Assembly: GCF_008727925.1 (NCBI RefSeq)
Contig: NZ_VTWT01000013.1
Coordinates: 62,001 to 126,000, forward strand
Source of the DNA: Adhaeribacter soli
Lineage (GTDB): Bacteria > Bacteroidota > Bacteroidia > Cytophagales > Hymenobacteraceae
DNA length: 64,000 bases
Direction of reading: 5' to 3'
The notes beneath the pieces were generated by a model that searched no databases, was not told where the DNA came from, and saw only the letters and a program-made list of their open reading frames with translations. How positions within the stretch are numbered: position 1 is the stretch's first letter; the number at the start of each line of letters is the position of its first letter. Positions 1-64,000 of the stretch are shown here, in pieces. A program made the position numbers and the translations under genes.

Positions 1-1
1 G

Positions 2-3000
2 CCGAAAGGCGGCACATGGTCGGGTCCGAATATCAGCCGAAGTGGTCTGTTTATCGGTTCGGTTCCGGGCAACTATACGCTAACCTATAACTTCACAAAT
101 GCTAACGGTTGCTTTGATTCGGCTTCCCGCGTGATCACGGTAGTTCCGCTGCCGGTGGTTTCTGCCGGAAACGATACCACTTTTTGCGCGGTGAATGCTA
201 CGGTTTTATTTAAAGCTACTCCTTCCGGAGGCGTTTGGACCGGAAGTCCGTTTATTGATATTAACGGAAACTTTGCAGCCAACACGCCGGGCGTTTACAA
301 CCTGACCTATACCTATGGCAACGGTAACTGCCGCGTTTCCGATACGAAGACGGTAACGATTCAGGCCCTGCCGGCTACTCAGGTGGTACAAAACCAGCAG
401 ATCTGTCCGGGCACTACCGCTACGCTTACGGCTCAGGGAACTGCTATGCGTTACGAATGGTACGATGCTTTATTGAAAGGTACCTTATTATTCACCGGTA
501 AAACGTTCGTCACCCCAGCTTTACATAATTCTACCACTTATTACGTAGTTTCTTATAATGCCGAAGGTTGCGCCAATGCGGTTCGTACGCCGGTACAGGT
601 AATGGTGAATCCGGTGGCAGCCCCTCCGGTTGTGGCAGACGTAACTGTTTGCGGTGCCGGCAGCAACGCTACCTTAACGGCCAGCGGCTCTACTGGTACT
701 TACGAATGGTTCAATGCAGCCCAGAACGGTACTTTATTATTTACCGGCGCTACTTTCCAGACCCCGGCTTTAAACGGCACTACCGAATATTATGTACAAG
801 CCGTTAGCGCCGAAGGCTGCCGGAGTTTTACCCGCACCAAAGTTACCGCTTTTGTAACTCCAGCTTTAACGAACAACACCATTTCCGGCAAGCAAATCCT
901 TTGCGCCGGCGAGATCCCGGCCTTATTTACCGGCTCCGCTCCTTTTGGCGGTAACGGTACTTTAACCTATACCTGGGAAAGCAGCACCGACAGCATCAAC
1001 TTTACCGCAATCTACGGCGCCGGAAATATCCGGAATTTCAATGCCAATGCCTTGACCCAGACTACCTGGTTCCGTCGCAAAGTAAGCTCCGGCCCCTGCT
1101 CCGATTATTCAGCGGCTATTAAAGTAACCGTGGTGCAGAAACCTGCCGCACCGCTTAGCTTTAGCCAGACCATTTGTGCCAGTGCAACTGCAACGTTAAC
1201 TGCTTCCGGAACTGGTTTACGCTCTGAATGGTTTACCACCCCAACCGGCGGTCAGCCGATCTTCAGCGGCAATATTTTTACAACTTCAGCTTTGCAGACT
1301 ACTACCGAATATTACGTTGAAGCGATCAATGCCCAAGGCTGCCGGAGCGCTGCCCGCGGAAAATATCTGGTAACAGTGCTGCCGGTAATCACCAGCAACT
1401 TTATCTCCACGGACCAGACCATTTGCTACGGTGAAACGCCTGCTTCTTTTATCGGTTCTACACCGGCCGGCGGCAATAACGTTTATACGTTTACCTGGGA
1501 AAGCAGCACCGATAACGTGAACTTCACGCCGGCTGCCGGCGCCCACGCCGCTGCCAATTACAGTGCCGGCGCTTTAACGCAAACAACATGGTTCCGCCGC
1601 GTGGTTACTTCCGGTCCTTGCCAGAACAGCATCAGCGCTCCTATAAAGATTACGGTTGTTCCGGCCATTGCCAGCAAAACCATTACCTCGCAACCACAAA
1701 CCATTTGCGCCGGCACATCGCCGCAAACCTTAAATGCCCTGGCTGCAACCGGCGGGAACGGAACTTACACCTACCAGTGGCAGATGAGCACTTCCGGTTC
1801 AACTACTGGTTTCGCTCCGGCCATCCATACGAATAATACTCAGAACTATACGCCAGGCACGTTGCAGCAAACAACCTGGTTCCGTCGCGTGGTTTATTCC
1901 GGCAACTGCTCCCAGATCTCAGCTCCTTATGAGGTTACGGTAGTGCCAGTGCTTACAAATAACATTATTGCTACTTCACAAACCATTTACGCGGGTGCTA
2001 CGCCTGCTTTATTAACCGGCTCGCAACCGGCCGGCGGAAATGGTACTTATACTTATGATTGGGAAAGCAGCACGACCGGAAATAATGCAGGATTCAGCTC
2101 CTTAAACGCTACCGGCCTGAACTTTCAGCCAACCGCTACCGGCCAGACAACTTGGTACCGTCGCATCGTTCGCTCCGGCGACTGTGACCTGATCTCGAAC
2201 GTGGTGGAAATTACCGTAGTACCAGCTATTGCGAGCAACGTGATCCAGAAAGACCAGGTAATCTGCCAGAACAACCAACCGGATCTGCTGCAAGGCAATC
2301 TGCCGGTGGGCGGAACGGGTAACTACACTTTCCTGTGGGAAATGAGTACTGCCGGCGCAACTGCTGGCTACACTACCGCAACCGGTACTGCCAACCAGGC
2401 AACTTATCAGGCGGGCGTATTAACCACCACTACCTGGTTCCGCCGCACGGTAATTTCCGGAGCGTATACTTTAAGCAGCAACGTGGTAGAAATTACGGTA
2501 AACCAGAACATTGCCAACAACACCATCAGCGCGGCCCAGACCATTTGTGCAGGATCAGCTCCGGCAACTTTAACGGGTTCGCTGCCAACCGGCGGTACCG
2601 GTATGTTCACTTACCTCTGGGAAATGAGTACTTCCGGACCGAACACCGGCTTTATTACGGCTTCTGGTGTAAACAACGCTGCTTCTTATAGCCCGGGCGT
2701 TTTACAGCAAGCTACCTGGTTCCGCCGCAAAGTGAGCGCCGGCCATTGCGCCGAGCATATCAGTGCCGCTGTTCAGGTAAACGTAAATCAGATCCCGGCA
2801 CCGCCTTCCATTTTAGCCCAGGACATTTGCGGTGGCTCTTCTGCTACTTTGGTTATGCCGAACACCCGCACCGGCTTTACCGGCGAATATGAGTGGTACG
2901 AAACCGCAACCGGCGGTCAGTTAGTAGCGAAAGGAAATTTCTTTACTACGCCGGCTCTGAGAGAAAGCAAAACTTATTATGTGCAAACGGTACAGGATGG

Positions 3001-3535
3001 TTGCGTGAGCTCGAGAACTCCGGTGGCTGTAAATGTGCGCGGCAACACCGCCGATGCCGGCGAAGACGTGAGCATTATTACCGGCAAAAGCGCTTACCTG
3101 AAAGCCAAAGGCGGCGTTTCTTACCGATGGTTCCCTTCCGAAGGTCTGAACAAAACGAACGTTGCCAACCCGACTGCTACGCCAACCAAAACTACTACTT
3201 ACACCGTGGAAGTTGTTTCCGAAGCCGGTTGTATCTCTACCGATCAGATCACCATTACCGTGCTGCCGAAGATCGCGATTCCGAACACCTTTACGCCGAA
3301 CAACGACGGCATTAACGATGGCTGGGAAATTAAAGGACTGGCGGAACACAAGAACTGCCGCGTGGAGATCTTTAACCGTTGGGGCGCTAAGGTTTACTCA
3401 TCAGTAGGGTATCCGAAATCGTGGGATGGCCGCTCTTTAACTGGTCAGGAGTTACCGATCGCTACTTACTACTACATCATTTATTTAAATACCGAGGAAG
3501 CGCCGGTGTCCGGCAGCGTAACCATTGTACGATAA
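2..3535 (+). CDS. Giant repeat-rich surface protein, gliding-motility C-terminal domain (5' partial)
   Basis: The frame is open from the first bases of the window, so the gene starts upstream; 1177 residues are visible. It holds two kinds of Ig-like repeat. At least four are of the type ending TxYYVxAxxAEGC. Six consecutive-type repeats of about 95 residues begin near 862, 1384, 1669, 1949, 2227 and 2509, each with TICAG near its start and QTTWFRRxVxSG near its end. A Cys pair in most repeats suggests a disulfide. The last ~85 residues (from about 3280, IPNTFTPNNDGIND) match the CHU_C / gliding motility-associated C-terminal domain, a type B sorting signal for T9SS export. By family knowledge this is an SprB-like surface adhesin or structural protein; its ligand is unknown. 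It is followed after 15 bases by a PorP/SprF protein, the usual partner of such adhesins. The domain call is firm, the function inferred. Confidence 0.93.
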   Translation, partial: PKGGTWSGPNISRSGLFIGSVPGNYTLTYNFTNANGCFDSASRVITVVPLPVVSAGNDTTFCAVNATVLFKATPSGGVWTGSPFIDINGNFAANTPGVYNLTYTYGNGNCRVSDTKTVTIQALPATQVVQNQQICPGTTATLTAQGTAMRYEWYDALLKGTLLFTGKTFVTPALHNSTTYYVVSYNAEGCANAVRTPVQVMVNPVAAPPVVADVTVCGAGSNATLTASGSTGTYEWFNAAQNGTLLFTGATFQTPALNGTTEYYVQAVSAEGCRSFTRTKVTAFVTPALTNNTISGKQILCAGEIPALFTGSAPFGGNGTLTYTWESSTDSINFTAIYGAGNIRNFNANALTQTTWFRRKVSSGPCSDYSAAIKVTVVQKPAAPLSFSQTICASATATLTASGTGLRSEWFTTPTGGQPIFSGNIFTTSALQTTTEYYVEAINAQGCRSAARGKYLVTVLPVITSNFISTDQTICYGETPASFIGSTPAGGNNVYTFTWESSTDNVNFTPAAGAHAAANYSAGALTQTTWFRRVVTSGPCQNSISAPIKITVVPAIASKTITSQPQTICAGTSPQTLNALAATGGNGTYTYQWQMSTSGSTTGFAPAIHTNNTQNYTPGTLQQTTWFRRVVYSGNCSQISAPYEVTVVPVLTNNIIATSQTIYAGATPALLTGSQPAGGNGTYTYDWESSTTGNNAGFSSLNATGLNFQPTATGQTTWYRRIVRSGDCDLISNVVEITVVPAIASNVIQKDQVICQNNQPDLLQGNLPVGGTGNYTFLWEMSTAGATAGYTTATGTANQATYQAGVLTTTTWFRRTVISGAYTLSSNVVEITVNQNIANNTISAAQTICAGSAPATLTGSLPTGGTGMFTYLWEMSTSGPNTGFITASGVNNAASYSPGVLQQATWFRRKVSAGHCAEHISAAVQVNVNQIPAPPSILAQDICGGSSATLVMPNTRTGFTGEYEWYETATGGQLVAKGNFFTTPALRESKTYYVQTVQDGCVSSRTPVAVNVRGNTADAGEDVSIITGKSAYLKAKGGVSYRWFPSEGLNKTNVANPTATPTKTTTYTVEVVSEAGCISTDQITITVLPKIAIPNTFTPNNDGINDGWEIKGLAEHKNCRVEIFNRWGAKVYSSVGYPKSWDGRSLTGQELPIATYYYIIYLNTEEAPVSGSVTIVR

Positions 3536-3550
3536 TTCATAATAATTTAT

Positions 3551-4573
3551 ATGAACAAACTTTTACCTGTATTCCTGTTCTTAACCCTAGTAGCAGGAAA
3601 ATTAAATGCCCAGCAACGCCCGCAGTACAGCCAGTACAGCCTGAACAATTACCTGGTGAACCCGGCGATCAGCGGAATTGAAAATTACACGGATGTGCGC
3701 CTGGGTATGCGCAAGCAGTGGGCCGGACTGGAAGGTTCTCCGGTTACTTACTATACCAGTTTCCATACCGCGCTGAATAAAGAAGACCGCAACCGGATAA
3801 ATAAAAACAGCATGATGCGCGGCACGGTAAAACGGCCGGCTTACCGGGTAAACAAAAACAATAAATTCAAGAAAGCGAACTCGCACCACGGCATCGGCGG
3901 CATGGCTCAGGTAGACCGTACCGGCCCGATCCAGAATTCGACCTTCAACTTCACGTACGCCTTCCACTTACCGGTTTCCAAAGGGGTAACTGTTTCCATG
4001 GGTACGGCCGCCGGCATCAACCAGTTCAGTTTGAACCGCGCTTTGGTTACCACCGTGCAGTCCAACGACCCCGCCCTTTACTCCGACCGCACCAACGATG
4101 TAAAGCTGGATTTCGGCCTGGGCACCTGGATCTACTCGCAGAATTTCTTTGTAGGAGTTTCGGCCATGGAATTACTGGCTAACACCGAGCAGGCTTATAT
4201 TACCAACGGTCTGCAGCAACCAGGCCTGACCCACGCCCACTATTACTTTACCGGCGGCTACCGTTTCGACGTTTCCCGGAATCTAACCGTAGTGCCATCT
4301 ACCATGGTAAAAGTAACCAAAGGCGCCGTTGCGGCCGATTTCAACGTGAAAGCCTTATTAGCGGAACGCATATGGGCCGGGGCTTCCTACCGTCACAAAG
4401 ATGCCATGGCGGTAATGGCCGGCGTAAACCTCTCCCCGATGCTGGACTTAGGCTATTCTTACGATGCCGTTACTTCCGAACTTCGCCACGCCAGCTCCGG
4501 CAGCCACGAAGTGGTACTGGGCGTGAAACTGCAGAACCGCGCCCAGGCGATTTGTCCGCAATGGCTTTGGTAA
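3551..4573 (+). CDS. Type IX secretion membrane protein, PorP/SprF family
   Basis: 340 residues with an N-terminal signal peptide (about residues 1-20, ending LNAQQ). The mature start has the family hallmark QYSQYSLNNYLVNPAISG, followed by an outer-membrane beta-barrel pattern with alternating hydrophobic strands and several GxG turns. Proteins of this family sit in the outer membrane and help deliver or anchor SprB-like adhesins bearing type B sorting domains. The gene lies 15 bases behind the giant adhesin gene on the same strand, so the two are almost certainly cotranscribed and act as a pair. An ATG start directly before the signal peptide supports the chosen start. Exact PorP or SprF orthology cannot be decided, because genomes in this phylum carry many paralogues. 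Confidence 0.92.
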   Translation: MNKLLPVFLFLTLVAGKLNAQQRPQYSQYSLNNYLVNPAISGIENYTDVRLGMRKQWAGLEGSPVTYYTSFHTALNKEDRNRINKNSMMRGTVKRPAYRVNKNNKFKKANSHHGIGGMAQVDRTGPIQNSTFNFTYAFHLPVSKGVTVSMGTAAGINQFSLNRALVTTVQSNDPALYSDRTNDVKLDFGLGTWIYSQNFFVGVSAMELLANTEQAYITNGLQQPGLTHAHYYFTGGYRFDVSRNLTVVPSTMVKVTKGAVAADFNVKALLAERIWAGASYRHKDAMAVMAGVNLSPMLDLGYSYDAVTSELRHASSGSHEVVLGVKLQNRAQAICPQWLW

Positions 4574-4688
4574 TTTAAATTGTTTAATTGCTTTATGGTT
4601 AAATTGTTAATTGTTAATTGTTTAATAAGTAATTCATGTTTTTTCAATCTCTGGTCGATAGTTCAGGTTTGAGCGAAGCGGGAACCTG

Positions 4689-4747
4689 GACCTATAAATA
4701 ATCTGAAGTTTGTAACTTCAGTGAGGCGACAGCCTCAAAAAAGAGCT
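4689..4747 (+). repeat. Double-hairpin dispersed repeat, copy 1
   Basis: A 59-base unit with two adjacent hairpins, CTGAAGTT-tgt-AACTTCAG and TGAGGC-gaca-GCCTCA. A second copy at 54707-54764 differs only by one A in a homopolymer run. The near-identity over 50 kb points to recent dispersal or a conserved structural role. Confidence 0.85.
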
Positions 4748-4926
4748 ACTGAGGAGCTTGTGAAAGTAGAATAATAACCAAAGCTACCGCGCTTTTTCCT
4801 GTGCGACACAAGCCAAGGCGAATATTTTAGCCAGATGCGGTCTTGCCATTCCCCTGGAATGCCTAATGTGAGCCTCTAAAACGCTATCCTTTTAACGCAA
4901 AAAGTAAAAACCTCTGACCAGAGAGT

Positions 4927-4988
4927 AAAAACCATCCGTAGCAGTAGCGCAGGGTTTAAACCCTGCGCTACTGCTACGGATGGTTTTT
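4927..4988. repeat. Perfect 62-bp palindrome with GTTTAAAC centre
   Basis: Each base from 4927 to 4957 pairs with its mirror base from 4988 down to 4958, with no spacer and no mismatch; I checked all positions. The centre is AGGGTTTAAACCCT, and the core GTAGCGCAGGGTTT is shared with a palindrome family at 45165, 49216 and 59586. The left arm starts with an A run and the right arm ends in a T run, so a transcript from either direction would form a strong hairpin with a U tail. It may work as a bidirectional terminator for the PorP/SprF gene, but that is inference. Confidence 0.9.
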
Positions 4989-5125
4989 CATTTTACTACC
5001 TGCAAGAGCTAATCTGGGAAACTTCATTAGCTTTATTTTCATTTTTTAACTTTCATTTTCAAGCACTTACAAAATATTTAAAAATAATTTAAGAATTTTG
5101 GAACTGCCCGGGCAACCAGCGGCAA

Positions 5126-5133
5126 TACCTTTG
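5126..5133 (+). promoter_or_regulatory. Bacteroidota -7 box (TACCTTTG) before the sigma-factor gene
   Basis: TACCTTTG matches the TAnnTTTG -7 consensus of Bacteroidota. A TTTTG lies at 5096-5100, a rather long 25 bases upstream, so the -33 element is doubtful. Transcription would start near 5140, leaving a short leader before the TTG at 5166. Confidence 0.45.
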
Positions 5134-5165
5134 CATCTATATAAGCAGAAACCCGAAAGAAACTG

Positions 5166-5756
5166 TTGACTGAAACACTTCTACCTGTGATAACTGACCA
5201 ATTGATAGCAGACCTCAAAAACGGCGACGCCAAAGCGCAGAAAGCGGTTTATGACTGCTTCTCGGCCAAAATGCTCGGCGTTTGCCTGAGGTACCTGAAA
5301 AACGAGATGGATGCAGAAGAAGTAATGATCACGGGAATGGTAAAAGTGTTTCAGAATGCGAAACAGTACGAAGGCAAAGGAAATTTTGAAGGTTGGTTGC
5401 GCCGCGTGATCGTAAACGAAGCGTTGATGTTCTTACGTAAGAAGGAACCGCTGCATCTGGCCGTAGAAAAAGAGCATTTCCAGCTGGCAGCTCAGGAACA
5501 GGCCGATACTGCTTTGAATGAATCGGAATTGCTGGCGCTATTGCATGAATTACCAGCCGGTTACCGCGCCGTGTTCAACCTTTACGCCATAGAAGGGTAT
5601 TCGCATAAAGAGATTGCCGACATGCTGCAGATAAACGAAGGAACCTCGAAATCGCAGTTAAGCAAGGCGCGGGCCTTATTGCAGAAATGGGTTACCGCAC
5701 AGGAAAAAGTTAGCTTTGAAAAAAATGGAACAGCACAATATCGATTCGCGCTTTAA
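5166..5756 (+). CDS. ECF-type sigma-70 family RNA polymerase sigma factor
   Basis: 196 residues, normal for an ECF sigma factor. Region 2 lies at about residues 25-95 (YLKNEMDAEEVMITGMVKVF, then GWLRRVIVNEAL) and region 4 at about 120-175 (LPAGYRAVFNLYAIEGYSHK, then EIADML and SKSQLSKARALL), giving a -10 binding helix and a helix-turn-helix for -35 type elements. It directs RNA polymerase to a small regulon. The start is a TTG at 5166; a GTG in frame at 5187 is an alternative. The 3' end overlaps the next gene, a membrane-anchored protein that is probably its anti-sigma factor, so the two should be translationally coupled. The inducing signal cannot be read from the sequence. Confidence 0.93.
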   Translation: MTETLLPVITDQLIADLKNGDAKAQKAVYDCFSAKMLGVCLRYLKNEMDAEEVMITGMVKVFQNAKQYEGKGNFEGWLRRVIVNEALMFLRKKEPLHLAVEKEHFQLAAQEQADTALNESELLALLHELPAGYRAVFNLYAIEGYSHKEIADMLQINEGTSKSQLSKARALLQKWVTAQEKVSFEKNGTAQYRFAL

Positions 5757-6633
5757 GCAAGGGCTTGAGAATATCAGCCGTCAGCCTTCCGCCGATGCCT
5801 GGGCCCGTTTACAAAACCGGATGCAGGAAGCAGAAGCCGCACCGGTAATTGAAACCGTTCAGCCGGAAGAAAAAGAAGAACGCCGCGTAATTGCCTGGTG
5901 GTACTATGCTGCTGCCGCCATAGTAGTTCTTTTAATTTCGGTAGGCGTGCTCCGGAACAGTAAGGTTTTAGGTCCGGAAAGTATGCCGGTGGCGGTAAAT
6001 AAACCGGCAGAAAAAATAGCGGAAACTATAAAATCTGGTTCAGTTCAGAAAGATGAAGCTCAGAAAGTTGAAGCGCAAACCGCTAATATCTTAATCGCCG
6101 ACAACGCAACTTCTGATAAAATCGGGGAACCTGTAAATACAAACCCTACAGCCAACGCGGAAGAAAACACTGCTCCGAGATCTTTTGAAAATCTGAAAGC
6201 TGAAAACGCTACGGTTCAGGTGGCAAAAGCGCCGCGCAAAAAGAAGCCAGCTATTATCGTGTTACCGCACACCAAAAATACCGTCCCGGAATTGCGGCAG
6301 CCTGCTCTGGTCGAAGAGAAGGGCTTACTGGCAAGCAATACCGAAAATCCGGCAAAACCACAGGCGAAAACGGAGAAAGCTTCCGGCCTGGAAGGAATGG
6401 TGATTGAAGTAATTGTAAAGAAAGATCGCACCGATACAGAACAGGCACTTGCCCTGCAAACCCCTGTTGAAAACAGCGGGAAGCAATCGAAGCTGAAAAG
6501 CATTTTCAAACAGGCCAAAAACCTGAAAAACGGCGAGGGGGTGAACCTCCAGGAACTGGGCTTATTTGCCGACACCAAGCTGGCTTTAGGCTCCCGCAAT
6601 CACGAAAAAGTAAATAAAATACTAGACATCTAA
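5725..6633 (+). CDS. Single-pass membrane protein, putative anti-sigma factor
   Basis: 302 residues from the ATG at 5725 (a TTG at 5716 would add three). A cytoplasmic N-terminal part of about 55 residues (FKQGLENISRQPSADAWARL) precedes a membrane segment at about residues 54-75 (WWYYAAAAIVVLLISVGVL). A long Lys/Ala/Glu-rich low-complexity region facing the periplasm follows. The gene overlaps the sigma-factor gene by 32 bases. Position, topology and the short N-terminal domain fit an anti-sigma factor, but I do not see a ZAS/RskA zinc motif, so the role rests on context. The stretch at about residues 195-240 is rich in Lys and Pro and may cross the periplasm towards the envelope. Confidence 0.8.
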   Translation: MEQHNIDSRFKQGLENISRQPSADAWARLQNRMQEAEAAPVIETVQPEEKEERRVIAWWYYAAAAIVVLLISVGVLRNSKVLGPESMPVAVNKPAEKIAETIKSGSVQKDEAQKVEAQTANILIADNATSDKIGEPVNTNPTANAEENTAPRSFENLKAENATVQVAKAPRKKKPAIIVLPHTKNTVPELRQPALVEEKGLLASNTENPAKPQAKTEKASGLEGMVIEVIVKKDRTDTEQALALQTPVENSGKQSKLKSIFKQAKNLKNGEGVNLQELGLFADTKLALGSRNHEKVNKILDI

Positions 6634-6655
6634 TTTTCTAAAATCCCTTAAAATT

Positions 6656-7765
6656 ATGAAACGCTTGATCCTGCTGGCCGCTTTCGGCCTGGCAACTGCT
6701 ACCGCTTTGCCTTTATCGGCCAAAAATATCAGCCTTCCTTCTCCGGCAAAAGACGATACTGTACTCGTGAAATTAGCCAACGGCGCCAAAATGAACCTGA
6801 TCCTGAAAAATACCGACCAGCTGAAATCCTTCCAGAACTACAGCCTCGATTCGCTCATGATCATGCTGAACAAATACATCGGTGAGGCTGAAAAAATGGA
6901 AAAGAAAAATGTAGACGGAAAAGATTATACGGTTAGTTTCCAGCCGTCGAAAGAAGATAAAAGCGGCCGGAAACCGGAAAAGATCAACATCACCATAAAG
7001 GGGCTTGAAGCTAACGAGCAAGGGCAATCCAAAATAACCAGCTTCAACATTGATGTGGAGTATCAGGAAGAAGGCAAGAAAAAGGCTACCCTTAAATCTA
7101 CCCTAACGGAAGCTGATTCGATAAAAAGAGAGCAGCGAAAAAATAGCCGGCACGATAGCGGCATGAATTTCGACCTGGGCCTGAATACGCTGCTGAACAC
7201 CGGCGACAACATGCTGGATGTGGCCGGGCTGAAGCCCTGGGGATCGCGGTATGTGAGCATAAACCCGTATTATACCCTCCGGGTTGGAGGTAAAAAGAGC
7301 CCGGTTTATCTCCGTACGGGTTTAGACCTTGCTTTTAACAATTATATGTTCGACCGGAATTACGTGCTGAAAGAAACCGAAGATGCCGGTAATAACTACA
7401 CCACCCTGGAAAAAGATCCGCGGAACCTCGACAAAACGAAACTGGCTACCACCACCATTAATCTTCCGCTGATGGCCATGCTTGATTTCAAAAACCAGAA
7501 AGGCCATTCCATCTTCCGGATCGGGGCCGGCGGTTTTGCCGGATATCACTTAGGCAGCCACACCAAAGTAAAATTTGAGCAGGATGGCCGCACCGAAAAA
7601 GACAAAGAACGGGGCAATTTCAATCTGGAAGAATTCCAGTACGGCCTGAAATTCCAGATCGGCTACCGGGGCGTGGACTTATTTGCCAATTACAACCTGA
7701 ACGAATTATTCAAAGATGGCAAAGGCCCGCAGGCGAATGTCCTGAGCTTCGGTATTAAGATTTAG
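6656..7765 (+). CDS. Secreted outer-membrane beta-barrel-like protein of unknown function
   Basis: 369 residues with a clear signal peptide (about 1-22, LPLSA cleavage zone). Residues 30-160 are charged and Lys-rich, with alternating strands and a MIMLNKYIGEAEKMEKKNVDG helix. From about residue 200 the chain reads like a small outer-membrane barrel (YVSINPYYTLRVGGKKSPVY, LRTGLDLAFNNYMFDRNYV, FQIGYRGVDLFANYNLNE) ending in a hydrophobic strand at the C-terminus. It lies 22 bases behind the putative anti-sigma gene and is probably in the same operon, so it may be a target or sensor of that system. I do not recognise the family, and no function is assigned. Confidence 0.82.
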   Translation: MKRLILLAAFGLATATALPLSAKNISLPSPAKDDTVLVKLANGAKMNLILKNTDQLKSFQNYSLDSLMIMLNKYIGEAEKMEKKNVDGKDYTVSFQPSKEDKSGRKPEKINITIKGLEANEQGQSKITSFNIDVEYQEEGKKKATLKSTLTEADSIKREQRKNSRHDSGMNFDLGLNTLLNTGDNMLDVAGLKPWGSRYVSINPYYTLRVGGKKSPVYLRTGLDLAFNNYMFDRNYVLKETEDAGNNYTTLEKDPRNLDKTKLATTTINLPLMAMLDFKNQKGHSIFRIGAGGFAGYHLGSHTKVKFEQDGRTEKDKERGNFNLEEFQYGLKFQIGYRGVDLFANYNLNELFKDGKGPQANVLSFGIKI

Positions 7766-7791
7766 TTGTTTCAGTTTTTTTCATTTTGTTT

Positions 7792-7818
7792 AAGAAAGGG
7801 GCTCCGGCTCCTTTTTTT
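7792..7818 (+). terminator. Probable terminator after the barrel-protein gene
   Basis: AAAGG at 7795-7799 pairs with CCTTT at 7810-7814, extended by A/G to T pairs, with a 10-base loop and a T7 run. It begins 26 bases past the stop codon. The stem is weak. Confidence 0.4.
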
Positions 7819-7921
7819 ATTCCTGAAACGGCAGGTTTTCGGCTCAAGAACTTGTTATGCCATATTCATCGCGGTGGTTGCGGGTTTTCACCCTACCCGT
7901 GAGTCTAAACTAAATTATTGC

Positions 7922-8049
7922 GTCATCCCGAGCGTCAGCCGAGGGAACTTATGAGGCTGATTATTTAAATTAAACGGTAAGCCAAATCTTGCTACACTCG
8001 CTTTGTCATTGTAATTCCCATAAGTTTCCTCGGCTTCGCTCGGAATGAC
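7922..8049. repeat. GTCAT...ATGAC dispersed inverted repeat, family 1 copy A
   Basis: A 128-base element with imperfect inverted ends: GTCATCCCGAGCG on the left and CGCTCGGAATGAC on the right, arms of about 32 bases ending CTTATG / CATAAG. The whole element, including its centre, is also found at 61749-61877. Elements of this type are widespread in Bacteroidota intergenic DNA. Confidence 0.85.
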
Positions 8050-8127
8050 CTTCTTTTTTAATTAGCTCGCCTTTGTTGGTGTTTTCACCATAGCCGTCAG
8101 GCTTAGATGATTTATTGTGATTTTTGG

Positions 8128-8283
8128 CTGTAGAGACGTAATATATTACGTCTCCATTCGGGGTGCAAACGGTGGTGATTGATGCCAGAGCCAGCTACAA
8201 GGCGGATACCAGCCTTTGGTATTTGTCGCGATGTTGAAATAGACGTAATGCTGTGAAAGACGTAATATATTACGTCTCTACAG
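8128..8283. mobile_element. MITE-like element with 26-bp terminal inverted repeats
   Basis: The ends are exact inverted repeats of 26 bases (left 8128-8153 starting CTGTAGAGACG; right 8258-8283 ending CGTCTCTACAG). Each end contains its own palindrome (8133-8154 and 8258-8277, core GACGTAATATATTACGTC). The 100-base interior has no coding frame. This architecture fits a small non-autonomous element. No clear target-site duplication is visible. Confidence 0.7.
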
Positions 8284-8389
8284 GGGGTCGGAAATTAGCC
8301 CACCGTTTTTGGTGTTTTCACCAAAAACCATCTTTCAGCCTGCTTTTACCCGGCAAATAAAACCTCAATAAATAAAACTCTTTTCCGCA

Positions 8390-9139
8390 CTAGGAAACCT
8401 GCCGGAAAAAATTGTCGACAATAATCGCCGTTGCCGTGGCCACGTTCAGCGATTCGGCCTGGCCGAAACCCGGAATCTTGATAAGGCTCGTGAGGTGCTC
8501 CCGCGTTTCCGGGCGCAGGCCGTTGGCTTCGTTGCCCATGATCAGCACTCCTTCGGGCTTTAAATTTAATTTGTGAATATTCTCCCCATCCATGGCCGCA
8601 CCGTAAACCGCAAAACCCGAAGGCAAAGAACTCAGAAATTCCGGAAGGTTTACGTAATAGGCCGAAACCCGCGTAAAAGAGCCCATGGTGGCGGCAATTA
8701 CTTTTGGATTATAAAAATCGGCGCAGGTTTCGGAACATACTATGCGTTTTATGCCGTACCAGTCGGCAATACGGATGATGGTGCCTAAATTTCCCGGATC
8801 GCGGATATCGTCCAGAGCAATTATCAATTCATTTTCGCTTACCTTTAAAGCCGGAAGCGTTCGGGTTTTGGCAATGGCCAGCCCGGCGTTATTGCTTTCA
8901 TACGTACCGGCCTGCACCAGTTCCTTTTCGGTAACCAGTTCATAAGGTAAGCCTTTGCGAAGCGCATCGGAATGTTTCTGGAGAAAGTCTTCGGTAAGGA
9001 AAAGTTTTTCAATTTCGAGATCGGAAGCCAGTAATTCGCGCACACTTTTTGCGCCTTCCACCACAAATGCTTGATGAAGATTTCGATATTTCTTTATTTG
9101 CAGGGAATTTATATATTTTATTACTGCTTTGCTTAACAT
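8390..9139 (-). CDS. SpoU/TrmH family RNA 2'-O-methyltransferase
   Basis: 249 residues, the usual length. An N-terminal RNA-binding segment (KYRNLHQAFVVEGAKSVREL) is followed by the knotted SPOUT domain, with the three SpoU motifs in order: DDIRDPGNLGTIIRIADW at about residues 109-126, LIMGNEANGL at about 195, and IPGFGQAESLNVATATAI near the C-terminus. The enzyme uses S-adenosylmethionine to methylate a ribose in rRNA or tRNA; the target nucleotide cannot be told from sequence. The gene is divergent from the BamA/TamA-like gene, with only 12 bases between the two start codons, so each promoter must lie inside or beyond the other's 5' end. Confidence 0.95.
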   Translation of the reverse strand: MLSKAVIKYINSLQIKKYRNLHQAFVVEGAKSVRELLASDLEIEKLFLTEDFLQKHSDALRKGLPYELVTEKELVQAGTYESNNAGLAIAKTRTLPALKVSENELIIALDDIRDPGNLGTIIRIADWYGIKRIVCSETCADFYNPKVIAATMGSFTRVSAYYVNLPEFLSSLPSGFAVYGAAMDGENIHKLNLKPEGVLIMGNEANGLRPETREHLTSLIKIPGFGQAESLNVATATAIIVDNFFRQVS

Positions 9140-9151
9140 AGCCGACTAGGT

Positions 9152-11659
9152 TTGACGACACGAGTTTACATATTAGGTCTTACAATCACAATTTTTATCC
9201 TGGCCGGCTGCTCTCCCACCCGTCATTTAAAAGGCAATGAAAAGCTGCTTTACGACCTTGAACTGAACGGCGTAAACCAGAACAAACCGGAAGATATCGA
9301 AACCCTTTACCGGCAGCAGCCCAACCGTAAAATCCCCGTAATCGGCTGGATGCCTTACCTTTCGGTTTACAATTTCGGCAAGGCGCTCTACAACCCGGCC
9401 AAGGTGCAGCGCCAGATCGAAACCCAGCAGGCCCGCTTCGATAAGAAAATAAAACAAGCCGGTACCGATTCTGCCAGAGTCGTAAAATTATCCGAAAAGC
9501 GGGAAAACCGACTGGCCCGCCTTACCCGGAAAAAAGAACAGGGCAACTGGCTGATGCGCTCCGTAGGTGAACCACCGGCCATCTACGATTCCGTTTTAAC
9601 CGCCGAAACCGTTTCTCAGATAAACACCTACCTGAACTCCAAAGGCTTTTTTCACAACAAGGTAAATTCCGAAGTGAAGGAAAAAGGAAAAAAAGTTTAC
9701 CTCACGCTGAATGTAACCGAAAACCAGCCTTTTAAAATTACCGAACACGCCTACAACATTCCTGATACGGCCGTTTACCGTTTGGTAGTTCAAAACCCGG
9801 AAAAACCGGTTTACGTGGGCAAGAATTACGACGAGGCCTTTCTGACCCAGGAACGCGACCGCCTGGAAACCCTTTTGCGAAATAACGGCTATTACGACTT
9901 CCGGAAACAGTTCATCACCTTCGACGTGGACACCAGTTACGGCGGGAATACGGTGCGGATGCAAACCGTTATTTCCAATCCGTCCGATACTGTTGGCCAT
10001 AAAATGTACACCATCCGGAAGATTTTTTTTGTAGGCGATGCCGGCCAGGATCGCTTTGGGGTAAAGCGCGATACGGTGGTTTACAACAAAGTAAATTATT
10101 TATGGTACAACAAATACGTTAACCCGAAGATCCTGGACAAGAAGATCCGGTTTTCTGCCGGCCAGCCTTACAGCATGGTGCGTACCAACCGTACGCTTCG
10201 CCAGCTGGCCGACCTGGATGTTTACCGGTTTGCGGCTGTAAATTACACTGCGGTCAAAGATTCGCTTCAGCCAATGCTCGATGCCTACGTGAACGTTTCG
10301 CCGGCCAAGCGTTTTCAGGAAAGCACCGAAGCCGGCTTTAACATTTCCACTTTTACCACTTCGCAACTAAGCCCGCTGCCATTCGGGAGCATTCGGTTTA
10401 AGGTGCGTAACGTATTTGGCGGCGCCGAAAACCTGGAACTGGGCCTCCGCTTAGGTCTGGAAGCGCAACCAAGCAGCGTTACCGAAGGTCTGGTAACCAC
10501 TACGGAGTTAGGCGGAAACGTGGCACTGTATTTCCCGAAGTTCCTGTTCCCGCTCAGCCTCATCAATAAGTATAACGTTAGCCTTTACAGCCCGCGCACG
10601 CGTATTAATTCGGCGTTTACCTATACCAACCGCGAAGATTATACCCGTACCATTACCGAGCTTTCGCTCGATTATTTCTGGTACCGCTCGCAAAGGCTGC
10701 AATACATCCTTTCCCTGGCCGATATTAATTTTGTGGATGTAGCCCGGATTTCCCCTGCCTATCAGACTTACCTGGAATCGCTTAGTTCCAGAGGAATTCC
10801 GCTCATAGAGACGTTTAAATCGGGGGTTATTTCGAGCGTGAACGCGACCATGCTCTACAACAGCAACGACATAAACCAGACCCGCGACGCCAAATACATT
10901 AAGATCTACGCCGAGATCGGGAATTTACCGAGTGTACTGACGGGCGGCAAAACGGAGGGTTTCAGCGGCTGGCTGGCCGATTTTATTTCCGAAAGAACCA
11001 ATAACACACTACGCTCTTACAGTTACGTCCGGTTCAATGCCGATTACCGCCGATATTTCAAGCTGAAAGAAAAAATGTTCGTAGTAGGCCGGGGAAATTT
11101 TGGACTAGCCACCTCCGTACCGAAAGGCAACGACAATGTGCTGCCTTATGACAAATTCTATTTCGCCGGCGGCGGTTCCAGTTTACGCGCCTGGCGGCCG
11201 CGAAAATTGGGTCCCGGCTCTTATTCTCCGCCTTACCGCCTGGATGATAACGGGAATATTGTAACGGTAAACGGTTTCCCGCAACGGGATTACAGACCCG
11301 AGCAACCCGGAGAGATCCTGATCGAATCGAACATGGAATACCGCTTTAATATTTTCAGTTATTTCGATGGCGCCCTGTTTGTAGATGCTGGCAACGTCTG
11401 GACGCTGAAAGAAGACGACAGTCGCCCCGGTGGCAGCTTTTCGAAAGACTTTTACAAGGAAATTGCCGTAGGTACCGGTTTTGGCTTGCGCATGAATTTC
11501 TCGTTCCTGATCGTGCGTTTCGATATAGCCACCAAAGTTTTCGACCCGGCCGAACCGGAAGGCGAACGCTTTGTGCTGGACCGTTTCCGCTTTACCCGCA
11601 TGTTCAGCTCCAAAAACATGCAGAACTCCTTTAACTTAGGTATTGGTTATCCTTTCTAA
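9152..11659 (+). CDS. BamA/TamA family outer-membrane protein with lipoprotein signal
   Basis: 835 residues starting at a TTG; no ATG or GTG in frame lies near. The N-terminus has a lipobox LAGC with Cys at residue 20, as is common for this family in Bacteroidota (CSPTRHLKGNEKLLYDLEL follows). Residues 30-330 contain POTRA-like domains (TAETVSQINTYLNSKGFFHN; the next near RDRLETLLRNNGYYDFRKQF). From about residue 390 a 16-strand barrel is expected, with the conserved FYFAGGGSSLRAWRPRKLGPG segment (compare the GGxxSxRG of BamA) at about residue 670. The protein should insert or export outer-membrane components. The distinction between BamA and TamA roles is not settled by sequence. Confidence 0.93.
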   Translation: MTTRVYILGLTITIFILAGCSPTRHLKGNEKLLYDLELNGVNQNKPEDIETLYRQQPNRKIPVIGWMPYLSVYNFGKALYNPAKVQRQIETQQARFDKKIKQAGTDSARVVKLSEKRENRLARLTRKKEQGNWLMRSVGEPPAIYDSVLTAETVSQINTYLNSKGFFHNKVNSEVKEKGKKVYLTLNVTENQPFKITEHAYNIPDTAVYRLVVQNPEKPVYVGKNYDEAFLTQERDRLETLLRNNGYYDFRKQFITFDVDTSYGGNTVRMQTVISNPSDTVGHKMYTIRKIFFVGDAGQDRFGVKRDTVVYNKVNYLWYNKYVNPKILDKKIRFSAGQPYSMVRTNRTLRQLADLDVYRFAAVNYTAVKDSLQPMLDAYVNVSPAKRFQESTEAGFNISTFTTSQLSPLPFGSIRFKVRNVFGGAENLELGLRLGLEAQPSSVTEGLVTTTELGGNVALYFPKFLFPLSLINKYNVSLYSPRTRINSAFTYTNREDYTRTITELSLDYFWYRSQRLQYILSLADINFVDVARISPAYQTYLESLSSRGIPLIETFKSGVISSVNATMLYNSNDINQTRDAKYIKIYAEIGNLPSVLTGGKTEGFSGWLADFISERTNNTLRSYSYVRFNADYRRYFKLKEKMFVVGRGNFGLATSVPKGNDNVLPYDKFYFAGGGSSLRAWRPRKLGPGSYSPPYRLDDNGNIVTVNGFPQRDYRPEQPGEILIESNMEYRFNIFSYFDGALFVDAGNVWTLKEDDSRPGGSFSKDFYKEIAVGTGFGLRMNFSFLIVRFDIATKVFDPAEPEGERFVLDRFRFTRMFSSKNMQNSFNLGIGYPF

Positions 11660-12071
11660 ACCAAAGTTGCTGCATTTACTGGCTGTAGATAATTTTCCAT
11701 TAAGAGGAAGAAATACGCTGGTTATTTTATTACATCTAACATTGGTTAAATAAAGTAATCAAGCAAGCGAAATAGTTGTAACATTTTGTTACTTTAGCAT
11801 TTCTATGTTTGCTATTTCTGCTCAATAGAATTTATTAATCAGCAGAAAAAACCTGAAGCTATAATGTAGATAAGCGCAGTAATGCTGTCTATTTGGTAGT
11901 GATGGTCTTATAAAAAATATTATGAAGGGCAGAAGTACTCATGAATAAAATTTATTTTTGCCATTTCCAGTTTAACAAATTTTAAAAGCAAAAAATAAAG
12001 AAAAGCATTATTATAAAACAAGGAGGTGACGCCGAAAAGCCATACGAATAGGAAACTAAAATAATAATCAA
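11660..12071. other. A/T-rich intergenic region before the T9SS cargo gene
   Basis: No coding frame is supported. The base composition becomes strikingly A/T-rich compared with the upstream gene. A TATGTTTG resembling a -7 box lies at 11804-11811, far upstream of the next start. A perfect AAGGAGGTGA lies at 12020-12029, but no start codon sits at ribosome-binding distance behind it. Confidence 0.5.
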
Positions 12072-13532
12072 ATGAAAAAAATAACCTTAATTTTAATTGT
12101 ATTCTTCTCTGCACAAAATCATTTTGTTTTCGCGCAATGGACTAAATTGGCTGGATTAAGCCAGAATGTAAACTCAATATTTAAGAGTAATAACAACTTA
12201 ATTGTTGGGACAAATTTTGGTATAAGTTATAGTTCTAATAATGGAAAAAACTGGAATAATTCATTAGGTATTTCAACAATCGCAAAATCGTTTGCGAAAG
12301 ACGGCAACACTTTACTTGTTGCAAGTTATGAGAAACTTTACAAGTCAAACGATGATGGAGCTACTTGGGCATCACTTTCTACAATATACACAAATCAAGC
12401 AGCTAATAATGTTGTAATTAGTAATGCTTATTATGTAGTTGGGATGAATGGTAGAGGAATATGGTACTCAAACACTTCAGGTAACAGCTGGCTTGATGCT
12501 TCATCTAGTTGGATTAGTAAGAATACTGATATTGCTGTAAAAAAGAACCTGCTATTTGCTGCATATCAAGGAAGCGGTTACTTTCAATCTTCAAATAACG
12601 ATGGGGTAACTTGGTCTTCACCAAGTGGTAATGGGATTAAGATTGGTAGTTCTTGGCAAGACATTTATTCCCTCTCCATAAAAAATGATTCCATAATAAT
12701 TGCCGGGACAAAAAATGGGGGCTCATTTTCATCTTATGATGGGGTTTACTTTTCATATGATAACGGAAATAATTGGACAAAGCAAGTTAATGGTTTAACT
12801 AATACATCTATTAATAGCACGTTTGTAGTAGGCAATTTAATTTTTGCAGGAACAAATGGCGGAGGTGTATTTTATTCTGTCAATGATGGGAATAATTGGA
12901 ACTCATTAAATAATGGTTTAACGGACCTAACTATAAATAAATTATATGCTTATGGGGATACTTTATATGCAGGAGTGGGTACAGGACTCTTTAAAATAGG
13001 TATTTGTGAATTATTGAAAAATACTTCCACTCTAACAGCTATTGGCTCGACCATAATTAATAAAGGTGATTCCATAAAACTTACTACCAATCTTGCAGGA
13101 AGCAATTATAAGTGGTTAAAAAATGATTCGACAATTTCAGGAGCCAACTCAAATACATATTTTGCGAAAGCTAGCGGTAGCTATAAGGTTGTAATCAGTT
13201 ATTCTACCAGTTGTAAAGACACAACAAATATTATTACCATAAATTATATTACAGGAATTAATAAAATAAACGAATCAAGCTTCTTTCAAATATTTCCTAA
13301 TCCTACAACTGGTGAAGGCATAATTAATTGTAAGTTACCTCAAAATGAGAATCAAGGACAACTAATAATTTACAACTCTAAGGGACAAGTAGTCAAACAG
13401 ATTGCTATTGATGGCAAAACTGAAAAATTAAAGTTCTGTATTAGTGATTTGTTAGTAGGAACCTATTATTATAGATTCCTAACTCCAACTGGAAAAACCA
13501 CTTTAAGCAATAAACTTATTATTATAAAATAG
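12072..13532 (+). CDS. Secreted BNR/sialidase-like repeat protein with T9SS type A sorting domain
   Basis: 486 residues with a signal peptide (about 1-21, FVFAQ). Residues 25-310 are repeats with the Asp-box signature SxxxGxxW (NNGKNWNNS, NDGATWASL, NDGVTWSSP, DNGNNWTKQ, NDGNNWNSL), typical of BNR/WD40-like seven-bladed propellers. An Ig-like segment spans about 320-400. The C-terminal ~80 residues (FFQIFPNPTTGEG... ending in KLIIIK) are a type A T9SS sorting domain, so the protein is exported to or across the outer membrane. Catalytic sialidase residues are not evident. The gene is far richer in A/T, and the protein richer in Asn, Ile and Lys, than its neighbours, which suggests horizontal transfer. 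Confidence 0.88.
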   Translation: MKKITLILIVFFSAQNHFVFAQWTKLAGLSQNVNSIFKSNNNLIVGTNFGISYSSNNGKNWNNSLGISTIAKSFAKDGNTLLVASYEKLYKSNDDGATWASLSTIYTNQAANNVVISNAYYVVGMNGRGIWYSNTSGNSWLDASSSWISKNTDIAVKKNLLFAAYQGSGYFQSSNNDGVTWSSPSGNGIKIGSSWQDIYSLSIKNDSIIIAGTKNGGSFSSYDGVYFSYDNGNNWTKQVNGLTNTSINSTFVVGNLIFAGTNGGGVFYSVNDGNNWNSLNNGLTDLTINKLYAYGDTLYAGVGTGLFKIGICELLKNTSTLTAIGSTIINKGDSIKLTTNLAGSNYKWLKNDSTISGANSNTYFAKASGSYKVVISYSTSCKDTTNIITINYITGINKINESSFFQIFPNPTTGEGIINCKLPQNENQGQLIIYNSKGQVVKQIAIDGKTEKLKFCISDLLVGTYYYRFLTPTGKTTLSNKLIIIK

Positions 13533-13862
13533 AACAATAATAAAAATAAATATTCTTTTAAACCTTAAATATTACTCGACCTAAAAGTGGCTAAGGTTCA
13601 AGTAGATGTGCAAGTTTAATTAATGAATTTTTATGATAAGCAAAAAGAAACCAGTAAATAACAACGAGTTTCCAAAGCGAGGTGTTCATAGCTTAATTAA
13701 TTTTCGGCATTAATTAAACTTATAGTAACTTGACAGATAGTACAACAAAAGCCTCGCCACCGCTTAGCCCCATCCTTAATAACAAGTAAAAGGCCGGCAG
13801 TAATTACTGCTGGCCTTTTACTTGTTACTCAAAAATGATACTGTTTCTCCGGAAACCTGATC
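13533..13862. other. Intergenic region between convergent genes
   Basis: No gene is supported. The left part continues the A/T-rich composition of the cargo gene and ends near 13740; the terminator hairpin at 13781-13826 lies at the right. Confidence 0.5.
13781..13826. terminator. Strong hairpin terminator between convergent genes
   Basis: Two 20-base arms (AACAAGTAAAAGGCCGGCAG and its complement) pair with one G-T wobble around a TAATTA loop. A and T runs inside the arms allow termination in both directions. It lies 37 bases behind the stop codon of the minus-strand E1 gene, its likely main user. Confidence 0.75.
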
Positions 13863-15944
13863 TTAGTAATTCAGCAATTCATCAAAAGCGGCTGCTACTT
13901 TATCCGGATTCGGCAGCATCATTTTTTCCAGCTCTACGTTCAGGGCGATGGCCGGTAAATTGGCTGCTCCTAAGGTAAACACCGGTGCATCCAATTGCTG
14001 GAAACATTCTTTGGAGATCCGGCCGGCCAGCGATTCGGCGAAGGAGTTCATTAACGGTTCTTCGGTAAGCACCAGTACTTTGCCGTGTTTTTTAACCGAA
14101 TTTACTACCGTTTCGAAGTCCAGCGGGTTCAGGGTTCTTAAGTCTACAATTTCTACGGAACCTTCAAACTGTTTGGATGCGGTTTTGGCCCAGTAAACAC
14201 CCATGCCGTAAGTAATTACGGTAAGCGTATTGCCAAGGCGAAGTTGTTCTTCTGAAGCGTGCTGCACCACGTTGGCTTTGCCTAAAGGCAGGATGTAATC
14301 GGTATCCGGCTCAATGGTTTTGGCATCTTCGGTTCCGGCAACTTTGCTCCAGTACAGGCCTTTGTGCTCCAGCATTACTACCGGGTTCGGATCCAGGAAA
14401 GCGGCTTTCATCAAACCTTTCATATCGGCCGCGTTGCTTGGGTACACCACTTTAATGCCGCGGATATTCAGCAACGTAGATTCCACCGAACCGGAATGGT
14501 ACGGTCCGCCGCCGCCATACGCGCCGATCGGCACCCGGATCAGCGACTGGATCGGGAATTTACCCATGGAAAGGTAGCAGGATTTGGAAAGTTCTTCCAC
14601 CAGCTGGTTAATGCCCGGCCAGATATAATCGGCAAACTGGATTTCCACGATCGCCTTCGCTCCTACCGCCGACATGCCCGCTGTTGAACCAACGATGTAG
14701 GCTTCCTGGATCGGAGTATTGAAAACGCGTTCGTCGCCGTATTTTTTAGCCAGCAATGCCGCTTCACGGAATACGCCGCCGAGTTCACCGCCCACATCCT
14801 GGCCGTAAAACAAAGCTTCCGGGTAGGTTTTCAGAATATCGTCAACCGCGTGCAGGGCCGCATCTACCATAATGGTTTTCTCACCGCCGGCTGGGGTTCG
14901 GTTTCCTTTTTCTTCGGTTACCGGTGTTGGGGCAAATTCGTGCTGATCGAAAGTACTTGGGTCCGGGTTTGGCGCAGCCAGGGCCTTTTCGTATTGCTGC
15001 TGCACGTAGGCTTTTACTTCGGCGGCAATTTCTTCCAGTTGGTTCTGGGAAATATCGGCAGCCAGTAAGTGTTTTTCCAGTTGCGGGATCGGGTCGGTTA
15101 AAGCGTGTTCGGCTAAATTGTCGCCCCGGTACCACTCGCGGCGCACGCCGGAAGTATGGTGCCCTAAGAGTGGACATTTGGCGTGTACCAGGATCGGTTT
15201 GCGTTCTTCGCGCACGTACTGGAAAGCCAACGCCATGCCTTCGTAGGAACTTATAAAATCGGAGCCGTTTACGCGCATGCGCTGCATGCCTTTAAAGCCG
15301 GCCGCGTATTCGTAGGCATCCATGGCGCGCATTTCCTTGCCGGTGGCCGAAATCCCCCAATCATTGTCCTGCACTAAATATACAATGGGCAGATTCTTTA
15401 AAACCGCCATCTGGAACGCTTCCGCCACTTCTCCTTCCGTAACCGAACCATCGCCTAAAGAACAAAGCACTACCGAAGGCGTTTCCTCAGAATTACGTAA
15501 GTGCTGGCTTTCCAGGTAGGAAATGGCGTGTGCCATGCCGGTAGCCGGAATGGCCTGCATGCCCGTGGCAGAGCTTTGGTGTGGAATTACCGGGAATCCT
15601 TCGCGGCGCAAACTTGGGTGACCGTAATAGGTGCGGCCGCCGGAAAAAGGGTCGTCGGCTTTGGCCATAAGCTGCAGCATGAGCTCGTAAGGCGTCAGGC
15701 CCATGCCTAATAAAACGGATTCGTCGCGGTAATAAAGCGAGGCAAAATCGTAAGGTTTTAACTGAAAAGCGGTAGCCAGCTGAATGGCTTCATGGCCGCG
15801 GGAAGTGCTGTGCACGTATTTGCTGCAGACGGTTTTATTCTCTTCGTAGGTGTCGGCCATGGTTTTAGCCGTAAGCATCAGCTTATAGGCTTTCAGCATA
15901 ACCGAAACAGCAACTTTTTCGGCAGAGGCAACTTCATTCAACAT
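13863..15944 (-). CDS. Fused 2-oxoacid dehydrogenase E1 (alpha and beta subunits)
   Basis: 693 residues combining both E1 subunits. The N-terminal alpha part (about 1-330) has the thiamine-diphosphate motif GDGSVTEGE followed by N in VQDNDWG at the expected spacing. The C-terminal beta part (about 350-693) has the transketolase pyrimidine-binding fold (LFYGQDVGGELGGVFREA, then AVGAKAIVEIQFADYI) and the C-terminal domain (LVLTEEPLMNSFAESLAGRI). E1 decarboxylates 2-oxoacids and transfers the acyl group to lipoamide of E2. Substrate may be branched-chain 2-oxoacids, as usually annotated for the fused form in Bacteroidota, or pyruvate; this is undecided. No E2 or E3 gene is adjacent. A -7-like box lies upstream at 15967-15974. 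Confidence 0.93.
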   Translation of the reverse strand: MLNEVASAEKVAVSVMLKAYKLMLTAKTMADTYEENKTVCSKYVHSTSRGHEAIQLATAFQLKPYDFASLYYRDESVLLGMGLTPYELMLQLMAKADDPFSGGRTYYGHPSLRREGFPVIPHQSSATGMQAIPATGMAHAISYLESQHLRNSEETPSVVLCSLGDGSVTEGEVAEAFQMAVLKNLPIVYLVQDNDWGISATGKEMRAMDAYEYAAGFKGMQRMRVNGSDFISSYEGMALAFQYVREERKPILVHAKCPLLGHHTSGVRREWYRGDNLAEHALTDPIPQLEKHLLAADISQNQLEEIAAEVKAYVQQQYEKALAAPNPDPSTFDQHEFAPTPVTEEKGNRTPAGGEKTIMVDAALHAVDDILKTYPEALFYGQDVGGELGGVFREAALLAKKYGDERVFNTPIQEAYIVGSTAGMSAVGAKAIVEIQFADYIWPGINQLVEELSKSCYLSMGKFPIQSLIRVPIGAYGGGGPYHSGSVESTLLNIRGIKVVYPSNAADMKGLMKAAFLDPNPVVMLEHKGLYWSKVAGTEDAKTIEPDTDYILPLGKANVVQHASEEQLRLGNTLTVITYGMGVYWAKTASKQFEGSVEIVDLRTLNPLDFETVVNSVKKHGKVLVLTEEPLMNSFAESLAGRISKECFQQLDAPVFTLGAANLPAIALNVELEKMMLPNPDKVAAAFDELLNY

Positions 15945-15966
15945 AGGTCATTGGCTTGATACAGCA

Positions 15967-15974
15967 CAAAAATA
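15967..15974 (-). promoter_or_regulatory. -7-like box for the fused E1 gene
   Basis: On the minus strand this reads TATTTTTG, matching TAnnTTTG. It lies 22 bases upstream of the ATG at 15944, giving a very short leader. Confidence 0.4.
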
Positions 15975-16090
15975 GCTTTTTTCGCCCGGTTTTGAAAATG
16001 GAAAATCTCCGCTTAACTTGCCTCAACCTGCTAACATAAATTCCGTAATTCGCTTTAGCCTCTGACAAATTCAGGCAACGGTTTTGACCT

Positions 16091-16285
16091 ATGAAAGAAA
16101 AAATACTGAACGAAGCAACCATAAGCCGGTACAAGCTCAACCAGATATCCCTGCTGAGCCAGGAAGAATGCATTGATGCGCTGCAGTTGCTCAATTACCT
16201 ATACCGCCGAGCCGATGAGGAAGCCAAGAAAGACCTGAGCGTTTATATAGACCGCATAAACCAGCGGGTGGAAACCATGCAATAA
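16091..16285 (+). CDS. Small conserved-looking protein of unknown function
   Basis: 64 residues, ATG start, highly charged and helical (SQEECIDALQLLNYLYRRAD, EAKKDLSVYIDRINQRVETM), without signal peptide or membrane segment. It is followed by a good terminator at 16321-16350, which supports it as a separately expressed gene. It is divergent from the E1 gene. I do not recognise the family. Confidence 0.7.
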   Translation: MKEKILNEATISRYKLNQISLLSQEECIDALQLLNYLYRRADEEAKKDLSVYIDRINQRVETMQ

Positions 16286-16320
16286 AGGTTTTCCGAAATT
16301 TTTCGAAGTGCATTTACCGG

Positions 16321-16350
16321 CCTTTAACCAAAAACGTTAAAGGTTTTTTT
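16321..16350 (+). terminator. Rho-independent terminator after the 64-residue gene
   Basis: CCTTTAAC at 16321-16328 pairs perfectly with GTTAAAGG at 16336-16343 around a 7-base loop, followed by T7. It lies 35 bases past the stop codon. Confidence 0.85.
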
Positions 16351-16393
16351 GTGTAAACCAATTACTAACTGGCACTATGCAAGCAGGAGAAAA

Positions 16394-16495
16394 GTCCCCC
16401 TTTGGAGGGGTTAGGGGGAGGACAGGAGAATTATCTGATTTTTAAGAAGATCAAATAAAGTAAAAATCCTCCCCCTACCCCCTCCAAAGGGGGAC
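16394..16495. repeat. C/T-rich long inverted repeat, copy 1
   Basis: Arms of 29 bases (left starting GTCCCCCTTTGGAGGGG at 16394-16422, right at 16467-16495) match at 28 positions around a 44-base A/T-rich centre. The same family occurs at 34954-35057. The remaining bases up to the hemF promoter hold no gene that I can support. Confidence 0.85.
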
Positions 16496-16749
16496 CTCAA
16501 AAAACTTGCGTAAGGTCAGTTACTAAGTTGCAAGCTAAAAAAACCGCATCATTTGATGGAGAGCACGATTATATAAACTACTGAATCACAAACCCTTATA
16601 TATTTTCAGTCAAAACACTAATATCCAGCTACCAATATCTTTTCTCTTACTTCAGGAACTCACCTTCCAGATCTCTAAATTCTACCGGCAAATTTCCTGC
16701 AAGGATTCGAAACAAGATACAACACTTCGGAAAGCCGGTTATAATTGAA

Positions 16750-16757
16750 TACTTTTG
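16750..16757 (+). promoter_or_regulatory. -7 box (TACTTTTG) before hemF
   Basis: TACTTTTG matches the TAnnTTTG consensus. It predicts transcription from about 16764, 26 bases before the ATG at 16790. It therefore argues against the longer frame beginning with TTG at 16745, which would start upstream of the transcript. Confidence 0.5.
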
Positions 16758-16789
16758 CAGCGCATTTTACTACCATTTTATCTTTAGAA

Positions 16790-17686
16790 ATGAGAGAACA
16801 AGTCGAAAAATTTATGCGTCAGTTCCAGGACGATCTTTGTCAGGCCCTGGAAGAATGTGACGGCCGCGCGCGGTTTCACGAAGACCCGTGGCAACACCAT
16901 ACCGGCGGCGGCGGCCGTACCCGCGTGATCCAGAATGGTAACGTGCTGGAAAAAGGCGGCGTAAATTTTTCGGCGGTTACCGGTTCTTTGCCGGAGAAAG
17001 TTGCCAAATCGCTGCTGCTGCCCGACCCCAATTATTTTGCCACCGGCGTATCGGTAGTGCTGCACCCGGAGAACCCGATGGTGCCTATTACGCACATGAA
17101 TGTTCGGTACTTCGAAGCCGGCAACGGCGATGCGTGGTTTGGCGGCGGCATAGACCTCACGCCTATTTATGTAGACAAAACCCAGGCCCGGTTCTTTCAC
17201 CAGCAACTAAAAAACGTTTGCGACCGGCACCACGCCAGCTATTACCCGGAATTCAAGAAGTGGGCCGACGAATACTTCTACATTACGCATCGCCAGGAAA
17301 CCCGCGGCATCGGCGGCGTCTTCTTCGACCGGATGATGGCGAACGAAAACTTCACGATAGAAGACCGTTTCAACTTTGTAAAGGACCTGGCTTATACCTT
17401 CGCGCCTACTTATACCAGTATTGTAAATAAGAACCGCGATCTGCCTTATACTGAGAAGCATAAGCAATGGCACCTCTTGCGCCGCGGCCGTTACGTGGAG
17501 TTCAACCTGGCCATAGACCGGGGCACGAAATTCGGGCTGGAAACTTCCGGACGTATCGAAAGCATCCTGATGAGCTTGCCAACGCTGGCTTCCTGGGAAT
17601 ATAATTTTCAGCCGGATCCGGGTAGCCGGGAAGCCGAAACCCAGTCATTGCTGAAGAAGGATATTGACTGGCTAAACATTTTTTAA
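16790..17686 (+). CDS. hemF: Oxygen-dependent coproporphyrinogen III oxidase
   Basis: 298 residues from the ATG, the same size as E. coli HemF. It catalyses the O2-dependent double oxidative decarboxylation of coproporphyrinogen III to protoporphyrinogen IX in haem synthesis, in the cytoplasm as a homodimer. Visible family motifs are FHEDPWQHHTGGGGRTRVI, GGVNFSAVTG, VPITHMNVRYFEA, WFGGGIDLTPIY and the C-terminal WEYNFQPDPGS. The promoter position selects the ATG at 16790 over an upstream TTG. The gene stands alone; the next gene, a hemerythrin-like protein, is 104 bases downstream on the same strand. Use of HemF implies growth with oxygen. Confidence 0.97.
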   Translation: MREQVEKFMRQFQDDLCQALEECDGRARFHEDPWQHHTGGGGRTRVIQNGNVLEKGGVNFSAVTGSLPEKVAKSLLLPDPNYFATGVSVVLHPENPMVPITHMNVRYFEAGNGDAWFGGGIDLTPIYVDKTQARFFHQQLKNVCDRHHASYYPEFKKWADEYFYITHRQETRGIGGVFFDRMMANENFTIEDRFNFVKDLAYTFAPTYTSIVNKNRDLPYTEKHKQWHLLRRGRYVEFNLAIDRGTKFGLETSGRIESILMSLPTLASWEYNFQPDPGSREAETQSLLKKDIDWLNIF

Positions 17687-17746
17687 TTCACGGTAATTGC
17701 CGCGTTCGTAATTCATTCAGGTTAGTAAAACATTATCTTCCTGCAG

Positions 17747-17778
17747 GAAGTTGTACAGAAACAGAATTGTACAACTTC
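17747..17778. promoter_or_regulatory. Inverted repeat just upstream of the hemerythrin-like gene
   Basis: GAAGTTGTACA (17747-17757) and TGTACAACTTC (17768-17778) are perfect 11-base inverted repeats separated by 10 bases, ending 12 bases before the ATG. No T run follows, so it is not a classical terminator for hemF. It could be an operator or a hairpin masking translation initiation. Confidence 0.5.
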
Positions 17779-17790
17779 ATGCGGGTTTAA

Positions 17791-18489
17791 ATGAAAAATA
17801 TCCACAACAGACGTGACTTTCTAAAAAAAAGCGCTTACGGCACCTTCGCTGGTATTGCGGGAGTAGGTTTCCTTTCCGGCTGCACAGAAAAATCCGAAGA
17901 AGAAGAAGAAATTTCTCCGGCTGAAGATCTGATGCGGGAACACGGCGTTTTGAACCGGATTCTGCTGATCTACGATCATTATAAAACCCAACTGGGGCAA
18001 AATGCGGATCTTTCTTTGGCCCCTTTGCTGCAAAGCGCTACTATTATCCGCAGGTTTGTAGAAGATTATCATGAAAAACTGGAAGAAGATTTTCTTTTTC
18101 CCCGTTTCGAGAAAGCCGGTAATTTGACCGATCTGGTTTCAGTTTTAAAAGATCAGCACAAAGCCGGAAGGATTCTGACCGATCAGATCCTTAACCTCTC
18201 GAAAGCAAAAACCCTTACAGCAACAGACGCGAAAAAGCTGATCCAGCTTCTGAATGGTTTTGTGGTCATGTACCGACCGCATGAAGCCAGAGAAGATACC
18301 GTTTTATTTCCTGCTTTAAAAAAGATCGTTTCTTCCCATGAGTACAGTGCTTTAGGCGAAGATTTTGAAAAAAAGGAGCATCAGCTTTTTGGGGAAGATG
18401 GATTTGAAACCATGGTGAATAGAGTATCGGAAATTGAAAAGCAGCTGAATATTTATGACCTGGCTAAATTTACTTTTGGCGCACAATAG
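17791..18489 (+). CDS. Tat-exported hemerythrin-domain protein
   Basis: 232 residues. The N-terminus has a twin-arginine signal (NRRDFLKKS), a hydrophobic stretch and a lipobox-like LSGC at residues 28-31, so it is probably a Tat-exported lipoprotein. The rest is a four-helix hemerythrin/HHE-like domain with candidate iron ligands EH at 50-51, DYHEKLEEDFLFPRFE at about 91-106, DQHKAGR at about 122 and YRPHEAREDTVLFP at about 156. Tat export fits a protein that folds around a metal before export. It may bind O2, NO or iron, or act as a sensor of one of these. It follows hemF; a shared link to oxygen or haem is inference. Confidence 0.88.
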   Translation: MKNIHNRRDFLKKSAYGTFAGIAGVGFLSGCTEKSEEEEEISPAEDLMREHGVLNRILLIYDHYKTQLGQNADLSLAPLLQSATIIRRFVEDYHEKLEEDFLFPRFEKAGNLTDLVSVLKDQHKAGRILTDQILNLSKAKTLTATDAKKLIQLLNGFVVMYRPHEAREDTVLFPALKKIVSSHEYSALGEDFEKKEHQLFGEDGFETMVNRVSEIEKQLNIYDLAKFTFGAQ

Positions 18490-18669
18490 CCCTTTTGCTT
18501 TTGAACTCTTAAAGTTTACCTCTTAACTAAAATACAGCGCAAACAGGCAGGAGCTGATCTGTTTATCGAGTTCTTTAGAAAAGCGAATATTTGTTCTATT
18601 TTTGTCCTGAGAATTTAACGAAATCAAAGTTTCAGAATTCTTTTCTTACGCAATTTTAAATCTGATTTT

Positions 18670-19242
18670 TTGCTCCAAACGTTACGCCAGCTCGACCACG
18701 AGCTGTTTATTTACCTGAACGGGCAGCACCACGCCTGGCTCGACCCGGTCATGATCGCGCTTTCGGATAAGTACTTCTGGGTGCCGGCTTACCTGGGTTT
18801 GATCGTTTACCTGATCTACCAGTACCGGCGCCGGGGCGTTTTAATGATCCTGATGCTGGTATTAGCCGTTGCCCTGGCCGATTCCATTTCCTCCGGCTTG
18901 TTCAAGCCTTATTTTGGCCGTCTTCGCCCCTGCCACGATCCCCAGTTTTCGGAAGTGGTCAATATTGTGAAGGGTTGCGGCGGTCAGTTCGGTTTTCTAT
19001 CGTCGCACGCGGCCAATACCTTTGTACTGGCTGCTTTCCTGACCATAATCCTGCCGCCCCGCTACCTGAAATTCAAGCTTTTACTTTTCCTGTGGGCCTT
19101 CCTGGTTTCGTACAGCCGCATTTACATGGGCGTACATTTCCCCGCCGATATTGTTGGCGGCGGTTTGCTGGGGGTGCTTTTAGGCTGGCTGGTTTCCATA
19201 CTATATTTCCGGATGGAGCGTTTTCCTTACTTCAGAAAGTAA
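18670..19242 (+). CDS. PAP2-family membrane phosphatase
   Basis: 190 residues with about five or six membrane segments. The three PAP2 phosphatase motifs are present: KPYFGRLRP at about residues 79-87, SSHAANTF at about 116 (the central His), and SRIYMGVHFPADIVGG at about 157. The enzyme removes phosphate from a lipid phosphate such as undecaprenyl pyrophosphate or phosphatidic acid at the cytoplasmic membrane; the substrate is not settled. The start is a TTG; I see no ATG in frame before the first helix. It lies 49 bases before the TonB receptor gene on the same strand. Confidence 0.92.
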   Translation: MLQTLRQLDHELFIYLNGQHHAWLDPVMIALSDKYFWVPAYLGLIVYLIYQYRRRGVLMILMLVLAVALADSISSGLFKPYFGRLRPCHDPQFSEVVNIVKGCGGQFGFLSSHAANTFVLAAFLTIILPPRYLKFKLLLFLWAFLVSYSRIYMGVHFPADIVGGGLLGVLLGWLVSILYFRMERFPYFRK

Positions 19243-19291
19243 TTTCCGTATCCGGAGTATTACGCTGAAAAAAACACTAACCCGCTAACCG

Positions 19292-21658
19292 GTGCTGAAG
19301 CATCTTCTACTTTTTGGGGCCTTCTGCCTACTGTTTTCCGGCCAAAGTCTGGCTCAGGCAACTTTTACCTTAAGCGGCCTTATCCGCGATGCCGAAACCG
19401 GAGAAAGCCTGCCCGGCTCCACCGTTTTTCCCAAAGCCAATCCGAAAGCCGGCACCATGGCGAATGACAAGGGAATGTACCAGCTCTCTTTTCCGGCCGG
19501 AAAACATACCGTTGTGGTGCAGTACCTGGGTTATACCCGGCAGGAAAAAAGCATTGAAATCTCTTCAGACCAAACCCAGAATTTCCGTTTATTACCCGAA
19601 GCAGCCAGTATTTCGGAAGTGGAAGTTACCGCCAAACGGACGAACGAAAACGTGCGGAGTACCCAGATGGGGGAAATTATCCTGCCCATTGAACAGATAA
19701 AAATGCTGCCGGTGCTCTTCGGGGAAACCGATATTATTAAATCGCTGCAATTACTTCCGGGCGTGAAATCGGGTGGAGAAGGGAATACCGGTTTTTACGT
19801 GCGCGGCGGCGGTTCCGATCAGAACCTGGTCTTGCTCGACGATGCCGTTATTTACAACCCGGGCCACCTGATGAATTTCTTTTCGGTCTTCAACAGCGAT
19901 GCGGTTCAGAATATTTCTCTCATAAAAGGCAACATGCCGGCCCAGTACGGCGGCCGGCTTTCTTCGGTGTTGGCCGTGGAGGCTAAAAATGGCAATCCGG
20001 ATTCCCTTCGCGGTACCGGCGGTATCGGGTTAATTGCTTCGCGGTTTACGCTCGAAGGACCGATTGCGAAAGAAAAAGCGTCTTTTCTGGTTTCCGGCCG
20101 CCGGACGTATATCGATCAGGTTGCTTCGCCTTTCCTGAAAAATACTGAGCAAGGCGGCGTGCCTTATTACTTCTACGACCTGAACGGGAACGTAAACATC
20201 AACCTTTCCAAAAAAGACCGCTTGTTCCTGAACGGGTATTACGGGCGGGATGTGGGAGAATTTTCCTTATCGGCAGGTACTTTCAAAGCGCAATTCGATT
20301 GGGGAAACACGGCAGCTTCGGCTCGGTGGAACCATATTTTCAGCGACAAGGTTTTCCTGAACGTGGCGGGTTTGTACAGCGGCTATAAATTCAATTTCGA
20401 TTCGGAATTCGATGCCTTTACTTCCCAGCTTTTAACCGGTGTGCAGGATTACAGCGCCAAAACCGACCTGAACTTCGAACCAAACCCGCGCCACCGGCTG
20501 CAAGTGGGCGCCCTCTACACCTACCACATTCTCACGCCCCGAACCGGCCAGGCCAAAACTTCCGATGGGTTAGACATTTCCACCAGCCGGGTAAAAGATA
20601 AATTCAGCCACGAAGCAGCCGCATATTTAAATTACAACTGGTCGGTAACGGAAGACCTGGAAGTGGCGGCCGGGCTGCGGGGAAGCTTTTTCCGGCAAAC
20701 CGGCCCGTTTACGTGCTACCAGTTCAATGCTAAAGGTGGGATTTCCGATTCAACGGTATATAAAACGGGCCAAAAAGTGAAGGATTTTGCTCTGGCTGAA
20801 CCGCGCTTGTCGCTCCGTTACGCGTTTAGCAAAGAATCTTCGGTGAAAGCCGGGTTTGCGCGGAATGCTCAGTATCTGCACCTTGTTTCCAACTCGTTCA
20901 CTTCGCTACCGCTCGATATCTGGGTACCTTCTTCGGTATTGCTGCCGCCGCAAAAAGCTACCCAATATTCGGTTGGTTACTTCCGCAATTTCCGGGAAAA
21001 TAATTACGAAGCTTCGGCGGAAGTGTATTACAAAGACCTGGAAAACCAGCTGGAATACCGCGAAGGTTACGCCCCCGGCCCGAGCAACAAAGACCTAGAA
21101 TACGAATTCGTGACCGGCGACGGCGAGGCTTACGGCTTGGAGCTTTTTCTCCGGAAAAACTTCGGCGACCTGCAGGGCTGGCTGGGCTACACGCTTTCCT
21201 ACGCCAACCGCAAGTTCCCGAACCTGAACCAAGGCCTGGCTTTCCCTGCGCGTTTCGACCGGCGGCACGATTTCTCGGCAGTGGCTTCTTATAAAGTAAA
21301 CGAAAAATGGACCGTGGGCGGAACCTGGGTGTATGCCAGCGGGCAACCCCTTACCGTACCGGTTCGGCGCTACGTAATTGAAGGCGTGGTAACCTACCAG
21401 TACGGCAAACGCAACGATTTCCGAATGGAAGCCATTCACAGATTGGACCTTTCGGCGACGTACCGGAAAAATACGAACCGGAAGCTGCAATCGAGCTGGA
21501 CCTTTGCCATTTACAACGTGTATGCCCGGCAGAACCCGTTCTTTTATTACATCGACACCGAAGGCAATCCATACGACAATACGGTAAAGCTGCAGGCCAA
21601 AAAAGTAAGCATCTTTCCTTTCCCTATTCCTTCGGTTACGTGGAACTTTACTTTTTAG
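19292..21658 (+). CDS. TonB-dependent receptor with carboxypeptidase-like regulatory domain
   Basis: 788 residues, starting at GTG. A signal peptide (about 1-22, SLAQA) is followed by a CarboxypepD_reg-like domain (TFTLSGLIRDAETGESLPGS to about residue 100), a plug domain (about 120-230, including GFYVRGGGSDQNLVLLDDA) and a 22-strand barrel ending with a terminal aromatic (VTWNFTF). It imports an unknown ligand across the outer membrane using TonB energy. The length is shorter than SusC proteins (~1000), and no SusD gene follows. The next gene encodes a DUF4249 lipoprotein, a frequent partner of this receptor class. Confidence 0.95.
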   Translation: MLKHLLLFGAFCLLFSGQSLAQATFTLSGLIRDAETGESLPGSTVFPKANPKAGTMANDKGMYQLSFPAGKHTVVVQYLGYTRQEKSIEISSDQTQNFRLLPEAASISEVEVTAKRTNENVRSTQMGEIILPIEQIKMLPVLFGETDIIKSLQLLPGVKSGGEGNTGFYVRGGGSDQNLVLLDDAVIYNPGHLMNFFSVFNSDAVQNISLIKGNMPAQYGGRLSSVLAVEAKNGNPDSLRGTGGIGLIASRFTLEGPIAKEKASFLVSGRRTYIDQVASPFLKNTEQGGVPYYFYDLNGNVNINLSKKDRLFLNGYYGRDVGEFSLSAGTFKAQFDWGNTAASARWNHIFSDKVFLNVAGLYSGYKFNFDSEFDAFTSQLLTGVQDYSAKTDLNFEPNPRHRLQVGALYTYHILTPRTGQAKTSDGLDISTSRVKDKFSHEAAAYLNYNWSVTEDLEVAAGLRGSFFRQTGPFTCYQFNAKGGISDSTVYKTGQKVKDFALAEPRLSLRYAFSKESSVKAGFARNAQYLHLVSNSFTSLPLDIWVPSSVLLPPQKATQYSVGYFRNFRENNYEASAEVYYKDLENQLEYREGYAPGPSNKDLEYEFVTGDGEAYGLELFLRKNFGDLQGWLGYTLSYANRKFPNLNQGLAFPARFDRRHDFSAVASYKVNEKWTVGGTWVYASGQPLTVPVRRYVIEGVVTYQYGKRNDFRMEAIHRLDLSATYRKNTNRKLQSSWTFAIYNVYARQNPFFYYIDTEGNPYDNTVKLQAKKVSIFPFPIPSVTWNFTF

Positions 21659-21712
21659 TGATTAGTGATTAGTGAATAATGATTAGTAAATAATGATTAA
21701 TGATTGGTAACG
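21657..21712. repeat. A/T-rich TGATTAGTGA-type near-tandem repeat
   Basis: A run of TGATTAGTGATTAGTGAATAATGATTAG-like units begins at the stop codon of the receptor gene. Similar runs lie at 36550-36600, 51343-51385 and 51509-51545. They supply stop codons of several genes. Confidence 0.6.
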
Positions 21713-21726
21713 ATTTCAAAAAGGGA

Positions 21727-21834
21727 TGTCATGTTGAGCGATAGCGAAACAACTTGTCGGCGTTCAGCAATACCGATATTTCTGGCTAAGCTGCTGTTGG
21801 CCAATGAGGTCCTTCGCTGGCGCTCAGGATGACA
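21727..21834. repeat. TGTCAT...ATGACA dispersed inverted repeat, family 2 copy A
   Basis: A 108-base element with ends TGTCATGTTGAGCG and CGCTCAGGATGACA, and internal GCGAAACAACTTGTCGGCG and GAGGTCCTTCGCTGGCG. Related copies lie at 23355-23484 and 33562-33669. Confidence 0.85.
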
Positions 21835-21882
21835 GGGCTTTGAGATAGCTTCTAGTAAATAATGGTTAATGAATAATGATTA

Positions 21883-22863
21883 ATGGTTAATATATTTTTT
21901 AGTAAACTCTTATTAAAACTTCGGAAGGAACGGGTTTCCGGGGTTTTTATGGTGGTTTTGCTACCGTTTCTGTGGGGTTGTGAGAAGGATCTGACGCTGG
22001 AATTGCCGGAAGGTGTAGCTAAAATTGTGGTGGAAGGCCATATCGAGCAGGATGCGCCCCCGGTGGTGGTGCTTACGCGTAGTGTGCCGATTTTTAGTGG
22101 TTACAGCCCCAAAGATATTGAGGCTGCTTTTGTACACAATGCCGAAGTTTTTGTTTCGGATGGCGCTGCCGAATACCAACTGCAGGAAGTGAATTCGAAT
22201 ATGCTTACGCCGGAACTTTCGAAGCTGATCGCGGAACAATACGGTCTGCAACCGAATACCGAAACCGGCCGGCTTCCTTTTACCTTTTATTTCTATACGA
22301 ATCTGCAACTGCTTGGCCAAACCGGTAAAAATTACAAGCTCCGCGTTCAGGCCGAAGGACAGACCTTAACGGCAAACACCAGCATTCCGCACCTGCTGCC
22401 GATCGATTCGCTTTGGGTGAAACCACACGCCGATCCTAAGAAGGATTCCCTGGTCATGCTCTGGTACCGCTACCGCGACCCGGATACGGTTGGTAATTCG
22501 GTGCGCTACTTTACCAAACGAAATCAGGAAGCTTTTTATCCGGGGTATTACAGCTCCATTTTTAACGACGAACTCATAAACGGCCAGCCTTACATCGATT
22601 TCCCTTTGGCCCGGGGACAGTCCAAAGGCCGCGAACCGGATTTTGAAACCTACGGCTATTTCCGGAAAGGCGATACCATTACGGTGAAATGGTGTGCCAT
22701 CGATGTGCCGCATTTTAATTTCTGGTTCAGCCTGGAAAACGATTTTAACAGCCGGGGAAATCCATTCGGTGCGCCGGTTTCCATTCAAAGCAATATCAAA
22801 GGCGGCCTGGGGATCTGGGGCGGTTACGGGGTTACCTACCACCGGTTCGTTGTTCCAAAATAA
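21883..22863 (+). CDS. DUF4249 family lipoprotein
   Basis: 326 residues. A long N-terminal segment ends in a lipobox-like FLWGC with Cys at about residue 32, so it is an envelope lipoprotein. The start is uncertain because the ATG at 21883 lies in repeat-like DNA; an ATG at 21949 is in frame but would leave no basic n-region. The body has the DUF4249 pattern: LPEGVAKIVVEGHIEQDAPP near the start, then beta-rich segments with YRYRDPDTVGNSVRYF near residue 200. DUF4249 genes usually follow a TonB-dependent receptor of the type encoded just upstream, so the two probably act together at the outer membrane. The biochemical role is unknown. Confidence 0.88.
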   Translation: MVNIFFSKLLLKLRKERVSGVFMVVLLPFLWGCEKDLTLELPEGVAKIVVEGHIEQDAPPVVVLTRSVPIFSGYSPKDIEAAFVHNAEVFVSDGAAEYQLQEVNSNMLTPELSKLIAEQYGLQPNTETGRLPFTFYFYTNLQLLGQTGKNYKLRVQAEGQTLTANTSIPHLLPIDSLWVKPHADPKKDSLVMLWYRYRDPDTVGNSVRYFTKRNQEAFYPGYYSSIFNDELINGQPYIDFPLARGQSKGREPDFETYGYFRKGDTITVKWCAIDVPHFNFWFSLENDFNSRGNPFGAPVSIQSNIKGGLGIWGGYGVTYHRFVVPK

Positions 22864-22955
22864 GGCTGGGGTTTTAATCTCGTTACTTTTTAAGCGCAAA
22901 ACCCTAACATTTTTCAGCCGGTCCGGTTTTATTTCCAAACGTAAATCCGGAAACC

Positions 22956-23222
22956 ATGAGCGAAGCAAAGAAATCTACCGATCAGAAAGAAATAAAGGAA
23001 TGGGCTGAAAAGCACGGTGGCGTACCGGCCATTATAAAGGGTACGGAAAACGACGGCAAAGGCGAAGGTGTGCTACGCATTCACTTCCCGAAAAAAAGCG
23101 ACAGCAACGATTCGTTTGAAGAAATTTCCTGGGAGGACTTTTTCCGGGAGCTGGAAGAAAAAAAGTTAGCCGTGCTGCTCGATCCTAAGACCACCTTCAG
23201 CAAAATTGTAAACCGGGATTAA
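22956..23222 (+). CDS. Small conserved protein (often labelled '1,4-alpha-glucan branching protein')
   Basis: 88 residues, ATG start, no signal peptide. I recognise the pattern EIKEWAEKHGGVPAIIKGT, then LRIHFPKK and ISWEDFFRELEEKKLAVLL, as a small family found in many bacteria and commonly mislabelled as 1,4-alpha-glucan branching enzyme. It is far too short for that enzyme and has none of its domains. The HGG...A..KGT part recalls DNA-associated or stress-related small proteins, but no function is established to my knowledge. It stands alone, 92 bases behind the DUF4249 gene. Confidence 0.85.
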   Translation: MSEAKKSTDQKEIKEWAEKHGGVPAIIKGTENDGKGEGVLRIHFPKKSDSNDSFEEISWEDFFRELEEKKLAVLLDPKTTFSKIVNRD

Positions 23223-23250
23223 ATGTCAGTCAATTGAAAATGCAGCAATT

Positions 23251-23270
23251 CCGTTGACTGAAGTCAACGG
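23251..23270. repeat. CCGTTGACT palindrome, copy 1
   Basis: CCGTTGACT-GA-AGTCAACGG, a perfect 9-base inverted repeat, flanked by TT and CAA. Further copies lie at 59707-59726 and, in reverse orientation, at 59787-59806. Confidence 0.8.
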
Positions 23271-23354
23271 CAAGAGATATCCTGAATTTTGAAACTGCTA
23301 CCTCCATTTTTTAGCCAGATGCTGTCTTAAAATGAATGTAGTCTTATGAAAGAG

Positions 23355-23484
23355 TGTCATGGTGAGCGTTAGTGAAACAACTCGTCGGCGTGAAGCATAA
23401 CTGATATTTTAGGCTTTACTGCTGTAGGCAGACAAGGTTCTTCGCTGCCGCTCCCCGGAATGCTCCCGGGCAGGCACGATGACA
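23355..23484. repeat. TGTCAT...ATGACA dispersed inverted repeat, family 2 copy B
   Basis: Begins TGTCATGGTGAGCG and ends GATGACA. Compared with copies A and C it carries about 20 extra bases near its right end (CCCGGAATGCTCCCGGG region, itself a small inverted repeat). Apart from this and the palindrome at 23251, the gap between the small conserved gene and ribE holds no gene that I can see. Confidence 0.75.
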
Positions 23485-23528
23485 GGTTTATTATTTTTGA
23501 TTGCAGCTGTATTTATAAAATAGCTTTT

Positions 23529-23568
23529 AAACAAAAAGAGCTGCTCAATGAGGCAGCTCTTTTTGTTT
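23529..23568. terminator. Strong bidirectional terminator at the end of ribE
   Basis: AAACAAAAAGAGCTGC (23529-23544) pairs perfectly with 23553-23568 around an 8-base loop. The A run and T run let it act on both strands. It ends directly at the ribE stop codon. Confidence 0.85.
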
Positions 23569-24162
23569 TCAGGAATTCCGGTTTCCCAGAATCCGGGCAA
23601 TGTACTTCCCTATAATATCAAATTCAAGGTTAACCGTATCGCCAACTTTCAGGTTTTTCAGATTTGTGTGCTCGAAAGTGTATGGAATGATGGCTACGGA
23701 GAAAGCGTTTTCCCGGGAATTCACCACGGTTAAGCTGATGCCGTTCACGCAAACCGAACCTTTTTCTACCGTAATATTTCCCTGAGAAGCCTCATATTCA
23801 AACGTAAAGATCCAGCTGCCATTGGCGTTCTCAATGCTTTTACAAACGGCAGTCTGGTCTACGTGCCCCTGCACGATGTGCCCGTCGAAACGGCCGGAAG
23901 CGGGCATGCAACGTTCCAGGTTAACGGTATCATTTTCCTTCCAGAAACCCAGGTTCGTTTTCTGCAACGTTTCATCAATGGCCGTAACGGTATATTCATC
24001 GCCGGAAATAGCCACCACCGTCAGGCAAACCCCGTTGTGCGCCACGCTCTGGTCGATCTTTAATTCCTGCACAAAAGGAGCCGTTAAGGTAAAATGCTTG
24101 TTCGTTCCCTCCTCGCGGATATTTCTAATGGTACCTAATCCTTCTATTATTCCGGTGAACAT
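23569..24162 (-). CDS. ribE: Riboflavin synthase, alpha subunit
   Basis: 197 residues. The enzyme dismutates two molecules of 6,7-dimethyl-8-ribityllumazine to riboflavin and a pyrimidinedione in the cytoplasm. The start MFTGIIEGLG is diagnostic. The protein has the two tandem lumazine-binding barrels, with NGVCLTVV near residue 43 and NGISLTVV near residue 139, and MPASGRFDGHIVQGHVD between them. The gene stands alone here; other riboflavin genes are not in the window, and no FMN riboswitch is apparent upstream. Some annotations use the symbol ribC for the same enzyme. Confidence 0.97.
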   Translation of the reverse strand: MFTGIIEGLGTIRNIREEGTNKHFTLTAPFVQELKIDQSVAHNGVCLTVVAISGDEYTVTAIDETLQKTNLGFWKENDTVNLERCMPASGRFDGHIVQGHVDQTAVCKSIENANGSWIFTFEYEASQGNITVEKGSVCVNGISLTVVNSRENAFSVAIIPYTFEHTNLKNLKVGDTVNLEFDIIGKYIARILGNRNS

Positions 24163-24311
24163 AATCTTAATTTTAAAATTTGAAGATTTGGAAATTTGAA
24201 AATGGGATCAGATGGATTTAGTACCTAAATTAATTATTCAATTTAGATTGAATTTTGACTTTGAAGAACATTCCTGAATCCATCTTCAAATTTCCAAATC
24301 TCCAAATTTAA

Positions 24312-25712
24312 CTACTTTCCCCTTCCCTCAATGATAATTTTTACAGTGTAGAGCATTACCCGGAAATCCATAGCGAGACTCATGTTTTCGATGTAGAGAA
24401 TGTCGAATTTGAGGCGGCGCACCATTTCGTCTACGCTGGAAGCATAGCCGTATTTTACCTGGCCCAAAGAAGTAATGCCCGGACGTACGCGGTGCAGGTG
24501 TTTGTAATGCGGCGCAATTTTTACGATCTGGTCGATGAAGAACTGCCTTTCCGGGCGCGGCCCTACCAGACTCATATCCCCAATGATCACGTTCCAGAAT
24601 TGCGGCAATTCATCCAGACGTACTTTCCGCATAAAACGGCCCCAGCTGGTAATTCGCGGGTCATAATCGGAAGAAAGCGATGGGCCCATTTTCTCCGCAT
24701 CGATGAACATGCTCCGGAATTTATAAATATAAAAAGGTTTCCCTCCTTTGCCGATCCGTTCCTGCTTGTAAAAAATCGGCCCCGGACTGGAGAGTTTCAC
24801 CATAACCGCGATCATGGCATAAACCGGGAAAAAGATCAATAAGAACAGGCAGGAAGCCACCACATCGATGATCCGTTTCATCACTTCCTGCCATACCGGC
24901 ATCAGGTTCTGCTTGATCTCGATGAGCGGCGTGCCGAACAGGTGGTTAACTTTCACCGACCCCAGCAAGATCTGGTACAAATCCGGCAGTATGCTGATGC
25001 GCACGTTGTAGCCTTCCATCAGGCCCAGAATTTCTTCTATCTTTTTATGCTCGGAAGGCTCGATGGCTATTACTACTTCCTCGATATTATGCTCCCGGAT
25101 GAGTTCGGGCAGTTTGTAGTAATATCCCAGATTCTTCAGATCTTTTACAAAGGCGGTATCCATGGCCTGAAAAACCTGCAGAAAGCCTAAAATATTGAGC
25201 CCCAAATGCCGGTTGTTTCTTTCCAGTTCCCAGAAAACCTCTTTGGCGTTGGAATTAGAACCAACAATTAAGGTATTAAAAGAGATGTGCCGTTTAATTA
25301 CCAGTTTCTGAATGCTCGATACCACAATAGTCCGGAAAACGGCCGAAATGAGGAAATGAAGCAGGAAATAGGTGGAAATGGTTTTGTAATAAAGCCGGTA
25401 ATTATCGATTCCTTCATCGTCGAGCAAAAGGCCGAAGAAAATGATAATGCCGCCTAAAAAGGAAACCTGGGCTAAATTGGAAATCTCTTTTACCCGCGAT
25501 TTGCGAAAGATATCGCGGTATTGCCCGATAAGCGTATACAAAATAAGCCAGAAAGTGGCGATCATGATGGCGCTGCCCAGCAGAAAGAAGGAGATCCCTT
25601 CATTCATTTCGTGCAGGATGTATTTACGCAGCACGTAAAAAACGATCCAGGCCACCATGGCAGCCAGGTAATCTGCAAGAATAAGTTTTATTTTCTGATA
25701 ATTCCGCGTCAA
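24312..25712 (-). CDS. Exopolysaccharide polyprenyl glycosylphosphotransferase
   Basis: 466 residues. The N-terminal half has four to five membrane segments and a nucleotide-binding-like domain (about residues 140-260, FNTLIVGSNSNAKEVFWELE). After another membrane segment near residue 275 comes the catalytic sugar-transferase domain: KRIIDVVAS, SSPGPIFYKQERIGKGGKPF, YKFRSM, KVRLDELPQFWNVIIGDMSL, VGPRPE and RPGITSLGQV. It transfers a sugar phosphate from a UDP-sugar to undecaprenyl phosphate, the first step of exopolysaccharide or O-unit assembly, as in WcaJ/WbaP. The gene lies 3 bases behind the lipoprotein gene upstream and is surely cotranscribed. No other polysaccharide genes follow. Confidence 0.94.
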   Translation of the reverse strand: MTRNYQKIKLILADYLAAMVAWIVFYVLRKYILHEMNEGISFFLLGSAIMIATFWLILYTLIGQYRDIFRKSRVKEISNLAQVSFLGGIIIFFGLLLDDEGIDNYRLYYKTISTYFLLHFLISAVFRTIVVSSIQKLVIKRHISFNTLIVGSNSNAKEVFWELERNNRHLGLNILGFLQVFQAMDTAFVKDLKNLGYYYKLPELIREHNIEEVVIAIEPSEHKKIEEILGLMEGYNVRISILPDLYQILLGSVKVNHLFGTPLIEIKQNLMPVWQEVMKRIIDVVASCLFLLIFFPVYAMIAVMVKLSSPGPIFYKQERIGKGGKPFYIYKFRSMFIDAEKMGPSLSSDYDPRITSWGRFMRKVRLDELPQFWNVIIGDMSLVGPRPERQFFIDQIVKIAPHYKHLHRVRPGITSLGQVKYGYASSVDEMVRRLKFDILYIENMSLAMDFRVMLYTVKIIIEGRGK

Positions 25713-25715
25713 GGC

Positions 25716-26615
25716 TTAGAAATGTATAAGTCTGACATTATCGATAGCAATGTAATCGCGCGGGTTCGAAGTCCGGATAGCTTCCAGGAGCACGCTGAAA
25801 GTTGCTCCCCGGACTCCGGGACTGTTCACTTCATCGGTCAGGTTTACGTACGCTTTTTTCCACTCCCGGCTGGCATTCAGGTGAAGATCGGTGGCCGGAA
25901 CGCTTAACCCGCCAACGGTAGCCGAAACCCCGATCCGCATAGGCATGGTAGAACGGTAGTCTAATTCCAGAAAAACCGGCGAACCGTTCTGCGGCAGGTT
26001 GCCGTTAAAAAAAGATTCCAGCACAATATTACGGGTGGAGCTGGCATTGCCATAAACCACGCCCACCGAGCCATTGGCAAACCTGAAGTCGGCCAGCGAA
26101 TCCTGATTGGTTTCCAGTTTATACGCGCTTCCGGTGGCCAGTTTTAAAGCTTTCGGTCCCGAAACAGAAGTAAATTCTTCATACACCGGAAAAGGCATAA
26201 CCGTTTTAGGAGAAAACTTTACTACTGGCGAAATAGAGGTAACTTCCCCCGGCTTTAAAAAGATCTTCTTTTCAAGGGTTGTATAAAAAGCATACTGAAA
26301 GCGAACGCCCTTCATGCCATCGGCATAAATTCCCGGCATGATCTCGATTTTTACCGAATCCTTTTCCAGTATCGGAATTTTAGCCGGCAATTCGAACACG
26401 CCTATCTGCTTGCCATTGGCATAAACCCAGGCATCGGAAATACCATTGGAAGGGGTGCCATAAGTTTCGGACGTATTTTTACGCGGATCGAGGGTAAAAT
26501 TATTTATTTCGAGGTAAGATGGCGTATCTTCCGTAGGATTGATAATTTCGCAGCCGGAGAAGGCGGTAAACGTAATTACCGGCAACAGCAGCGCAACAAC
26601 TGAGCGGAATCGCAT
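25716..26615 (-). CDS. Lipoprotein of unknown function, cotranscribed with sugar transferase
   Basis: 299 residues with a lipoprotein signal ending FSGC (Cys about 22). The rest is beta-rich: an Ig- or jelly-roll-like part starting at YLEINNFTLDP, and a C-terminal carbohydrate-binding-like segment (LRFANGSVGVVYG..., VFLELDYRSTMPMRIGVSA, YIAIDNVRL). I do not recognise a named family. The gene precedes the glycosylphosphotransferase gene with a 3-base gap, so a role in polysaccharide secretion, binding or anchoring at the cell surface is a reasonable guess from context only. A -7-like box lies upstream at 26639-26646. Confidence 0.85.
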   Translation of the reverse strand: MRFRSVVALLLPVITFTAFSGCEIINPTEDTPSYLEINNFTLDPRKNTSETYGTPSNGISDAWVYANGKQIGVFELPAKIPILEKDSVKIEIMPGIYADGMKGVRFQYAFYTTLEKKIFLKPGEVTSISPVVKFSPKTVMPFPVYEEFTSVSGPKALKLATGSAYKLETNQDSLADFRFANGSVGVVYGNASSTRNIVLESFFNGNLPQNGSPVFLELDYRSTMPMRIGVSATVGGLSVPATDLHLNASREWKKAYVNLTDEVNSPGVRGATFSVLLEAIRTSNPRDYIAIDNVRLIHF

Positions 26616-26638
26616 GTTAAAGAATTAGTTTCAAAAAG

Positions 26639-26646
26639 CAAATTTA
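26639..26646 (-). promoter_or_regulatory. -7-like box for the lipoprotein / sugar transferase pair
   Basis: Minus strand TAAATTTG, matching TAnnTTTG, 23 bases upstream of the ATG at 26615. Confidence 0.35.
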
Positions 26647-26709
26647 GATTAAAAACGCTAAACCCGAAATAAGATTGTTGAATTATAAAACTGAAAAAGC
26701 AACTATTAC

Positions 26710-27360
26710 ATGTTCGTAGATTCTTACCGGCATAAAGGTATGCGCAAAGCATTGGTAAGACAATTGCGCGAAAAAGGCATCCGCGACGAAAACGTGCTCC
26801 GGGCCATCGAAAATATTCCCCGTCATTATTTCTTTGAAAAAGCTTTTCTGGAACACGCCTACCAGGACAAAGCTTTTCCCATTGGCGAAGGCCAGACCAT
26901 TTCCCAACCGTACACGGTAGCCTACCAGACCGAATTACTGGAGCTAAAACCTACCGATAAGGTGTTGGAAATTGGGACCGGCTCCGGTTATCAGTGCTGC
27001 GTGCTGCTGGAAATTACCCCCAACGTTTACACCATAGAATACAATCAGGCCCTTTATAATAAGGTATTAAAAGCTTTTGCCGACCTGGGTAAAAAGCCAT
27101 TTGTCTTTTGCGGCGACGGCTCCGAAGGCATGCCCGCTTATGCGCCGTACGATAAAATTATAGTTACCGCCGGCGCCCCCACCGTGCCCAGAGCCTTACT
27201 TACCCAGCTGAAACCCGGCGGCATTCTGGTTATTCCGGTGGGCAATAGCAATTCGCAGAAAATGCTCCGGATCAGGAAAATTTCGGAAACAGATTTTACG
27301 AAAGAAGAACTGGAAGATTTCAAATTTGTGCCCTTACTCGGAAAATCGGGTTGGCAATAA
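26710..27360 (+). CDS. pcm: Protein-L-isoaspartate O-methyltransferase
   Basis: 216 residues, normal for the family. It methylates isoaspartyl residues in damaged proteins using S-adenosylmethionine, allowing repair to aspartate. The visible motifs are RHYFFEKAFLEHAYQDKAFP, IGEGQTISQPYTVA (substrate-binding), VLEIGTGSGYQ (SAM motif I at about residue 80), CGDGSEGMPAYAPYDKIIVT and LKPGGILVIPVG. Its ATG start is divergent from the lipoprotein gene upstream. It is followed by an M43 protease gene, but no functional link is evident. Confidence 0.96.
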   Translation: MFVDSYRHKGMRKALVRQLREKGIRDENVLRAIENIPRHYFFEKAFLEHAYQDKAFPIGEGQTISQPYTVAYQTELLELKPTDKVLEIGTGSGYQCCVLLEITPNVYTIEYNQALYNKVLKAFADLGKKPFVFCGDGSEGMPAYAPYDKIIVTAGAPTVPRALLTQLKPGGILVIPVGNSNSQKMLRIRKISETDFTKEELEDFKFVPLLGKSGWQ

Positions 27361-27479
27361 GTAATTGAAGCTTAACTAAATAATAGCCCACCGCGGCTTT
27401 AAAACTTACCCTTTCTGTTAAAATTATTATTGATTTATTATCAATGATTTCTTATCTTGCCTGCAAATATTACCAACCT

Positions 27480-29711
27480 ATGAGATTAAAACATTTACTA
27501 CTAGCTTCGGCTTCAGGTTTACTGCTTTTGGGTACCAATGCCCAGGCCCAAAACTACAGGAATTACGGCTGCTACACCGATGAGCATACCAAGGAACTGG
27601 AATTAAAATATCCAGGCCAGGCCCAGGCCCGGGAAGCGATCGAACAACAGATCCAGCAATATTTAAAACAGAATCCTGCAGCCAAAAGACAGGCAGGCGT
27701 ACTGAAAGTACCCGTAGTAGTACACATAGTAACCGAAAAAGGCCTCGATGGTATTTCGAAAGCCCAAGTAGAAAATGGAATTGAAGTATTGAACCAGGAT
27801 TTCCGCCGTACCAATGCCGATGCCAACGTTACAAGAGGTCTTTTTTTACCTTATGCGGCGGATATGGAAGTAGAATTCGTACTGGCGAAGATCGACCCGA
27901 ACGGCCAGCCCACTGAAGGAATTAACCGGGTAACTTCGTTTACCACCAACGGCCCTGTGGTGAGAAATAACGTAAAAACAGCTGCCCCGGCCTGGCCTAC
28001 CGATAAATACTTTAACGTATGGCTGGTAAAAACAATTAACAGCGATAATGCAGTTGGCGGCGGTACCATTCTTGGTTACGCTCAGTTCCCGGGTACTGGC
28101 ACCTGGACTGAATACGGCTTAGTAATGCTTCACAAACAATGGGGCAAGCAAGGTGCTGTACCTGGTTCTACTGCTGATTCCGATGGCCGCACCGCAACCC
28201 ACGAAGTAGGCCATTGCTTTAATTTATTACACACGTTTTATCAGCCTAACTATAACGCCAACCAGTGCCCTAGCCCGATTAATCATACTACTACCGGCGA
28301 CCGCGTTGGCGATACCCCGCCTGCTGCATTCGACACGTATGTAGGCTGCAATACGCAAACCAACAATTGTCAGAACGACGTAGGAACGGGCAGCCCTTAT
28401 ACTACCGATGTAATTAACCAGACGGAAAATTACATGAGTTATGACCTGTGCCAGAATATGTTTACGCTGGGGCAAAAGGAAAGGACGCAAGCCGCTTTAA
28501 CCACAATTCCCCAACTGGTTAATCTCACTTCAACTTCAAACGCTGGTGTAACCGGTATAGACCCTTCGGTTACGGTTGGCCCAACTGTTCCGATCCCTTA
28601 CTGGGGTGTGCAGAACAACCACGTTTGTGCCGGTACTTCCATAACCTTTGAAGACAAAACGTATAACGCCACGGCAACTTCCTGGAACTGGTCTTTTCCG
28701 GGTGGAACGCCAAGCACTTCTACCCAGCAGAACCCGGTAGTTACATACAACACCCCTGGCGTTTACCCGGTTACCTTATCGGCAGGAAATAGCGCAGGTA
28801 GTAAAAGTGTAACGGTTCAGAATTTTATCACTATTGTGCCAACTACCGGTCTGGTGAAAACCCAGGGTCAGCAGCAATACGTAGAGGATTTTGAAGACAC
28901 CTCCTTCCCTGCCAACGCAGCCGCTAACTTAAGCTGGGAACGGACATCTACCGCAGTTGGCTCCAATAACGTTAACTGGGAACAAACCGGCGCAGCCGCA
29001 GCTTCAGGCACCAAATCTATCCGCTTGCGCAACAATGCTTTTTCGGCAGAGAATCAGGGCGTTTATTCAACCATAATCTCCCCGAATATCGATATTAGCG
29101 GCAATGCCAATATTGTAGCTAATTTTGACCTGGCATTTGCCAAAAGAACATCTGCTACCCCAGGTGAAGAACTGAAAGTTTATCTTTCTACCGATTGCGG
29201 CGCTACCTGGCTCCCTCGCTACAGCAAGGCCGGAAACCTATTGGTAACCAATGGCGGAACTGTAGTAGGCAACTTTACGCCGGGCACTAACGACTGGAGA
29301 AAAGAAACTATTCCGGTTCAAAACAGCCTTCTCACGAATGGCCGTTTAATGTTCAAATTTGAAGCGCAGAATTTTGGCGGAAACAGTATTTATATCGATA
29401 ATTTCCGGGTATATACTACCATTCTGGGAACGAACGAAGAGATCGCTGCAAACAACAATATTCAGCTTTTCCCGAACCCGCTTACTTCTGCCACCGGTAT
29501 TAACTTCGAATTGAAGAAAGCCGACCAGGTTTCCGTAAATATCTATGACCTGGTAGGAAACCAGATCTACAAAGGAAACACAGAAATGTTAGCTTCCGGA
29601 GCTCATACAATTCCGGTTTACGATAAGTTAAAAGGGTATAAAGCCGGCATGTACCTGGTTCAATTACAAATTGGCAACCAGGTTTACAATACTAAACTGA
29701 TCGCGCAATAA
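27480..29711 (+). CDS. Secreted M43-type metalloprotease with PKD and T9SS type A domains (first of two)
   Basis: 743 residues from the ATG at 27480, which begins a proper signal peptide (MRLKHLLLASASG...NAQAQ); an upstream ATG at 27444 would add 12 unlikely residues. The protease domain of the M43 (pappalysin/cytophagalysin) family has HEVGHCFNLLH at about residues 241-251 as zinc-binding HExxHxxxxxH, and a Met-turn ENYMSYDLCQNMF. A PKD domain follows (WNWSFPGGTPSTS, then GVYPVTLSAGNSAG), then a jelly-roll-like region (about 490-650). The last ~80 residues (IQLFPNPLTSATG...) are a type A T9SS sorting domain. The protein is secreted and degrades or processes external proteins. Its paralogue lies 537 bases downstream. 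Confidence 0.94.
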   Translation: MRLKHLLLASASGLLLLGTNAQAQNYRNYGCYTDEHTKELELKYPGQAQAREAIEQQIQQYLKQNPAAKRQAGVLKVPVVVHIVTEKGLDGISKAQVENGIEVLNQDFRRTNADANVTRGLFLPYAADMEVEFVLAKIDPNGQPTEGINRVTSFTTNGPVVRNNVKTAAPAWPTDKYFNVWLVKTINSDNAVGGGTILGYAQFPGTGTWTEYGLVMLHKQWGKQGAVPGSTADSDGRTATHEVGHCFNLLHTFYQPNYNANQCPSPINHTTTGDRVGDTPPAAFDTYVGCNTQTNNCQNDVGTGSPYTTDVINQTENYMSYDLCQNMFTLGQKERTQAALTTIPQLVNLTSTSNAGVTGIDPSVTVGPTVPIPYWGVQNNHVCAGTSITFEDKTYNATATSWNWSFPGGTPSTSTQQNPVVTYNTPGVYPVTLSAGNSAGSKSVTVQNFITIVPTTGLVKTQGQQQYVEDFEDTSFPANAAANLSWERTSTAVGSNNVNWEQTGAAAASGTKSIRLRNNAFSAENQGVYSTIISPNIDISGNANIVANFDLAFAKRTSATPGEELKVYLSTDCGATWLPRYSKAGNLLVTNGGTVVGNFTPGTNDWRKETIPVQNSLLTNGRLMFKFEAQNFGGNSIYIDNFRVYTTILGTNEEIAANNNIQLFPNPLTSATGINFELKKADQVSVNIYDLVGNQIYKGNTEMLASGAHTIPVYDKLKGYKAGMYLVQLQIGNQVYNTKLIAQ

Positions 29712-29732
29712 GTAACCTGCAATTAATTTACA

Positions 29733-29778
29733 AAGGCCTGCTCCAAGAACCTGATTCCGGAGCAGGCCTTATTTTTTT
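29733..29778 (+). terminator. Rho-independent terminator after the first M43 gene
   Basis: AAGGCCTGCTCC (29733-29744) pairs perfectly with GGAGCAGGCCTT (29759-29770) around a 14-base loop, then A and T7. It begins 22 bases past the stop codon. Confidence 0.88.
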
Positions 29779-30247
29779 GTCCCATCTTTCTACTAGAGAT
29801 AAAAATGTAGGTTTGCAGTAGTTTTTAGCAAACCTGCCGGCGCATAGATAAAAGATAAAATTGCCTGATCAGGATTATCAGCCTTTAGATTACCGTGGGT
29901 TAAACCATGCGGGAATGAATTTTCACAAACCTTACCTATAAGGCAACAAGTTAAAGACTAGTTTCCGATTGGGCAAAAGCCGGTGTTAATTTCCGGTTCA
30001 GACCAGTTTTGCCTTTAACCTATAAACCAAAAGTTTTAATAGAGTTTCCTGACGGAAAACCGCTGGCAGCAACAACCTGGTCTCCGATCCTTTTCACCCC
30101 TTATTTAACATAGCTTTATAGCAGTATTTCAGCTGTTTATAAAATTCCGATTAGGTTTGAAACTATTTATTAGGTAAATTTATTCCAGGCTAATAAGCGT
30201 AGTAACATACCTTATCAGTTCTCTTCCGAAATTATCTTTTACTTAAT
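29779..30247. other. Intergenic region between the two M43 genes
   Basis: No gene is supported. A small inverted repeat GGTTTGC...GCAAACC lies near 29811-29837. TATCTTTT near 30234 resembles, but does not fully match, a -7 box and would be unusually close to the start at 30248. I see nothing else of note. Confidence 0.4.
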
Positions 30248-32398
30248 ATGAGAAAAAAAGTACTGTTCCTGGCCAGCGCCATAGTTTTAGGCTTGAGTTT
30301 TAACGAGGCAAAAAGCCAGCATATTCCGTTCCGTAAATATTGCGCTACCGATAGTATGACTGCAGCTGCTATGCGCCAGTACCCGGAATACGCCAAAGGC
30401 CGGAAGGAATTTGAGGCCATGGTAAGATCGCTTAACACCCAAAGCAATGCCCGCAGAGCTTCCACGCCGAATTCAACCATTCCTGTGGTTGTGCACGTGA
30501 TCCATACGTATGGGGCCGATAATATTACGGATGGCCAGGTGTATGATGCCTTACGGATTGTAAACGAAGATTATTCTAAAACCAACCCGGATACAGCTTC
30601 CGTAATTGCTGCTTACCAGCCCCGCTATGCTAATGTGGGCTTTGAATTTAAACTGGCGCAAAAAGACCCGAACGGAAATTGCACGAATGGTATTACCCGG
30701 ACCTACTCTACCTTAACCGATAACGCCGATAATAATGTAAAAAGCCTGATCATGTGGGACCCTACCAAATACCTGAACATCTGGGTGGTGAACAGGATCT
30801 CTTTCGGCGCCGGCGGTTATTCTTACCTGCCATGCAGCGTTCCGCAAAATATTGAGGGCATTGTTGTATTAAATACCCAGTTTGGCAGCATCGGCAAATC
30901 GAACGGCGGCAACTTTTCGGCCAGAACTTTAACCCACGAAATTGGCCACTACATGGGGCTTCCGCACGTTTGGGGAGGATCCAATTCACCCGGCGACCCG
31001 GCTAACTGTGGCATGGATGACGGTATAGCCGATACGCCTAATACCATTGGCTCTGCCACGCAAAACTGCCTTGTAAATGCCAACACCTGCGGCGGTACAA
31101 ATGGTAACCCGGACCCGGATGGCACCATGCCGGACAACGTTCAGAACTATATGGATTATTCCAACTGCGCCATGATGTTTACCAACGGCCAGAAAGCGGT
31201 AATGACGGCGGCGCTGAGCATGTCGTGCCGCAGCAATTTGACTACCCCTAATAATTTAATTGCTACCGGTACTAACCCGGGTTATACTGCAGCCTGCGCC
31301 CCAATTGCCGATTTTAAAGCTTCAGCGGACAGAGTATGTGAAGGCAATGTGGTATATTTTAACGACCAATCCTATAATATCGCTGCAAATAGCGCGGTTA
31401 GTTATTCCTGGTCCTTCCCCGGAGGTACGCCTGCCACTTCAACGGATCCGGATCCGATGGTAACTTATAATATTCCGGGTGATTACGATGTCGTTTTAAC
31501 TACCACCAATGCGGCGGGCACCCATACCATAACCAGAAACCAGGCCGTAAGAGTAAGCCCGGCTACCAGCATTGCTATAGCACCTTATCAGAATAGTTTT
31601 GAAGACCCTTCTTTTCCGGTTGATCCTTTAAACGCTCAACTCAGCTGGGAATTAATAAGATCGGGTACTATTAGTTGGGAACAAACACAGGCGGCGGCAG
31701 CAACGGGTTCATCCAGTTTAAGGATGCGGAACAGAGATGTTTCCGTTGGAACAGTAAACACGCTGATTATGCCTGCAGTGAACTTTAATAATATAACGGG
31801 CAGTACACTTAAATTTAAAGTAGCTTATGCCCAACGGGCAGCAGTTACCAACGATAAATTATCTGTTTATTTCTCGAAGGATTGCGGAAGAACCTGGGCT
31901 TTGCGTTATAATAAGATCGGAGCGAACTTAAGCACTACCGGCACCTTTTTAAACAATTTTACGCCAAATGCAGCCCAATGGCGTCAGGAAACCGTGGCCC
32001 TGGGCAACTACGCCACTGCAAACACCCTGATCAAGTTTGAAATAACCAGCAATTCCGGAAGTTCGCTTTACCTGGACGATATTGAAATTACCGGCAACGC
32101 TATCTCCGGCCTGGAAGACGCCCAGGCAAATGCGCTGAACCTGAACGTTTACCCGAACCCGAGCAACGGCGATGCTACCGTTGGTTTTGCCTTAACCGGG
32201 AAATCGGATTATACGCTGGAAGTACTTTCCATTACCGGACAGCGAATCGGACAAGCCCTGGTAAAACAAAACCAGGAAGGCTCGCAGCAATTAAAACTGA
32301 GCAGCATTACCGGCCAGGTTACTTTAAAAGCAGGTGTGTATTTGGTGAAACTGCAGGCCAACGGATTTACTACCCTGAAAAAGGCTATTGTTTTCTAA
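30248..32398 (+). CDS. Secreted M43-type metalloprotease with PKD and T9SS type A domains (second of two)
   Basis: 716 residues with signal peptide (about 1-23, EAKSQ). Catalytic zinc site HEIGHYMGLPH at residues 230-240, Met-turn QNYMDYSNCAMMF at about 300. A PKD domain (YSWSFPGGTPATSTDPDP, about 375-440), a jelly-roll-like region with IRSGTISWEQTQAAAATGSS near 480, and a type A T9SS sorting domain (LNVYPNPSNGDATV to the end) follow. Domain order and many segments match the protease encoded just upstream, so the pair arose by duplication, although the sequences have clearly diverged. The stop codon is followed by the hairpin at 32432-32466. Confidence 0.94.
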   Translation: MRKKVLFLASAIVLGLSFNEAKSQHIPFRKYCATDSMTAAAMRQYPEYAKGRKEFEAMVRSLNTQSNARRASTPNSTIPVVVHVIHTYGADNITDGQVYDALRIVNEDYSKTNPDTASVIAAYQPRYANVGFEFKLAQKDPNGNCTNGITRTYSTLTDNADNNVKSLIMWDPTKYLNIWVVNRISFGAGGYSYLPCSVPQNIEGIVVLNTQFGSIGKSNGGNFSARTLTHEIGHYMGLPHVWGGSNSPGDPANCGMDDGIADTPNTIGSATQNCLVNANTCGGTNGNPDPDGTMPDNVQNYMDYSNCAMMFTNGQKAVMTAALSMSCRSNLTTPNNLIATGTNPGYTAACAPIADFKASADRVCEGNVVYFNDQSYNIAANSAVSYSWSFPGGTPATSTDPDPMVTYNIPGDYDVVLTTTNAAGTHTITRNQAVRVSPATSIAIAPYQNSFEDPSFPVDPLNAQLSWELIRSGTISWEQTQAAAATGSSSLRMRNRDVSVGTVNTLIMPAVNFNNITGSTLKFKVAYAQRAAVTNDKLSVYFSKDCGRTWALRYNKIGANLSTTGTFLNNFTPNAAQWRQETVALGNYATANTLIKFEITSNSGSSLYLDDIEITGNAISGLEDAQANALNLNVYPNPSNGDATVGFALTGKSDYTLEVLSITGQRIGQALVKQNQEGSQQLKLSSITGQVTLKAGVYLVKLQANGFTTLKKAIVF

Positions 32399-32431
32399 GC
32401 AAAAAGTAAAACCGTTTTAATTTTAAATGTG

Positions 32432-32466
32432 CCGCCGCAAGGAGTATCTTTGCGGCGGTATTTTTT
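32432..32466 (+). terminator. Terminator hairpin that contains the next gene's -7 box
   Basis: CCGCCGCAA (32432-32440) pairs with TTGCGGCGG (32450-32458), followed by TAT6. This is a strong terminator for the protease gene. The loop and right arm also contain TATCTTTG at 32445-32452, a perfect TAnnTTTG -7 box placed 24 bases before the thioesterase ATG at 32476. Confidence 0.75.
32445..32452 (+). promoter_or_regulatory. -7 box (TATCTTTG) before the thioesterase gene
   Basis: Exact TAnnTTTG match, embedded in the terminator hairpin of the upstream gene; transcription would start near 32459. Confidence 0.5.
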
Positions 32467-32475
32467 ATTAGCGCT

Positions 32476-32997
32476 ATGCGGAAAAAGAAAAAAGTAAGTG
32501 AATCGTACACCATCATGACGGAACTGGTATTGCCCAACGATACCAATACGCTGCACAATTTAATGGGCGGCCGCATGATGCACTGGATGGATATAGTATC
32601 GGCGATTGCGGCCCAGAAACACTCGAACCGCATTGTGGTAACGGCTTCGGTAGATAATGTTTCGTTCCGGGAAAGCATTAAACTGGGCAACGTTGTTTCC
32701 TTAGAAGCGCAGGTTACCCGGGCGTTCAACTCAAGTATGGAAGTGCACATTAAAGTGTATGCCGAAGATATTCCGGCCGGCAGAAAAGTAAAGACCAACG
32801 AAGCCTTCTTTACGTTTGTAGCCGTGGACCAGATGGGCAGCCCGATAGACGTGCCGGAGGCAGTTCCGGAAACCGAAAACGAAAAAGCCTTATACGACGG
32901 GGCACTTCAACGCCGGCAATTACGTTTGATCTTAGCAGGCCGGATGAAACCTCACGATGCGGAAGAACTGAAAGCGATCTTTAATTTGCAGGAGTAG
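32476..32997 (+). CDS. Acyl-CoA thioesterase, hotdog fold (YciA/ACOT type)
   Basis: 173 residues. The N-terminal part carries the hotdog pattern of acyl-CoA hydrolases: VLPNDTNTLHNLMGGRMMHW followed by the central helix, then VVTASVDNVSFRESIKLGNV and a KTNEAFFTFVAVD strand. The Asn/Gly-rich NTLHNLMGG segment is the usual active-site region. It hydrolyses acyl-CoA to free acid and CoA in the cytoplasm; chain preference is unknown. The C-terminal extension (RRQLRLILAGRMKPHDAEEL) is found in ACOT-type members. The next gene is 38 bases downstream and may be cotranscribed. Confidence 0.92.
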   Translation: MRKKKKVSESYTIMTELVLPNDTNTLHNLMGGRMMHWMDIVSAIAAQKHSNRIVVTASVDNVSFRESIKLGNVVSLEAQVTRAFNSSMEVHIKVYAEDIPAGRKVKTNEAFFTFVAVDQMGSPIDVPEAVPETENEKALYDGALQRRQLRLILAGRMKPHDAEELKAIFNLQE

Positions 32998-33035
32998 TTT
33001 TTTAGCCGGCACCCTATCGTTTATCTCATACAGTT

Positions 33036-33533
33036 ATGTCTGAATTCAATTCTGCTTTCTATAAAAATTTTTATTCTGAAACGTTATTCGTAACCCGCGA
33101 TGCCAACGCCAACGTGCCTGCTCCGGGGGAAGACGCAACGGTTTCCGGGCCGGCCATTATCTGGAAAGAAGCCGTTTTTAAAGGGCTGGTGATCCTGGTT
33201 TCGGAAGATGAAAAAGCGTTCAACGCCATCCTGCAAAACGAATTCCTGACCAAGATCCTGAAAGCGATAAAGTTTGAAATGCACGATGTGGCCTTTGTAA
33301 ATGTGTCGAAAGGCAAAAACGTGAATCTGGCGGTTTTGGGAAGAAGCTTATCGATTAAAAGTTTGATTAGTTTCGGTACCGGTCTGATCGATCTGGAAAA
33401 GATCCCGGCTGCTTACAAGCATTTTCATATTGGTCCCACGCCGGTTCTTTTATCGGAAAGCTTAACCCAACTGGAAGCCGACCAAAGTAAAAAGCGTTTG
33501 CTGTGGAATGGTTTGCAGGGGATGTTTTTGTAG
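33036..33533 (+). CDS. Conserved-looking cytoplasmic protein, possible UDG-fold / DNA polymerase III psi-like
   Basis: 165 residues, ATG start, no signal peptide. I do not recognise a named family with confidence. After residue 45 the chain alternates strands and helices (FKGLVILVSEDEKAFNAILQ, FLTKILKAIKFEMHDVAFVN), then SFGTGLIDLEKIPAAYKHFH, and ends VLLSESLTQLEADQSKKRLL followed by WNGLQGMF. That ending resembles the 'L..P.LK..LW..L' tail of uracil-DNA-glycosylase-fold proteins and of HolD (psi) subunits of DNA polymerase III. A psi-like role is only a hypothesis. The gene follows the thioesterase gene and ends before a terminator. Confidence 0.8.
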   Translation: MSEFNSAFYKNFYSETLFVTRDANANVPAPGEDATVSGPAIIWKEAVFKGLVILVSEDEKAFNAILQNEFLTKILKAIKFEMHDVAFVNVSKGKNVNLAVLGRSLSIKSLISFGTGLIDLEKIPAAYKHFHIGPTPVLLSESLTQLEADQSKKRLLWNGLQGMFL

Positions 33534-33561
33534 GATAGTTAAAAGCTATCTCAAACATAGC

Positions 33562-33669
33562 TGTCATGTTGAGCGATAGCGAAACACCTCGTTGGCATTA
33601 AGCAATTCTGAAATTTCTGACTTTACTGCTGTAAGCCGACGAGGTCCTTCGCTGGCGCTCAGGATGACA
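33562..33669. repeat. TGTCAT...ATGACA dispersed inverted repeat, family 2 copy C
   Basis: 108 bases, ends TGTCATGTTGAGCGATAGCG and GCTGGCGCTCAGGATGACA, very similar to the copy at 21727-21834 at both ends and less so in the centre. Confidence 0.85.
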
Positions 33670-33710
33670 AATAAAAAGCCTTTCCATTACTGGAAAGGCT
33701 TTTTATTTGT
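33667..33710. terminator. Perfect 20-bp stem terminator
   Basis: 33667-33686 and 33691-33710 are perfect complements with a 4-base loop (TTAC). The stem core is AAAAAGCCTTTCC. It serves the 33036-33533 gene; its left edge overlaps the end of the adjacent repeat by three bases. Confidence 0.85.
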
Positions 33711-33740
33711 CAGGGCAAAACGGTAGCGTTCTTCACAAAA

Positions 33741-33773
33741 AAACCTGTGAGGTTTTAAAAACCTCACAGGTTT
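33741..33773 (-). terminator. Terminator of the TlpA-like gene (AAACCTGTGAGGTTT repeat)
   Basis: AAACCTGTGAGGTTTT (33741-33756) and its complement (33758-33773) form an almost spacer-free palindrome. On the minus strand it is followed by a U run (plus-strand A run 33737-33743). A related hairpin lies at 55834-55866. Confidence 0.75.
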
Positions 33774-33794
33774 GATATCTCCGAAGAGAAATGA

Positions 33795-34922
33795 CTACTT
33801 CAGCACTTCTGCCAGTTTCGCTTCAAGTGCGGCACCGCGGAGGTTCTTGGCGATGATCTTGCCTTCTTTATCAATTAAAATAGTATGCGGAATGGCGGTG
33901 ATGTTGTAAAGACGGGCGGCGCTGCTCTCCCAGCCTTTCAGGTCGGAAACGTGCGGCCAGGTAAGCTTATCGTCAGCGATGGCTTTTACCCATTTGTCTT
34001 TGCTCTGGTCAAACGAAACGCCGAAGATCTCGAAGCCTTTGTCTTTGTACTTGTTGTACATTTTTACTACGTTCGGGTTTTCGCGGCGGCACGGACCGCA
34101 CCAGGATGCCCAGAAATCGATGAGCACGTATTTGCCTCTCAACGAAGATAAGGACATGGTGCCTCCATCCGGCGTTGGCAAAGTAATTTCCGGCGCCATG
34201 CTGCCCACCGTTACCGAGCCAAGTTTGGAAAGGCGTTCGTTCAGCGCTTTGGTGTATTTGGATTCCGGCTGGGATTTCTTGTAAACAGTAAGCATGCTGT
34301 CGGCAAACGCATACTCATCTTCCGGATTAATGAGCGTAAGCGTGCTGTACACCGACATAATAGAGTTCGGGTTTTTACGGATAAAGGCCTTAAAATTCTT
34401 TTCGCTGCTTTCCTGTACCCGGTTTGCGGCCGCTTCCACTGCTTTAATGGAATCCTGATTACCAGAGCCGGAAGCGGCGATATAACGTTGTTTCAGGCCT
34501 TCCATCTGCTTTTGCGACTGCATCATGATGCCGTTAAGGTCTTTCAGCAGCTCAGAATCTTTGGAGCCCTTTACGGTGTAGGTTTCCGACAGCCGGTTGG
34601 CATCAGCCTCAAATTCGATCGGCTTGTTTTCCAAAACGAATAGGATAGCGTTTTGTGGACCTAATGCCAGTTTGTAAATGCCGGTTTCGGTAACTTTACC
34701 CGTCATTTCAAAGCTGCCGTCTTTTTTGATCTCGGCAGTATCGCGGCCAATAAATTGCTGCTCGCCCAGTTCATCGAGGTACACTTTGCTGCCTTCGGTA
34801 GCATTTTTGAATTTGCCGGTAATTTTATAGCCGTTGCCGGAAGTTTCGGCGGTTGTTCCTTTTTTGTTGCAGGCGCTTAACATGGTTAAGGCCCCGGCAA
34901 CTACTAATATTGTTTTTTTCAT
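33795..34922 (-). CDS. TlpA-like thioredoxin lipoprotein with DUF4369 domain
   Basis: 375 residues from the ATG at 34922. A lipoprotein signal (MKKTILVVAGALTMLSAC, Cys 18) is followed by a DUF4369-type N-terminal domain (YKITGKFKNATEGSKVYLDE, about 30-130), a helical linker, and a TlpA/AhpC-TSA thioredoxin domain with WASWCGPCRREN at about residue 275. It should reduce or exchange disulfides in the periplasm, anchored to a membrane. The frame stays open for 42 codons upstream to 35048, but that part runs through the C/T-rich inverted repeat at 34954-35057 and has no signal peptide, so I reject it. It follows gatB on the same strand. Confidence 0.93.
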   Translation of the reverse strand: MKKTILVVAGALTMLSACNKKGTTAETSGNGYKITGKFKNATEGSKVYLDELGEQQFIGRDTAEIKKDGSFEMTGKVTETGIYKLALGPQNAILFVLENKPIEFEADANRLSETYTVKGSKDSELLKDLNGIMMQSQKQMEGLKQRYIAASGSGNQDSIKAVEAAANRVQESSEKNFKAFIRKNPNSIMSVYSTLTLINPEDEYAFADSMLTVYKKSQPESKYTKALNERLSKLGSVTVGSMAPEITLPTPDGGTMSLSSLRGKYVLIDFWASWCGPCRRENPNVVKMYNKYKDKGFEIFGVSFDQSKDKWVKAIADDKLTWPHVSDLKGWESSAARLYNITAIPHTILIDKEGKIIAKNLRGAALEAKLAEVLK

Positions 34923-34953
34923 TGTTTCTATTCTAAGTTCAGAAGGTGGAATT

Positions 34954-35057
34954 TCCTCCCCCTTGCCCCCTCCAAAGGGGGACTTATCTGATAACGTATT
35001 TTTTTCAATAAAACGCATTTTGCGATGGTCCTCCTTTGGAGGGGGCAAGGGGGAGGA
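34954..35057. repeat. C/T-rich long inverted repeat, copy 2
   Basis: Arms of 30 bases (34954-34983 and 35028-35057) match at 29 positions; the right arm ends in CAAGGGGGAGGA. The centre is 44 bases, as in copy 1 at 16394-16495, and also contains TTATCTGAT. It lies between gatB and the TlpA-like gene. Confidence 0.85.
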
Positions 35058-35088
35058 CCACTTTTGCGGTCCCCTTCCCTACCGCTTA

Positions 35089-36549
35089 TTATGCATTCTC
35101 AAGCGTTTTGCGCAAGAGTTCGTTCGCAATTTTCGGATCGGCTTTGCCCTGGGTTTTCTTCATTACGTCGCCCATGAACATGCCTAATAAACTTTGCTTG
35201 CCGGCTTTGTATTCCGCTACTTTGGCCGGATTAGAGGCAACTACAGCGGAAATGATTTCTTGTAATGCATTGGTATCAGTACTTTGCAGCAGGTTCAGGT
35301 CTTCAGCCGCTTCCATCGGGTTTTTACCCGGATATTCCAGCAGGTGCGGGAAGATCTGTTTGCTGGCGGCGTTGTAATTTACCTTGCCTTTTTCTACCAG
35401 TTCAATTAAGCCGGCAATTTGGTTTGGCGTCAGCGGGAAATCGTCGATGTGCAGCGTGAGTTCGTTCAGGTAGGATTTGATCGGTCCCATCATCCAGTTC
35501 GACGCGGCTTTGTATTTATTCGTGTGCTCGCAGATCTCTTCGAAGAACAGGGCAATTTCTTTGCTGTCGGTAAGCACTTGCGCATCGTATTCCGGCAGTT
35601 CATACTCTTCGGTAAATTTCTTGTGCAGGTATTGCGGCAGGTGCGGCATCTCTTCTTTAATGCGCGCGATCCATTCCTGAGAAACTTTCAACGGTGGCAG
35701 ATCCGGCTCCGGGAAATAACGGTAATCGTTCAGGGTTTCTTTGGAACGCATGGCTGTGGTGCTGCCGGTATTCGCATCGAAGTTCCGAGTCTGGGAATCG
35801 ATCTCGCCGCCGTTCTCCAGGATCTCGATCTGGCGTTCGATCTCGTGTTCGATGGCGCGCTGCACGTTCCGGAAGGAGTTCATGTTCTTCACCTCCACTT
35901 TCGTTCCGAACTTGGTAGCACCTTTGAGCATTACAGAAATGTTGGCATCGCAGCGCAGCGAACCTTCTTCCATGTTGCCGTCGCAGATATCGAGGTACTG
36001 CACCAGTTTTTTGATCTGGGTCAGGTAGGCGTAGGCTTCTTCGGAATCGCGGATATCCGGTTCGGAAACGATCTCAATCAGGGCAACGCCGGCGCGGTTA
36101 AAATCTACCAGCGTTTCGGTTTCGCCGGCTAAGTGCATCGATTTTCCGGCGTCTTCTTCCATGTGAATGCGGGTAATGCCGATGCGCTTTTCTTCGCCGT
36201 TGCCGGTTTTAATTTCTACGTAGCCTTTGGTGCAGATCGGGGTTTTATCCTGGGTGATCTGGTAGCCTTTCGGAAGATCGGGGTAGAAATAGTTTTTACG
36301 GGCGTACACGTTATTTTCCGTGATCTGGCAGTTTGTAGCCAGGCCCATTTTCACGGCCATTTCCACCACTTTTTTATTGATGCGCGGCAAGGTGCCCGGG
36401 TGACCGAGGGTAATTACGCTCAGGTTGGTGTTGGGCATGGTGCCGTATTCCGTAGAATCGGAAGAATAGGCTTTGCTCTCGGTTAACAGCTGCGCGTGCA
36501 CCTCCAAACCAATTACTGCCTGATATTTATCGCGAATTGCGCTTTCCAT
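35089..36549 (-). CDS. gatB: Aspartyl/glutamyl-tRNA amidotransferase subunit B
   Basis: 486 residues, close to the usual 475-485. GatB is the kinase/transamidation subunit of GatCAB, which converts Glu-tRNA(Gln), and Asp-tRNA(Asn), to the amidated forms. Visible motifs are YQAVIGLEVHAQL at the start, LGHPGTLPRIN, GYQITQD, IHMEEDAGKSMH (the GatB signature), DFNRAGVALIEIVSEPD and GSLRCDANISV; the C-terminal YqeY-like domain ends the chain. gatA and gatC are not in the window. The ATG is preceded by an A/T-rich tandem repeat, and the next gene on the left is the TlpA-like gene. Confidence 0.97.
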   Translation of the reverse strand: MESAIRDKYQAVIGLEVHAQLLTESKAYSSDSTEYGTMPNTNLSVITLGHPGTLPRINKKVVEMAVKMGLATNCQITENNVYARKNYFYPDLPKGYQITQDKTPICTKGYVEIKTGNGEEKRIGITRIHMEEDAGKSMHLAGETETLVDFNRAGVALIEIVSEPDIRDSEEAYAYLTQIKKLVQYLDICDGNMEEGSLRCDANISVMLKGATKFGTKVEVKNMNSFRNVQRAIEHEIERQIEILENGGEIDSQTRNFDANTGSTTAMRSKETLNDYRYFPEPDLPPLKVSQEWIARIKEEMPHLPQYLHKKFTEEYELPEYDAQVLTDSKEIALFFEEICEHTNKYKAASNWMMGPIKSYLNELTLHIDDFPLTPNQIAGLIELVEKGKVNYNAASKQIFPHLLEYPGKNPMEAAEDLNLLQSTDTNALQEIISAVVASNPAKVAEYKAGKQSLLGMFMGDVMKKTQGKADPKIANELLRKTLENA

Positions 36550-36608
36550 TTTTAGTGATTAATGATTAGTGATTAATGATTAGTTGGGTCATTAATCAGT
36601 TATATCTT

Positions 36609-36890
36609 TTAGTTTATTATCCAGTCGCTTAAAACTTCCAACTTAGGTTTAATTCCGGGCTTTTGCCACCTTTTCTTATCAAGCCTGGAAAATTTCTCTC
36701 TATAAGTTAAGATTCCAGCTGTAGGTACAATAATGGAAATTGTTCCAAGCAGAAAAAAGTATAATGCTCTTTCAATATCATCCTCTATAAATAGTTTAAT
36801 TGCTATTGAATAAACAACAAAAATAACGAAGATAGAAGACCAAATCGCAACTCTGGTTCTGAAATACTTTGTCGATAATCTTAATTTCAA
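36609..36890 (-). CDS. Small two-helix membrane protein of unknown function
   Basis: 93 residues with two predicted membrane helices (WSSIFVIFVVYSIAIKLFI and ALYFFLLGTISIIVPTAGIL) and basic termini. The DNA is visibly A/T-rich, unlike gatB and most of alaS. It lies 103 bases downstream of the Abi-alpha-like gene on the same strand, so they may share a transcript. I do not recognise a family; coding status rests on codon-like structure and the clear membrane pattern. Confidence 0.6.
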   Translation of the reverse strand: MKLRLSTKYFRTRVAIWSSIFVIFVVYSIAIKLFIEDDIERALYFFLLGTISIIVPTAGILTYREKFSRLDKKRWQKPGIKPKLEVLSDWIIN

Positions 36891-36993
36891 ATGAGAATAA
36901 ATTTAACCATTTCTGCCGTTGTTGGTGTTTTTACCAGCAACTAACTTCTATCTGCTACCAAAACTTTAAATAAATTTATTTGATGAGAATTCA

Positions 36994-37776
36994 TTATTTA
37001 CATGCCTTTTGAAATTGCTTTCCAAATTCATTGACATGAAGTACACAATCAGTCGCTTCAATCTCTAATTCTAAATCAGAATTTTCAACTTGACATTTAG
37101 AAAGTATAGTAATTAATTCTTTATGAGACCTTAAGGAATCTGAGGTTTGATTTTTTAAGGTTGAGTCATACATTAATTCAATTAAACCAAATTTGCTAAG
37201 TCTAATTAAACTAGTAGATACTTCAAAAATATCATGACCTGGTATTACCCAGCCTACAAACCATTCTGGAGTAACATCAACAAGAATCTTACCTTTATTT
37301 TTAATAGAAATTGTTGGATGGATTGCTAATTGAAATCCTCTAATCTGTGCCAATCTATCGAAAACCTTTGCATCAAGACTATTCATTTGTTTTATTAATT
37401 CAACAAATGAAGGATGAACTTCCCTATTCATTGATTTATCCATTGAATTAGCAAGCAAATTCAAATACATTTCTCGTAGGGTTTCATTTTGTGCTGTGTA
37501 ACTTAATGCTTGCATTAAAGGAACAGCTATTTCCGGTTCAGGTGTTTGTCGCCTTTCCTCAGGAATTTTCTCAAATCTTTTATTTACACCTTCTGTAACT
37601 AATTCTTCTATTTTCTCCCAACCCCATAAAAGCCCTCTAACTGGTGCTAGTAATGCTTTTACTGATCTTCCTGCTACTTCTCCTACTACAACTGTTGCTG
37701 GTTTTGCTAGATCTTTATATACCTCAGGTACAAGTTTTGAAGCTTCGTCAATTACCTTTTCCGTTGGGTCAATCAT
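36994..37776 (-). CDS. Abi-alpha / DUF4393 family protein (possible phage-abortive-infection gene)
   Basis: 260 residues. An N-terminal region (about 1-60) has an amphipathic or hydrophobic part (PATVVVGEVAGRSVKALLAP). The central domain follows the Abi-alpha (formerly DUF4393) pattern: VPLMQALSYTAQNETLREMY, LNLLANSMD and VHPSFVELIKQMNSLDAKVF, then a wHTH-like segment TSLIRLSKFGLIEL. Members are linked to abortive infection by name and by location in defence regions; the mechanism is not known to me. The gene is A/T-rich and sits with a small membrane protein between gatB and alaS, so it looks like a recently acquired accessory cassette. Confidence 0.82.
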   Translation of the reverse strand: MIDPTEKVIDEASKLVPEVYKDLAKPATVVVGEVAGRSVKALLAPVRGLLWGWEKIEELVTEGVNKRFEKIPEERRQTPEPEIAVPLMQALSYTAQNETLREMYLNLLANSMDKSMNREVHPSFVELIKQMNSLDAKVFDRLAQIRGFQLAIHPTISIKNKGKILVDVTPEWFVGWVIPGHDIFEVSTSLIRLSKFGLIELMYDSTLKNQTSDSLRSHKELITILSKCQVENSDLELEIEATDCVLHVNEFGKQFQKACK

Positions 37777-37813
37777 TTTAATTCTGAAATTAAAAGTTGT
37801 ACATAATTATAAA

Positions 37814-40666
37814 TTAAGCAATCCCCTTAACAAACGCCTCCGCTTTAGCCGGAACATTTGCCAGCCCTGCGGCATTTTTACCGCCGGCGGTTGCGTAGAA
37901 CGGCTGTCCACCGCCGCCGCCCTGGATCTCTTTGGCCAGTTCTTTTACGATCTGCGTGGCGTTCAGGCCTTTTTCGGAAACCAGGTTATCGGAGAGCATT
38001 ACGGTGAGCTGTGGTTTTCCGTCTATTTCGGCGGCTAAAACCAGGAACAGGTTGTCTACGGACTGGCGCAGGTCGAAGGCGAGTTTTTTCACGTAATCGG
38101 CGGAGCTCAAGCTTACCTGCCGGGCAATGAAGTTGATACCGTTGAGTTGCTGCACTTCGTTGGCCAGCGTGTTTTTCAGGTCGGTAACCTGCTTCATCTC
38201 GAATTGCTCCAGTTGCTTTTTCAGGGCCGAATTTTCTTCCAGCACTTTTTCCAGCGATTTTGCTAGCGTCTGCGGATTGCCCAGCAGTTGCTTTACCTCT
38301 TCCAGTTGCTTGGTTTGTTCGTGTACAAATTCTTCGGCGGCATTAGCCGTAACCGCTTCAATACGGCGTACGCCGGCCGCTACCGAGCTTTCCGACACGA
38401 TCTTGAAGAAACCGATCTCGCCGGTGCTTGCCACGTGGGTTCCGCCGCAAAGCTCTACGGAGTAATCTTTATCGAAAGTAATTACGCGCACGTATTCGCC
38501 GTATTTTTCGCCGAACAAAGCCATTGCGCCGTGTTCTTTCGCTTCAGCAATGGGTACGTTACGTTGTTCGTTCAATTGAATGTTGGCGCGGATCTTCGAA
38601 TTTACCATTCGCTCGATCTCGTGGATCTGCTCGTCGGTGACTTTGGTGAAGTGCGAAAAGTCGAAGCGCAGGAGTTTGTCGTTTACCAGGGAGCCTTTCT
38701 GGTGCACGTGGTCGCCGAGGTGGTTGCGCAGGGCGGCGTGCAGCAGGTGCGTGGCCGAGTGGTTTTTCTGCGTCATTTTGCGGCGGCTCGCGTCGATCTT
38801 CACGTAAAGCGGCGCGTTCACGTCTTCCGGAAGTTCGTGGGTTACGTGAATGATCAGGTCGTTTTCCTTGCGCGTATCGTGCACTTTAACCTTGCTCAAA
38901 CCTGATTCCAGAAAACCGGTGTCGCCTACCTGACCGCCGCTTTCGGCGTAGAATGGCGTGCGGTCCAGCACCAGGTGGTATTCGGTTTTATTTTTGGTAG
39001 TTACTTTGCGGTATTTAATTAGGCGCGCTTCGCCGGTTACGTGATCGTAGCCGGTAAATTCGGTTTCGGCGTCGGCATCCAGCACCATCCAGTCGCCTTG
39101 TTCCGAAGCGGAAGCGTTGCGGCTGCGGTTCTTCTGCTGCTCCATTTCAGCATTGAAACCAGCTTCGTCGATGGTCAGGCCTTTGTCTCTGGCAATCAGC
39201 GCGGTAAGGTCCAGCGGAAAACCAAAGGTATCGTAGAGTTCGAAGGCAGTTTTTCCGTCGATTACGTTAGCATTTTCTTTGAAAGATTTTAAAGCAAATT
39301 GATAATCTATCTCCTGTTCATCGTTGAATTTTGATGGAGGAGTGTTTATAAAATCAATATTCAAATCTTTTGACAAATCCCAACTGTATTGATCTGCTAT
39401 ATCTCGTTTTAGATTATTTATATCCTTATCTGAAGCTTTGATTTTATTTCCTTCAGTATCTAAAAAAGGTAAATCAATATTATTTAAATGATTTACAAAT
39501 AAACGATGTATTAAAGAATGGACCCTTTTTAATCCGTTTTCCAACGTGCGGAGGAAAGCATTTTCTTCTTCCTCGATCACGCGCATAATGAAGCTTTGCT
39601 GACCTTTCAGTTCCGGGAAGGTGTTGCCCATTTGCTCTGCCAGAACCGGAACCAAGCTGTAAAGGAACGGCTTTTTGAAGTTCAGGAACGTGAAGGCATA
39701 ACGCACCGCGCGGCGCAAAATGCGACGAATTACGTAACCGGCCTTGTTGTTGGAAGGCAGCTGCCCGTCGGCAATGGCGAAGGCAATGGCGCGGATGTGG
39801 TCGGCAATTACGCGGGTGGCAATGTCGGTCTTTTCGTTCTCGCCGTAAGTTAAGCCGGCTTCCTTGGAAATGAACTGAATGAGCGGCTGGAAAACCGAGG
39901 TATCGTAGTTCGACTGCTTGCCTTCGATGGCCATGCACAAACGCTCAAAGCCCATTCCGGTATCTACGTGCTGCGCTGGCAGTTTCACCAGCGAGCCGTC
40001 GGCCAGGCGGTTGAACTCCATGAATACGTTGTTCCAGATCTCCACTACCTGCGGGTGGTCGGCGTTCACCAGGTCTTTGCCCGGCGTTTTGGCTACCTCT
40101 TCTTCCGAACGCAGATCGATGTGAATTTCAGAGCACGGACCGCAAGGCCCCATATCGCCCATTTCCCAGAAGTTGTCTTTCTTAGAACCGAACAAAATAC
40201 GCTCTTCGCCCCCCAGAATGTTTTTCCAGATCTCGAAGGCCTCCATGTCGCGCTCCAGGTTTTCTTTCGGATCGCCGCCGAACACGCTCACGTACAACCG
40301 GTCTTTCGGCAGTTTGTAAACCTCCGTCAGCAGTTCCCAGGCCCAGTGCAGCGCATCTTTTTTGAAATAATCGCCAAACGACCAGTTACCCAGCATCTCG
40401 AACATAGTATGATGGTAGGTGTCGTAACCAACTTCCTCGAGATCGTTATGTTTGCCTGAAACCCGGAGGCATTTTTGCGTATCGGCGATGCGCTTATACG
40501 GAGCCGGTTTATTACCCAGAAAGTAATCTTTAAATGGCGCCATACCCGAGTTGGTGAACATCAGGGTCGGGTCGTCTTTTACCACGATGGGCGCGGAAGG
40601 CACGATGTGGTGGCCTTTTGAAGCAAAAAAATCGAGGAACTGTTTCCGTATTTCGTTCGAGGTCAT
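37814..40666 (-). CDS. alaS: Alanyl-tRNA synthetase with an extra internal segment
   Basis: 950 residues, about 75 more than typical AlaRS. It charges tRNA(Ala) with alanine in the cytoplasm. The class II core is at the N-terminus ([44 protein letters not shown]). The editing domain has the zinc motifs [12 protein letters not shown] and CGGTH, and the C-terminal C-Ala/DHH part ends with [20 protein letters not shown]. The extra segment is at about residues 382-468, between [11 protein letters not shown] and the conserved [18 protein letters not shown]. Its DNA (about 39263-39523) is sharply A/T-rich and Asn/Asp/Lys/Ile-rich in product. The frame is intact, so the gene is probably functional. 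A -7-like box lies at 40775-40782. Confidence 0.96.
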
Positions 40667-41065
40667 ATTTCGTAGGTTCGATTATTCGATATTCGAATGT
40701 TCGATTTATGTAAAGTATGAAAATGCTAGGGTTTCGGGCCTGAAATTGCGGATTGCCGGATTTCAGGCTAACTGCAAAAGTAGTATATTTCGGAAGAATC
40801 TGGTAGGTTTTTGGGGGATTTGATTAAATTTACACCCCACCCCCGGCAGCTAATTCAGGGGAGGGAGTTTTGAAATTGTCTGAACACGATTTTCAGGATT
40901 TAAAGGATGGACAGGATTTTTTGTCTGAACTGTGATTCTTATGATTATCCTGATTTCCACGACTCATGTACGGACAGGGCTTGACCTGTCCCCACGTTAT
41001 TGCGACAAATTATTAATTTCTTATTACCAGAAAAATTCGAACAACGAATAACGAGCAACGAAACC
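40667..41065. other. Intergenic region with repeat fragments between alaS and the merR-like gene
   Basis: Divergent genes flank this stretch. It contains short TTCGAT repeats (40676-40706), a G/C-rich segment (40834-40867), a GATTTTCAGGATTTAAAGGA-type sequence (near 40889) of a sort common in Bacteroidota intergenic DNA, and the hairpin GGACAGG/CCTGTCC (40972-40991). The frame behind the MerR gene stays open up to a TTG at 41000, but I see no protein-like signal before 41066. Confidence 0.55.
40775..40782 (-). promoter_or_regulatory. -7-like box for alaS
   Basis: Minus strand TACTTTTG, matching TAnnTTTG. The leader to the ATG at 40666 would be about 100 bases. Confidence 0.35.
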
Positions 41066-41401
41066 GTGCCATACAAAGAGAAAAATATAGAAAAGCAGTA
41101 TTACACCATTGGCGAAGTGGCTTCGATGTTTGGCGTGGCAGCCTCGCTGATCCGGTTCTGGGAAACGGAATTTGAGGAACTGAAGCCGAAGAAAAACAAA
41201 AAAGGCAACCGGCTATTCACCCCTTCCGATATCGAAACCCTGCGCACCATCCACCATTTGCTGAAAGACCGCGGCTATACCATTCAGGGTGCCCGCGAAC
41301 TGCTCAAAAACAAAAGCGTCCAGACGAAGGAAAAAGTGGAAATGATTCAGAGTCTGGAGAAGGTTCGGGCGTTTTTGGTGGAGATGAAGAAGCAGTTGTA
41401 G
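41066..41401 (+). CDS. MerR-family transcriptional regulator
   Basis: 111 residues from a GTG. The N-terminal winged helix-turn-helix (YYTIGEVASMFGVAASLIRF, then WETEFEELKPKKNKKGNRLF and the wing) covers residues 12-55 and is followed by a helix (IETLRTIHHLLKDRGYTIQG) and a short C-terminal coil (EKVEMIQSLEKVRAFLVEM). The start MPYKEKNIEKQYYTIGEVA is typical of a small MerR type widespread in Bacteroidota. There is no large effector domain and no conserved Cys, so a metal sensor is unlikely. Its targets cannot be read from this window. Confidence 0.92.
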   Translation: MPYKEKNIEKQYYTIGEVASMFGVAASLIRFWETEFEELKPKKNKKGNRLFTPSDIETLRTIHHLLKDRGYTIQGARELLKNKSVQTKEKVEMIQSLEKVRAFLVEMKKQL

Positions 41402-41460
41402 CGTTTAACAAAGCAACATCAAAAGCCATTAGCCGTTTATTTTAAAAACCGTTTTCCATT

Positions 41461-41697
41461 ATGAATACCCAGCAACTTCGCAATTTACTTATCGATAAGA
41501 TTTCCAGCATCCGGGACGTAAAATACCTGATGGCTATTAAGACTATTCTGGATACTAACTTTCCGGAACAGGAACCTTATAAATTAACTGATGCGCAGCG
41601 TAAGAAAGTACGCACTGGTTTAGAGCAGTTAAAAAATGGCGAAATTACTTCAAACGAAGATCTGGAAAAAGAGGAAGATGAATGGCTAAACGAATAA
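41461..41697 (+). CDS. Antitoxin-like protein of a RelE/ParE-type module
   Basis: 78 residues, ATG start. The N-terminal helices (QQLRNLLIDKISSIRDVKYL, MAIKTILDTN) resemble the short DNA- or partner-binding part of Bacteroidota addiction-module antitoxins, and the C-terminal part is acidic (EEDEWLNE), suited to wrap a basic toxin. Its 3' end overlaps the toxin gene by 16 bases, the classical antitoxin-first arrangement with translational coupling. The call depends largely on that context. Confidence 0.85.
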   Translation: MNTQQLRNLLIDKISSIRDVKYLMAIKTILDTNFPEQEPYKLTDAQRKKVRTGLEQLKNGEITSNEDLEKEEDEWLNE

Positions 41698-41978
41698 TCT
41701 GGTCAAAAGAAGCTAAACAGGATCGTCGGGAAATTCTGGAATTTTGGTTTCAGCGAACTGGCAATAAAAAATACAGCCGGAAATTAGCAAAGCAATTTGC
41801 TGAAACGATTCGATTTATTTCGCAACATAATTACTTAGGTCGTGCAGTAGATGAAGAAAATGTCCGAGTGAGTGTCTGCGGTCATAACCTGATTTTTTAT
41901 AGGGTTACAAACAATTTACTTGAAATAGTTTCACTTTTCGACAGCCGTCAAGATCCTGATAAACTAATGTTCGATTAG
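41682..41978 (+). CDS. RelE/ParE-family toxin
   Basis: 98 residues, ATG start inside the antitoxin gene. The fold pattern of RelE/ParE toxins is visible: IIWSKEAKQDRREILEFW (helical hairpin), FAETIRFISQHNYLGRAVD, then the beta sheet VRVSVCGHNLIFYRV and LEIVSLFDSRQDP. RelE members cut mRNA on the ribosome and ParE members poison gyrase; the FDSRQDP end is common in the ParE-like/plasmid stabilisation group, but I cannot decide between them. It should be neutralised by the upstream antitoxin. No mobile element flanks the pair. Confidence 0.9.
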   Translation: MAKRIIWSKEAKQDRREILEFWFQRTGNKKYSRKLAKQFAETIRFISQHNYLGRAVDEENVRVSVCGHNLIFYRVTNNLLEIVSLFDSRQDPDKLMFD

Positions 41979-41984
41979 CAGATT

Positions 41985-42025
41985 CTCTTCCAACTTTAAG
42001 AGATCTCCCTGAGGTCGGAATGACA
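41985..42025. repeat. Half element of the GATCTC/ATGAC repeat family
   Basis: CCAACTTTAAGAGATCTCCC...CGGAATGAC resembles the right half of the element at 43222-43332 (CCAACTTGATGAGATCTCTC...CGAGATGAC). The left half is missing, so it is probably a decayed copy. Confidence 0.5.
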
Positions 42026-42061
42026 AAACACTCAAAGAAGCAATCAAAAATCCCTTAAAAA

Positions 42062-43207
42062 GTGCCAGCCGTGAACGAACAGCTTTACGAAGTAGCCATT
42101 GGCCTGATTCCCGGCATTGGCGGTATGCTGACCCGGCAGCTGGTAAGTTATTGCGGTTCACCGAAAGCCTTTTTTGAAACGCCCCTTTCCAGACTCGAAA
42201 CCATTCCGGGAATTGGACCAGCTGCCTTAAAAGCCTTCAAAAGCCGTGAGGAGGCTTTGAGGAAAGCGGAAGAAGTTTTGCAACAGGCCGAAAAATACGA
42301 TGCCCAAATCCTGTTTTACACGCATCCAGATTACCCGAAACGCCTGAAGCAGATTGCAGATGCGCCTACCCTGCTTTTTTACAAAGGCAACGCGAGTTTA
42401 AATCACCCCAAAACCATCAGCATTGTCGGTACGCGCAAACTAACCCGCTACGGCGAAGCGGTTACCGAAAAAATTGTCCACGACCTGCAAAAGCACGACC
42501 CGCTCATCATTTCCGGACTGGCTTACGGCATCGATATTGTAGCGCATCGTTCGGCGTTGAAGTATGGTCTGCAAACCATTGGTACCATTGCCAGTGGACT
42601 GGATATGATCTACCCATCGGCGCACCAGAAAACAGCGGAGCAAATGCTGGAACAAGGCGGCCTTTTATCTGAAAAGATCTTCGGCGTGGAGCTGCATCCT
42701 CAATTCTTTCCGGCCAGAAACCGCATTATTGCCGGTCTGGCTGATTGTACGATTATTGTAGAAGGCGCTTTGAAAAGCGGTTCGTTGATTACCGCTGAAA
42801 TTGCCTATGGCTACAACAAAGAAGTAATGGCGGTGCCGGGAAATATTACGTCGGAAGTTTCCGGAGGCACCAATTACCTGATCAAAACCCAACAAGCAGT
42901 ACCCTATACCTGCATCGAAGATCTGGAAGCATTGCTGAACTGGGATGGACTTTTACAGCCGCCACAGCTTGGCCTTTTTTCTACGTCACCAGCAAAACCG
43001 AACCGGCCAACGCAATACGATCCGAAAGATTTCAGCCAGGAAGAATGGGCCATTATTGAAGTGCTGCAGCAAACCAACGATGAGCTCATCGATAATATCA
43101 GCTGGAAAGCACAAATTCCAATAAACCAGATCGCTTCCCTCCTGCTGAACCTTGAGTTTAATGGCGTGGTGAAAAGTTTGCCGGGGAAGAAATTCCGGTT
43201 ATTGTAA
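42062..43207 (+). CDS. dprA: DNA-processing protein DprA
   Basis: 381 residues from a GTG. The N-terminus has a helix-hairpin-helix-like part (GLIPGIGGMLTRQLV, TIPGIGPAALKAF). The central Rossmann-like domain carries the DprA/Smf motifs: ISIVGTRKLTRYG at about residue 120, ISGLAYGIDIVAH, TIASGLDMIYP, FPARNRIIAGLADCTIIVEG and SGSLITAEIA. The C-terminus (from about 320) is a winged helix (IPINQIASLLLNLEFNGVVK). DprA loads RecA on incoming single-stranded DNA during natural transformation. No other competence gene is in the window. The next gene, an aminotransferase, is separated by a repeat element. Confidence 0.96.
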   Translation: MPAVNEQLYEVAIGLIPGIGGMLTRQLVSYCGSPKAFFETPLSRLETIPGIGPAALKAFKSREEALRKAEEVLQQAEKYDAQILFYTHPDYPKRLKQIADAPTLLFYKGNASLNHPKTISIVGTRKLTRYGEAVTEKIVHDLQKHDPLIISGLAYGIDIVAHRSALKYGLQTIGTIASGLDMIYPSAHQKTAEQMLEQGGLLSEKIFGVELHPQFFPARNRIIAGLADCTIIVEGALKSGSLITAEIAYGYNKEVMAVPGNITSEVSGGTNYLIKTQQAVPYTCIEDLEALLNWDGLLQPPQLGLFSTSPAKPNRPTQYDPKDFSQEEWAIIEVLQQTNDELIDNISWKAQIPINQIASLLLNLEFNGVVKSLPGKKFRLL

Positions 43208-43221
43208 TTTCACATGATCGC

Positions 43222-43332
43222 GTCATCTCGACGTTAGGAGAGATCTCTTGGAAATGGCAGGATCATAAACTATAAAAATCAATAGCTAACTTTCTACCAA
43301 CTTGATGAGATCTCTCCTTGCGTCGAGATGAC
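43222..43332. repeat. GTCATCTCGACG inverted repeat, family 3
   Basis: 111-base element with inverted ends GTCATCTCGACG and CGTCGAGATGAC and inner GAGATCTCTT / GAGATCTCTC. A half copy lies at 41985-42025. It separates dprA from the aminotransferase gene. Confidence 0.8.
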
Positions 43333-43350
43333 CGGATAAATTAGAAAAAT

Positions 43351-44181
43351 TTGAAATACATTCTATATAACTTCGAATTAATTCCTGAAAGCAAACTACA
43401 GATCCAACTTTCAAACCGCGCTTTTCAGTACAACGATGGGGCTTTTGAAACCATGCTTTTTATAAATGGAAAGGTGCGGTTTCTGGAAGATCATCTGGCG
43501 CGGTTACAAAAGGCGGCGAAGGTTTTGCAAATCGAACTTCCGGAAATACTTTTTCAGCCGGAAACAGTAGCATTATGGGTTGAAAAACTCATTCAGGAAA
43601 ATCAGCTCCAAGGCAGGATAAGATTAAAACTTAAGATCTGGCGGAGCGGGACAGGACTATATACACCGGAAGAAAATACGGCTGAAGTTTTAATTTCAGC
43701 AGCGCCGCAAATACAAACTCCGGCAATAATAGAAAAAGCAGATTTTGCAGAATCTGTTCGCACCCATTTCTCCTCTTACAGCTTTTTTAAAGGCCCGAAT
43801 TCGCTGCAATACGTTTTGGCCGGCTGCGAAAAGCAGCAGCGAAATCTGGAGGAAATTATTTTGTTGAGTTCCGAAGGCTACGTTTCCGAATGCCTGGCTT
43901 CCAATATTTTCTGGATCTGGAATGAAACGGTTTTCACCCCTGAAATCAGAACAGGTTGCGTAGCAGGCGTGATGCGCGAAAATTTGCTACGCGTTTTTCA
44001 GGCCGAAAGCTTAGCGTTTCAGGAAGGATTTTATCTAACTGAAGAATTGCTGCAAGCCGAAACGGTTTTCACCAGTAATGCGGCTGGCATAAAAATTTTG
44101 CAGCAGATCGGCACAACGGAATTTTCTAAAGAGCTCCCCGATTGGCTGAACCTAAAACTGAAAGAAAATCAATTCATCTAA
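43351..44181 (+). CDS. Class IV (fold-type IV) PLP aminotransferase-like enzyme
   Basis: 276 residues from a TTG (MKYILYNFELIP). The family motifs are LSNRAFQYNDGAFETMLFIN at the start, FLEDHLARLQKAAKVL, the lysine region RIRLKLKIWRSGTGLYTPE at about residues 98-116, and the late signature YVSECLASNIFWIW, then VAGVMRE. Members include branched-chain and D-amino-acid aminotransferases and 4-amino-4-deoxychorismate lyase (PabC). The size and the closeness to thyA would suit PabC in folate synthesis, but this is not decisive. Downstream lies a convergent thyA gene with a hairpin between them. Confidence 0.9.
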   Translation: MKYILYNFELIPESKLQIQLSNRAFQYNDGAFETMLFINGKVRFLEDHLARLQKAAKVLQIELPEILFQPETVALWVEKLIQENQLQGRIRLKLKIWRSGTGLYTPEENTAEVLISAAPQIQTPAIIEKADFAESVRTHFSSYSFFKGPNSLQYVLAGCEKQQRNLEEIILLSSEGYVSECLASNIFWIWNETVFTPEIRTGCVAGVMRENLLRVFQAESLAFQEGFYLTEELLQAETVFTSNAAGIKILQQIGTTEFSKELPDWLNLKLKENQFI

Positions 44182-44187
44182 ATTATA

Positions 44188-44222
44188 AAAGGCAGCTATT
44201 TCAAAGCGAAACAACTGCCTTT
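44188..44222. terminator. Hairpin between the aminotransferase gene and thyA
   Basis: AAAGGCAG (44188-44195) pairs with CTGCCTTT (44215-44222) across a 19-base loop; A/T-rich edges on both sides allow termination of both convergent genes. Confidence 0.6.
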
Positions 44223-44251
44223 ATAAAAATCGTAAATCCAAAATCGTAAAT

Positions 44252-45046
44252 CTACACCGCTACCGACGCTTTAATAGCCGGCCAGCTTTCGTAGTTCTCC
44301 AGTTTAAAGTCTTCGTATTTAAATCCGAAAATATCTTTTACCTCCGGGTTCAGTTTCATTTGCGGCAACGGCTTCGGCTCGCGGGTTAATTGTAACTGCG
44401 CCTGCTCGATATGATTGCTGTACAAATGGGTATCGCCGCCGGTCCAGATGAATTCACCCGGTTCGAGGTCGCATACCTGGGCCATCATTAAGGTTAATAA
44501 TGCATACGAAGCAATGTTGAACGGAACGCCCAGAAAAGTATCAGCGCTGCGCTGATAGAGCTGACAGGAAAGCTTACCGTCTGCAACGTAGAACTGGAAA
44601 AACGCATGGCAGGGCGGCAGTTTCATATTATTAATTTCCGCTACGTTCCAGGCGCTCACAATGATGCGGCGCGAATCCGGGTTCGTTTTCAGCTGATTCA
44701 CCACCTGCTGGATCTGGTCGATGTGGCCGCCATCCGGCGTTGGCCAGCTACGCCACTGCGAACCGTAAACCGGACCCAGTTCGCCATTTTCATCCGCCCA
44801 TTCATCCCAGATGCTTACGCCATTCTCCTTCAGGTATTTAATATTCGTTTCGCCTTTCAGAAACCAGAGCAGTTCATGGATAATGCTTTTCAAATGCACC
44901 TTCTTAGTAGTAACCAGCGGAAAACCTTCCTGAAGATTGAACCGCATCTGATACCCGAACACACTAATGGTGCCGGTGCCGGTACGATCCTCTTTCTTGG
45001 TTCCGTTATCCAGAATGTGCTGCATGAGATCCAGGTACTGCTTCAT
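44252..45046 (-). CDS. thyA: Thymidylate synthase
   Basis: 264 residues, identical in length to E. coli ThyA. It makes dTMP from dUMP using 5,10-methylenetetrahydrofolate in the cytoplasm. All hallmarks are visible: [25 protein letters not shown]-type loop, [32 protein letters not shown], the nucleophile region [12 protein letters not shown] (Cys at about residue 146) and [19 protein letters not shown]. No dihydrofolate reductase gene is adjacent. It is convergent with the aminotransferase gene. Confidence 0.98.
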
Positions 45047-45164
45047 TTCTTTAATTTGAAAATTTGGAGATGTGAAAATTTGAAAATTATTCCGGAATTA
45101 CAACGTTGCTTTCCTGAAATTTTGGCTTATGCCATTCAAAAACGATAAGCAAAACCAAAAAAAA

Positions 45165-45192
45165 GTAGCGTAGGGTTTAAACCCTACGCTAC
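45165..45192. repeat. 28-bp perfect GTTTAAAC palindrome
   Basis: GTAGCGTAGGGTTT followed by its exact complement, no spacer. Core shared with the 62-bp palindrome at 4927-4988 and imperfect copies near 49025, 49216, 59586 and 59821. Confidence 0.85.
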
Positions 45193-45235
45193 AAAGAGCT
45201 GCTATTAACTTATTACCGTCTGGTTTAGCAGACGA

Positions 45236-45267
45236 AAAAAAAGCCCTCCCCTGTTTTTAGGGGAGGG
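45236..45267 (-). terminator. Rho-independent terminator of the small Lys-rich gene
   Basis: On the minus strand CCCTCCCCT pairs with AGGGGAGGG (plus-strand 45244-45252 and 45259-45267, 6-base loop) and is followed by a U run (plus-strand A run from 45236). It lies 14 bases past the stop codon at 45282. Confidence 0.85.
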
Positions 45268-45281
45268 TTGGGAGGGGTCAA

Positions 45282-45491
45282 CTATGACTTTGCTTCTTTT
45301 TTCTTGCAGCAGGCTTTAGTGCCTTCACCTTCGCCTGGGGTACAGGCTTTAGACTTTTTAGATTTCTTCGCTTTTTTATCGGCTTTCTCAGCTTTTTCCG
45401 TTTTCTCGCCTTCCGGCTTAATTACGGCTGCATTAACAGAAGCAGAACCAACAAAGGCAAAAAGGGCGATTGCAAGGGTTAATTTTTTCAT
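45282..45491 (-). CDS. Tiny secreted Lys-rich, Cys-tailed protein
   Basis: 69 residues from the ATG at 45491, which begins a signal peptide (MKKLTLAIALFAFVGSASVNA). The mature part of about 47 residues is dominated by Lys/Glu/Ala (EKTEKAEKADKKAKKSKKSK) and ends with a Cys-containing tail (ACTPGEGEGTKACCKKKEAKS). It has its own terminator at 45236-45267, so it is probably a real gene. The family is unknown to me. The three Cys could bind a metal or form disulfides; the basic body could bind a polyanion. Both are guesses. Confidence 0.7.
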   Translation of the reverse strand: MKKLTLAIALFAFVGSASVNAAVIKPEGEKTEKAEKADKKAKKSKKSKACTPGEGEGTKACCKKKEAKS

Positions 45492-45539
45492 GTGATGATG
45501 ATTATAAAAATGAAACAAATACTTTTTAGCTTGGGTTGT

Positions 45540-45547
45540 TAACTTTG
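45540..45547 (+). promoter_or_regulatory. -7 box (TAACTTTG) before the MMPL/RND gene
   Basis: Exact TAnnTTTG match; predicted start near 45554, 52 bases before the ATG at 45606. Confidence 0.45.
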
Positions 45548-45605
45548 TAAATATAACGAAAGTTTCCGGTTCCAAAGATAGTTTTTAACCGGTTTAGTAG
45601 CAAAA

Positions 45606-47909
45606 ATGCCTCATAAAAAAATCTGTTATCTGGTTATTGCGGTTATTCTGGCAATTACCGGAGTCAACGCCTACCACGCCTCCCAGCTGCAGTTCGATTA
45701 CGATTTCGACCATTTCTTTCCCCAAGGCGACGAAGACCTTGCTTATTACAACGAATACCGCGCCCTGTTCGGCAACGACAACGACTATATTCTGTTAGGA
45801 ATTGACGCGTCAAAAACCGTTTTCGAACCTGCTTTTTTAGCCAAAATAGATACCCTTTCCGGTTTCCTGAACAAACAGCGGCACATTGCGGAAGTGGTTT
45901 CGCCTACCACGCTTAAAAATCCAGTTATTGAGGACTTTGGTGTTTTTGAAGTGCCATACCTCCACCCCTACGAACCCGTACGGTTACCCGCCGATTCGGC
46001 CCTGATCTTCCAGACCCCGGGCCTGATAAACAGCTTTTTCTCGGAAGACAGCAAATCAATTTCCATTGCGCTGAAAACTTCGCCCAACTTACTTAAGTTG
46101 CCGGCCGACACGCTGATGCAAAACGTGAATGCCGAACTCGCCCGGCTTGGCTTAACCCAAACGCACGTAGCCGGAAAATCCGTAGCGGAATCTATTTTCG
46201 TGGACCGGATGCAAAGCGAACTAGCCGTGCTCATGTCGCTGGGAATTCTGCTACTCATTGTAGTGCTGTGGCTTACCTTCCGGACCTGGTGGGGCGTGGT
46301 GCTGCCGCTTACGGTGGTGCTTTTTGCCATCGTCTGGGGCCTGGCCATGATGCGGTATTTCGGCGCTTCCATCGACCTGATGACGGTGCTTTTGCCAACC
46401 ATGATGTTTGTAGTAGGCATGAGCGACGTGATGCACATTCTCACGCGGTACGTAACGGAAATTGACTTCGGCACGCCTAAAATGGAAGCGATAAAAATCA
46501 CCTTAAAAGAATCCGGGTTTGCTTCGTTACTTACTTCCATTACTACTTCCGTCGGTTTTTTCTCACTCGTAACTTCACCCATCGGGCCGATCAGCAATTT
46601 TGGTTTGTACACCGGCACTTCGGTTTTGCTTACGTTCGTACTGGCCTACACGCTGCTGCCAGCCATGATGATCCTGCTCGATAAACCCAAAATGCACCGA
46701 CCTTCCAAAGACGGCCGCAGCTGGTTCGATCTGCTCAGCAATTTGTTCCGGCGTGTAGTGAAACACCGTTTGGCGATCATGGGAATAAGCGCCGGATTCA
46801 TCATCATTTCCCTGGCCAGTATCACGAAGATCCAGATTAACTCCACCTTCCTGGAAGACCTTTCCGACGACGATCCGGTAAAGCAGGATTTCTTATATTT
46901 CGAAGAAAAATTTGCCGGCGTCCGACCGTTCGAAATGCACCTGAAAGCCGCGCCCGGCAAAACCATTTACGACCTGGAAACCTTGCGCGAAACCGAAGAA
47001 ATTGAAAACTACCTGAGCCAAACGTACGGCCTGAATTTTATGGCTTCGCCAGTTACGGTGGTAAAAGCCCTGAACCGAAGTTTTAACGTTGGCAGCAACG
47101 ATTTTTACAAACTTCCAGAAACCGAAAAAGAACTGAAGCGCCTTTCTGCCAAACTAAAACTTTTCGCCAAAAAGGACGATCTGAAACAACTCATTTCCGA
47201 AGACGGAAAAAACGGTAGACTGACCGGTAAAATGCCCGACGTTGGCAGCGCCAAAGCCAAAGTGATGAACACGGAATTAAATAACTTCATCACAAAAAAC
47301 ACCAACCCGAACGTGCTGCAAACCCGCCTGACCGGCACCTCCCTGTTAATGGATAAAAACGGCGAAGACCTGACCACGAACATGATGCTGGGCATGGGAA
47401 CCGATATTTTAATTGTGGTTTTGATTGCGCTGGGGTTATTCCGGAGTTTCCGGATGGCCCTGATTACCATTATACCTAACCTGGTGCCCATTCTCATGAT
47501 CGGAGCGGTAATGGGTATTTTCGGGGTGAACATGAAAGTTTCCACGTCCATCATTTTCACCATCGCCTTCGGCATAGCCATCGACGATACCATCCACTTT
47601 ATCAGCAAATTCAAGCTGGTTACTTTAAAAGAACCATCCCTTTTCAAAGCCATTCGCTATACCTTCAAGCACGCCGGTAAGGCCATCATTATCAACTCCA
47701 GCATTCTGGTTTGCGGCTTTTTCACCCTGCTTTTCTCCAGTTTCGACGGCACTTTCTATACCGGATTGCTTATTGGCTTAACCCTTATTTTCGGCATTGC
47801 CGCCGAAATTTTCCTTTTGCCGGTTTTGCTGCTGTATTTCTACAAACCGGCTGAATCAAAGAAAAAGGCTAAGATTTTAAAGGCGAAAACTACTGAGCTG
47901 GTGAGTTAG
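45606..47909 (+). CDS. MMPL/RND-superfamily transporter
   Basis: 767 residues with the RND duplication: one membrane segment at the N-terminus (ICYLVIAVILAITGVNAYHA), a periplasmic loop, five helices at about residues 200-370, one at about 385, a second loop, and a final five-helix set (about 600-755). The conserved Asp-bearing helices read VLLPTMMFVVGMSDVMHIL and FTIAFGIAIDDTIHFISKF, the GxxxD proton-relay motif of MMPL proteins. It probably moves a lipid, hopanoid or other hydrophobic substrate using the proton gradient; no partner lipoprotein or outer-membrane gene is adjacent. It is single and well conserved in form. Confidence 0.92.
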   Translation: MPHKKICYLVIAVILAITGVNAYHASQLQFDYDFDHFFPQGDEDLAYYNEYRALFGNDNDYILLGIDASKTVFEPAFLAKIDTLSGFLNKQRHIAEVVSPTTLKNPVIEDFGVFEVPYLHPYEPVRLPADSALIFQTPGLINSFFSEDSKSISIALKTSPNLLKLPADTLMQNVNAELARLGLTQTHVAGKSVAESIFVDRMQSELAVLMSLGILLLIVVLWLTFRTWWGVVLPLTVVLFAIVWGLAMMRYFGASIDLMTVLLPTMMFVVGMSDVMHILTRYVTEIDFGTPKMEAIKITLKESGFASLLTSITTSVGFFSLVTSPIGPISNFGLYTGTSVLLTFVLAYTLLPAMMILLDKPKMHRPSKDGRSWFDLLSNLFRRVVKHRLAIMGISAGFIIISLASITKIQINSTFLEDLSDDDPVKQDFLYFEEKFAGVRPFEMHLKAAPGKTIYDLETLRETEEIENYLSQTYGLNFMASPVTVVKALNRSFNVGSNDFYKLPETEKELKRLSAKLKLFAKKDDLKQLISEDGKNGRLTGKMPDVGSAKAKVMNTELNNFITKNTNPNVLQTRLTGTSLLMDKNGEDLTTNMMLGMGTDILIVVLIALGLFRSFRMALITIIPNLVPILMIGAVMGIFGVNMKVSTSIIFTIAFGIAIDDTIHFISKFKLVTLKEPSLFKAIRYTFKHAGKAIIINSSILVCGFFTLLFSSFDGTFYTGLLIGLTLIFGIAAEIFLLPVLLLYFYKPAESKKKAKILKAKTTELVS

Positions 47910-47918
47910 AGTATGGTA

Positions 47919-48090
47919 TCAGGTAGCAAGTATCAGGGAGCAGGTATCAGGTATCAGGTTTCAGAATTAGTATCTGGTATCTGGAATTTGTATTACCAGA
48001 AACATTTAGGGGAGTATTTACTAATTTGCGTTTTAATTCAGAGGATTTAATTCCCGCTACCTGATACTTGATACTTGATTCCTGATACAA
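47919..48090. repeat. GTATCAGG-type short repeats around the gap before the coiled-coil gene
   Basis: The left part has GGTATCAGGTAGCAAGTATC-like units and the right part their complement (CTGATACTTGATACTTGATT), so the gap is bounded by A/T-rich inverted near-tandem units. No gene is seen here. Confidence 0.6.
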
Positions 48091-48105
48091 ACTACCAATT
48101 ACCTC

Positions 48106-48648
48106 ATGAAGAAACTTCTCAGCCTTTGCTGCCTGCTTTTACTTTGCCTTCAACTTTCGGCGCAAGACGATGAATACCAGCGGCTGGTGCGCGAACGCCA
48201 GGAACTGATAAAAGAATACGAATTCCTGAACGCGCAGAACAGTAATTTCTGGGGCAAGAAATCGAAAAAGGACCTGATGAAGATCATCGATAACCTGAAG
48301 GCCATTATAAAGAAAGACACCGAAATTATTAACAGCGTGCAGGCCAGCTATGTAAAACGAAACGCCGACCTGACGGTAAAAACCGAAAAGCTGCAAACCG
48401 AACGCAAAGCTGACACCCGGATGATTTCAGAAAATATTTTTGAAATGAAGCGGCAAGTAGCCAACCTCGAAACCCGCGACAAGCAGCGCCTGCAGAGAAT
48501 AAAAGAGCTGGAAGACCGCCTACAGGAAACCAAAGCCGCCAAAACCGAGCACGACATGATCACGGTTTTTGCCACCCTTGTCGCCTTGTTCCTGCTGTTT
48601 TATGTGATCCGATTACGTACCAAGTTAGCCCAGAAACGTGGAAGGTAA
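48106..48648 (+). CDS. Coiled-coil protein with signal peptide and C-terminal membrane helix
   Basis: 180 residues. A signal peptide (MKKLLSLCCLLLLCLQLSAQ) is followed by a long charged coiled coil (about 20-150, LVRERQELIKEYEFLNAQN, LQTERKADTRMISENIFEMK, RLQRIKELEDRLQETKAAKT) and a C-terminal membrane segment (ITVFATLVALFLLFYVIRL). It should sit in the inner membrane with its coiled coil in the periplasm. The last 11 bases overlap the next gene, a zinc-ribbon protein, so the two are translationally coupled. I do not recognise a family. Confidence 0.85.
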   Translation: MKKLLSLCCLLLLCLQLSAQDDEYQRLVRERQELIKEYEFLNAQNSNFWGKKSKKDLMKIIDNLKAIIKKDTEIINSVQASYVKRNADLTVKTEKLQTERKADTRMISENIFEMKRQVANLETRDKQRLQRIKELEDRLQETKAAKTEHDMITVFATLVALFLLFYVIRLRTKLAQKRGR

Positions 48649-49000
48649 ACTGATAAGCGCGGCCAATTATTTAAGCTACGAAGAAGGCCTTTTACTCTAC
48701 AATGCCTTTCAGGACGCCGGCATTTCCGCAATCGTAAAGAACAGTGGTCCGCCGGCCATTCCTTTCGGCGAAGGCCAGTATTTTGAGTTGCTGGTTTCGG
48801 AAGAGGATTTTGCGGCCGCTGAACAAATAACCGCAAAATTCCAGGCCGATGTAGCCGCCGCCAAACAACATGTCCGGTGCCCCCGGTGCAAATCGGAAGC
48901 CGTTTTTAAGGCCGAAAAGCTACCGTTCTGGCAAAAACTCTATTATGCCGGCACCGAAGTTTACAAGTGTGAAAGTTGCGGCAATAAGTTTTCGAAGTAA
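48638..49000 (+). CDS. DUF2007-like zinc-ribbon protein
   Basis: 120 residues from a GTG. The first ~70 residues follow the DUF2007 'putative signal transducing protein' pattern (YEEGLLLYNAFQDAGISAIV, FELLVSEEDFAAAEQI). The C-terminus is a zinc ribbon: CPRC at about residue 83 and CESCG near 112. Such proteins are small cytoplasmic adaptors of uncertain role. Its 5' end overlaps the coiled-coil membrane protein gene by 11 bases, so the two probably act together; what they sense is unknown. Confidence 0.88.
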   Translation: MEGKLISAANYLSYEEGLLLYNAFQDAGISAIVKNSGPPAIPFGEGQYFELLVSEEDFAAAEQITAKFQADVAAAKQHVRCPRCKSEAVFKAEKLPFWQKLYYAGTEVYKCESCGNKFSK

Positions 49001-49077
49001 ATATGAAAGCCATGCAGTAGGGTAGGGTTTAAACCCAATTCTGTCAAATTAAGGATTGTGAATTAAGAATTACCGCT

Positions 49078-49192
49078 GTTTCAGACATCTGTGTCTGAAA
49101 CGTATGGTGGTGCGGACATCCATGTCCGCGTTTATGCATCCGGGGACAAAGATGTCCCCGGCAGGTTGCTTCCAGAAATAGATGTCTGGAAG
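49078..49192. repeat. Cluster of four hairpins with co-varying stems
   Basis: Hairpin 1 is GTTTCAGACA / TGTCTGAAAC (49078-49087, 49092-49101), hairpin 2 GCGGACAT / ATGTCCGC (49112-49119, 49122-49129), hairpin 3 CCGGGGACA / TGTCCCCGG (49140-49148, 49153-49161), hairpin 4 CTTCCAGA / TCTGGAAG (49169-49176, 49185-49192). The stem bases differ between hairpins but pairing is kept. A relative lies at 59661-59682. Confidence 0.8.
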
Positions 49193-49215
49193 AGTCCTTT
49201 TGTCTTAAGTTGAAG

Positions 49216-49237
49216 GCATAGAGTTTAAACCCTATGC
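49216..49237. repeat. Imperfect GTTTAAAC palindrome
   Basis: GCATAGAGTTT pairs with AAACCCTATGC with one mismatch. Same family as 45165-45192. Confidence 0.7.
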
Positions 49238-49391
49238 TACTGAATGGGAATTCCTTTCCATTTATCCTTACTTTTACTTCCCGAAACCGTATCATTTTCA
49301 AAGAAAAACCCGATCCGGTTTCTCAACCATATAAATTTTTAACAAAAAAAATCCTGATACTTGTGTCTTAATACTTGTGTCTGAAAATAAA

Positions 49392-51353
49392 ATGACTGTA
49401 AAAGAAGAACTCAGCCAGGTGCAAACGCTGCTCAAAATGGAGCAGGAAGAAGACCTGGAACAATATAAACTTAAAAGCGCCAAATCGCCGATTGCCGAAC
49501 GCAAGAAAAGCGGTTTGTGCTGGTACCCCATTGCCATAACGGCTACTGAAATTGGTTTCGGCGGCAAAGTAGTGGTTGAAATAGAACGGCAGGGCGGCCG
49601 CGACCAGCTGCACCTTTTCCAGACCGGCAAAGCCGCTTCCATTTTCACCAATTCGCATAACGACCAGGGCCACAACAGCAACCAGCTCAGCGGCGTGATC
49701 ATGACCCTGAAGCGCAATAAGCTGACTTTAGCCACGAACAAAGAAGACCTCCCCGACTGGATCGAAGCCGGAAAATTAGGCATCGACCTGACCTTCGACG
49801 AGATGAGTTACCGGGAAATGGAATATGCTCTGAAAAAGGTGATTGAAACCGAGGGCACCCGATTGGCCCAGTTGCGGGAAGTGCTTTACGGCGTGCAGCC
49901 GGCAGCTTTTAAGCCGAACATCCCTTTCCGGCCTGTTCCGCAATTAAATGATTCGCAAAACGAAGCGGTAAAAAATATTGAAGCCGCCAGAGATGTGGCC
50001 ATTATCCACGGTCCGCCGGGCACGGGCAAAACTACTACGCTGGTGCAGGCCGTTCTTAGAACCTTGGAATCAGAGAAGCGGCTTCTGGTATGCGCGCCCA
50101 GCAACACGGCCGTTGATTTGCTTACCGAAAAGATTGCCGAGCAGGGTGTGAACGTTATCCGAATCGGCCACCCCTCGCGGGTATCGGAAATGCTCCTGCA
50201 GCATACCCTGGATGCGCAGATCATGAACCACCGCGATTACAAAAACCTGAAACTGTTGCGCCGCAATGCCGAAGAATACAAGAGCATGGCCTTTCAGCAC
50301 AAGCGCAAATTTGGCTGGGAAGAACGCGAACAACGCCGCCTGCTGAAGGAAGAAAGCAAAATGATGCTGCAGGAAGCCGACGAAATTGAACGTTACATCA
50401 TCGACGATCTGCTGAGCCGCGTGCAGGTAATTACCTGTACGCTCGTAGGTTCAGCCAACCGCGTAATCCGCCACCTTACCTACGACACCGTTTTCATCGA
50501 CGAGGCCGCCCAGGCGCTGGAACCCGGCTGCTGGATCCCGATTACCCGTGCCAACCGCGTGGTACTGGCCGGCGACCATTTTCAGTTGCCGCCAACCGTA
50601 AAATCGGAAAAAGCAGACCGTTTAGGATTAAGCCGGACCTTGTTTGAAAAATGCATCGACCGTCAGCCAAACGTAGCCGTAATGCTGAAAACCCAGTACC
50701 GGATGCACCACCAGATCATGACCTTCTCCAACAAGCGTTTCTATGGCGGTGAACTGAAGGCCCACGAATCGGTTCATTTTTCGGACCTGCATCATTTCAA
50801 TCCGGCTTTTACCGAAGGTCTGGCGGTGGAATTTATCGATACGGCCGGCTGTGGGTACAACGAGCAATCTTTTTCGGAAACCAGCTCCGTTGCCAATCCC
50901 GAAGAAGCCGATCTGCTCATTAAACACCTGCAGCAATTGCTTCAGCAATTTCCGAAAACAGAAGATGAAAACGGCAGGGAAAACAAATTAAGAATAGGAG
51001 TTATTTCGCCTTACCGCGCCCAGATCAATTACCTGAAAGACCAGATCGAACAGATCCCGGAACTGCACGAGCTTACCTTAAAGAAGCTATTATCGGTAGG
51101 CACGGTAGACAGTTTTCAGGGGCAGGAACGCGACATCATCTACATCAGTATGGTGCGTAGCAACGACCGCGGAGAGATCGGTTTCCTGGCCGATATCCGC
51201 CGCATGAACGTAGGTATGACCCGCGCCAAAAAGAAACTGGTAATCGTCGGCGAAAGTGCCACGTTGACTTATGACCCATTCTACCAGGAATTCGTGCAAT
51301 ACACGGAGGATATAGGTGCTTACAGAAGTGCGTGGGAGCTTATTAATGATTAA
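49392..51353 (+). CDS. SF1 helicase, IGHMBP2/DNA2-like
   Basis: 653 residues from the ATG at 49392 (a GTG at 49377 would add five). The N-terminal ~180 residues form a beta-rich OB-like domain (WYPIAITATEIGFGGKVVVE). The helicase motifs follow in order: motif I HGPPGTGKTTTLVQ, Ia VCAPSNTAVDLL, II FIDEAAQALEP, III LAGDHFQLPPTVKS, IV LKTQYRMHHQIM, V VGTVDSFQGQERDIIYIS and VI NVGMTRAKKKLVIVG. It unwinds DNA or RNA with ATP, 5'-3' by family analogy (SF1B). The stop codon arises from a TTAATGATTAA tandem repeat. It is often annotated as an AAA-domain or IGHMBP2-family helicase. Confidence 0.94.
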   Translation: MTVKEELSQVQTLLKMEQEEDLEQYKLKSAKSPIAERKKSGLCWYPIAITATEIGFGGKVVVEIERQGGRDQLHLFQTGKAASIFTNSHNDQGHNSNQLSGVIMTLKRNKLTLATNKEDLPDWIEAGKLGIDLTFDEMSYREMEYALKKVIETEGTRLAQLREVLYGVQPAAFKPNIPFRPVPQLNDSQNEAVKNIEAARDVAIIHGPPGTGKTTTLVQAVLRTLESEKRLLVCAPSNTAVDLLTEKIAEQGVNVIRIGHPSRVSEMLLQHTLDAQIMNHRDYKNLKLLRRNAEEYKSMAFQHKRKFGWEEREQRRLLKEESKMMLQEADEIERYIIDDLLSRVQVITCTLVGSANRVIRHLTYDTVFIDEAAQALEPGCWIPITRANRVVLAGDHFQLPPTVKSEKADRLGLSRTLFEKCIDRQPNVAVMLKTQYRMHHQIMTFSNKRFYGGELKAHESVHFSDLHHFNPAFTEGLAVEFIDTAGCGYNEQSFSETSSVANPEEADLLIKHLQQLLQQFPKTEDENGRENKLRIGVISPYRAQINYLKDQIEQIPELHELTLKKLLSVGTVDSFQGQERDIIYISMVRSNDRGEIGFLADIRRMNVGMTRAKKKLVIVGESATLTYDPFYQEFVQYTEDIGAYRSAWELIND

Positions 51354-51545
51354 TGGTTAATGATTAATGATTAATGATTAATAGTTTTTGTAGTTCAGGT
51401 CAATACAGAAGAATAGCTTGAGTTTTTCAAAGGAAAGTTCATTACATAAAATTGTTTGAGACTTTTTGAAATCAAAACCTGCCAAATACCGTAACTATTT
51501 TTTTGCTATTATTAATCATTATTCATTAATCATTAATCATTATTT
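51343..51545. repeat. Paired TTAATGATTAA tandem runs
   Basis: GATTAATGATTAA units at 51343-51385 and their complement (ATTAATCATTAATC) at 51509-51545 form the borders of a 200-base gap between the helicase and FKBP genes. They are self-complementary in part. Confidence 0.6.
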
Positions 51546-51549
51546 CCCC

Positions 51550-51557
51550 TACCTTTG
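51550..51557 (+). promoter_or_regulatory. -7 box (TACCTTTG) before the FKBP gene
   Basis: Exact TAnnTTTG match, 17 bases before the ATG at 51575, giving a leader of about 11 bases. Confidence 0.5.
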
Positions 51558-51574
51558 AAAAAAACGCAATAATT

Positions 51575-52087
51575 ATGAAGATCAGCGAGAACAAAGTGGT
51601 TTCGCTCACCTACGAGCTTAAAGTGCAGGATGAAACCGGCGAACACGTATTAGTAGAAACCGCAGAAAAAGAGCACCCGATGGTGTTTTTGTTCGGCGCT
51701 GGGGGCTTACCCGATAAATTTGAAGAGTATTTAACCGGCAAGGAAGAAGGCGAATCCTTCAAGTTCAAGCTGGAAGCTGAAGAAGGTTACGGGCATCCGG
51801 ATGAGAACGCGATCGTGAATATTCCGAAGGCGGTATTTGAAGTTGACGGCAAAATCGACGACGAAATGCTGCAGGTAGGCAATTTCCTGCCGATGGCCGA
51901 TGCCGAAGGCAATCAGCTGCAGGGCAAAGTAGAAGCCATTACCGATACTGAAGTACGCATGAACTTCAACCACCCGCTGGCAGGCATGGCCATGTTCTTC
52001 GAAGGCAAAGTTGAGGAAGTACGCGACGCTACCGCCGAAGAAATTGCGCACGGCCACGTGCACGGACCAGGCGGACATCATCACTAG
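51575..52087 (+). CDS. SlyD-like FKBP-type peptidyl-prolyl isomerase
   Basis: 170 residues. The FKBP domain has the SlyD order: ISENKVVSLTYELKVQDETG at the start, an insert-in-flap region at about 75-125, and the second half (GKVEAITDTEVRMNFNHPLA, then GMAMFFEGKVEEVRDAT), where NHPLAG is diagnostic for SlyD. The C-terminus is His-rich (HGHVHGPGGHHH), a nickel/zinc-binding tail. It speeds proline isomerisation and may act as a metallochaperone in the cytoplasm. It stands alone with its own promoter and terminator. Confidence 0.96.
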   Translation: MKISENKVVSLTYELKVQDETGEHVLVETAEKEHPMVFLFGAGGLPDKFEEYLTGKEEGESFKFKLEAEEGYGHPDENAIVNIPKAVFEVDGKIDDEMLQVGNFLPMADAEGNQLQGKVEAITDTEVRMNFNHPLAGMAMFFEGKVEEVRDATAEEIAHGHVHGPGGHHH

Positions 52088-52174
52088 TCTTTAGACGCTG
52101 GATGTAAGACGTAAGACACAAGACTTTTTTAACTGAAAAGGATAATGTTTTAGCGCTAAAAAGTATTTATCAGG

Positions 52175-52204
52175 AACCGGAAGTTTGTAAAAGCTTCCGG
52201 TTTT
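52175..52204 (+). terminator. Rho-independent terminator after the FKBP gene
   Basis: AACCGGAAG (52175-52183) pairs with CTTCCGGTT (52194-52202), with extra T-A pairs inside the loop, followed by TT and a T-rich run. It lies 87 bases past the stop codon. Confidence 0.75.
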
Positions 52205-52244
52205 ATTTTGTTCCGGCCTATTGGAAATTTTGTTAATTTCGGGA

Positions 52245-53618
52245 ATGAAATTCCGGAATTTTCTGAAAGCGCACGCGCCCATTTTACTGGCTGCCCTAGC
52301 CTTACAGTTGCTCTTTTTTTGCCTCGCCCTGCATTTTAAAAGTATTTACATTACCGATTCGCAGGAATACCTTTACCAGGCCGAAAACATAAAGAACCAC
52401 GGCAGCCTTTACAGCTGGGAATGGAAAAAACCGTTCATTCTGCAAATGTGGACGCTCCGGACGCCGGTTTACGGATACTTGGTTTATTTAACACAGCTGG
52501 TTTCCTCCTCGCATTTCGGGATCCTGGTTTTACAGAACCTGCTGGCCTTCCTTAATTTTACCGGTTTGGTCTGGCTTTTGAAAGACGTAAAACTACCGAA
52601 GAAATACCTGCATAGCATTCTCTTTATTGCTCTCGTCTTCTTCCCTACCCACCTGGTTTATACCAACATGGTCATGAGCGAGCTGGTGCTGGAAACCTGC
52701 CTGTTCTGGTCATTCTTTTTCCTGATTTTGTATCTGAAATGGCCGCACCCGCGCTGGATGCTTTTCTACAACCTGCTGCTGGCACTCGCGGTGCTTACCA
52801 AACCGGTTCTGGTTTATTTCTGGCTGCCTAATATGCTGTTTATGGCTTATCTGGTTTGGAAGAACCGGAAGAAAATATTGTTGCTGCAAAGCCTGATCAT
52901 GCCTTTTTCAATTTTTGCATTATGCTTTTACAACCAGCAGGTTACGGGGTACTTTCATTACACATCCATTAAAACCTACAACCTCTCCGATTACAATACT
53001 TATGCCCTTTTAACGCACCTGCACGGCATGGATTCGGCCCAGGCCATTCTTAAAAAGATCAACCAGACCGATGCCGATTATGCTAATCTGGAGGAACGGC
53101 TTAAGCACATTGAGAAGGAAAGTTTTGCCATTATAAAAGAAAATATCGGGCTCTATTCCTGGTTGCATTTCCGGGGGGCGGTCAACTTTTTACTGGATCC
53201 GGGGCGCTACGATCTGGTAAGCTTTCTGCCGCCGCTGCAAACCAAAACGGAATTCGGGTTCTTTAACGAATGGCGGGAACGCGGCTTTGCCGGCATCCTG
53301 AATTATTTCTCTAAACTGCCACTGGGACTAACGCTTTACATGGCGCTGATCTTTGGCATTAATCTGATTATGGCGGTAATCTTTGCCTGGTGGGGTTTCT
53401 TCCACCGTAAACAGGACCTAGCGGTAAGGATTTTTGCTGTAGTGCTAATGGGTTATATGGCCGCCGCGCCGGGACCGATCGGGTGTGCGCGCTTTAAAGA
53501 ACCGGTTTGGTTTTTACTCGTTTTTGCCAGCGTTTTGAGCGCGCAATATTTTTTTAACCGAAAACAATCAAAACATGCAGGCCAGATCTTCAGGACCAAT
53601 AAAGAGACTCTGGTGTAA
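52245..53618 (+). CDS. Membrane protein resembling GT39/ArnT-type glycosyltransferases
   Basis: 457 residues from the ATG at 52245 (a TTG at 52221 would add eight). About ten membrane helices. A first periplasmic loop contains YITDSQEYLYQAENIKNHGS, which fits the D-x-E-like position of GT39/GT83 (PMT/ArnT) enzymes, and TPVYGYLVYL follows. The rest has hydrophobic segments without clear conserved motifs. Such enzymes transfer a sugar from a polyprenyl phosphate to a periplasmic acceptor. The assignment is by topology and the loop motif only. It stands alone. Confidence 0.78.
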   Translation: MKFRNFLKAHAPILLAALALQLLFFCLALHFKSIYITDSQEYLYQAENIKNHGSLYSWEWKKPFILQMWTLRTPVYGYLVYLTQLVSSSHFGILVLQNLLAFLNFTGLVWLLKDVKLPKKYLHSILFIALVFFPTHLVYTNMVMSELVLETCLFWSFFFLILYLKWPHPRWMLFYNLLLALAVLTKPVLVYFWLPNMLFMAYLVWKNRKKILLLQSLIMPFSIFALCFYNQQVTGYFHYTSIKTYNLSDYNTYALLTHLHGMDSAQAILKKINQTDADYANLEERLKHIEKESFAIIKENIGLYSWLHFRGAVNFLLDPGRYDLVSFLPPLQTKTEFGFFNEWRERGFAGILNYFSKLPLGLTLYMALIFGINLIMAVIFAWWGFFHRKQDLAVRIFAVVLMGYMAAAPGPIGCARFKEPVWFLLVFASVLSAQYFFNRKQSKHAGQIFRTNKETLV

Positions 53619-53708
53619 GTAAATCTCGTAACCGATTTTTTTTCCAAAACCTGAAGGTTTGCTTTCTAAAAAGGAATTGTTAAACAGGCCGTTAACTTTT
53701 GGTAGCAA

Positions 53709-54593
53709 TCAGGAGCTGGCCCTGGTTTTCAGGGTACGTTCACACACAGACAAATTCACTTCTAAATTCTTATCTACCGTAACGATATGGTTAACCGGAA
53801 TTTCGTGCCAGTCGGAGCGTTTATTGCTTAGTTTTTCCGATACAATGAGCACAGCGTTATCCTTGTTATTTTTGCTTTTTTTCATCCGGCAAATACCCTT
53901 TTCGCAGGAATAGACCGCCCCTTCCGAATAATACAACGTAGAAGCCGGCAAACTTAGGTCTGAAACATACCGCACGGCAACAATTATATCGCCATTGGTT
54001 ACACAGGCATTGATATAACTCGGTTCCTTAACCTTCAGGCGGGCTTTTATCTGTTCAACTTCCACAATGGCATCTTCCAGCGCATTCGCAATTTTTATTG
54101 GGAGCTGTTTGGCTCGCTGCTTTTCCAACTGATGCAGAAATAAGGCAAACAAATGCTCCGAATCGGTAAGCCCTTCTATGTTGGCATAAATATTATCGGG
54201 CAGGTGCCGTACCATTTCCCGCTTTATTTTCTGAAAACCCTCAATGTCGCCGTTATGCATAAACAGGTACTGGCCATAATGGAACGGGTGACAATTCAGT
54301 TCGTTTACCGGCGAATCTGTGGCTGCCCGCACGTGGGCAAACATACAATCTGACGTAATTTTCGGGGCTATGTATTGCAGGTTCCGGTCGTTCCAGGCGG
54401 GTCTTACCGAAAGGAACCGGCCGGGCATATCATTCGCTTCAGGTGTATACCACCCCACTCCAAACCCATCGCCGTTCAATGGTTCCTCCATTTCACTGGC
54501 CTTTACACTCTGCTTAATCAGCGAATTTTTCGGCTTAAAAAGCAGGTCATACATCATAATCGGTTTTCCAATATAAGCTACAAACCGGCACAT
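53709..54593 (-). CDS. Class II glutamine amidotransferase (YafJ/EgtC-like)
   Basis: 294 residues starting MCRFVAYIG, so the Ntn nucleophile Cys is residue 2 and becomes N-terminal after Met removal. The GATase II motifs follow: LNGDGFGVGWYTP at about 40, FAHVRAATDS at about 86, NCHPFHYGQYLFMHNGDIEG at about 100 and TDSEHLFALFL at about 143. It hydrolyses a gamma-glutamyl amide or glutamine. EgtC, in ergothioneine synthesis, is a member, but YafJ-like proteins have no certain role. It lies on the same strand as the ligase/peptidase operon 523 bases upstream, but repeats separate them. Confidence 0.92.
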   Translation of the reverse strand: MCRFVAYIGKPIMMYDLLFKPKNSLIKQSVKASEMEEPLNGDGFGVGWYTPEANDMPGRFLSVRPAWNDRNLQYIAPKITSDCMFAHVRAATDSPVNELNCHPFHYGQYLFMHNGDIEGFQKIKREMVRHLPDNIYANIEGLTDSEHLFALFLHQLEKQRAKQLPIKIANALEDAIVEVEQIKARLKVKEPSYINACVTNGDIIVAVRYVSDLSLPASTLYYSEGAVYSCEKGICRMKKSKNNKDNAVLIVSEKLSNKRSDWHEIPVNHIVTVDKNLEVNLSVCERTLKTRASS

Positions 54594-54706
54594 GGCTTTT
54601 AATTAGGAATTAATAATTAACTAATGCTATGAAAGCTTTTTCAGGTCCCACTTTAGAGGGAAGGGTCGATTCATTTTCAAAAATGCTGGTCTAAGTATAT
54701 AACTTT

Positions 54707-54764
54707 GACCTATAAATAATCTGAAGTTTGTAACTTCAGTGAGGCGACAGCCTCAAAAAGAGCT
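54707..54764 (+). repeat. Double-hairpin dispersed repeat, copy 2
   Basis: 58 bases identical to 4689-4747 except for one missing A. Same orientation in both places. Confidence 0.85.
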
Positions 54765-54928
54765 GTTTCTTCAAGGAGCAATCGGTAGTTAACACCCCAC
54801 CCGCTCCCCTCAAGGGGAGAATCTTAAGAATAAATCAACCCTGCCTTTAGAGGGGAACCTATCTCCTGCTTGCACAACATCAATAAATAATAAAAGTCCG
54901 GAAAGGCTGAATTGTTTAAACCAAACTA

Positions 54929-55091
54929 AGAGCATGTTTTAAATTCATCCTTTGCGCTGCAAATTTCCATTACCGGAACCTGGGTTTGTCTTTTTCTCGC
55001 ACCATAGCGCTGCTATGCTGCTCCAAAAAGCCTTCCTCAGAACCCGGTACTGAAAATTTTCGCTTGCAAAAATAAAATTTAAACATGCTCT
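54929..55091. repeat. 163-bp imperfect palindrome (MITE-like)
   Basis: AGAGCATGTTT at the left end (54929-54939) is repeated in inverted form at the right end (55081-55091). Pairing continues with gaps through most of the element (CTTTGCGCTGCAAATTT against AAATTTTCGCTTGCAAA; TACCGG / CCGGTA) to the centre, CATAGC-GCT-GCTATG. It contains no coding frame and could fold into one long hairpin. Confidence 0.75.
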
Positions 55092-55116
55092 AAAGCCAAT
55101 CCTTCATTCCGTTATT

Positions 55117-55809
55117 TTATCTGGCTTTTTGAAAAGTTTTTACGATCGTTTCCTGCACGTTCTCCCAAACTTCGGCTTCCTCTAACGGGAATTTCTGGTT
55201 TACTTCCAGCTCAATACCCGCATATTGTTCATCCGGGAACATGCGCCGGAGGTGCGTCGTAAATCCATCAGCAGTGCCACGGTAGGGGTAATTGAACCTT
55301 ACTTTTAAATTGGGGTTAGCTTCTGAAAGCAATTTCTTCCAGCGGGCACAGAACTCATTTTCCCGCTTCCGTTTCGGGTCGTAAAGCAAACCAATGTCCG
55401 CATTCCGCAACACGCCGTTCAGCACCGGAGTAAACGAATGCACGGAAAGGTGCAGCACGCTATGGTCTTTTTCTATGAAACCGGAAATTGCTTCTTCCAC
55501 CGCCTGCCGGTACGGCACATAATGGTATTCCAGAATGGCGTTCTGTTTTTCTCTGGGCAGGTTTTTGGTAGCAATTGAGAATAAATTCGGGTGGCGTTTG
55601 GAGCGGTTCAGTTCTACCAAAAGCCGGCTCGTTTCCGAAAAAAAGGCAGCATCGGCTCCTGCAGAAACCAGCTTTTCGTAAAGCTTCAGTGCCCCGATGT
55701 CGTAGCCCCGATGGGTGGCTAGCAAGGCTTCGTGATCGGAAAAATAAGATGCGTATTCCGCCGGAATATCGCGGCCGCCGTGTTCACAGGTTATCAGAAT
55801 TTTCTGCAT
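55117..55809 (-). CDS. N-formylglutamate amidohydrolase family protein
   Basis: 230 residues. The family is recognisable from ITCEHGGRDIPAEYAS at the start, THRGYDIGALKLYEKL, SRLLVELNRSKRHPNLFS, the HLSVHSFTPVLNG motif at about residue 118, and RFNYPYRGTADGFTTHLR and GIELEVNQKF. These residues match the N-formylglutamate amidohydrolase/HutG2 fold, a zinc-dependent amide hydrolase. It is the last gene of the operon: 91 bases, with a hairpin, separate it from the GCS2 gene. In this operon it probably removes an acyl or aminoacyl group from the ligases' product, rather than acting in histidine breakdown; this is inference. Confidence 0.92.
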   Translation of the reverse strand: MQKILITCEHGGRDIPAEYASYFSDHEALLATHRGYDIGALKLYEKLVSAGADAAFFSETSRLLVELNRSKRHPNLFSIATKNLPREKQNAILEYHYVPYRQAVEEAISGFIEKDHSVLHLSVHSFTPVLNGVLRNADIGLLYDPKRKRENEFCARWKKLLSEANPNLKVRFNYPYRGTADGFTTHLRRMFPDEQYAGIELEVNQKFPLEEAEVWENVQETIVKTFQKAR

Positions 55810-55833
55810 TTCAATCTAATTTTAAAAGGCGAA

Positions 55834-55866
55834 AAACCTCACAGGTTTCAGAAACCGGTGAGGTTT
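55834..55866. repeat. AAACCTCACAGGTTT hairpin inside the operon
   Basis: AAACCTCACAGGTTTC (55834-55849) pairs with GAAACCGGTGAGGTTT (55851-55866) with one mismatch. It belongs to the same repeat type as 33741-33773 and could attenuate transcription between the GCS2 and amidohydrolase genes. Confidence 0.7.
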
Positions 55867-55900
55867 ATTAACCCGCTTTGTTTGAAATACGCTATGGTTT

Positions 55901-57148
55901 TTAACCCAAAAACTGCTTTCCTTCCTTCAGGCAATCAGCCAACTGTTCATATACGGCTTTGATCTTTTCCGGAGAAGGATTACCGTTCAGAGCTTTTACG
56001 ATCCGGGCAGAAAGGGTATCGTTCTGCAGGATAAAAGCCAGGGCTTGCCGGGTACTTTCTTCCGGAATGGAAGCGGTTAAAATGGTGTCGTACAAATGTT
56101 GCCAGAGTTCTTTGGCCGTACAGGTATCCCCTTTATCATACCCACAAAGCTTTAAATATGCGGGATTGTTAATTTCTGCCTGCTGTCCGTCTTTAACCAC
56201 CTTCCAGAGAATTTCAGCAAGGTCGTCTTCTTTCCAGTTTTGCTGTTCTGCAACCGAAACCCAACGCTCGGCCACCAGGGCTTTCAGGGTTTCTATCACG
56301 GCACTTAAAACGGCAATGTCAGCTTGCGGGCATTCCTGAATATCGATGATCCGGATCTCGATGGCACCCCGATCAAAACGGGCGATGGCGCCGCGGGAGT
56401 TCAGGAACTGGTCGCGCAAGATCTCGTCTTCGTCGTAAGGAGCAATGTCGGCGTAGATGCGTTTGAAGATTTTCTGCTCGTATTCCGCTTTGCTGAAGAC
56501 CCGTTCCGGAATTACTTTGCCGGCAATACTGGGGATCTGCTTCTGGTTGCTTTTATAAACTTCCAGTCGCGTATCGGAAAAGCCGGAAACCTGGTTATCC
56601 AGCACCGGCGAAGAAGCGCTGAGGGCCGGAATGATCGGCATTAAAATTCTTATGGCCGCGTGCAGTTTTCCGAATTCCTCGTCGTTGGCAAAAGGCAGGT
56701 TCAGGTGCGTGCTTTGCAGATTGGCCCAACCGTGGCCGCGGCAATCGAAGATCTTATTGTAGGCTTCGTAGATCTGGTTGTGCTCGTGCGGCCATAAACA
56801 CATTTCCCGGTACGGGTCCATGAACGGATGCGCGCCGCTGCCCAATAACCGGGCGTTGTATTTCTGAAGCAGTTGGTTTATATGGTTTACCTGGGCCTGG
56901 AATTTTTCAATTAAACCGGTTAGCGTTCTGGCCGGACCGTTGGTTTTCAGTTCAATTACGTGCAGCACCAGTTCGTTGCTCCAGGCCATATCGCCCAGCT
57001 CTACATCCGAATCGAATTTGCCGGCCACGTCATAAATAACTTTGTCGGTAATGGGCAGAATTTCCAGCGTGTCGTTTTTCACGATCATGTATTCCATTTC
57101 CACGCCATAGGCTTCAAACAAGTGCAGGGGTTTACGCGGACTGCTCAT
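55901..57148 (-). CDS. GCS2-type carboxylate-amine ligase (glutamate-cysteine ligase-like, YbdK/EgtA class)
   Basis: 415 residues, ATG start. The GCS2 fold is marked by GVEMEYMIVKND at the start (E-x-E metal ligands), LVLHVIELKTNGPA at about residue 64, GSGAHPFMDP at about 103, and NLQSTHLNLPF at about 145, then RGAIARFDRGAIEIRIIDIQ. These ligases use ATP to join glutamate, or another carboxylate, to an amine such as cysteine. The 5' end overlaps the RimK-like gene by 17 bases. Being in one operon with an ATP-grasp ligase makes a peptide product likely; real glutathione synthesis is doubtful because no gshB-type gene is identified here. Confidence 0.92.
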   Translation of the reverse strand: MSSPRKPLHLFEAYGVEMEYMIVKNDTLEILPITDKVIYDVAGKFDSDVELGDMAWSNELVLHVIELKTNGPARTLTGLIEKFQAQVNHINQLLQKYNARLLGSGAHPFMDPYREMCLWPHEHNQIYEAYNKIFDCRGHGWANLQSTHLNLPFANDEEFGKLHAAIRILMPIIPALSASSPVLDNQVSGFSDTRLEVYKSNQKQIPSIAGKVIPERVFSKAEYEQKIFKRIYADIAPYDEDEILRDQFLNSRGAIARFDRGAIEIRIIDIQECPQADIAVLSAVIETLKALVAERWVSVAEQQNWKEDDLAEILWKVVKDGQQAEINNPAYLKLCGYDKGDTCTAKELWQHLYDTILTASIPEESTRQALAFILQNDTLSARIVKALNGNPSPEKIKAVYEQLADCLKEGKQFLG

Positions 57149-58607
57149 TAGGAATATTCTTTTGAATTTCGATTCTTCGTTTAATGGATTTCAAAATGCT
57201 CAGGTACAGGTCTTTTTTCAGCAACTGGTCTTCGTACCCGTAGTCGATGCTCGGGTTGTCGTTCACCTCAATTACGTATGCCTGCCCGTTTATTTCCTTC
57301 AGGTCCACGCCGTACAAGCCATCGCCGATTAAATTGGCAGCTTTCAGGGCCGTGTGCATGACATTAAAAGGCACTTCGCCAATGTCTACGGTTTCGGCGT
57401 TGCCGCTGATGTTGTTTTTCTTGCCTTTCCAGTTATAGATCTGCCAGTGATCTTTGGCCATGTAATACTTGCAGGCGTAAAGCGGTTGACGGTCCAGCAC
57501 GCCGATGCGCCAGTCGAAATCGGTGGGCATAAATTCCTGGCCGATGATGAGTTCCGACGTGGTGAGCATGCTGTCCAGTTCCTCGTTCAGCTGGGCTTCG
57601 TCGCAAACTTTTACCACGCCTTGCGAGAACGAACTGTCGGGTTTCTTCAGCACCGTGGGCAGGCCCAACTCCTGCACCACCTGGTCGCGGTTATCTTTGT
57701 GGATGATCATGGTTTTCGGGATCGGCACTTTGGCTTTGGTCAGCAGTTCGGCTAAATAAACCTTGTTCGTGCAACGCAATATCGAAACCGGATCATCGAT
57801 CACCACCAGGCCATCGGCGTGGGCGCGGCGGGCAAAACGGTAGGTATGGTGGTTTACCGAAGTAGTTTCCCGGATGAACAAAGCATCGAATTCTGAAAGG
57901 CGTTTGTAATCGTCTTTGGTAATAAGTTCAGTGGAAAAACCCAGGGTATGCGCGGCCTCGATAAACTGCTGAATGGCTTTGCGGTTGCTTGGCGGGTCGC
58001 TTTCCAGCGGGTTCGTTAAGATGGCCAGATCGTAGATCTTCGCTTTGGGTTTGGCGCCGCTGAAACGGTGACGGGCAAAGTAGGCCTTGGCAAAGTTCAT
58101 TAAATATTTGCGGTGGTGCTCCGGCACTTCGTTCAGCGGAATGGGCGAAATGTTGTGCAGGTTCCACTCTTTGTTGAATACAAATTCGGCCCGGAGCAAG
58201 GGCGCCTGGAAAAGGTCGTGCAGTTGCTTGCTCAGTTTTTCGTACTTTCTGGCCACGTTCTGCCCGAAATAAATGCTCAGGGTAAACACCCGCGATTTTA
58301 TATCCGAAAGGCTTTTCTGGATCAGGTCGTCCATTTCGTTCGTAATGCTCCGCACGATCGTCTGGCTTTTCAGGTCCTGGATGGTGGTAACGTTCGGAAT
58401 AGCCCGGTGGCCGCGGGCTTCGGCCAGCAGCGACACGTAATAGCCGGTACTCTGGTATTTGTAAGAGCGGCAAAGGTTAAAAATGCGGGCGTTCTTAATT
58501 TCGGTGTAAGCCGGATCGGTAAGGTATGCTTGCGCTGCCACTACTTCAACGTCTTCAATGTTAAAATCCCAGTCTTTCGGATTATTAACGATTACAATCT
58601 TGCGCAT
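57132..58607 (-). CDS. RimK-like ATP-grasp ligase with RLAN N-terminal domain
   Basis: 491 residues. Residues 1-170 follow the RLAN pattern (RimK-like ATP-grasp N-terminal domain: VEVVAAQAYLTDPAYTEIKN, RIFNLCRSYKYQSTGYYVSL). The ATP-grasp part (about 190-480) has a central DALFIRETTSVNHHTYRF segment, the phosphate-binding loop LKKPDSSFSQGVVKV, and the metal-binding C-terminal EVNDNPSIDYG. Relatives add glutamate or other amino acids to peptides or proteins. The stop overlaps the GCS2 start by 17 bases, and the C39-like gene ends 4 bases upstream of its ATG. The acceptor substrate is unknown. Confidence 0.92.
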   Translation of the reverse strand: MRKIVIVNNPKDWDFNIEDVEVVAAQAYLTDPAYTEIKNARIFNLCRSYKYQSTGYYVSLLAEARGHRAIPNVTTIQDLKSQTIVRSITNEMDDLIQKSLSDIKSRVFTLSIYFGQNVARKYEKLSKQLHDLFQAPLLRAEFVFNKEWNLHNISPIPLNEVPEHHRKYLMNFAKAYFARHRFSGAKPKAKIYDLAILTNPLESDPPSNRKAIQQFIEAAHTLGFSTELITKDDYKRLSEFDALFIRETTSVNHHTYRFARRAHADGLVVIDDPVSILRCTNKVYLAELLTKAKVPIPKTMIIHKDNRDQVVQELGLPTVLKKPDSSFSQGVVKVCDEAQLNEELDSMLTTSELIIGQEFMPTDFDWRIGVLDRQPLYACKYYMAKDHWQIYNWKGKKNNISGNAETVDIGEVPFNVMHTALKAANLIGDGLYGVDLKEINGQAYVIEVNDNPSIDYGYEDQLLKKDLYLSILKSIKRRIEIQKNIPNEQSA

Positions 58608-58611
58608 TTAT

Positions 58612-59391
58612 TCAGGAAAGTGATTGAGTAATGATTTCGGATTCGGGTACCAGGTCTGGTTTCAGGTTGCTGTCCCGGGGTTCTATGATTAAAATATTGG
58701 CATCGTAGGTAACCATGCCCAGCATAATGGAATTGATGAGGCGCGACACGTTTACTTGGTAGTAATTATTCCGGAAAAACGGATTTTCCTGATACGGATC
58801 GGCCACTATAATTTTATCTTTTTCGGGCGTGAAGCCGCAAAGCACCACAAAATGCCCCAGCGGTTCGCCCCGGATATCGTCGTAAACACTTTCGTCCCGG
58901 TCATTGGTCCGCTCCCTGGCACAGTTGTACAGATACGTGGCGCTCAGCCCCGTCAGGATTGGAATGCCTTTGCTGAAATGTTCATCCAGAAGTTTCGGCG
59001 TCAGGTCCTCGCAGCATAGTTCCCCGCCCAGCTGCAGAAATTCGATGTATGCCTTGGAAGCCATGTGAAGCTTGGCATCGTGCTTATAATGCATCTGTTC
59101 TTGCAGGTTCTTGATGATCTTCTCGTTGGTGGAACGAAACCAGGTCGGATCGAACACGTGCAGGTTGTAGGAATAAAGCCGCGCTTTGTAGCCGCGTTTC
59201 AAGGCATGGCAGGCCAGCAAAACGGCCAGTGTCCCCCCTTCCGAAAGGAAAGAAACTTCCGAGATCACATCGTCGAGCGAAATAAAATCCTGGTAATACT
59301 GATACACGGCATGCAGGCTCGTCGGTCCGCAAGTGGAATCATCGGGTTGGGTCAGGATCTTAAGTTTGTTCAGGAGCTTTATATCAAGCAC
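58612..59391 (-). CDS. C39-like papain-fold peptidase
   Basis: 259 residues from a GTG. A Cys-His-Asp triad is visible: CGPTSLHAVYQYY with Cys 21, GEPLGHFVVLCGF with His 180, and KIIVADPYQEN with Asp 198. The order and spacing fit the C39-like (DUF3335-type) family, which is often encoded next to RimK-like ligases. It has no signal peptide or membrane segment, so it is cytoplasmic and not a bacteriocin exporter. It is the first gene of the four-gene operon. It may trim a precursor peptide or release a peptide tag made by the ligases; substrate unknown. Confidence 0.88.
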   Translation of the reverse strand: MLDIKLLNKLKILTQPDDSTCGPTSLHAVYQYYQDFISLDDVISEVSFLSEGGTLAVLLACHALKRGYKARLYSYNLHVFDPTWFRSTNEKIIKNLQEQMHYKHDAKLHMASKAYIEFLQLGGELCCEDLTPKLLDEHFSKGIPILTGLSATYLYNCARERTNDRDESVYDDIRGEPLGHFVVLCGFTPEKDKIIVADPYQENPFFRNNYYQVNVSRLINSIMLGMVTYDANILIIEPRDSNLKPDLVPESEIITQSLS

Positions 59392-59585
59392 AGCGACAGG
59401 AATTGGTTAAGCGGAATCTGTTTTCCACCTTATACGAGGATTTTAAAGGAAGTCTGAACTTTTGATGAAAAATTCAATTGAAAGGGCTGTAACACCAGAA
59501 CCGGAAAGGTTCTTAGTCTAGGAAAGCTGTTTTTCAGGCTTGAAGGTTAGCAGTTGCGATGAAAGCAGCTTTCCCGGAACTAAAA

Positions 59586-59613
59586 GTAGCGTAGGGTTTA
59601 AAACATACGCTAC
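59586..59613. repeat. Imperfect GTTTAAAC palindrome, GTAGCGTA-ended
   Basis: GTAGCGTA and TACGCTAC ends pair perfectly; two mismatches in the centre compared with 45165-45192. Confidence 0.75.
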
Positions 59614-59660
59614 TGTCAGAATCCTTTTTCGGTAAATCTCCCTATTAAATCTAACCGCTG

Positions 59661-59682
59661 TTTCGGACATCTTTGTCCGGAA
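59661..59682. repeat. GGACA/TGTCC hairpin
   Basis: TTTCGGACA pairs with TGTCCGGAA (one T-G pair) around TCTT; preceded by CCGCTG as at 49073-49078. Confidence 0.75.
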
Positions 59683-59706
59683 GAGCAATAGGGCGCTTAA
59701 CGCCTT

Positions 59707-59806
59707 CCGTTGACTGAAGTCAACGGCAATAGATACACTAGAAACTGAAAATAGAATTTACCATTTAAAAAATTCGCTATCCATTTCCGTTGACTTCAGT
59801 CAACGG
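59707..59806. repeat. Two opposed CCGTTGACT palindromes
   Basis: CCGTTGACT-GA-AGTCAACGG at 59707-59726 and its reverse complement (centre TTC) at 59787-59806, 60 bases apart. The first copy and the one at 23251-23270 also share flanks (TT before, CAA[T/G]AGATA after). Confidence 0.8.
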
Positions 59807-59896
59807 AAGTTAAGTTAAAGGCATGGGTTAAACCCTACGCTACATTGTTCCTCCCCTATTAAACTGCAAAATATAGGAACCACCCGGCGGAAGGCT

Positions 59897-59904
59897 TATA
59901 TTTG
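59897..59904 (+). promoter_or_regulatory. -7 box (TATATTTG) before the YiiX-like gene
   Basis: Exact TAnnTTTG match; predicted start near 59911, 24 bases before the ATG at 59935. Confidence 0.5.
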
Positions 59905-59934
59905 CGGTTGTTTTATAACGGAACCTGTTTTTAA

Positions 59935-60618
59935 ATGAATTTTAGAACGTTACTTTTTTCGGTGTTTTCCCTACTGTTTCTGAACCTGCCGGTTGCGGCG
60001 CAGAGCAAATTCAAACTAAAGAACGGCGACCTGCTGTTCCAGGACCTGGATTGCGGCGGCCTTTGCGATGCCATTGAAAGCGTAACGACAGGCTACAACA
60101 ACGCTACTTTTTCCCATGTAGGTATTGTAAAGATTCAGCCGAACGGAAAAATTGAGGTATTGGAAGCCATTGGCAAAAATGTGCATTACACGCCGTTGGA
60201 AAAATTCCTGAACCGCCAGCTCGATGCCGAGAAAAAGCCCAAAGTTGCGGTCGGCCGGCTGCAAAAACCGTATCAGAATTTAGTGGCAACCGCTTTGGCG
60301 AAGGGAGAAAAGCTGCTCGGAAAGCCTTACGACGATGTATTTGCCATGGATAACGATGCTTATTACTGTTCCGAACTGATCTATGATATGTTTAAGGCCG
60401 CCAATAATAACCAGCCCGTTTTTGATTTGGCCCCTATGACTTACGCCACGCCTGGTACCGAAACCATTATGCCGGTGTGGGAAGAATATTTCCAGAAGCT
60501 GAATGCCCGCGTGCCGCAAAACGACCCCGGATTAAACCCTGGCGGTATGTCGTGCTCTAAGAAACTGAAAATGTATTTCCCTTACGGCAAGCCGGGTACC
60601 CGTAACCCCGCTTTGTAG
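59935..60618 (+). CDS. YiiX/YebB-like cysteine hydrolase (permuted NlpC/P60 fold)
   Basis: 227 residues with a signal peptide (about 1-22, NLPVAAQ). It has the YiiX-like pattern: KNGDLLFQDLDCGGLCDAIE, NATFSHVGIV with His 61, and NDAYYCSELIYDMF with Cys 145. This is the circularly permuted NlpC/P60 order, in which His precedes the nucleophilic Cys. It should act in the periplasm on peptidoglycan peptides or lipid esters; the substrate is unknown. It is divergent from the ligase/peptidase operon, and its own promoter lies in the intervening repeat region. Confidence 0.9.
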   Translation: MNFRTLLFSVFSLLFLNLPVAAQSKFKLKNGDLLFQDLDCGGLCDAIESVTTGYNNATFSHVGIVKIQPNGKIEVLEAIGKNVHYTPLEKFLNRQLDAEKKPKVAVGRLQKPYQNLVATALAKGEKLLGKPYDDVFAMDNDAYYCSELIYDMFKAANNNQPVFDLAPMTYATPGTETIMPVWEEYFQKLNARVPQNDPGLNPGGMSCSKKLKMYFPYGKPGTRNPAL

Positions 60619-60706
60619 AATAATGCGAAATTCTGGCACAGTTTTTACTGGTGAATCATTTCCGGATCTTGCTTGTTTCATTACTACTCTCACAAAATTG
60701 CTCCTT

Positions 60707-61573
60707 ATGAAAACCAAAAATTTGTGTTTCCTAAGTTTCTTTCTTTTCCTTTCCTTTTTCGCCCGGGCTCAGGAACTGGTTTTGCCTTTAGCCAGTCCCA
60801 AAGCCAGCGTTAGCCAGACCATCGGCCTGACGGATGTTTCGGTGAAATACCACACGCCCAGCATCCGGGGCCGGGAAGTTTGGGGAAAATTAGTACCCTA
60901 CGGCGAAGTATGGCGGACAGGTGCTAATGAGGCCACGCTGGTAACCTTCAGCGACGATGTGGTGGTGCAGGGCGAAAAGTTGCCGGCCGGTACGTATTCC
61001 CTTTTCACCATTCCAGAAACCCACGATAACTGGACCATCATCTTCAACAAAGAGTTAAACCAATGGGGCGCTTTCGATTACAAGCAAAGCGAAGATGCCT
61101 TGCGGGTGCCGGTTCAGGCCATCCCCAGCGACCACCACGAAACCCTCTTCTTCTCTTTTACCAACATTAAACCAACTTCCGGCGAACTGAACCTTAACTG
61201 GGAGAAGATCCGAATTCCGATCCGGATCGACGTAGAAGTAGATAAAAAAGCGGTTGCCAATATTAAGAGCGCCATCAGCCAGGCCAAACCAGACGATTGG
61301 CGCATTTACGCCCAAGCGGTGAATTACTTCCTGCAAAACAAAAAAGAATCGGAACTGGCGCTTGAGCTCATCGATAAATCCATTGAGATAAACAGCAACT
61401 TTTACAACAACTGGCTTAAAGCCCAGCTTATGGCCCAGCACAACGAATACCGCGAAGCCGTAGTGCTGGTAAAAAAAGCCATTAAACTAGGTGAACAGGA
61501 AAAAGAAACCTTCAAACAATACGCCACGGATCTGGAACTGGATTTAAAGGAATGGCGGGTGAAACAGAATTAA
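60707..61573 (+). CDS. Secreted DUF2911 protein
   Basis: 288 residues from the ATG at 60707, which begins a signal peptide (MKTKNLCFLSFFLFLSFFAR, cleavage after AQ); the frame stays open to 60623 but upstream residues look non-coding. DUF2911 covers about residues 20-170: PKASVSQTIGLTDVSVKYHT, RGREVWGKLVPYGEVWRTGA and NEATLVTF. The C-terminal part (about 190-285) is helical and TPR-like (LALELIDKSIEINSNFYNNW, HNEYREAVVLVKKAIKLGEQ). It is probably periplasmic or outer-membrane-facing, with unknown function. It lies 88 bases behind the YiiX-like gene and has a terminator. Confidence 0.92.
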   Translation: MKTKNLCFLSFFLFLSFFARAQELVLPLASPKASVSQTIGLTDVSVKYHTPSIRGREVWGKLVPYGEVWRTGANEATLVTFSDDVVVQGEKLPAGTYSLFTIPETHDNWTIIFNKELNQWGAFDYKQSEDALRVPVQAIPSDHHETLFFSFTNIKPTSGELNLNWEKIRIPIRIDVEVDKKAVANIKSAISQAKPDDWRIYAQAVNYFLQNKKESELALELIDKSIEINSNFYNNWLKAQLMAQHNEYREAVVLVKKAIKLGEQEKETFKQYATDLELDLKEWRVKQN

Positions 61574-61591
61574 ACAATTCCAGATAGAAAT

Positions 61592-61632
61592 AAAAAACGG
61601 TAGCTTTTCTGAGGAAAAAGCTATCGTTTTTT
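61592..61632 (+). terminator. Rho-independent terminator after the DUF2911 gene
   Basis: AAAAAACGGTAGCTTTT (61592-61608) pairs with AAAAGCTATCGTTTTTT (61616-61632) with one wobble pair around a 7-base loop; it starts 18 bases past the stop. Confidence 0.85.
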
Positions 61633-61748
61633 ATTGGAGTTTACTTTAAAATCTTGATTTGAGAACCTGCTCCTGTTAAGTAAAACTGGTTAAAATTTTA
61701 AACAAGGCCTTTGCTGAAGCTTCCATCATAACTAAGGTTAAAAAGATG

Positions 61749-61877
61749 GTCATCCCGAGCGCTAGCCGAGGGAACTTATGGAGCCGCATAACTAGAATTA
61801 AACAGTAAGACAAATCTTGCTACGCTCGCTTTATCATTGTAATTCCCATAAGTTTCCTCGACTTCGCTCGGAATGAC
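61749..61877. repeat. GTCAT...ATGAC dispersed inverted repeat, family 1 copy B
   Basis: 129 bases closely matching the element at 7922-8049 over the full length, including the non-palindromic centre (AAGACAAATCTTGCTACGCTCG). Otherwise the gap 61633-61908 holds no gene. Confidence 0.85.
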
Positions 61878-61908
61878 CGTTCGAATCCTTTAGCTGCTTC
61901 CTGGATAA

Positions 61909-64000
61909 TTACTTAAACCTGGCAATAAACCGCAGGTTTACTGTGCGGGCGGAAAGATAATTCGGAACGGCGTAGTATGCCCCGTTTATATCCTGCACGA
62001 AGCTGTAAGAAACCAGGTTGCTTGCCGCAATAACGTTTAGAATTTCCAGACTGATCCACAAGCTTTCCAGGGGATTTTTGCTATTGCTGGCACTGGCATC
62101 GCGGAGGGTAATGAGCTTGGAAAAACCAACATCAGGCCGGAGGTAGGAACGGCCGCCTAAAACTCCTCTGCCGCTGGGCACACCCGGATAGCTATATGCC
62201 AGGCTGCTGCCATAAATCATATTCAGGTACATTTTCCAGGTCGGGTTATTCGGTAAGTGGTCCTGGAAGAAAACGCCTACAGTAACCCGCTGGTCGCTTG
62301 GCCGCCGCACATAACCGATCTCCTGCTGGCCGATTACGTTACCTTCCGCATCTAAAACATCCTTTTTATCGCCTTCAATGTCTTCTTTGGTGCTAAGCAC
62401 GCCTAAACTAAACCACGATTCCGCCCCTTTTATGAATTCCCCGTTTACCCGCACATCGAAACCGGCGGCATAGGCTTTGGCATTGTTCAAGGCATAATAC
62501 CGCAAGCGTACATTGTCGATGTCATACGGAATTACGTTGGTCAGGTGCTTGTAATAAGCTTCGGCAGTAAGTTTAAAATCGCGGTTCCACTTGCTGAAAT
62601 GGTATTCGGTACCGGCAATAAAGTGAGTCGAACGCTGGGCTTTCAGGTCACGGTTCAATTCACCCCGGGCATTGCGAAGCTCCCGGTAGAAGGGTGGCTG
62701 CACATAAAGGCCGGTGGCGAATTTATACGTCAGGGCCGGGTTGCGGCGGGAGGTTAACGCGTACTGAATTCTGGGCGAAAGAATAAACTCCCGGTTAAAA
62801 TCCCAGTAGTTGGCCCGCAATCCATAAGTTAAAGTCTTTAAAGAATCGATGTAAACGGTGTGCTGGGCGTAGGCCTGGTACCGGAAAGATTTCAGTTCGA
62901 TATCCGTTTTCAGCAGGTTGCGCTTCACCACAAAATCGGTGGAATCGATGAAGTTGTATTCCGAAAGATGATCCGTGATGTCTTCCCGGCCGGCCTTAAT
63001 TCCCCATTGCAGCGTATGGCGGTTATTGAAACGGTAGGTATTGCGGTTTTCCAACGTAGCAATTAAAGCCCGGAGCTGGTTGCGGGAATGATCGTAGCGG
63101 CTGCCTACATCGCGGGAACGCACGCATTCGTTAAAGCCCGGCGAAGACGGATCGGTATTTACATCGCAGAAAAAGTAGAATGCTTCGGTATCGCGGTATT
63201 CCCGTTCTTTGGAGTGCGCCGCCGAAAGGATCAGTTCCGAAGTTAGCCACTCGCTGAAATGGTGTTTCAGGTTTACGCCGGCCTGGTAGGTTTCGTACTC
63301 CATCTGCTCTTTGCCTTCGTAAAAGATCTTCAGGCGCACCACCCGGTTAACCGTGCCGAAACTGGTTTCCGAAGTTGCCGGGGCCAGTTCGTAACGGTTG
63401 CGGGCAAAAGAAGTTAAGATCCCGATAGATGTTTTGGCCGGATTGTTCGGGTTCAGAACGCTGTCTTTGGTGAGGTTAAAAGTGATGTAGCTCTGAAAAT
63501 CGGAGAAAACCGGTTTGTAGTCCCCTTCTACCTCCAACCGGTGAAACAGGTAGCGGGCATCTTTGTGCCGGGCGCCGAATAAATAAGTAACTTTTTTGTT
63601 TTTGGAAGCCGCCTCTACGTGTGCCGAACCGCCGGTCAGGCCGCCGGTCAGGGAAGCGGCAAATTCCTGGGGCTGCTTGTAATCGATGCTTAATACCGAC
63701 GAAAGCTTATCGCCAAATTTAGGCTGCCAGCCGCCGGAAGAAAATTCCACGCTGCCGGCCATGTCCGGGTTCACGAAGCTTAAACCCTCCTGCTGTCCGC
63801 TGGTAACCAGAAAAGGCCGGTAAATTTCAATGCCGTTTACGTAAACCAGGTTTTCGTCGTAATTGCCGCCCCGCACCGAATACGTAGAAGAAAGCTCGTT
63901 ATTGCTCACCACACCCGGCAGCGTTACCAGCAGCTTGTTAAAATCGTTGAAAGCCGAAGGCAGCGTGCGGGAAAGCCGCGGGTCCAGCTTCATGATACTC
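61909..64000 (-). CDS. TonB-dependent receptor (5' end beyond the window)
   Basis: The frame is open to the end of the window; 696 residues of the C-terminal part are visible, and the start, signal peptide and any regulatory domain are missing. The plug is recognisable at the visible start (SRTLPSAFNDFNKLLVTLPG, then YSVRGGNYDENLVYVNGIEI, YRPFL). The barrel follows from about 150 residues in and ends with the terminal strand NLRFIARFK. It imports an unknown ligand across the outer membrane. No SusD-like or DUF4249 gene follows it within the window. Confidence 0.93.
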   Translation of the reverse strand, partial: SIMKLDPRLSRTLPSAFNDFNKLLVTLPGVVSNNELSSTYSVRGGNYDENLVYVNGIEIYRPFLVTSGQQEGLSFVNPDMAGSVEFSSGGWQPKFGDKLSSVLSIDYKQPQEFAASLTGGLTGGSAHVEAASKNKKVTYLFGARHKDARYLFHRLEVEGDYKPVFSDFQSYITFNLTKDSVLNPNNPAKTSIGILTSFARNRYELAPATSETSFGTVNRVVRLKIFYEGKEQMEYETYQAGVNLKHHFSEWLTSELILSAAHSKEREYRDTEAFYFFCDVNTDPSSPGFNECVRSRDVGSRYDHSRNQLRALIATLENRNTYRFNNRHTLQWGIKAGREDITDHLSEYNFIDSTDFVVKRNLLKTDIELKSFRYQAYAQHTVYIDSLKTLTYGLRANYWDFNREFILSPRIQYALTSRRNPALTYKFATGLYVQPPFYRELRNARGELNRDLKAQRSTHFIAGTEYHFSKWNRDFKLTAEAYYKHLTNVIPYDIDNVRLRYYALNNAKAYAAGFDVRVNGEFIKGAESWFSLGVLSTKEDIEGDKKDVLDAEGNVIGQQEIGYVRRPSDQRVTVGVFFQDHLPNNPTWKMYLNMIYGSSLAYSYPGVPSGRGVLGGRSYLRPDVGFSKLITLRDASASNSKNPLESLWISLEILNVIAASNLVSYSFVQDINGAYYAVPNYLSARTVNLRFIARFK

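Follow-up and report, generated by a model that had tools for sequence, protein, structure and literature searches.

A ligase and hydrolase cassette of Adhaeribacter soli that may build and recycle a small capped peptide

Introduction

ArgX/LysX and RimK are enzymes that add amino acids at a carboxylate end, RimK acting on ribosomal protein S6. RimB reverses RimK, and Dop reverses pupylation. Gene neighbourhoods combining an RLAN-RimK ligase, a GCS2 ligase, an NFGA enzyme and a papain-like protein were reportedly predicted by Iyer, Abhiman, Burroughs and Aravind in 2009 (Mol BioSyst 5:1636), a line of work from which the Pfam RLAN domain presumably stems, and we know of no experimentally established product of such a neighbourhood. 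Among described pathways, the synthesis of NAGGN employs AsnO-Ngg and a glutamyl aminopeptidase; a GNAT-family enzyme that also ligates makes the capped dipeptide, with the peptidase in the operon (PMC8070244). ATP-grasp ligases also make graspetides (PMC8939145). Open-licence papers yielded no study of the cassette itself, and a term search in PMC2922099 and PMC4431377 gave no mention of RLAN, GCS2, formylglutamate or C39.

The window analysed here is a 64,000-nucleotide stretch of the Adhaeribacter soli genome, in which these four families are encoded at 55117–59391. The present analysis provides co-occurrence counts, an alternation of GNAT and GCS2 across 35 genomes, and arguments against S6 and glutathione as the cassette's business.

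The four gene products

All four genes lie on the minus strand. The first, with a GTG start, encodes a C39-like papain-fold cysteine peptidase of 259 residues (58612..59391); it is followed after a gap of 4 bases by an RLAN-RimK ATP-grasp ligase of 491 residues (57132..58607), which overlaps by 17 bases with the gene of a GCS2 carboxylate-amine ligase of 415 residues (55901..57148). After a gap of 91 bases comes an N-formylglutamate amidohydrolase family protein (FGase), a putative metal amidohydrolase of 230 residues (55117..55809). Open reading frames and Pfam matches agree with the original prediction in families, one-strand packing and spacing, and its description of a self-contained set with intact catalytic residues also holds, the putative catalytic positions being invariant among the aligned relatives.

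The 91-base gap contains a hairpin-forming inverted repeat (55837..55863, strand unassigned), which is not among the sites listed by the terminator scan and is possibly unrelated to the cassette; an element resembling it lies at 33741–33773. Promoter and terminator scans gave no more sites than shuffled sequences, and the Bacteroidota motif TAnnTTTG is absent upstream of the C39-like gene.

The C39-like protein exceeds the Pfam cut-offs of PF13529 (32.4 bits, cut-off 24) and PF03412 (26.4 bits, cut-off 22) and weakly matches PF09778 (22.3 bits, below the cut-off of 28.1). The Cys, His and Asp of the papain fold and the oxyanion Gln (C21, H180, D198 and Q15) do not vary in any of the 41 aligned relatives, which places the protein in the C39-like papain-fold group. 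Its profile matches include the C39 domains of ComA/PCAT; in ABC exporters, C39 domains cut double-glycine leaders.

The RLAN-RimK protein belongs to its family by both PF14401 (RLAN, 172.2 bits, cut-off 25) and PF08443 (RimK, 44.1 bits, cut-off 21). The RLAN match covers residues 25–170, and residues 192–481 form a complete LysX/RimK-like ATP-grasp ligase, in which K321, R367, D435, E447 and N449 are invariant in 47 of 47 aligned relatives; these residue counts, the RLAN tree and alignments A2 and A4 leave out one frameshifted locus (L031), whose RLAN and GCS2 sequences are divided between frames. The predicted model (pLDDT 85.0) was compared by fold with little coverage of residues 1–190, and the best matches of its ATP-grasp part are ArgX/LysX (Z 26.6–25.8) and RimK (Z 24.9–25.4), followed by D-Ala ligases and glutathione synthetase (Z 21–23). 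In RimK, R189 and N262 touch the terminal residue E5 of bound poly-glutamate, and R64 and R8 touch E3 (PMC10092738). R189, N262 and R64 correspond to R367, N449 and R246 of the cassette ligase, each kept in 47 of 47 relatives, and R8 is replaced by N199 (N in 41, D in 5 and Q in 1 of 47). The protein falls outside the S6-ligase models (NF007764, 27.6 bits against 331; TIGR00768, 75.5 against 143.4) and outside the NAGGN synthetase model TIGR03103, to which it has no match at E 0.001.

The GCS2 protein, the sole PF04107 match in the genome (103.5 bits, cut-off 21), is assigned to its family by this match and by the GCL-type fold of its predicted model (pLDDT 93.4). The model matches YbdK structures nearly end to end (1tt4, Z 38.4, 345 aligned residues; 1r8g, Z 38.0, 347 aligned) and plant glutamate-cysteine ligase (2gwc, Z 34.0, 363 aligned), with Dop/PafA well below (Z 15.2–20.6) and no PafA/Dop match to the protein in Pfam at E 0.001. 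These relatives were found by fold comparison, a PDB profile search giving 0 matches at E 0.01. The protein lies under all curated NCBIfam cut-offs for glutamate-cysteine ligases and YbdK, the best being TIGR02050 (63.8 against 176.4) and the other eight scoring 23.1–58.8.

FGase is a family member by PF05013 (83.2 bits, cut-off 28.9), with H10, H120, H124 and E150 invariant in 33 of 33 aligned relatives and 2odf as its nearest solved relative; it matched no NCBIfam family. The family is catabolic and acts in histidine degradation.

Co-occurrence, order and spread

In a sample of 296 genomes of the phylum, with cut-offs for strong matches (E 1e-80, 1e-98, 1e-75, 1e-70 and 1e-50) set after the gaps among matches had been viewed, the GCS2 type (E<=1e-80) occurs in 24 genomes and in all 24 beside RLAN-RimK (Fisher p 3e-27, for genomes that are not phylogenetically independent). 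The arrangement of the genes is not due to chance. The C39 type is confined to cassette genomes (22 of 24), and the FGase type is found in 16 of the 24 and in two others that lack the ligases (G081, G151). Rare co-occurrence in related genomes, which would have refuted the original prediction, is not what the sample shows. As 2 of the 24 genomes lack the C39 type and 8 lack the FGase type, the core consists of two genes, RLAN-RimK and GCS2, and FGase is accessory. Because some loci behind the probe alignments (A2–A4) come from genomes of the sample itself, the strong positives arise partly by construction and it is the absences elsewhere that are informative; weak matches outside cassette genomes were identified by ORF length alone.

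Across 115 loci (L031–L145, some genomes being fetched twice), same-strand neighbours lie within 20 bp in 82 of 90 C39–RLAN, 91 of 102 RLAN–GCS2 and 74 of 79 GCS2–FGase pairs, the largest gaps being 873 and 344 bp for RLAN–GCS2 and, for GCS2–FGase, some 4.7 kb in each of three loci from Fibrobacter. The order recurs in Ignavibacteria, in Fibrobacter and in single Leptospiraceae (L141) and Desulfobulbaceae (L145) MAGs, each represented by one contig that may be mis-binned. As the best 80 of 157 confirmed loci were kept, counts of named organisms favour close relatives. In the RLAN tree, Hymenobacteraceae stand beside Ignavibacteria and apart from three genomes of the same order; holding Hymenobacteraceae together with these three, a grouping named after the tree had been seen, is not rejected (p-AU 0.0575), so that only patchiness, and not horizontal transfer, is claimed. 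Mirror-tree correlations of pairwise identities (r 0.58–0.82), which are not corrected for shared ancestry, were not used as proof. Viral contigs gave no match to the cassette, and six phage records gave partial matches (E 9e-6 or better), none covering more than 80% of the protein. No plasmid record matched C39, and 11 matched RLAN-RimK over at least 80% of its length, all below 60% identity.

Most genes around the cassette are lineage-specific, and no outside neighbour was seen to be constant across loci. Genes named by eye as DnaJ-like, TetR-like, aldehyde-dehydrogenase-like and pyrB-like recur in more than one lineage in varied places, the DnaJ-like gene within the unit or close to it in Pontibacter and at three loci of Fibrobacter. 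When ORFs of 20–110 residues in the 700-bp flanks were clustered, none of the best 25 clusters by lineage number joined different bacterial families; the widest, a minus-strand ORF in 6 loci, is restricted to Ignavibacterial loci. With neither a cross-lineage small ORF among these clusters nor a constant neighbour, nothing next to the cassette stands out as a dedicated protein substrate.

RLAN is present in 35 of the 296 genomes: 24 have the GCS2 type, the other 11 have GNAT instead, and none has both. The GNAT domain is fused to RLAN-RimK in 10 of the 11 and adjacent in one (G155, locus L064), where the RLAN match is weak (29.2 bits) and the ATP-grasp ORF has no RLAN match; GNAT exceeds the Pfam cut-off in all 10 fusions and in L064. 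GNAT and GCS2 thus look like alternative partners of RLAN-RimK, by a GNAT profile built from the ten fused proteins themselves, which could miss other kinds of GNAT beside GCS2 cassettes. The GNAT parts resemble RimI, a modifier of protein N-termini (64.7–87.4 bits in three proteins, cut-off 86.4, exceeded by Azospirillum L147 at 87.4). In L147, a GNAT-fused papain-like relative of C39 adjoins RLAN-RimK with no GCS2 beside it.

Proposed function and alternatives

The reading we favour, though tentatively, is that the cassette works in the cytoplasm to build and recycle a small, non-ribosomal, N-capped and probably gamma-glutamyl peptide. Judging from its fold, GCS2 would use ATP to activate the gamma-carboxylate of glutamate or a glutamate-like acid and couple it to the amine of a single amino acid or of a short peptide, creating a gamma-glutamyl cap; it is the fold that suggests glutamate, as the score is far below every curated glutamate-cysteine-ligase model, and the alternation with GNAT that suggests capping. 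RLAN-RimK, to go by its clade, would activate the free carboxylate of the capped or growing molecule and add an amino acid, with the RLAN domain probably selecting the substrate. The putative hydrolases C39 and FGase may cleave the finished compound or wrongly formed intermediates and release their amino acids for reuse, so that the cassette could make and trim its product as originally proposed, although recycling is not obligatory because both are dispensable. GNAT-RLAN-RimK proteins, and GNAT-C39 with RLAN-RimK, would be sister systems in which GNAT makes the capping amide in place of GCS2. The likeliest use would be as a compatible solute or cofactor; no transporter or stress regulator hinting at an osmolyte role lies in the unit. 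Several findings speak against this reading: the RimI-like GNAT parts would suit a protein target just as well, the FGase type is present in two genomes that lack the ligases, and the ATP-grasp part does not match one group of enzymes exclusively, with D-Ala ligases only 3–4 Z lower. A proteobacterial RLAN-RimK (L146) that neither GNAT nor GCS2 adjoins argues against the capping partner.

The main rival, which we consider unlikely though not strongly so, is reversible protein tagging, in which RLAN-RimK would extend the C-terminus of a host protein encoded elsewhere, GCS2 or GNAT would modify another amine of it, and C39 and FGase would detach the tag. Pairs of ligases and hydrolases suit a reversible mark, RimK itself modifies a protein, the GNAT partner resembles RimI, Dop/PafA share the GCS2-type fold, and a DnaJ-like gene accompanies the unit in Pontibacter and the three Fibrobacter loci, as named by eye. 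Against this, the GCS2 fold is much nearer to ligases of free substrates (Z 34–38) than to PafA/Dop, the R8 contact of RimK is not kept, and neither a constant neighbour nor a cross-lineage small ORF offers a candidate target. The worry that the target is S6 is largely answered by a canonical RimK elsewhere in the genome (388.1 bits, cut-off 331) beside a RimB-family protease.

A gamma-Glu-Cys thiol pathway, with GCS2 serving as EgtA for ergothioneine or RLAN-RimK finishing a glutathione-like tripeptide, is improbable. In its favour, the only GCS2 of the genome is nearest in fold to YbdK and plant GCL, EgtD (332.8 bits, cut-off 290.9) and EgtB (570.3 bits, cut-off 360) adjoin each other on contig C8, and a gene for an EgtC-like class II glutamine-amidotransferase-fold hydrolase (53709..54593, minus strand) lies 523 bases downstream on the same strand, scoring 204.8 bits, below the TIGR03442 family cut-off of 218.65. 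Among the loci examined it is kept beside the cassette only in Adhaeribacter terrigena, and it is probably outside the unit; the original prediction did not mention it. Taken together, the RLAN genomes carry EgtD more often than the rest (18 of 35 against 74 of 261, p 0.010 before any correction for relatedness), but this excess is owed as much to the GNAT form, which lacks the GCS2 type and has EgtD in 7 of 11 genomes; for the GCS2 form alone, EgtD is present in 11 of 24 genomes and in 81 of the other 272 (p 0.11). The EgtC-like gene (E<1e-50) occurs in 4 of 24 cassette genomes against 30 of 272 (p 0.50), with none of the 296 over the family cut-off, and in two genomes of the host's family (G072, G166) EgtD is present although the cassette GCS2 is absent, leaving the ergothioneine link weak. 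As to glutathione, the lack of a glutathione synthetase had been taken as an argument against it, and indeed no GshB exceeds the cut-off (best 74.6 and 38.3 bits against 299.05, the former being the canonical RimK), but this alone is insufficient, since the ATP-grasp partner could serve a GshB-like second step. A glutathione-like tripeptide is unlikely because the genome carries the bacillithiol gene BshC (440.7 bits, cut-off 265.8) and the cassette is distant from known GCL/GshB models. Together with the separate RimK/RimB-family pair, these findings make glutathione or a ribosomal protein tail an unlikely product.

Salvage or damage control, with hydrolysis as the main activity and the ligases re-synthesising or detoxifying a stray acyl-amino acid or isopeptide, is more doubtful still: the FGase family is catabolic, and 2 of the 18 genomes with the FGase type lack the ligases, but the constant core is two ligases and not the hydrolases. 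Least credible is a ribosomal, graspetide- or RiPP-like peptide that C39 would process and the ligases would extend or cross-link, a reading that would suit C39 leader cutting, the ComA/PCAT matches and the graspetide ligases but conflicts with a LysX/RimK-like ATP-grasp part, no transporter in the unit and no cross-lineage small ORF within 700 bp among the clusters listed.

Returning to the capped small peptide, a bolder form of it, possible but rather doubtful, is a third pairing of a GCS-fold with an ATP-grasp ligase beside that of glutathione, making a gamma-glutamyl-capped cofactor or solute that has enzymes of its own to take it apart and a GNAT-capped sister compound, in Bacteroidota, Ignavibacteriota, Fibrobacterota and, at the least, in single MAGs of Spirochaetota and Thermodesulfobacteriota. 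If the capped-peptide reading holds, many common bacteria, among them soil Hymenobacteraceae, gut Fibrobacter and Ignavibacteria, would make a small peptide that is not known to have been isolated. The four-gene unit is easily transferable to a laboratory host, and the alternation of GNAT and GCS2 predicts that a related core bears a different cap in each form, directly testable by mass spectrometry.

Comparison with known systems

The neighbourhoods predicted in 2009 place the same families side by side as the cassette does. Glutathione synthesis, by GCL and GshB or the fused GshF, likewise pairs a GCS-fold with an ATP-grasp ligase, but neither cassette ligase reaches the curated models, the cassette adds two hydrolases, and the host has a bacillithiol gene in place of a GshB over the cut-off. 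RimK-RimB and RloA-RloB-RloC resemble the cassette in opposing an ATP-grasp ligase with a peptidase (PMC12239564), whereas the cassette has an RLAN domain, a GCS2 partner and C39/FGase in place of a retropepsin. The papain-like GNAT-DUF3335 (PF11814) proteins (PMC10318531) correspond to the C39 relative that adjoins RLAN-RimK in Azospirillum; unlike the cassette C39, this protein is fused to GNAT and has no GCS2 beside it. NAGGN synthesis offers a model of how the cassette might work and comes closest to the GNAT-fused RLAN form, although L064 and L147 reach only 38.1 and 36.0 bits on the Ngg model TIGR03103 (cut-off 569), through the GNAT part alone, and the cassette uses GCS2 and has no asparagine synthase.

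Gene arrangement and protein families

The cassette genes lie on the minus strand of the window where the original prediction placed them: the C39-like peptidase (59391-58612), the RLAN-RimK ATP-grasp ligase (58607-57132), the GCS2 ligase (57148-55901) and the N-formylglutamate-amidohydrolase-like enzyme (FGase, 55809-55117). All four proteins score over their Pfam cut-offs and none reaches a curated NCBIfam cut-off, so they represent subfamilies that lack a curated NCBIfam name. The closest named relative is Adhaeribacter terrigena, whose RLAN-RimK is 89% identical; the window comes from an Adhaeribacter-like genome within Hymenobacteraceae. In the C39 protein, the aligned residues form a complete catalytic set, and there is also a weak Pfam match to PF09778, a family that PMC10318531 describes as close to DUF3335. 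The nearest structure to FGase, 2odf, was deposited as hypothetical.

A palindromic element of the AAACCTGTGAGG / CCTCACAGGTTT type occurs twice in the window (33741-33773 and 55837-55863); the latter copy falls between GCS2 and FGase, perhaps as an attenuator or a mobile repeat. Divergent from the cassette is a gene for a YiiX-like permuted papain-fold (C92) protein (59935-60618, plus strand), which among the other loci examined stands beside the cassette only in A. terrigena.

Conservation of the cassette

Co-occurrence was counted in a single sample from the phylum, comprising 296 genomes. Of these, 35 encode RLAN, which none of 14 control genomes does. The GCS2 type (E<=1e-80) is present in 24 genomes, all within these 35 and always adjoining RLAN, and the C39 type (E<=1e-98) in 22, all within the 24. 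The FGase type (E<=1e-75) is found in 18 genomes, namely 16 of the 24 and two others (G081 and G151), where its neighbours are genes other than the ligases; the complete set occurs in 14 of the 24. The idea survives the refuting condition of the original prediction, rare co-occurrence in related genomes, with GCS2 beside RLAN in 24/24 genomes. Relaxing the threshold to E<=0.001 adds much weaker matches in 11 more genomes (GCS2), 29 (C39) and 3 (FGase); judged by ORF length, the weak C39 matches are mostly ABC exporters of ~730 aa and the weak GCS2 matches mostly proteins of 370-410 aa. Cassette-type FGase genes without RLAN or GCS2 are located at L154:5995-6705 and L155:5995-6705, in two genomes of one genus.

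The 80 named loci analysed, out of 157 confirmed, cover, judged by record title, Hymenobacteraceae, Imperialibacter, Marinilabiliaceae, Flavobacteriales, Ignavibacteria and Fibrobacter, as well as Leptospiraceae and Desulfobulbaceae with a single MAG each. GCS2 is present in 78, C39 in 69, FGase in 65 and the full set in 63; the two loci without GCS2 (L121, L136) lie on contigs of 3.2 and 6.5 kb. Flanking genes are mostly lineage-dependent, and the few families recurring in more than one lineage, such as a DnaJ-like one in Pontibacter and three Fibrobacter loci, do so at varied places. The cassette thus stands for the most part on its own as a unit, with RLAN-RimK and GCS2 as its core.

The DnaJ-like gene, named by eye, directly precedes C39 in Fibrobacter loci L118-L120 and in many Pontibacter loci (e.g., L079:12232-13296) follows FGase at a distance of two genes, on the same strand in both cases. 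Seven other Fibrobacter loci (L122, L124-L129) hold RLAN-RimK and GCS2 without C39 or FGase in the available stretch, often with wider gaps, and are either minimal units or incomplete contigs. In genome G179 (L031:5794-9312), both ligase genes are broken across two frames, reflecting either a decaying cassette or sequencing errors.

GNAT as a probable alternative partner

No GCS2 of the cassette type was detected at E<=0.001 in the other 11 of the 35 RLAN genomes. In 10 of these 11, a GNAT domain is fused in front of RLAN-RimK, giving proteins of about 640-720 aa in which both domains exceed the Pfam cut-offs (10/10). In genome G155 (L064), where the RLAN match is weak (29.2 bits), a GNAT-DUF3335 (C39-like) gene overlaps the ATP-grasp gene, and in Azospirillum (L147) a GNAT-DUF3335 ORF shares one base with the RLAN-RimK ORF. 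A P. aeruginosa plasmid RLAN-RimK gene (L146) has neither GNAT nor GCS2 beside it. A profile of the fused GNAT domains matched none of the GCS2-type loci, of which mostly 7-8 kb on each side was covered. DUF3335 is often GNAT-fused, and the GNAT part might be a peptide ligase or acetylase, according to the account in PMC10318531, which cites Iyer 2009. GNAT and GCS2 thus appear equivalent in role, each forming one amide, which is probably an N-terminal cap.

Ligase folds and residues

The predicted GCS2 model (pLDDT 93.4) matches YbdK (Z 38) and the plant glutamate-cysteine ligase 2gwc (Z 34), solved with a transition-state analogue, over almost the full length; scores fall to Z 22.6-25.4 for other GCL types, 15.2-20.6 for Dop/PafA and 13-15 for glutamine synthetases. 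In the RLAN-RimK model (pLDDT 85.0 overall), residues 192-481 resemble ArgX/LysX (Z 26), closely followed by RimK (Z 25); Z is 3-5 lower for D-Ala ligases and for glutathione synthetase.

The residues of P. aeruginosa RimK that hold poly-glutamate include R64, R189, N262, S68, S7 and R8, as named in PMC10092738. With that paper's numbering taken as PDB chain numbering, and S14 left out, the first three map to R246, R367 and N449, invariant in 47/47 RLAN-RimK sequences, and S68 maps to S250 (S in 26/47). The equivalents of S7 and R8, whose placement relies on where the structural alignment begins, are T198 (V in 30/47, T in 7/47) and N199 (R in 0/47). On this mapping the ligation site seems to be retained, the groove for the S6 tail in part not.

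Proposed mechanism and alternative roles

The likeliest mechanism, put forward tentatively, is that GCS2 would join gamma-glutamate (or a similar acid) to an amine as a cap, RLAN-RimK would add to the carboxylate end of the molecule, and C39 and FGase would dismantle the product. Reversible tagging of a protein, instead of a small peptide, is the main rival reading, though less likely.

A general role in ergothioneine synthesis, with GCS2 acting as EgtA, seems not very likely. GCS2 may nevertheless serve as EgtA in A. soli itself, since EgtB and EgtD are encoded there, an EgtC-like gene lies downstream of the cassette at a distance of 523 bases, and the genome has no GCS2 besides that of the cassette. 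At E<1e-70, and with p values that ignore relatedness, EgtD occurs in 11/24 GCS2-cassette genomes versus 81/272 others (p 0.11), in 7/11 genomes of the GNAT form (p 0.039) and in 18/35 RLAN genomes versus 74/261 others (p 0.010). The EgtC-like gene occurs in 4/24 versus 30/272 (p 0.50). The EgtD excess is no smaller in the GNAT form, which lacks a GCS2 of this type, and this disfavours GCS2 as EgtA in general. The EgtB/EgtD pair is on a contig other than that of the cassette. The EgtC-like gene, of class II amidotransferase fold (53709-54593, -), is kept at this place in A. terrigena (L066:11562-12446) and is not beside the cassette in the other loci examined.

A co-encoded ribosomal precursor as substrate is not likely, none having been found among the 25 most widely shared clusters of small ORFs in the 700-bp flanks. 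Glutathione synthesis, already argued against in the original prediction, is not likely either: the genome contains no GshB over the cut-off, in agreement with the predicted absence of glutathione synthetase, and BshC for bacillithiol synthesis is present. Nor is the cassette likely to be a canonical S6 ligase, as a separate RimK (388.1 bits, cut-off 331) is encoded elsewhere in the genome, adjoining a Zn_protease/RimB-family gene that stays under the RimB cut-off (80.5 vs 200). For a further ATP-grasp protein of the genome, the closest match is the D-cycloserine synthetase DcsG (L152:1339-2226, -; 150.1 bits, cut-off 360).

Comparison with known systems

Neighbourhoods of this kind were reportedly predicted by Iyer in 2009, and no report of a product of the cassette was found in the open-licence literature searched. 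What the present analysis adds is quantitative: the constant pairing of the ligases, the exchangeable GNAT/GCS2 partner and the evidence against two textbook roles. In the synthesis of the capped dipeptide NAGGN, as described in PMC8070244, Ngg acetylates one glutamine and links a second, and the operon includes a peptidase. As a functional model, NAGGN synthesis fits the GNAT branch of RLAN-RimK best. The cassette itself is not of the same family, TIGR03103 being unmatched by the window proteins.
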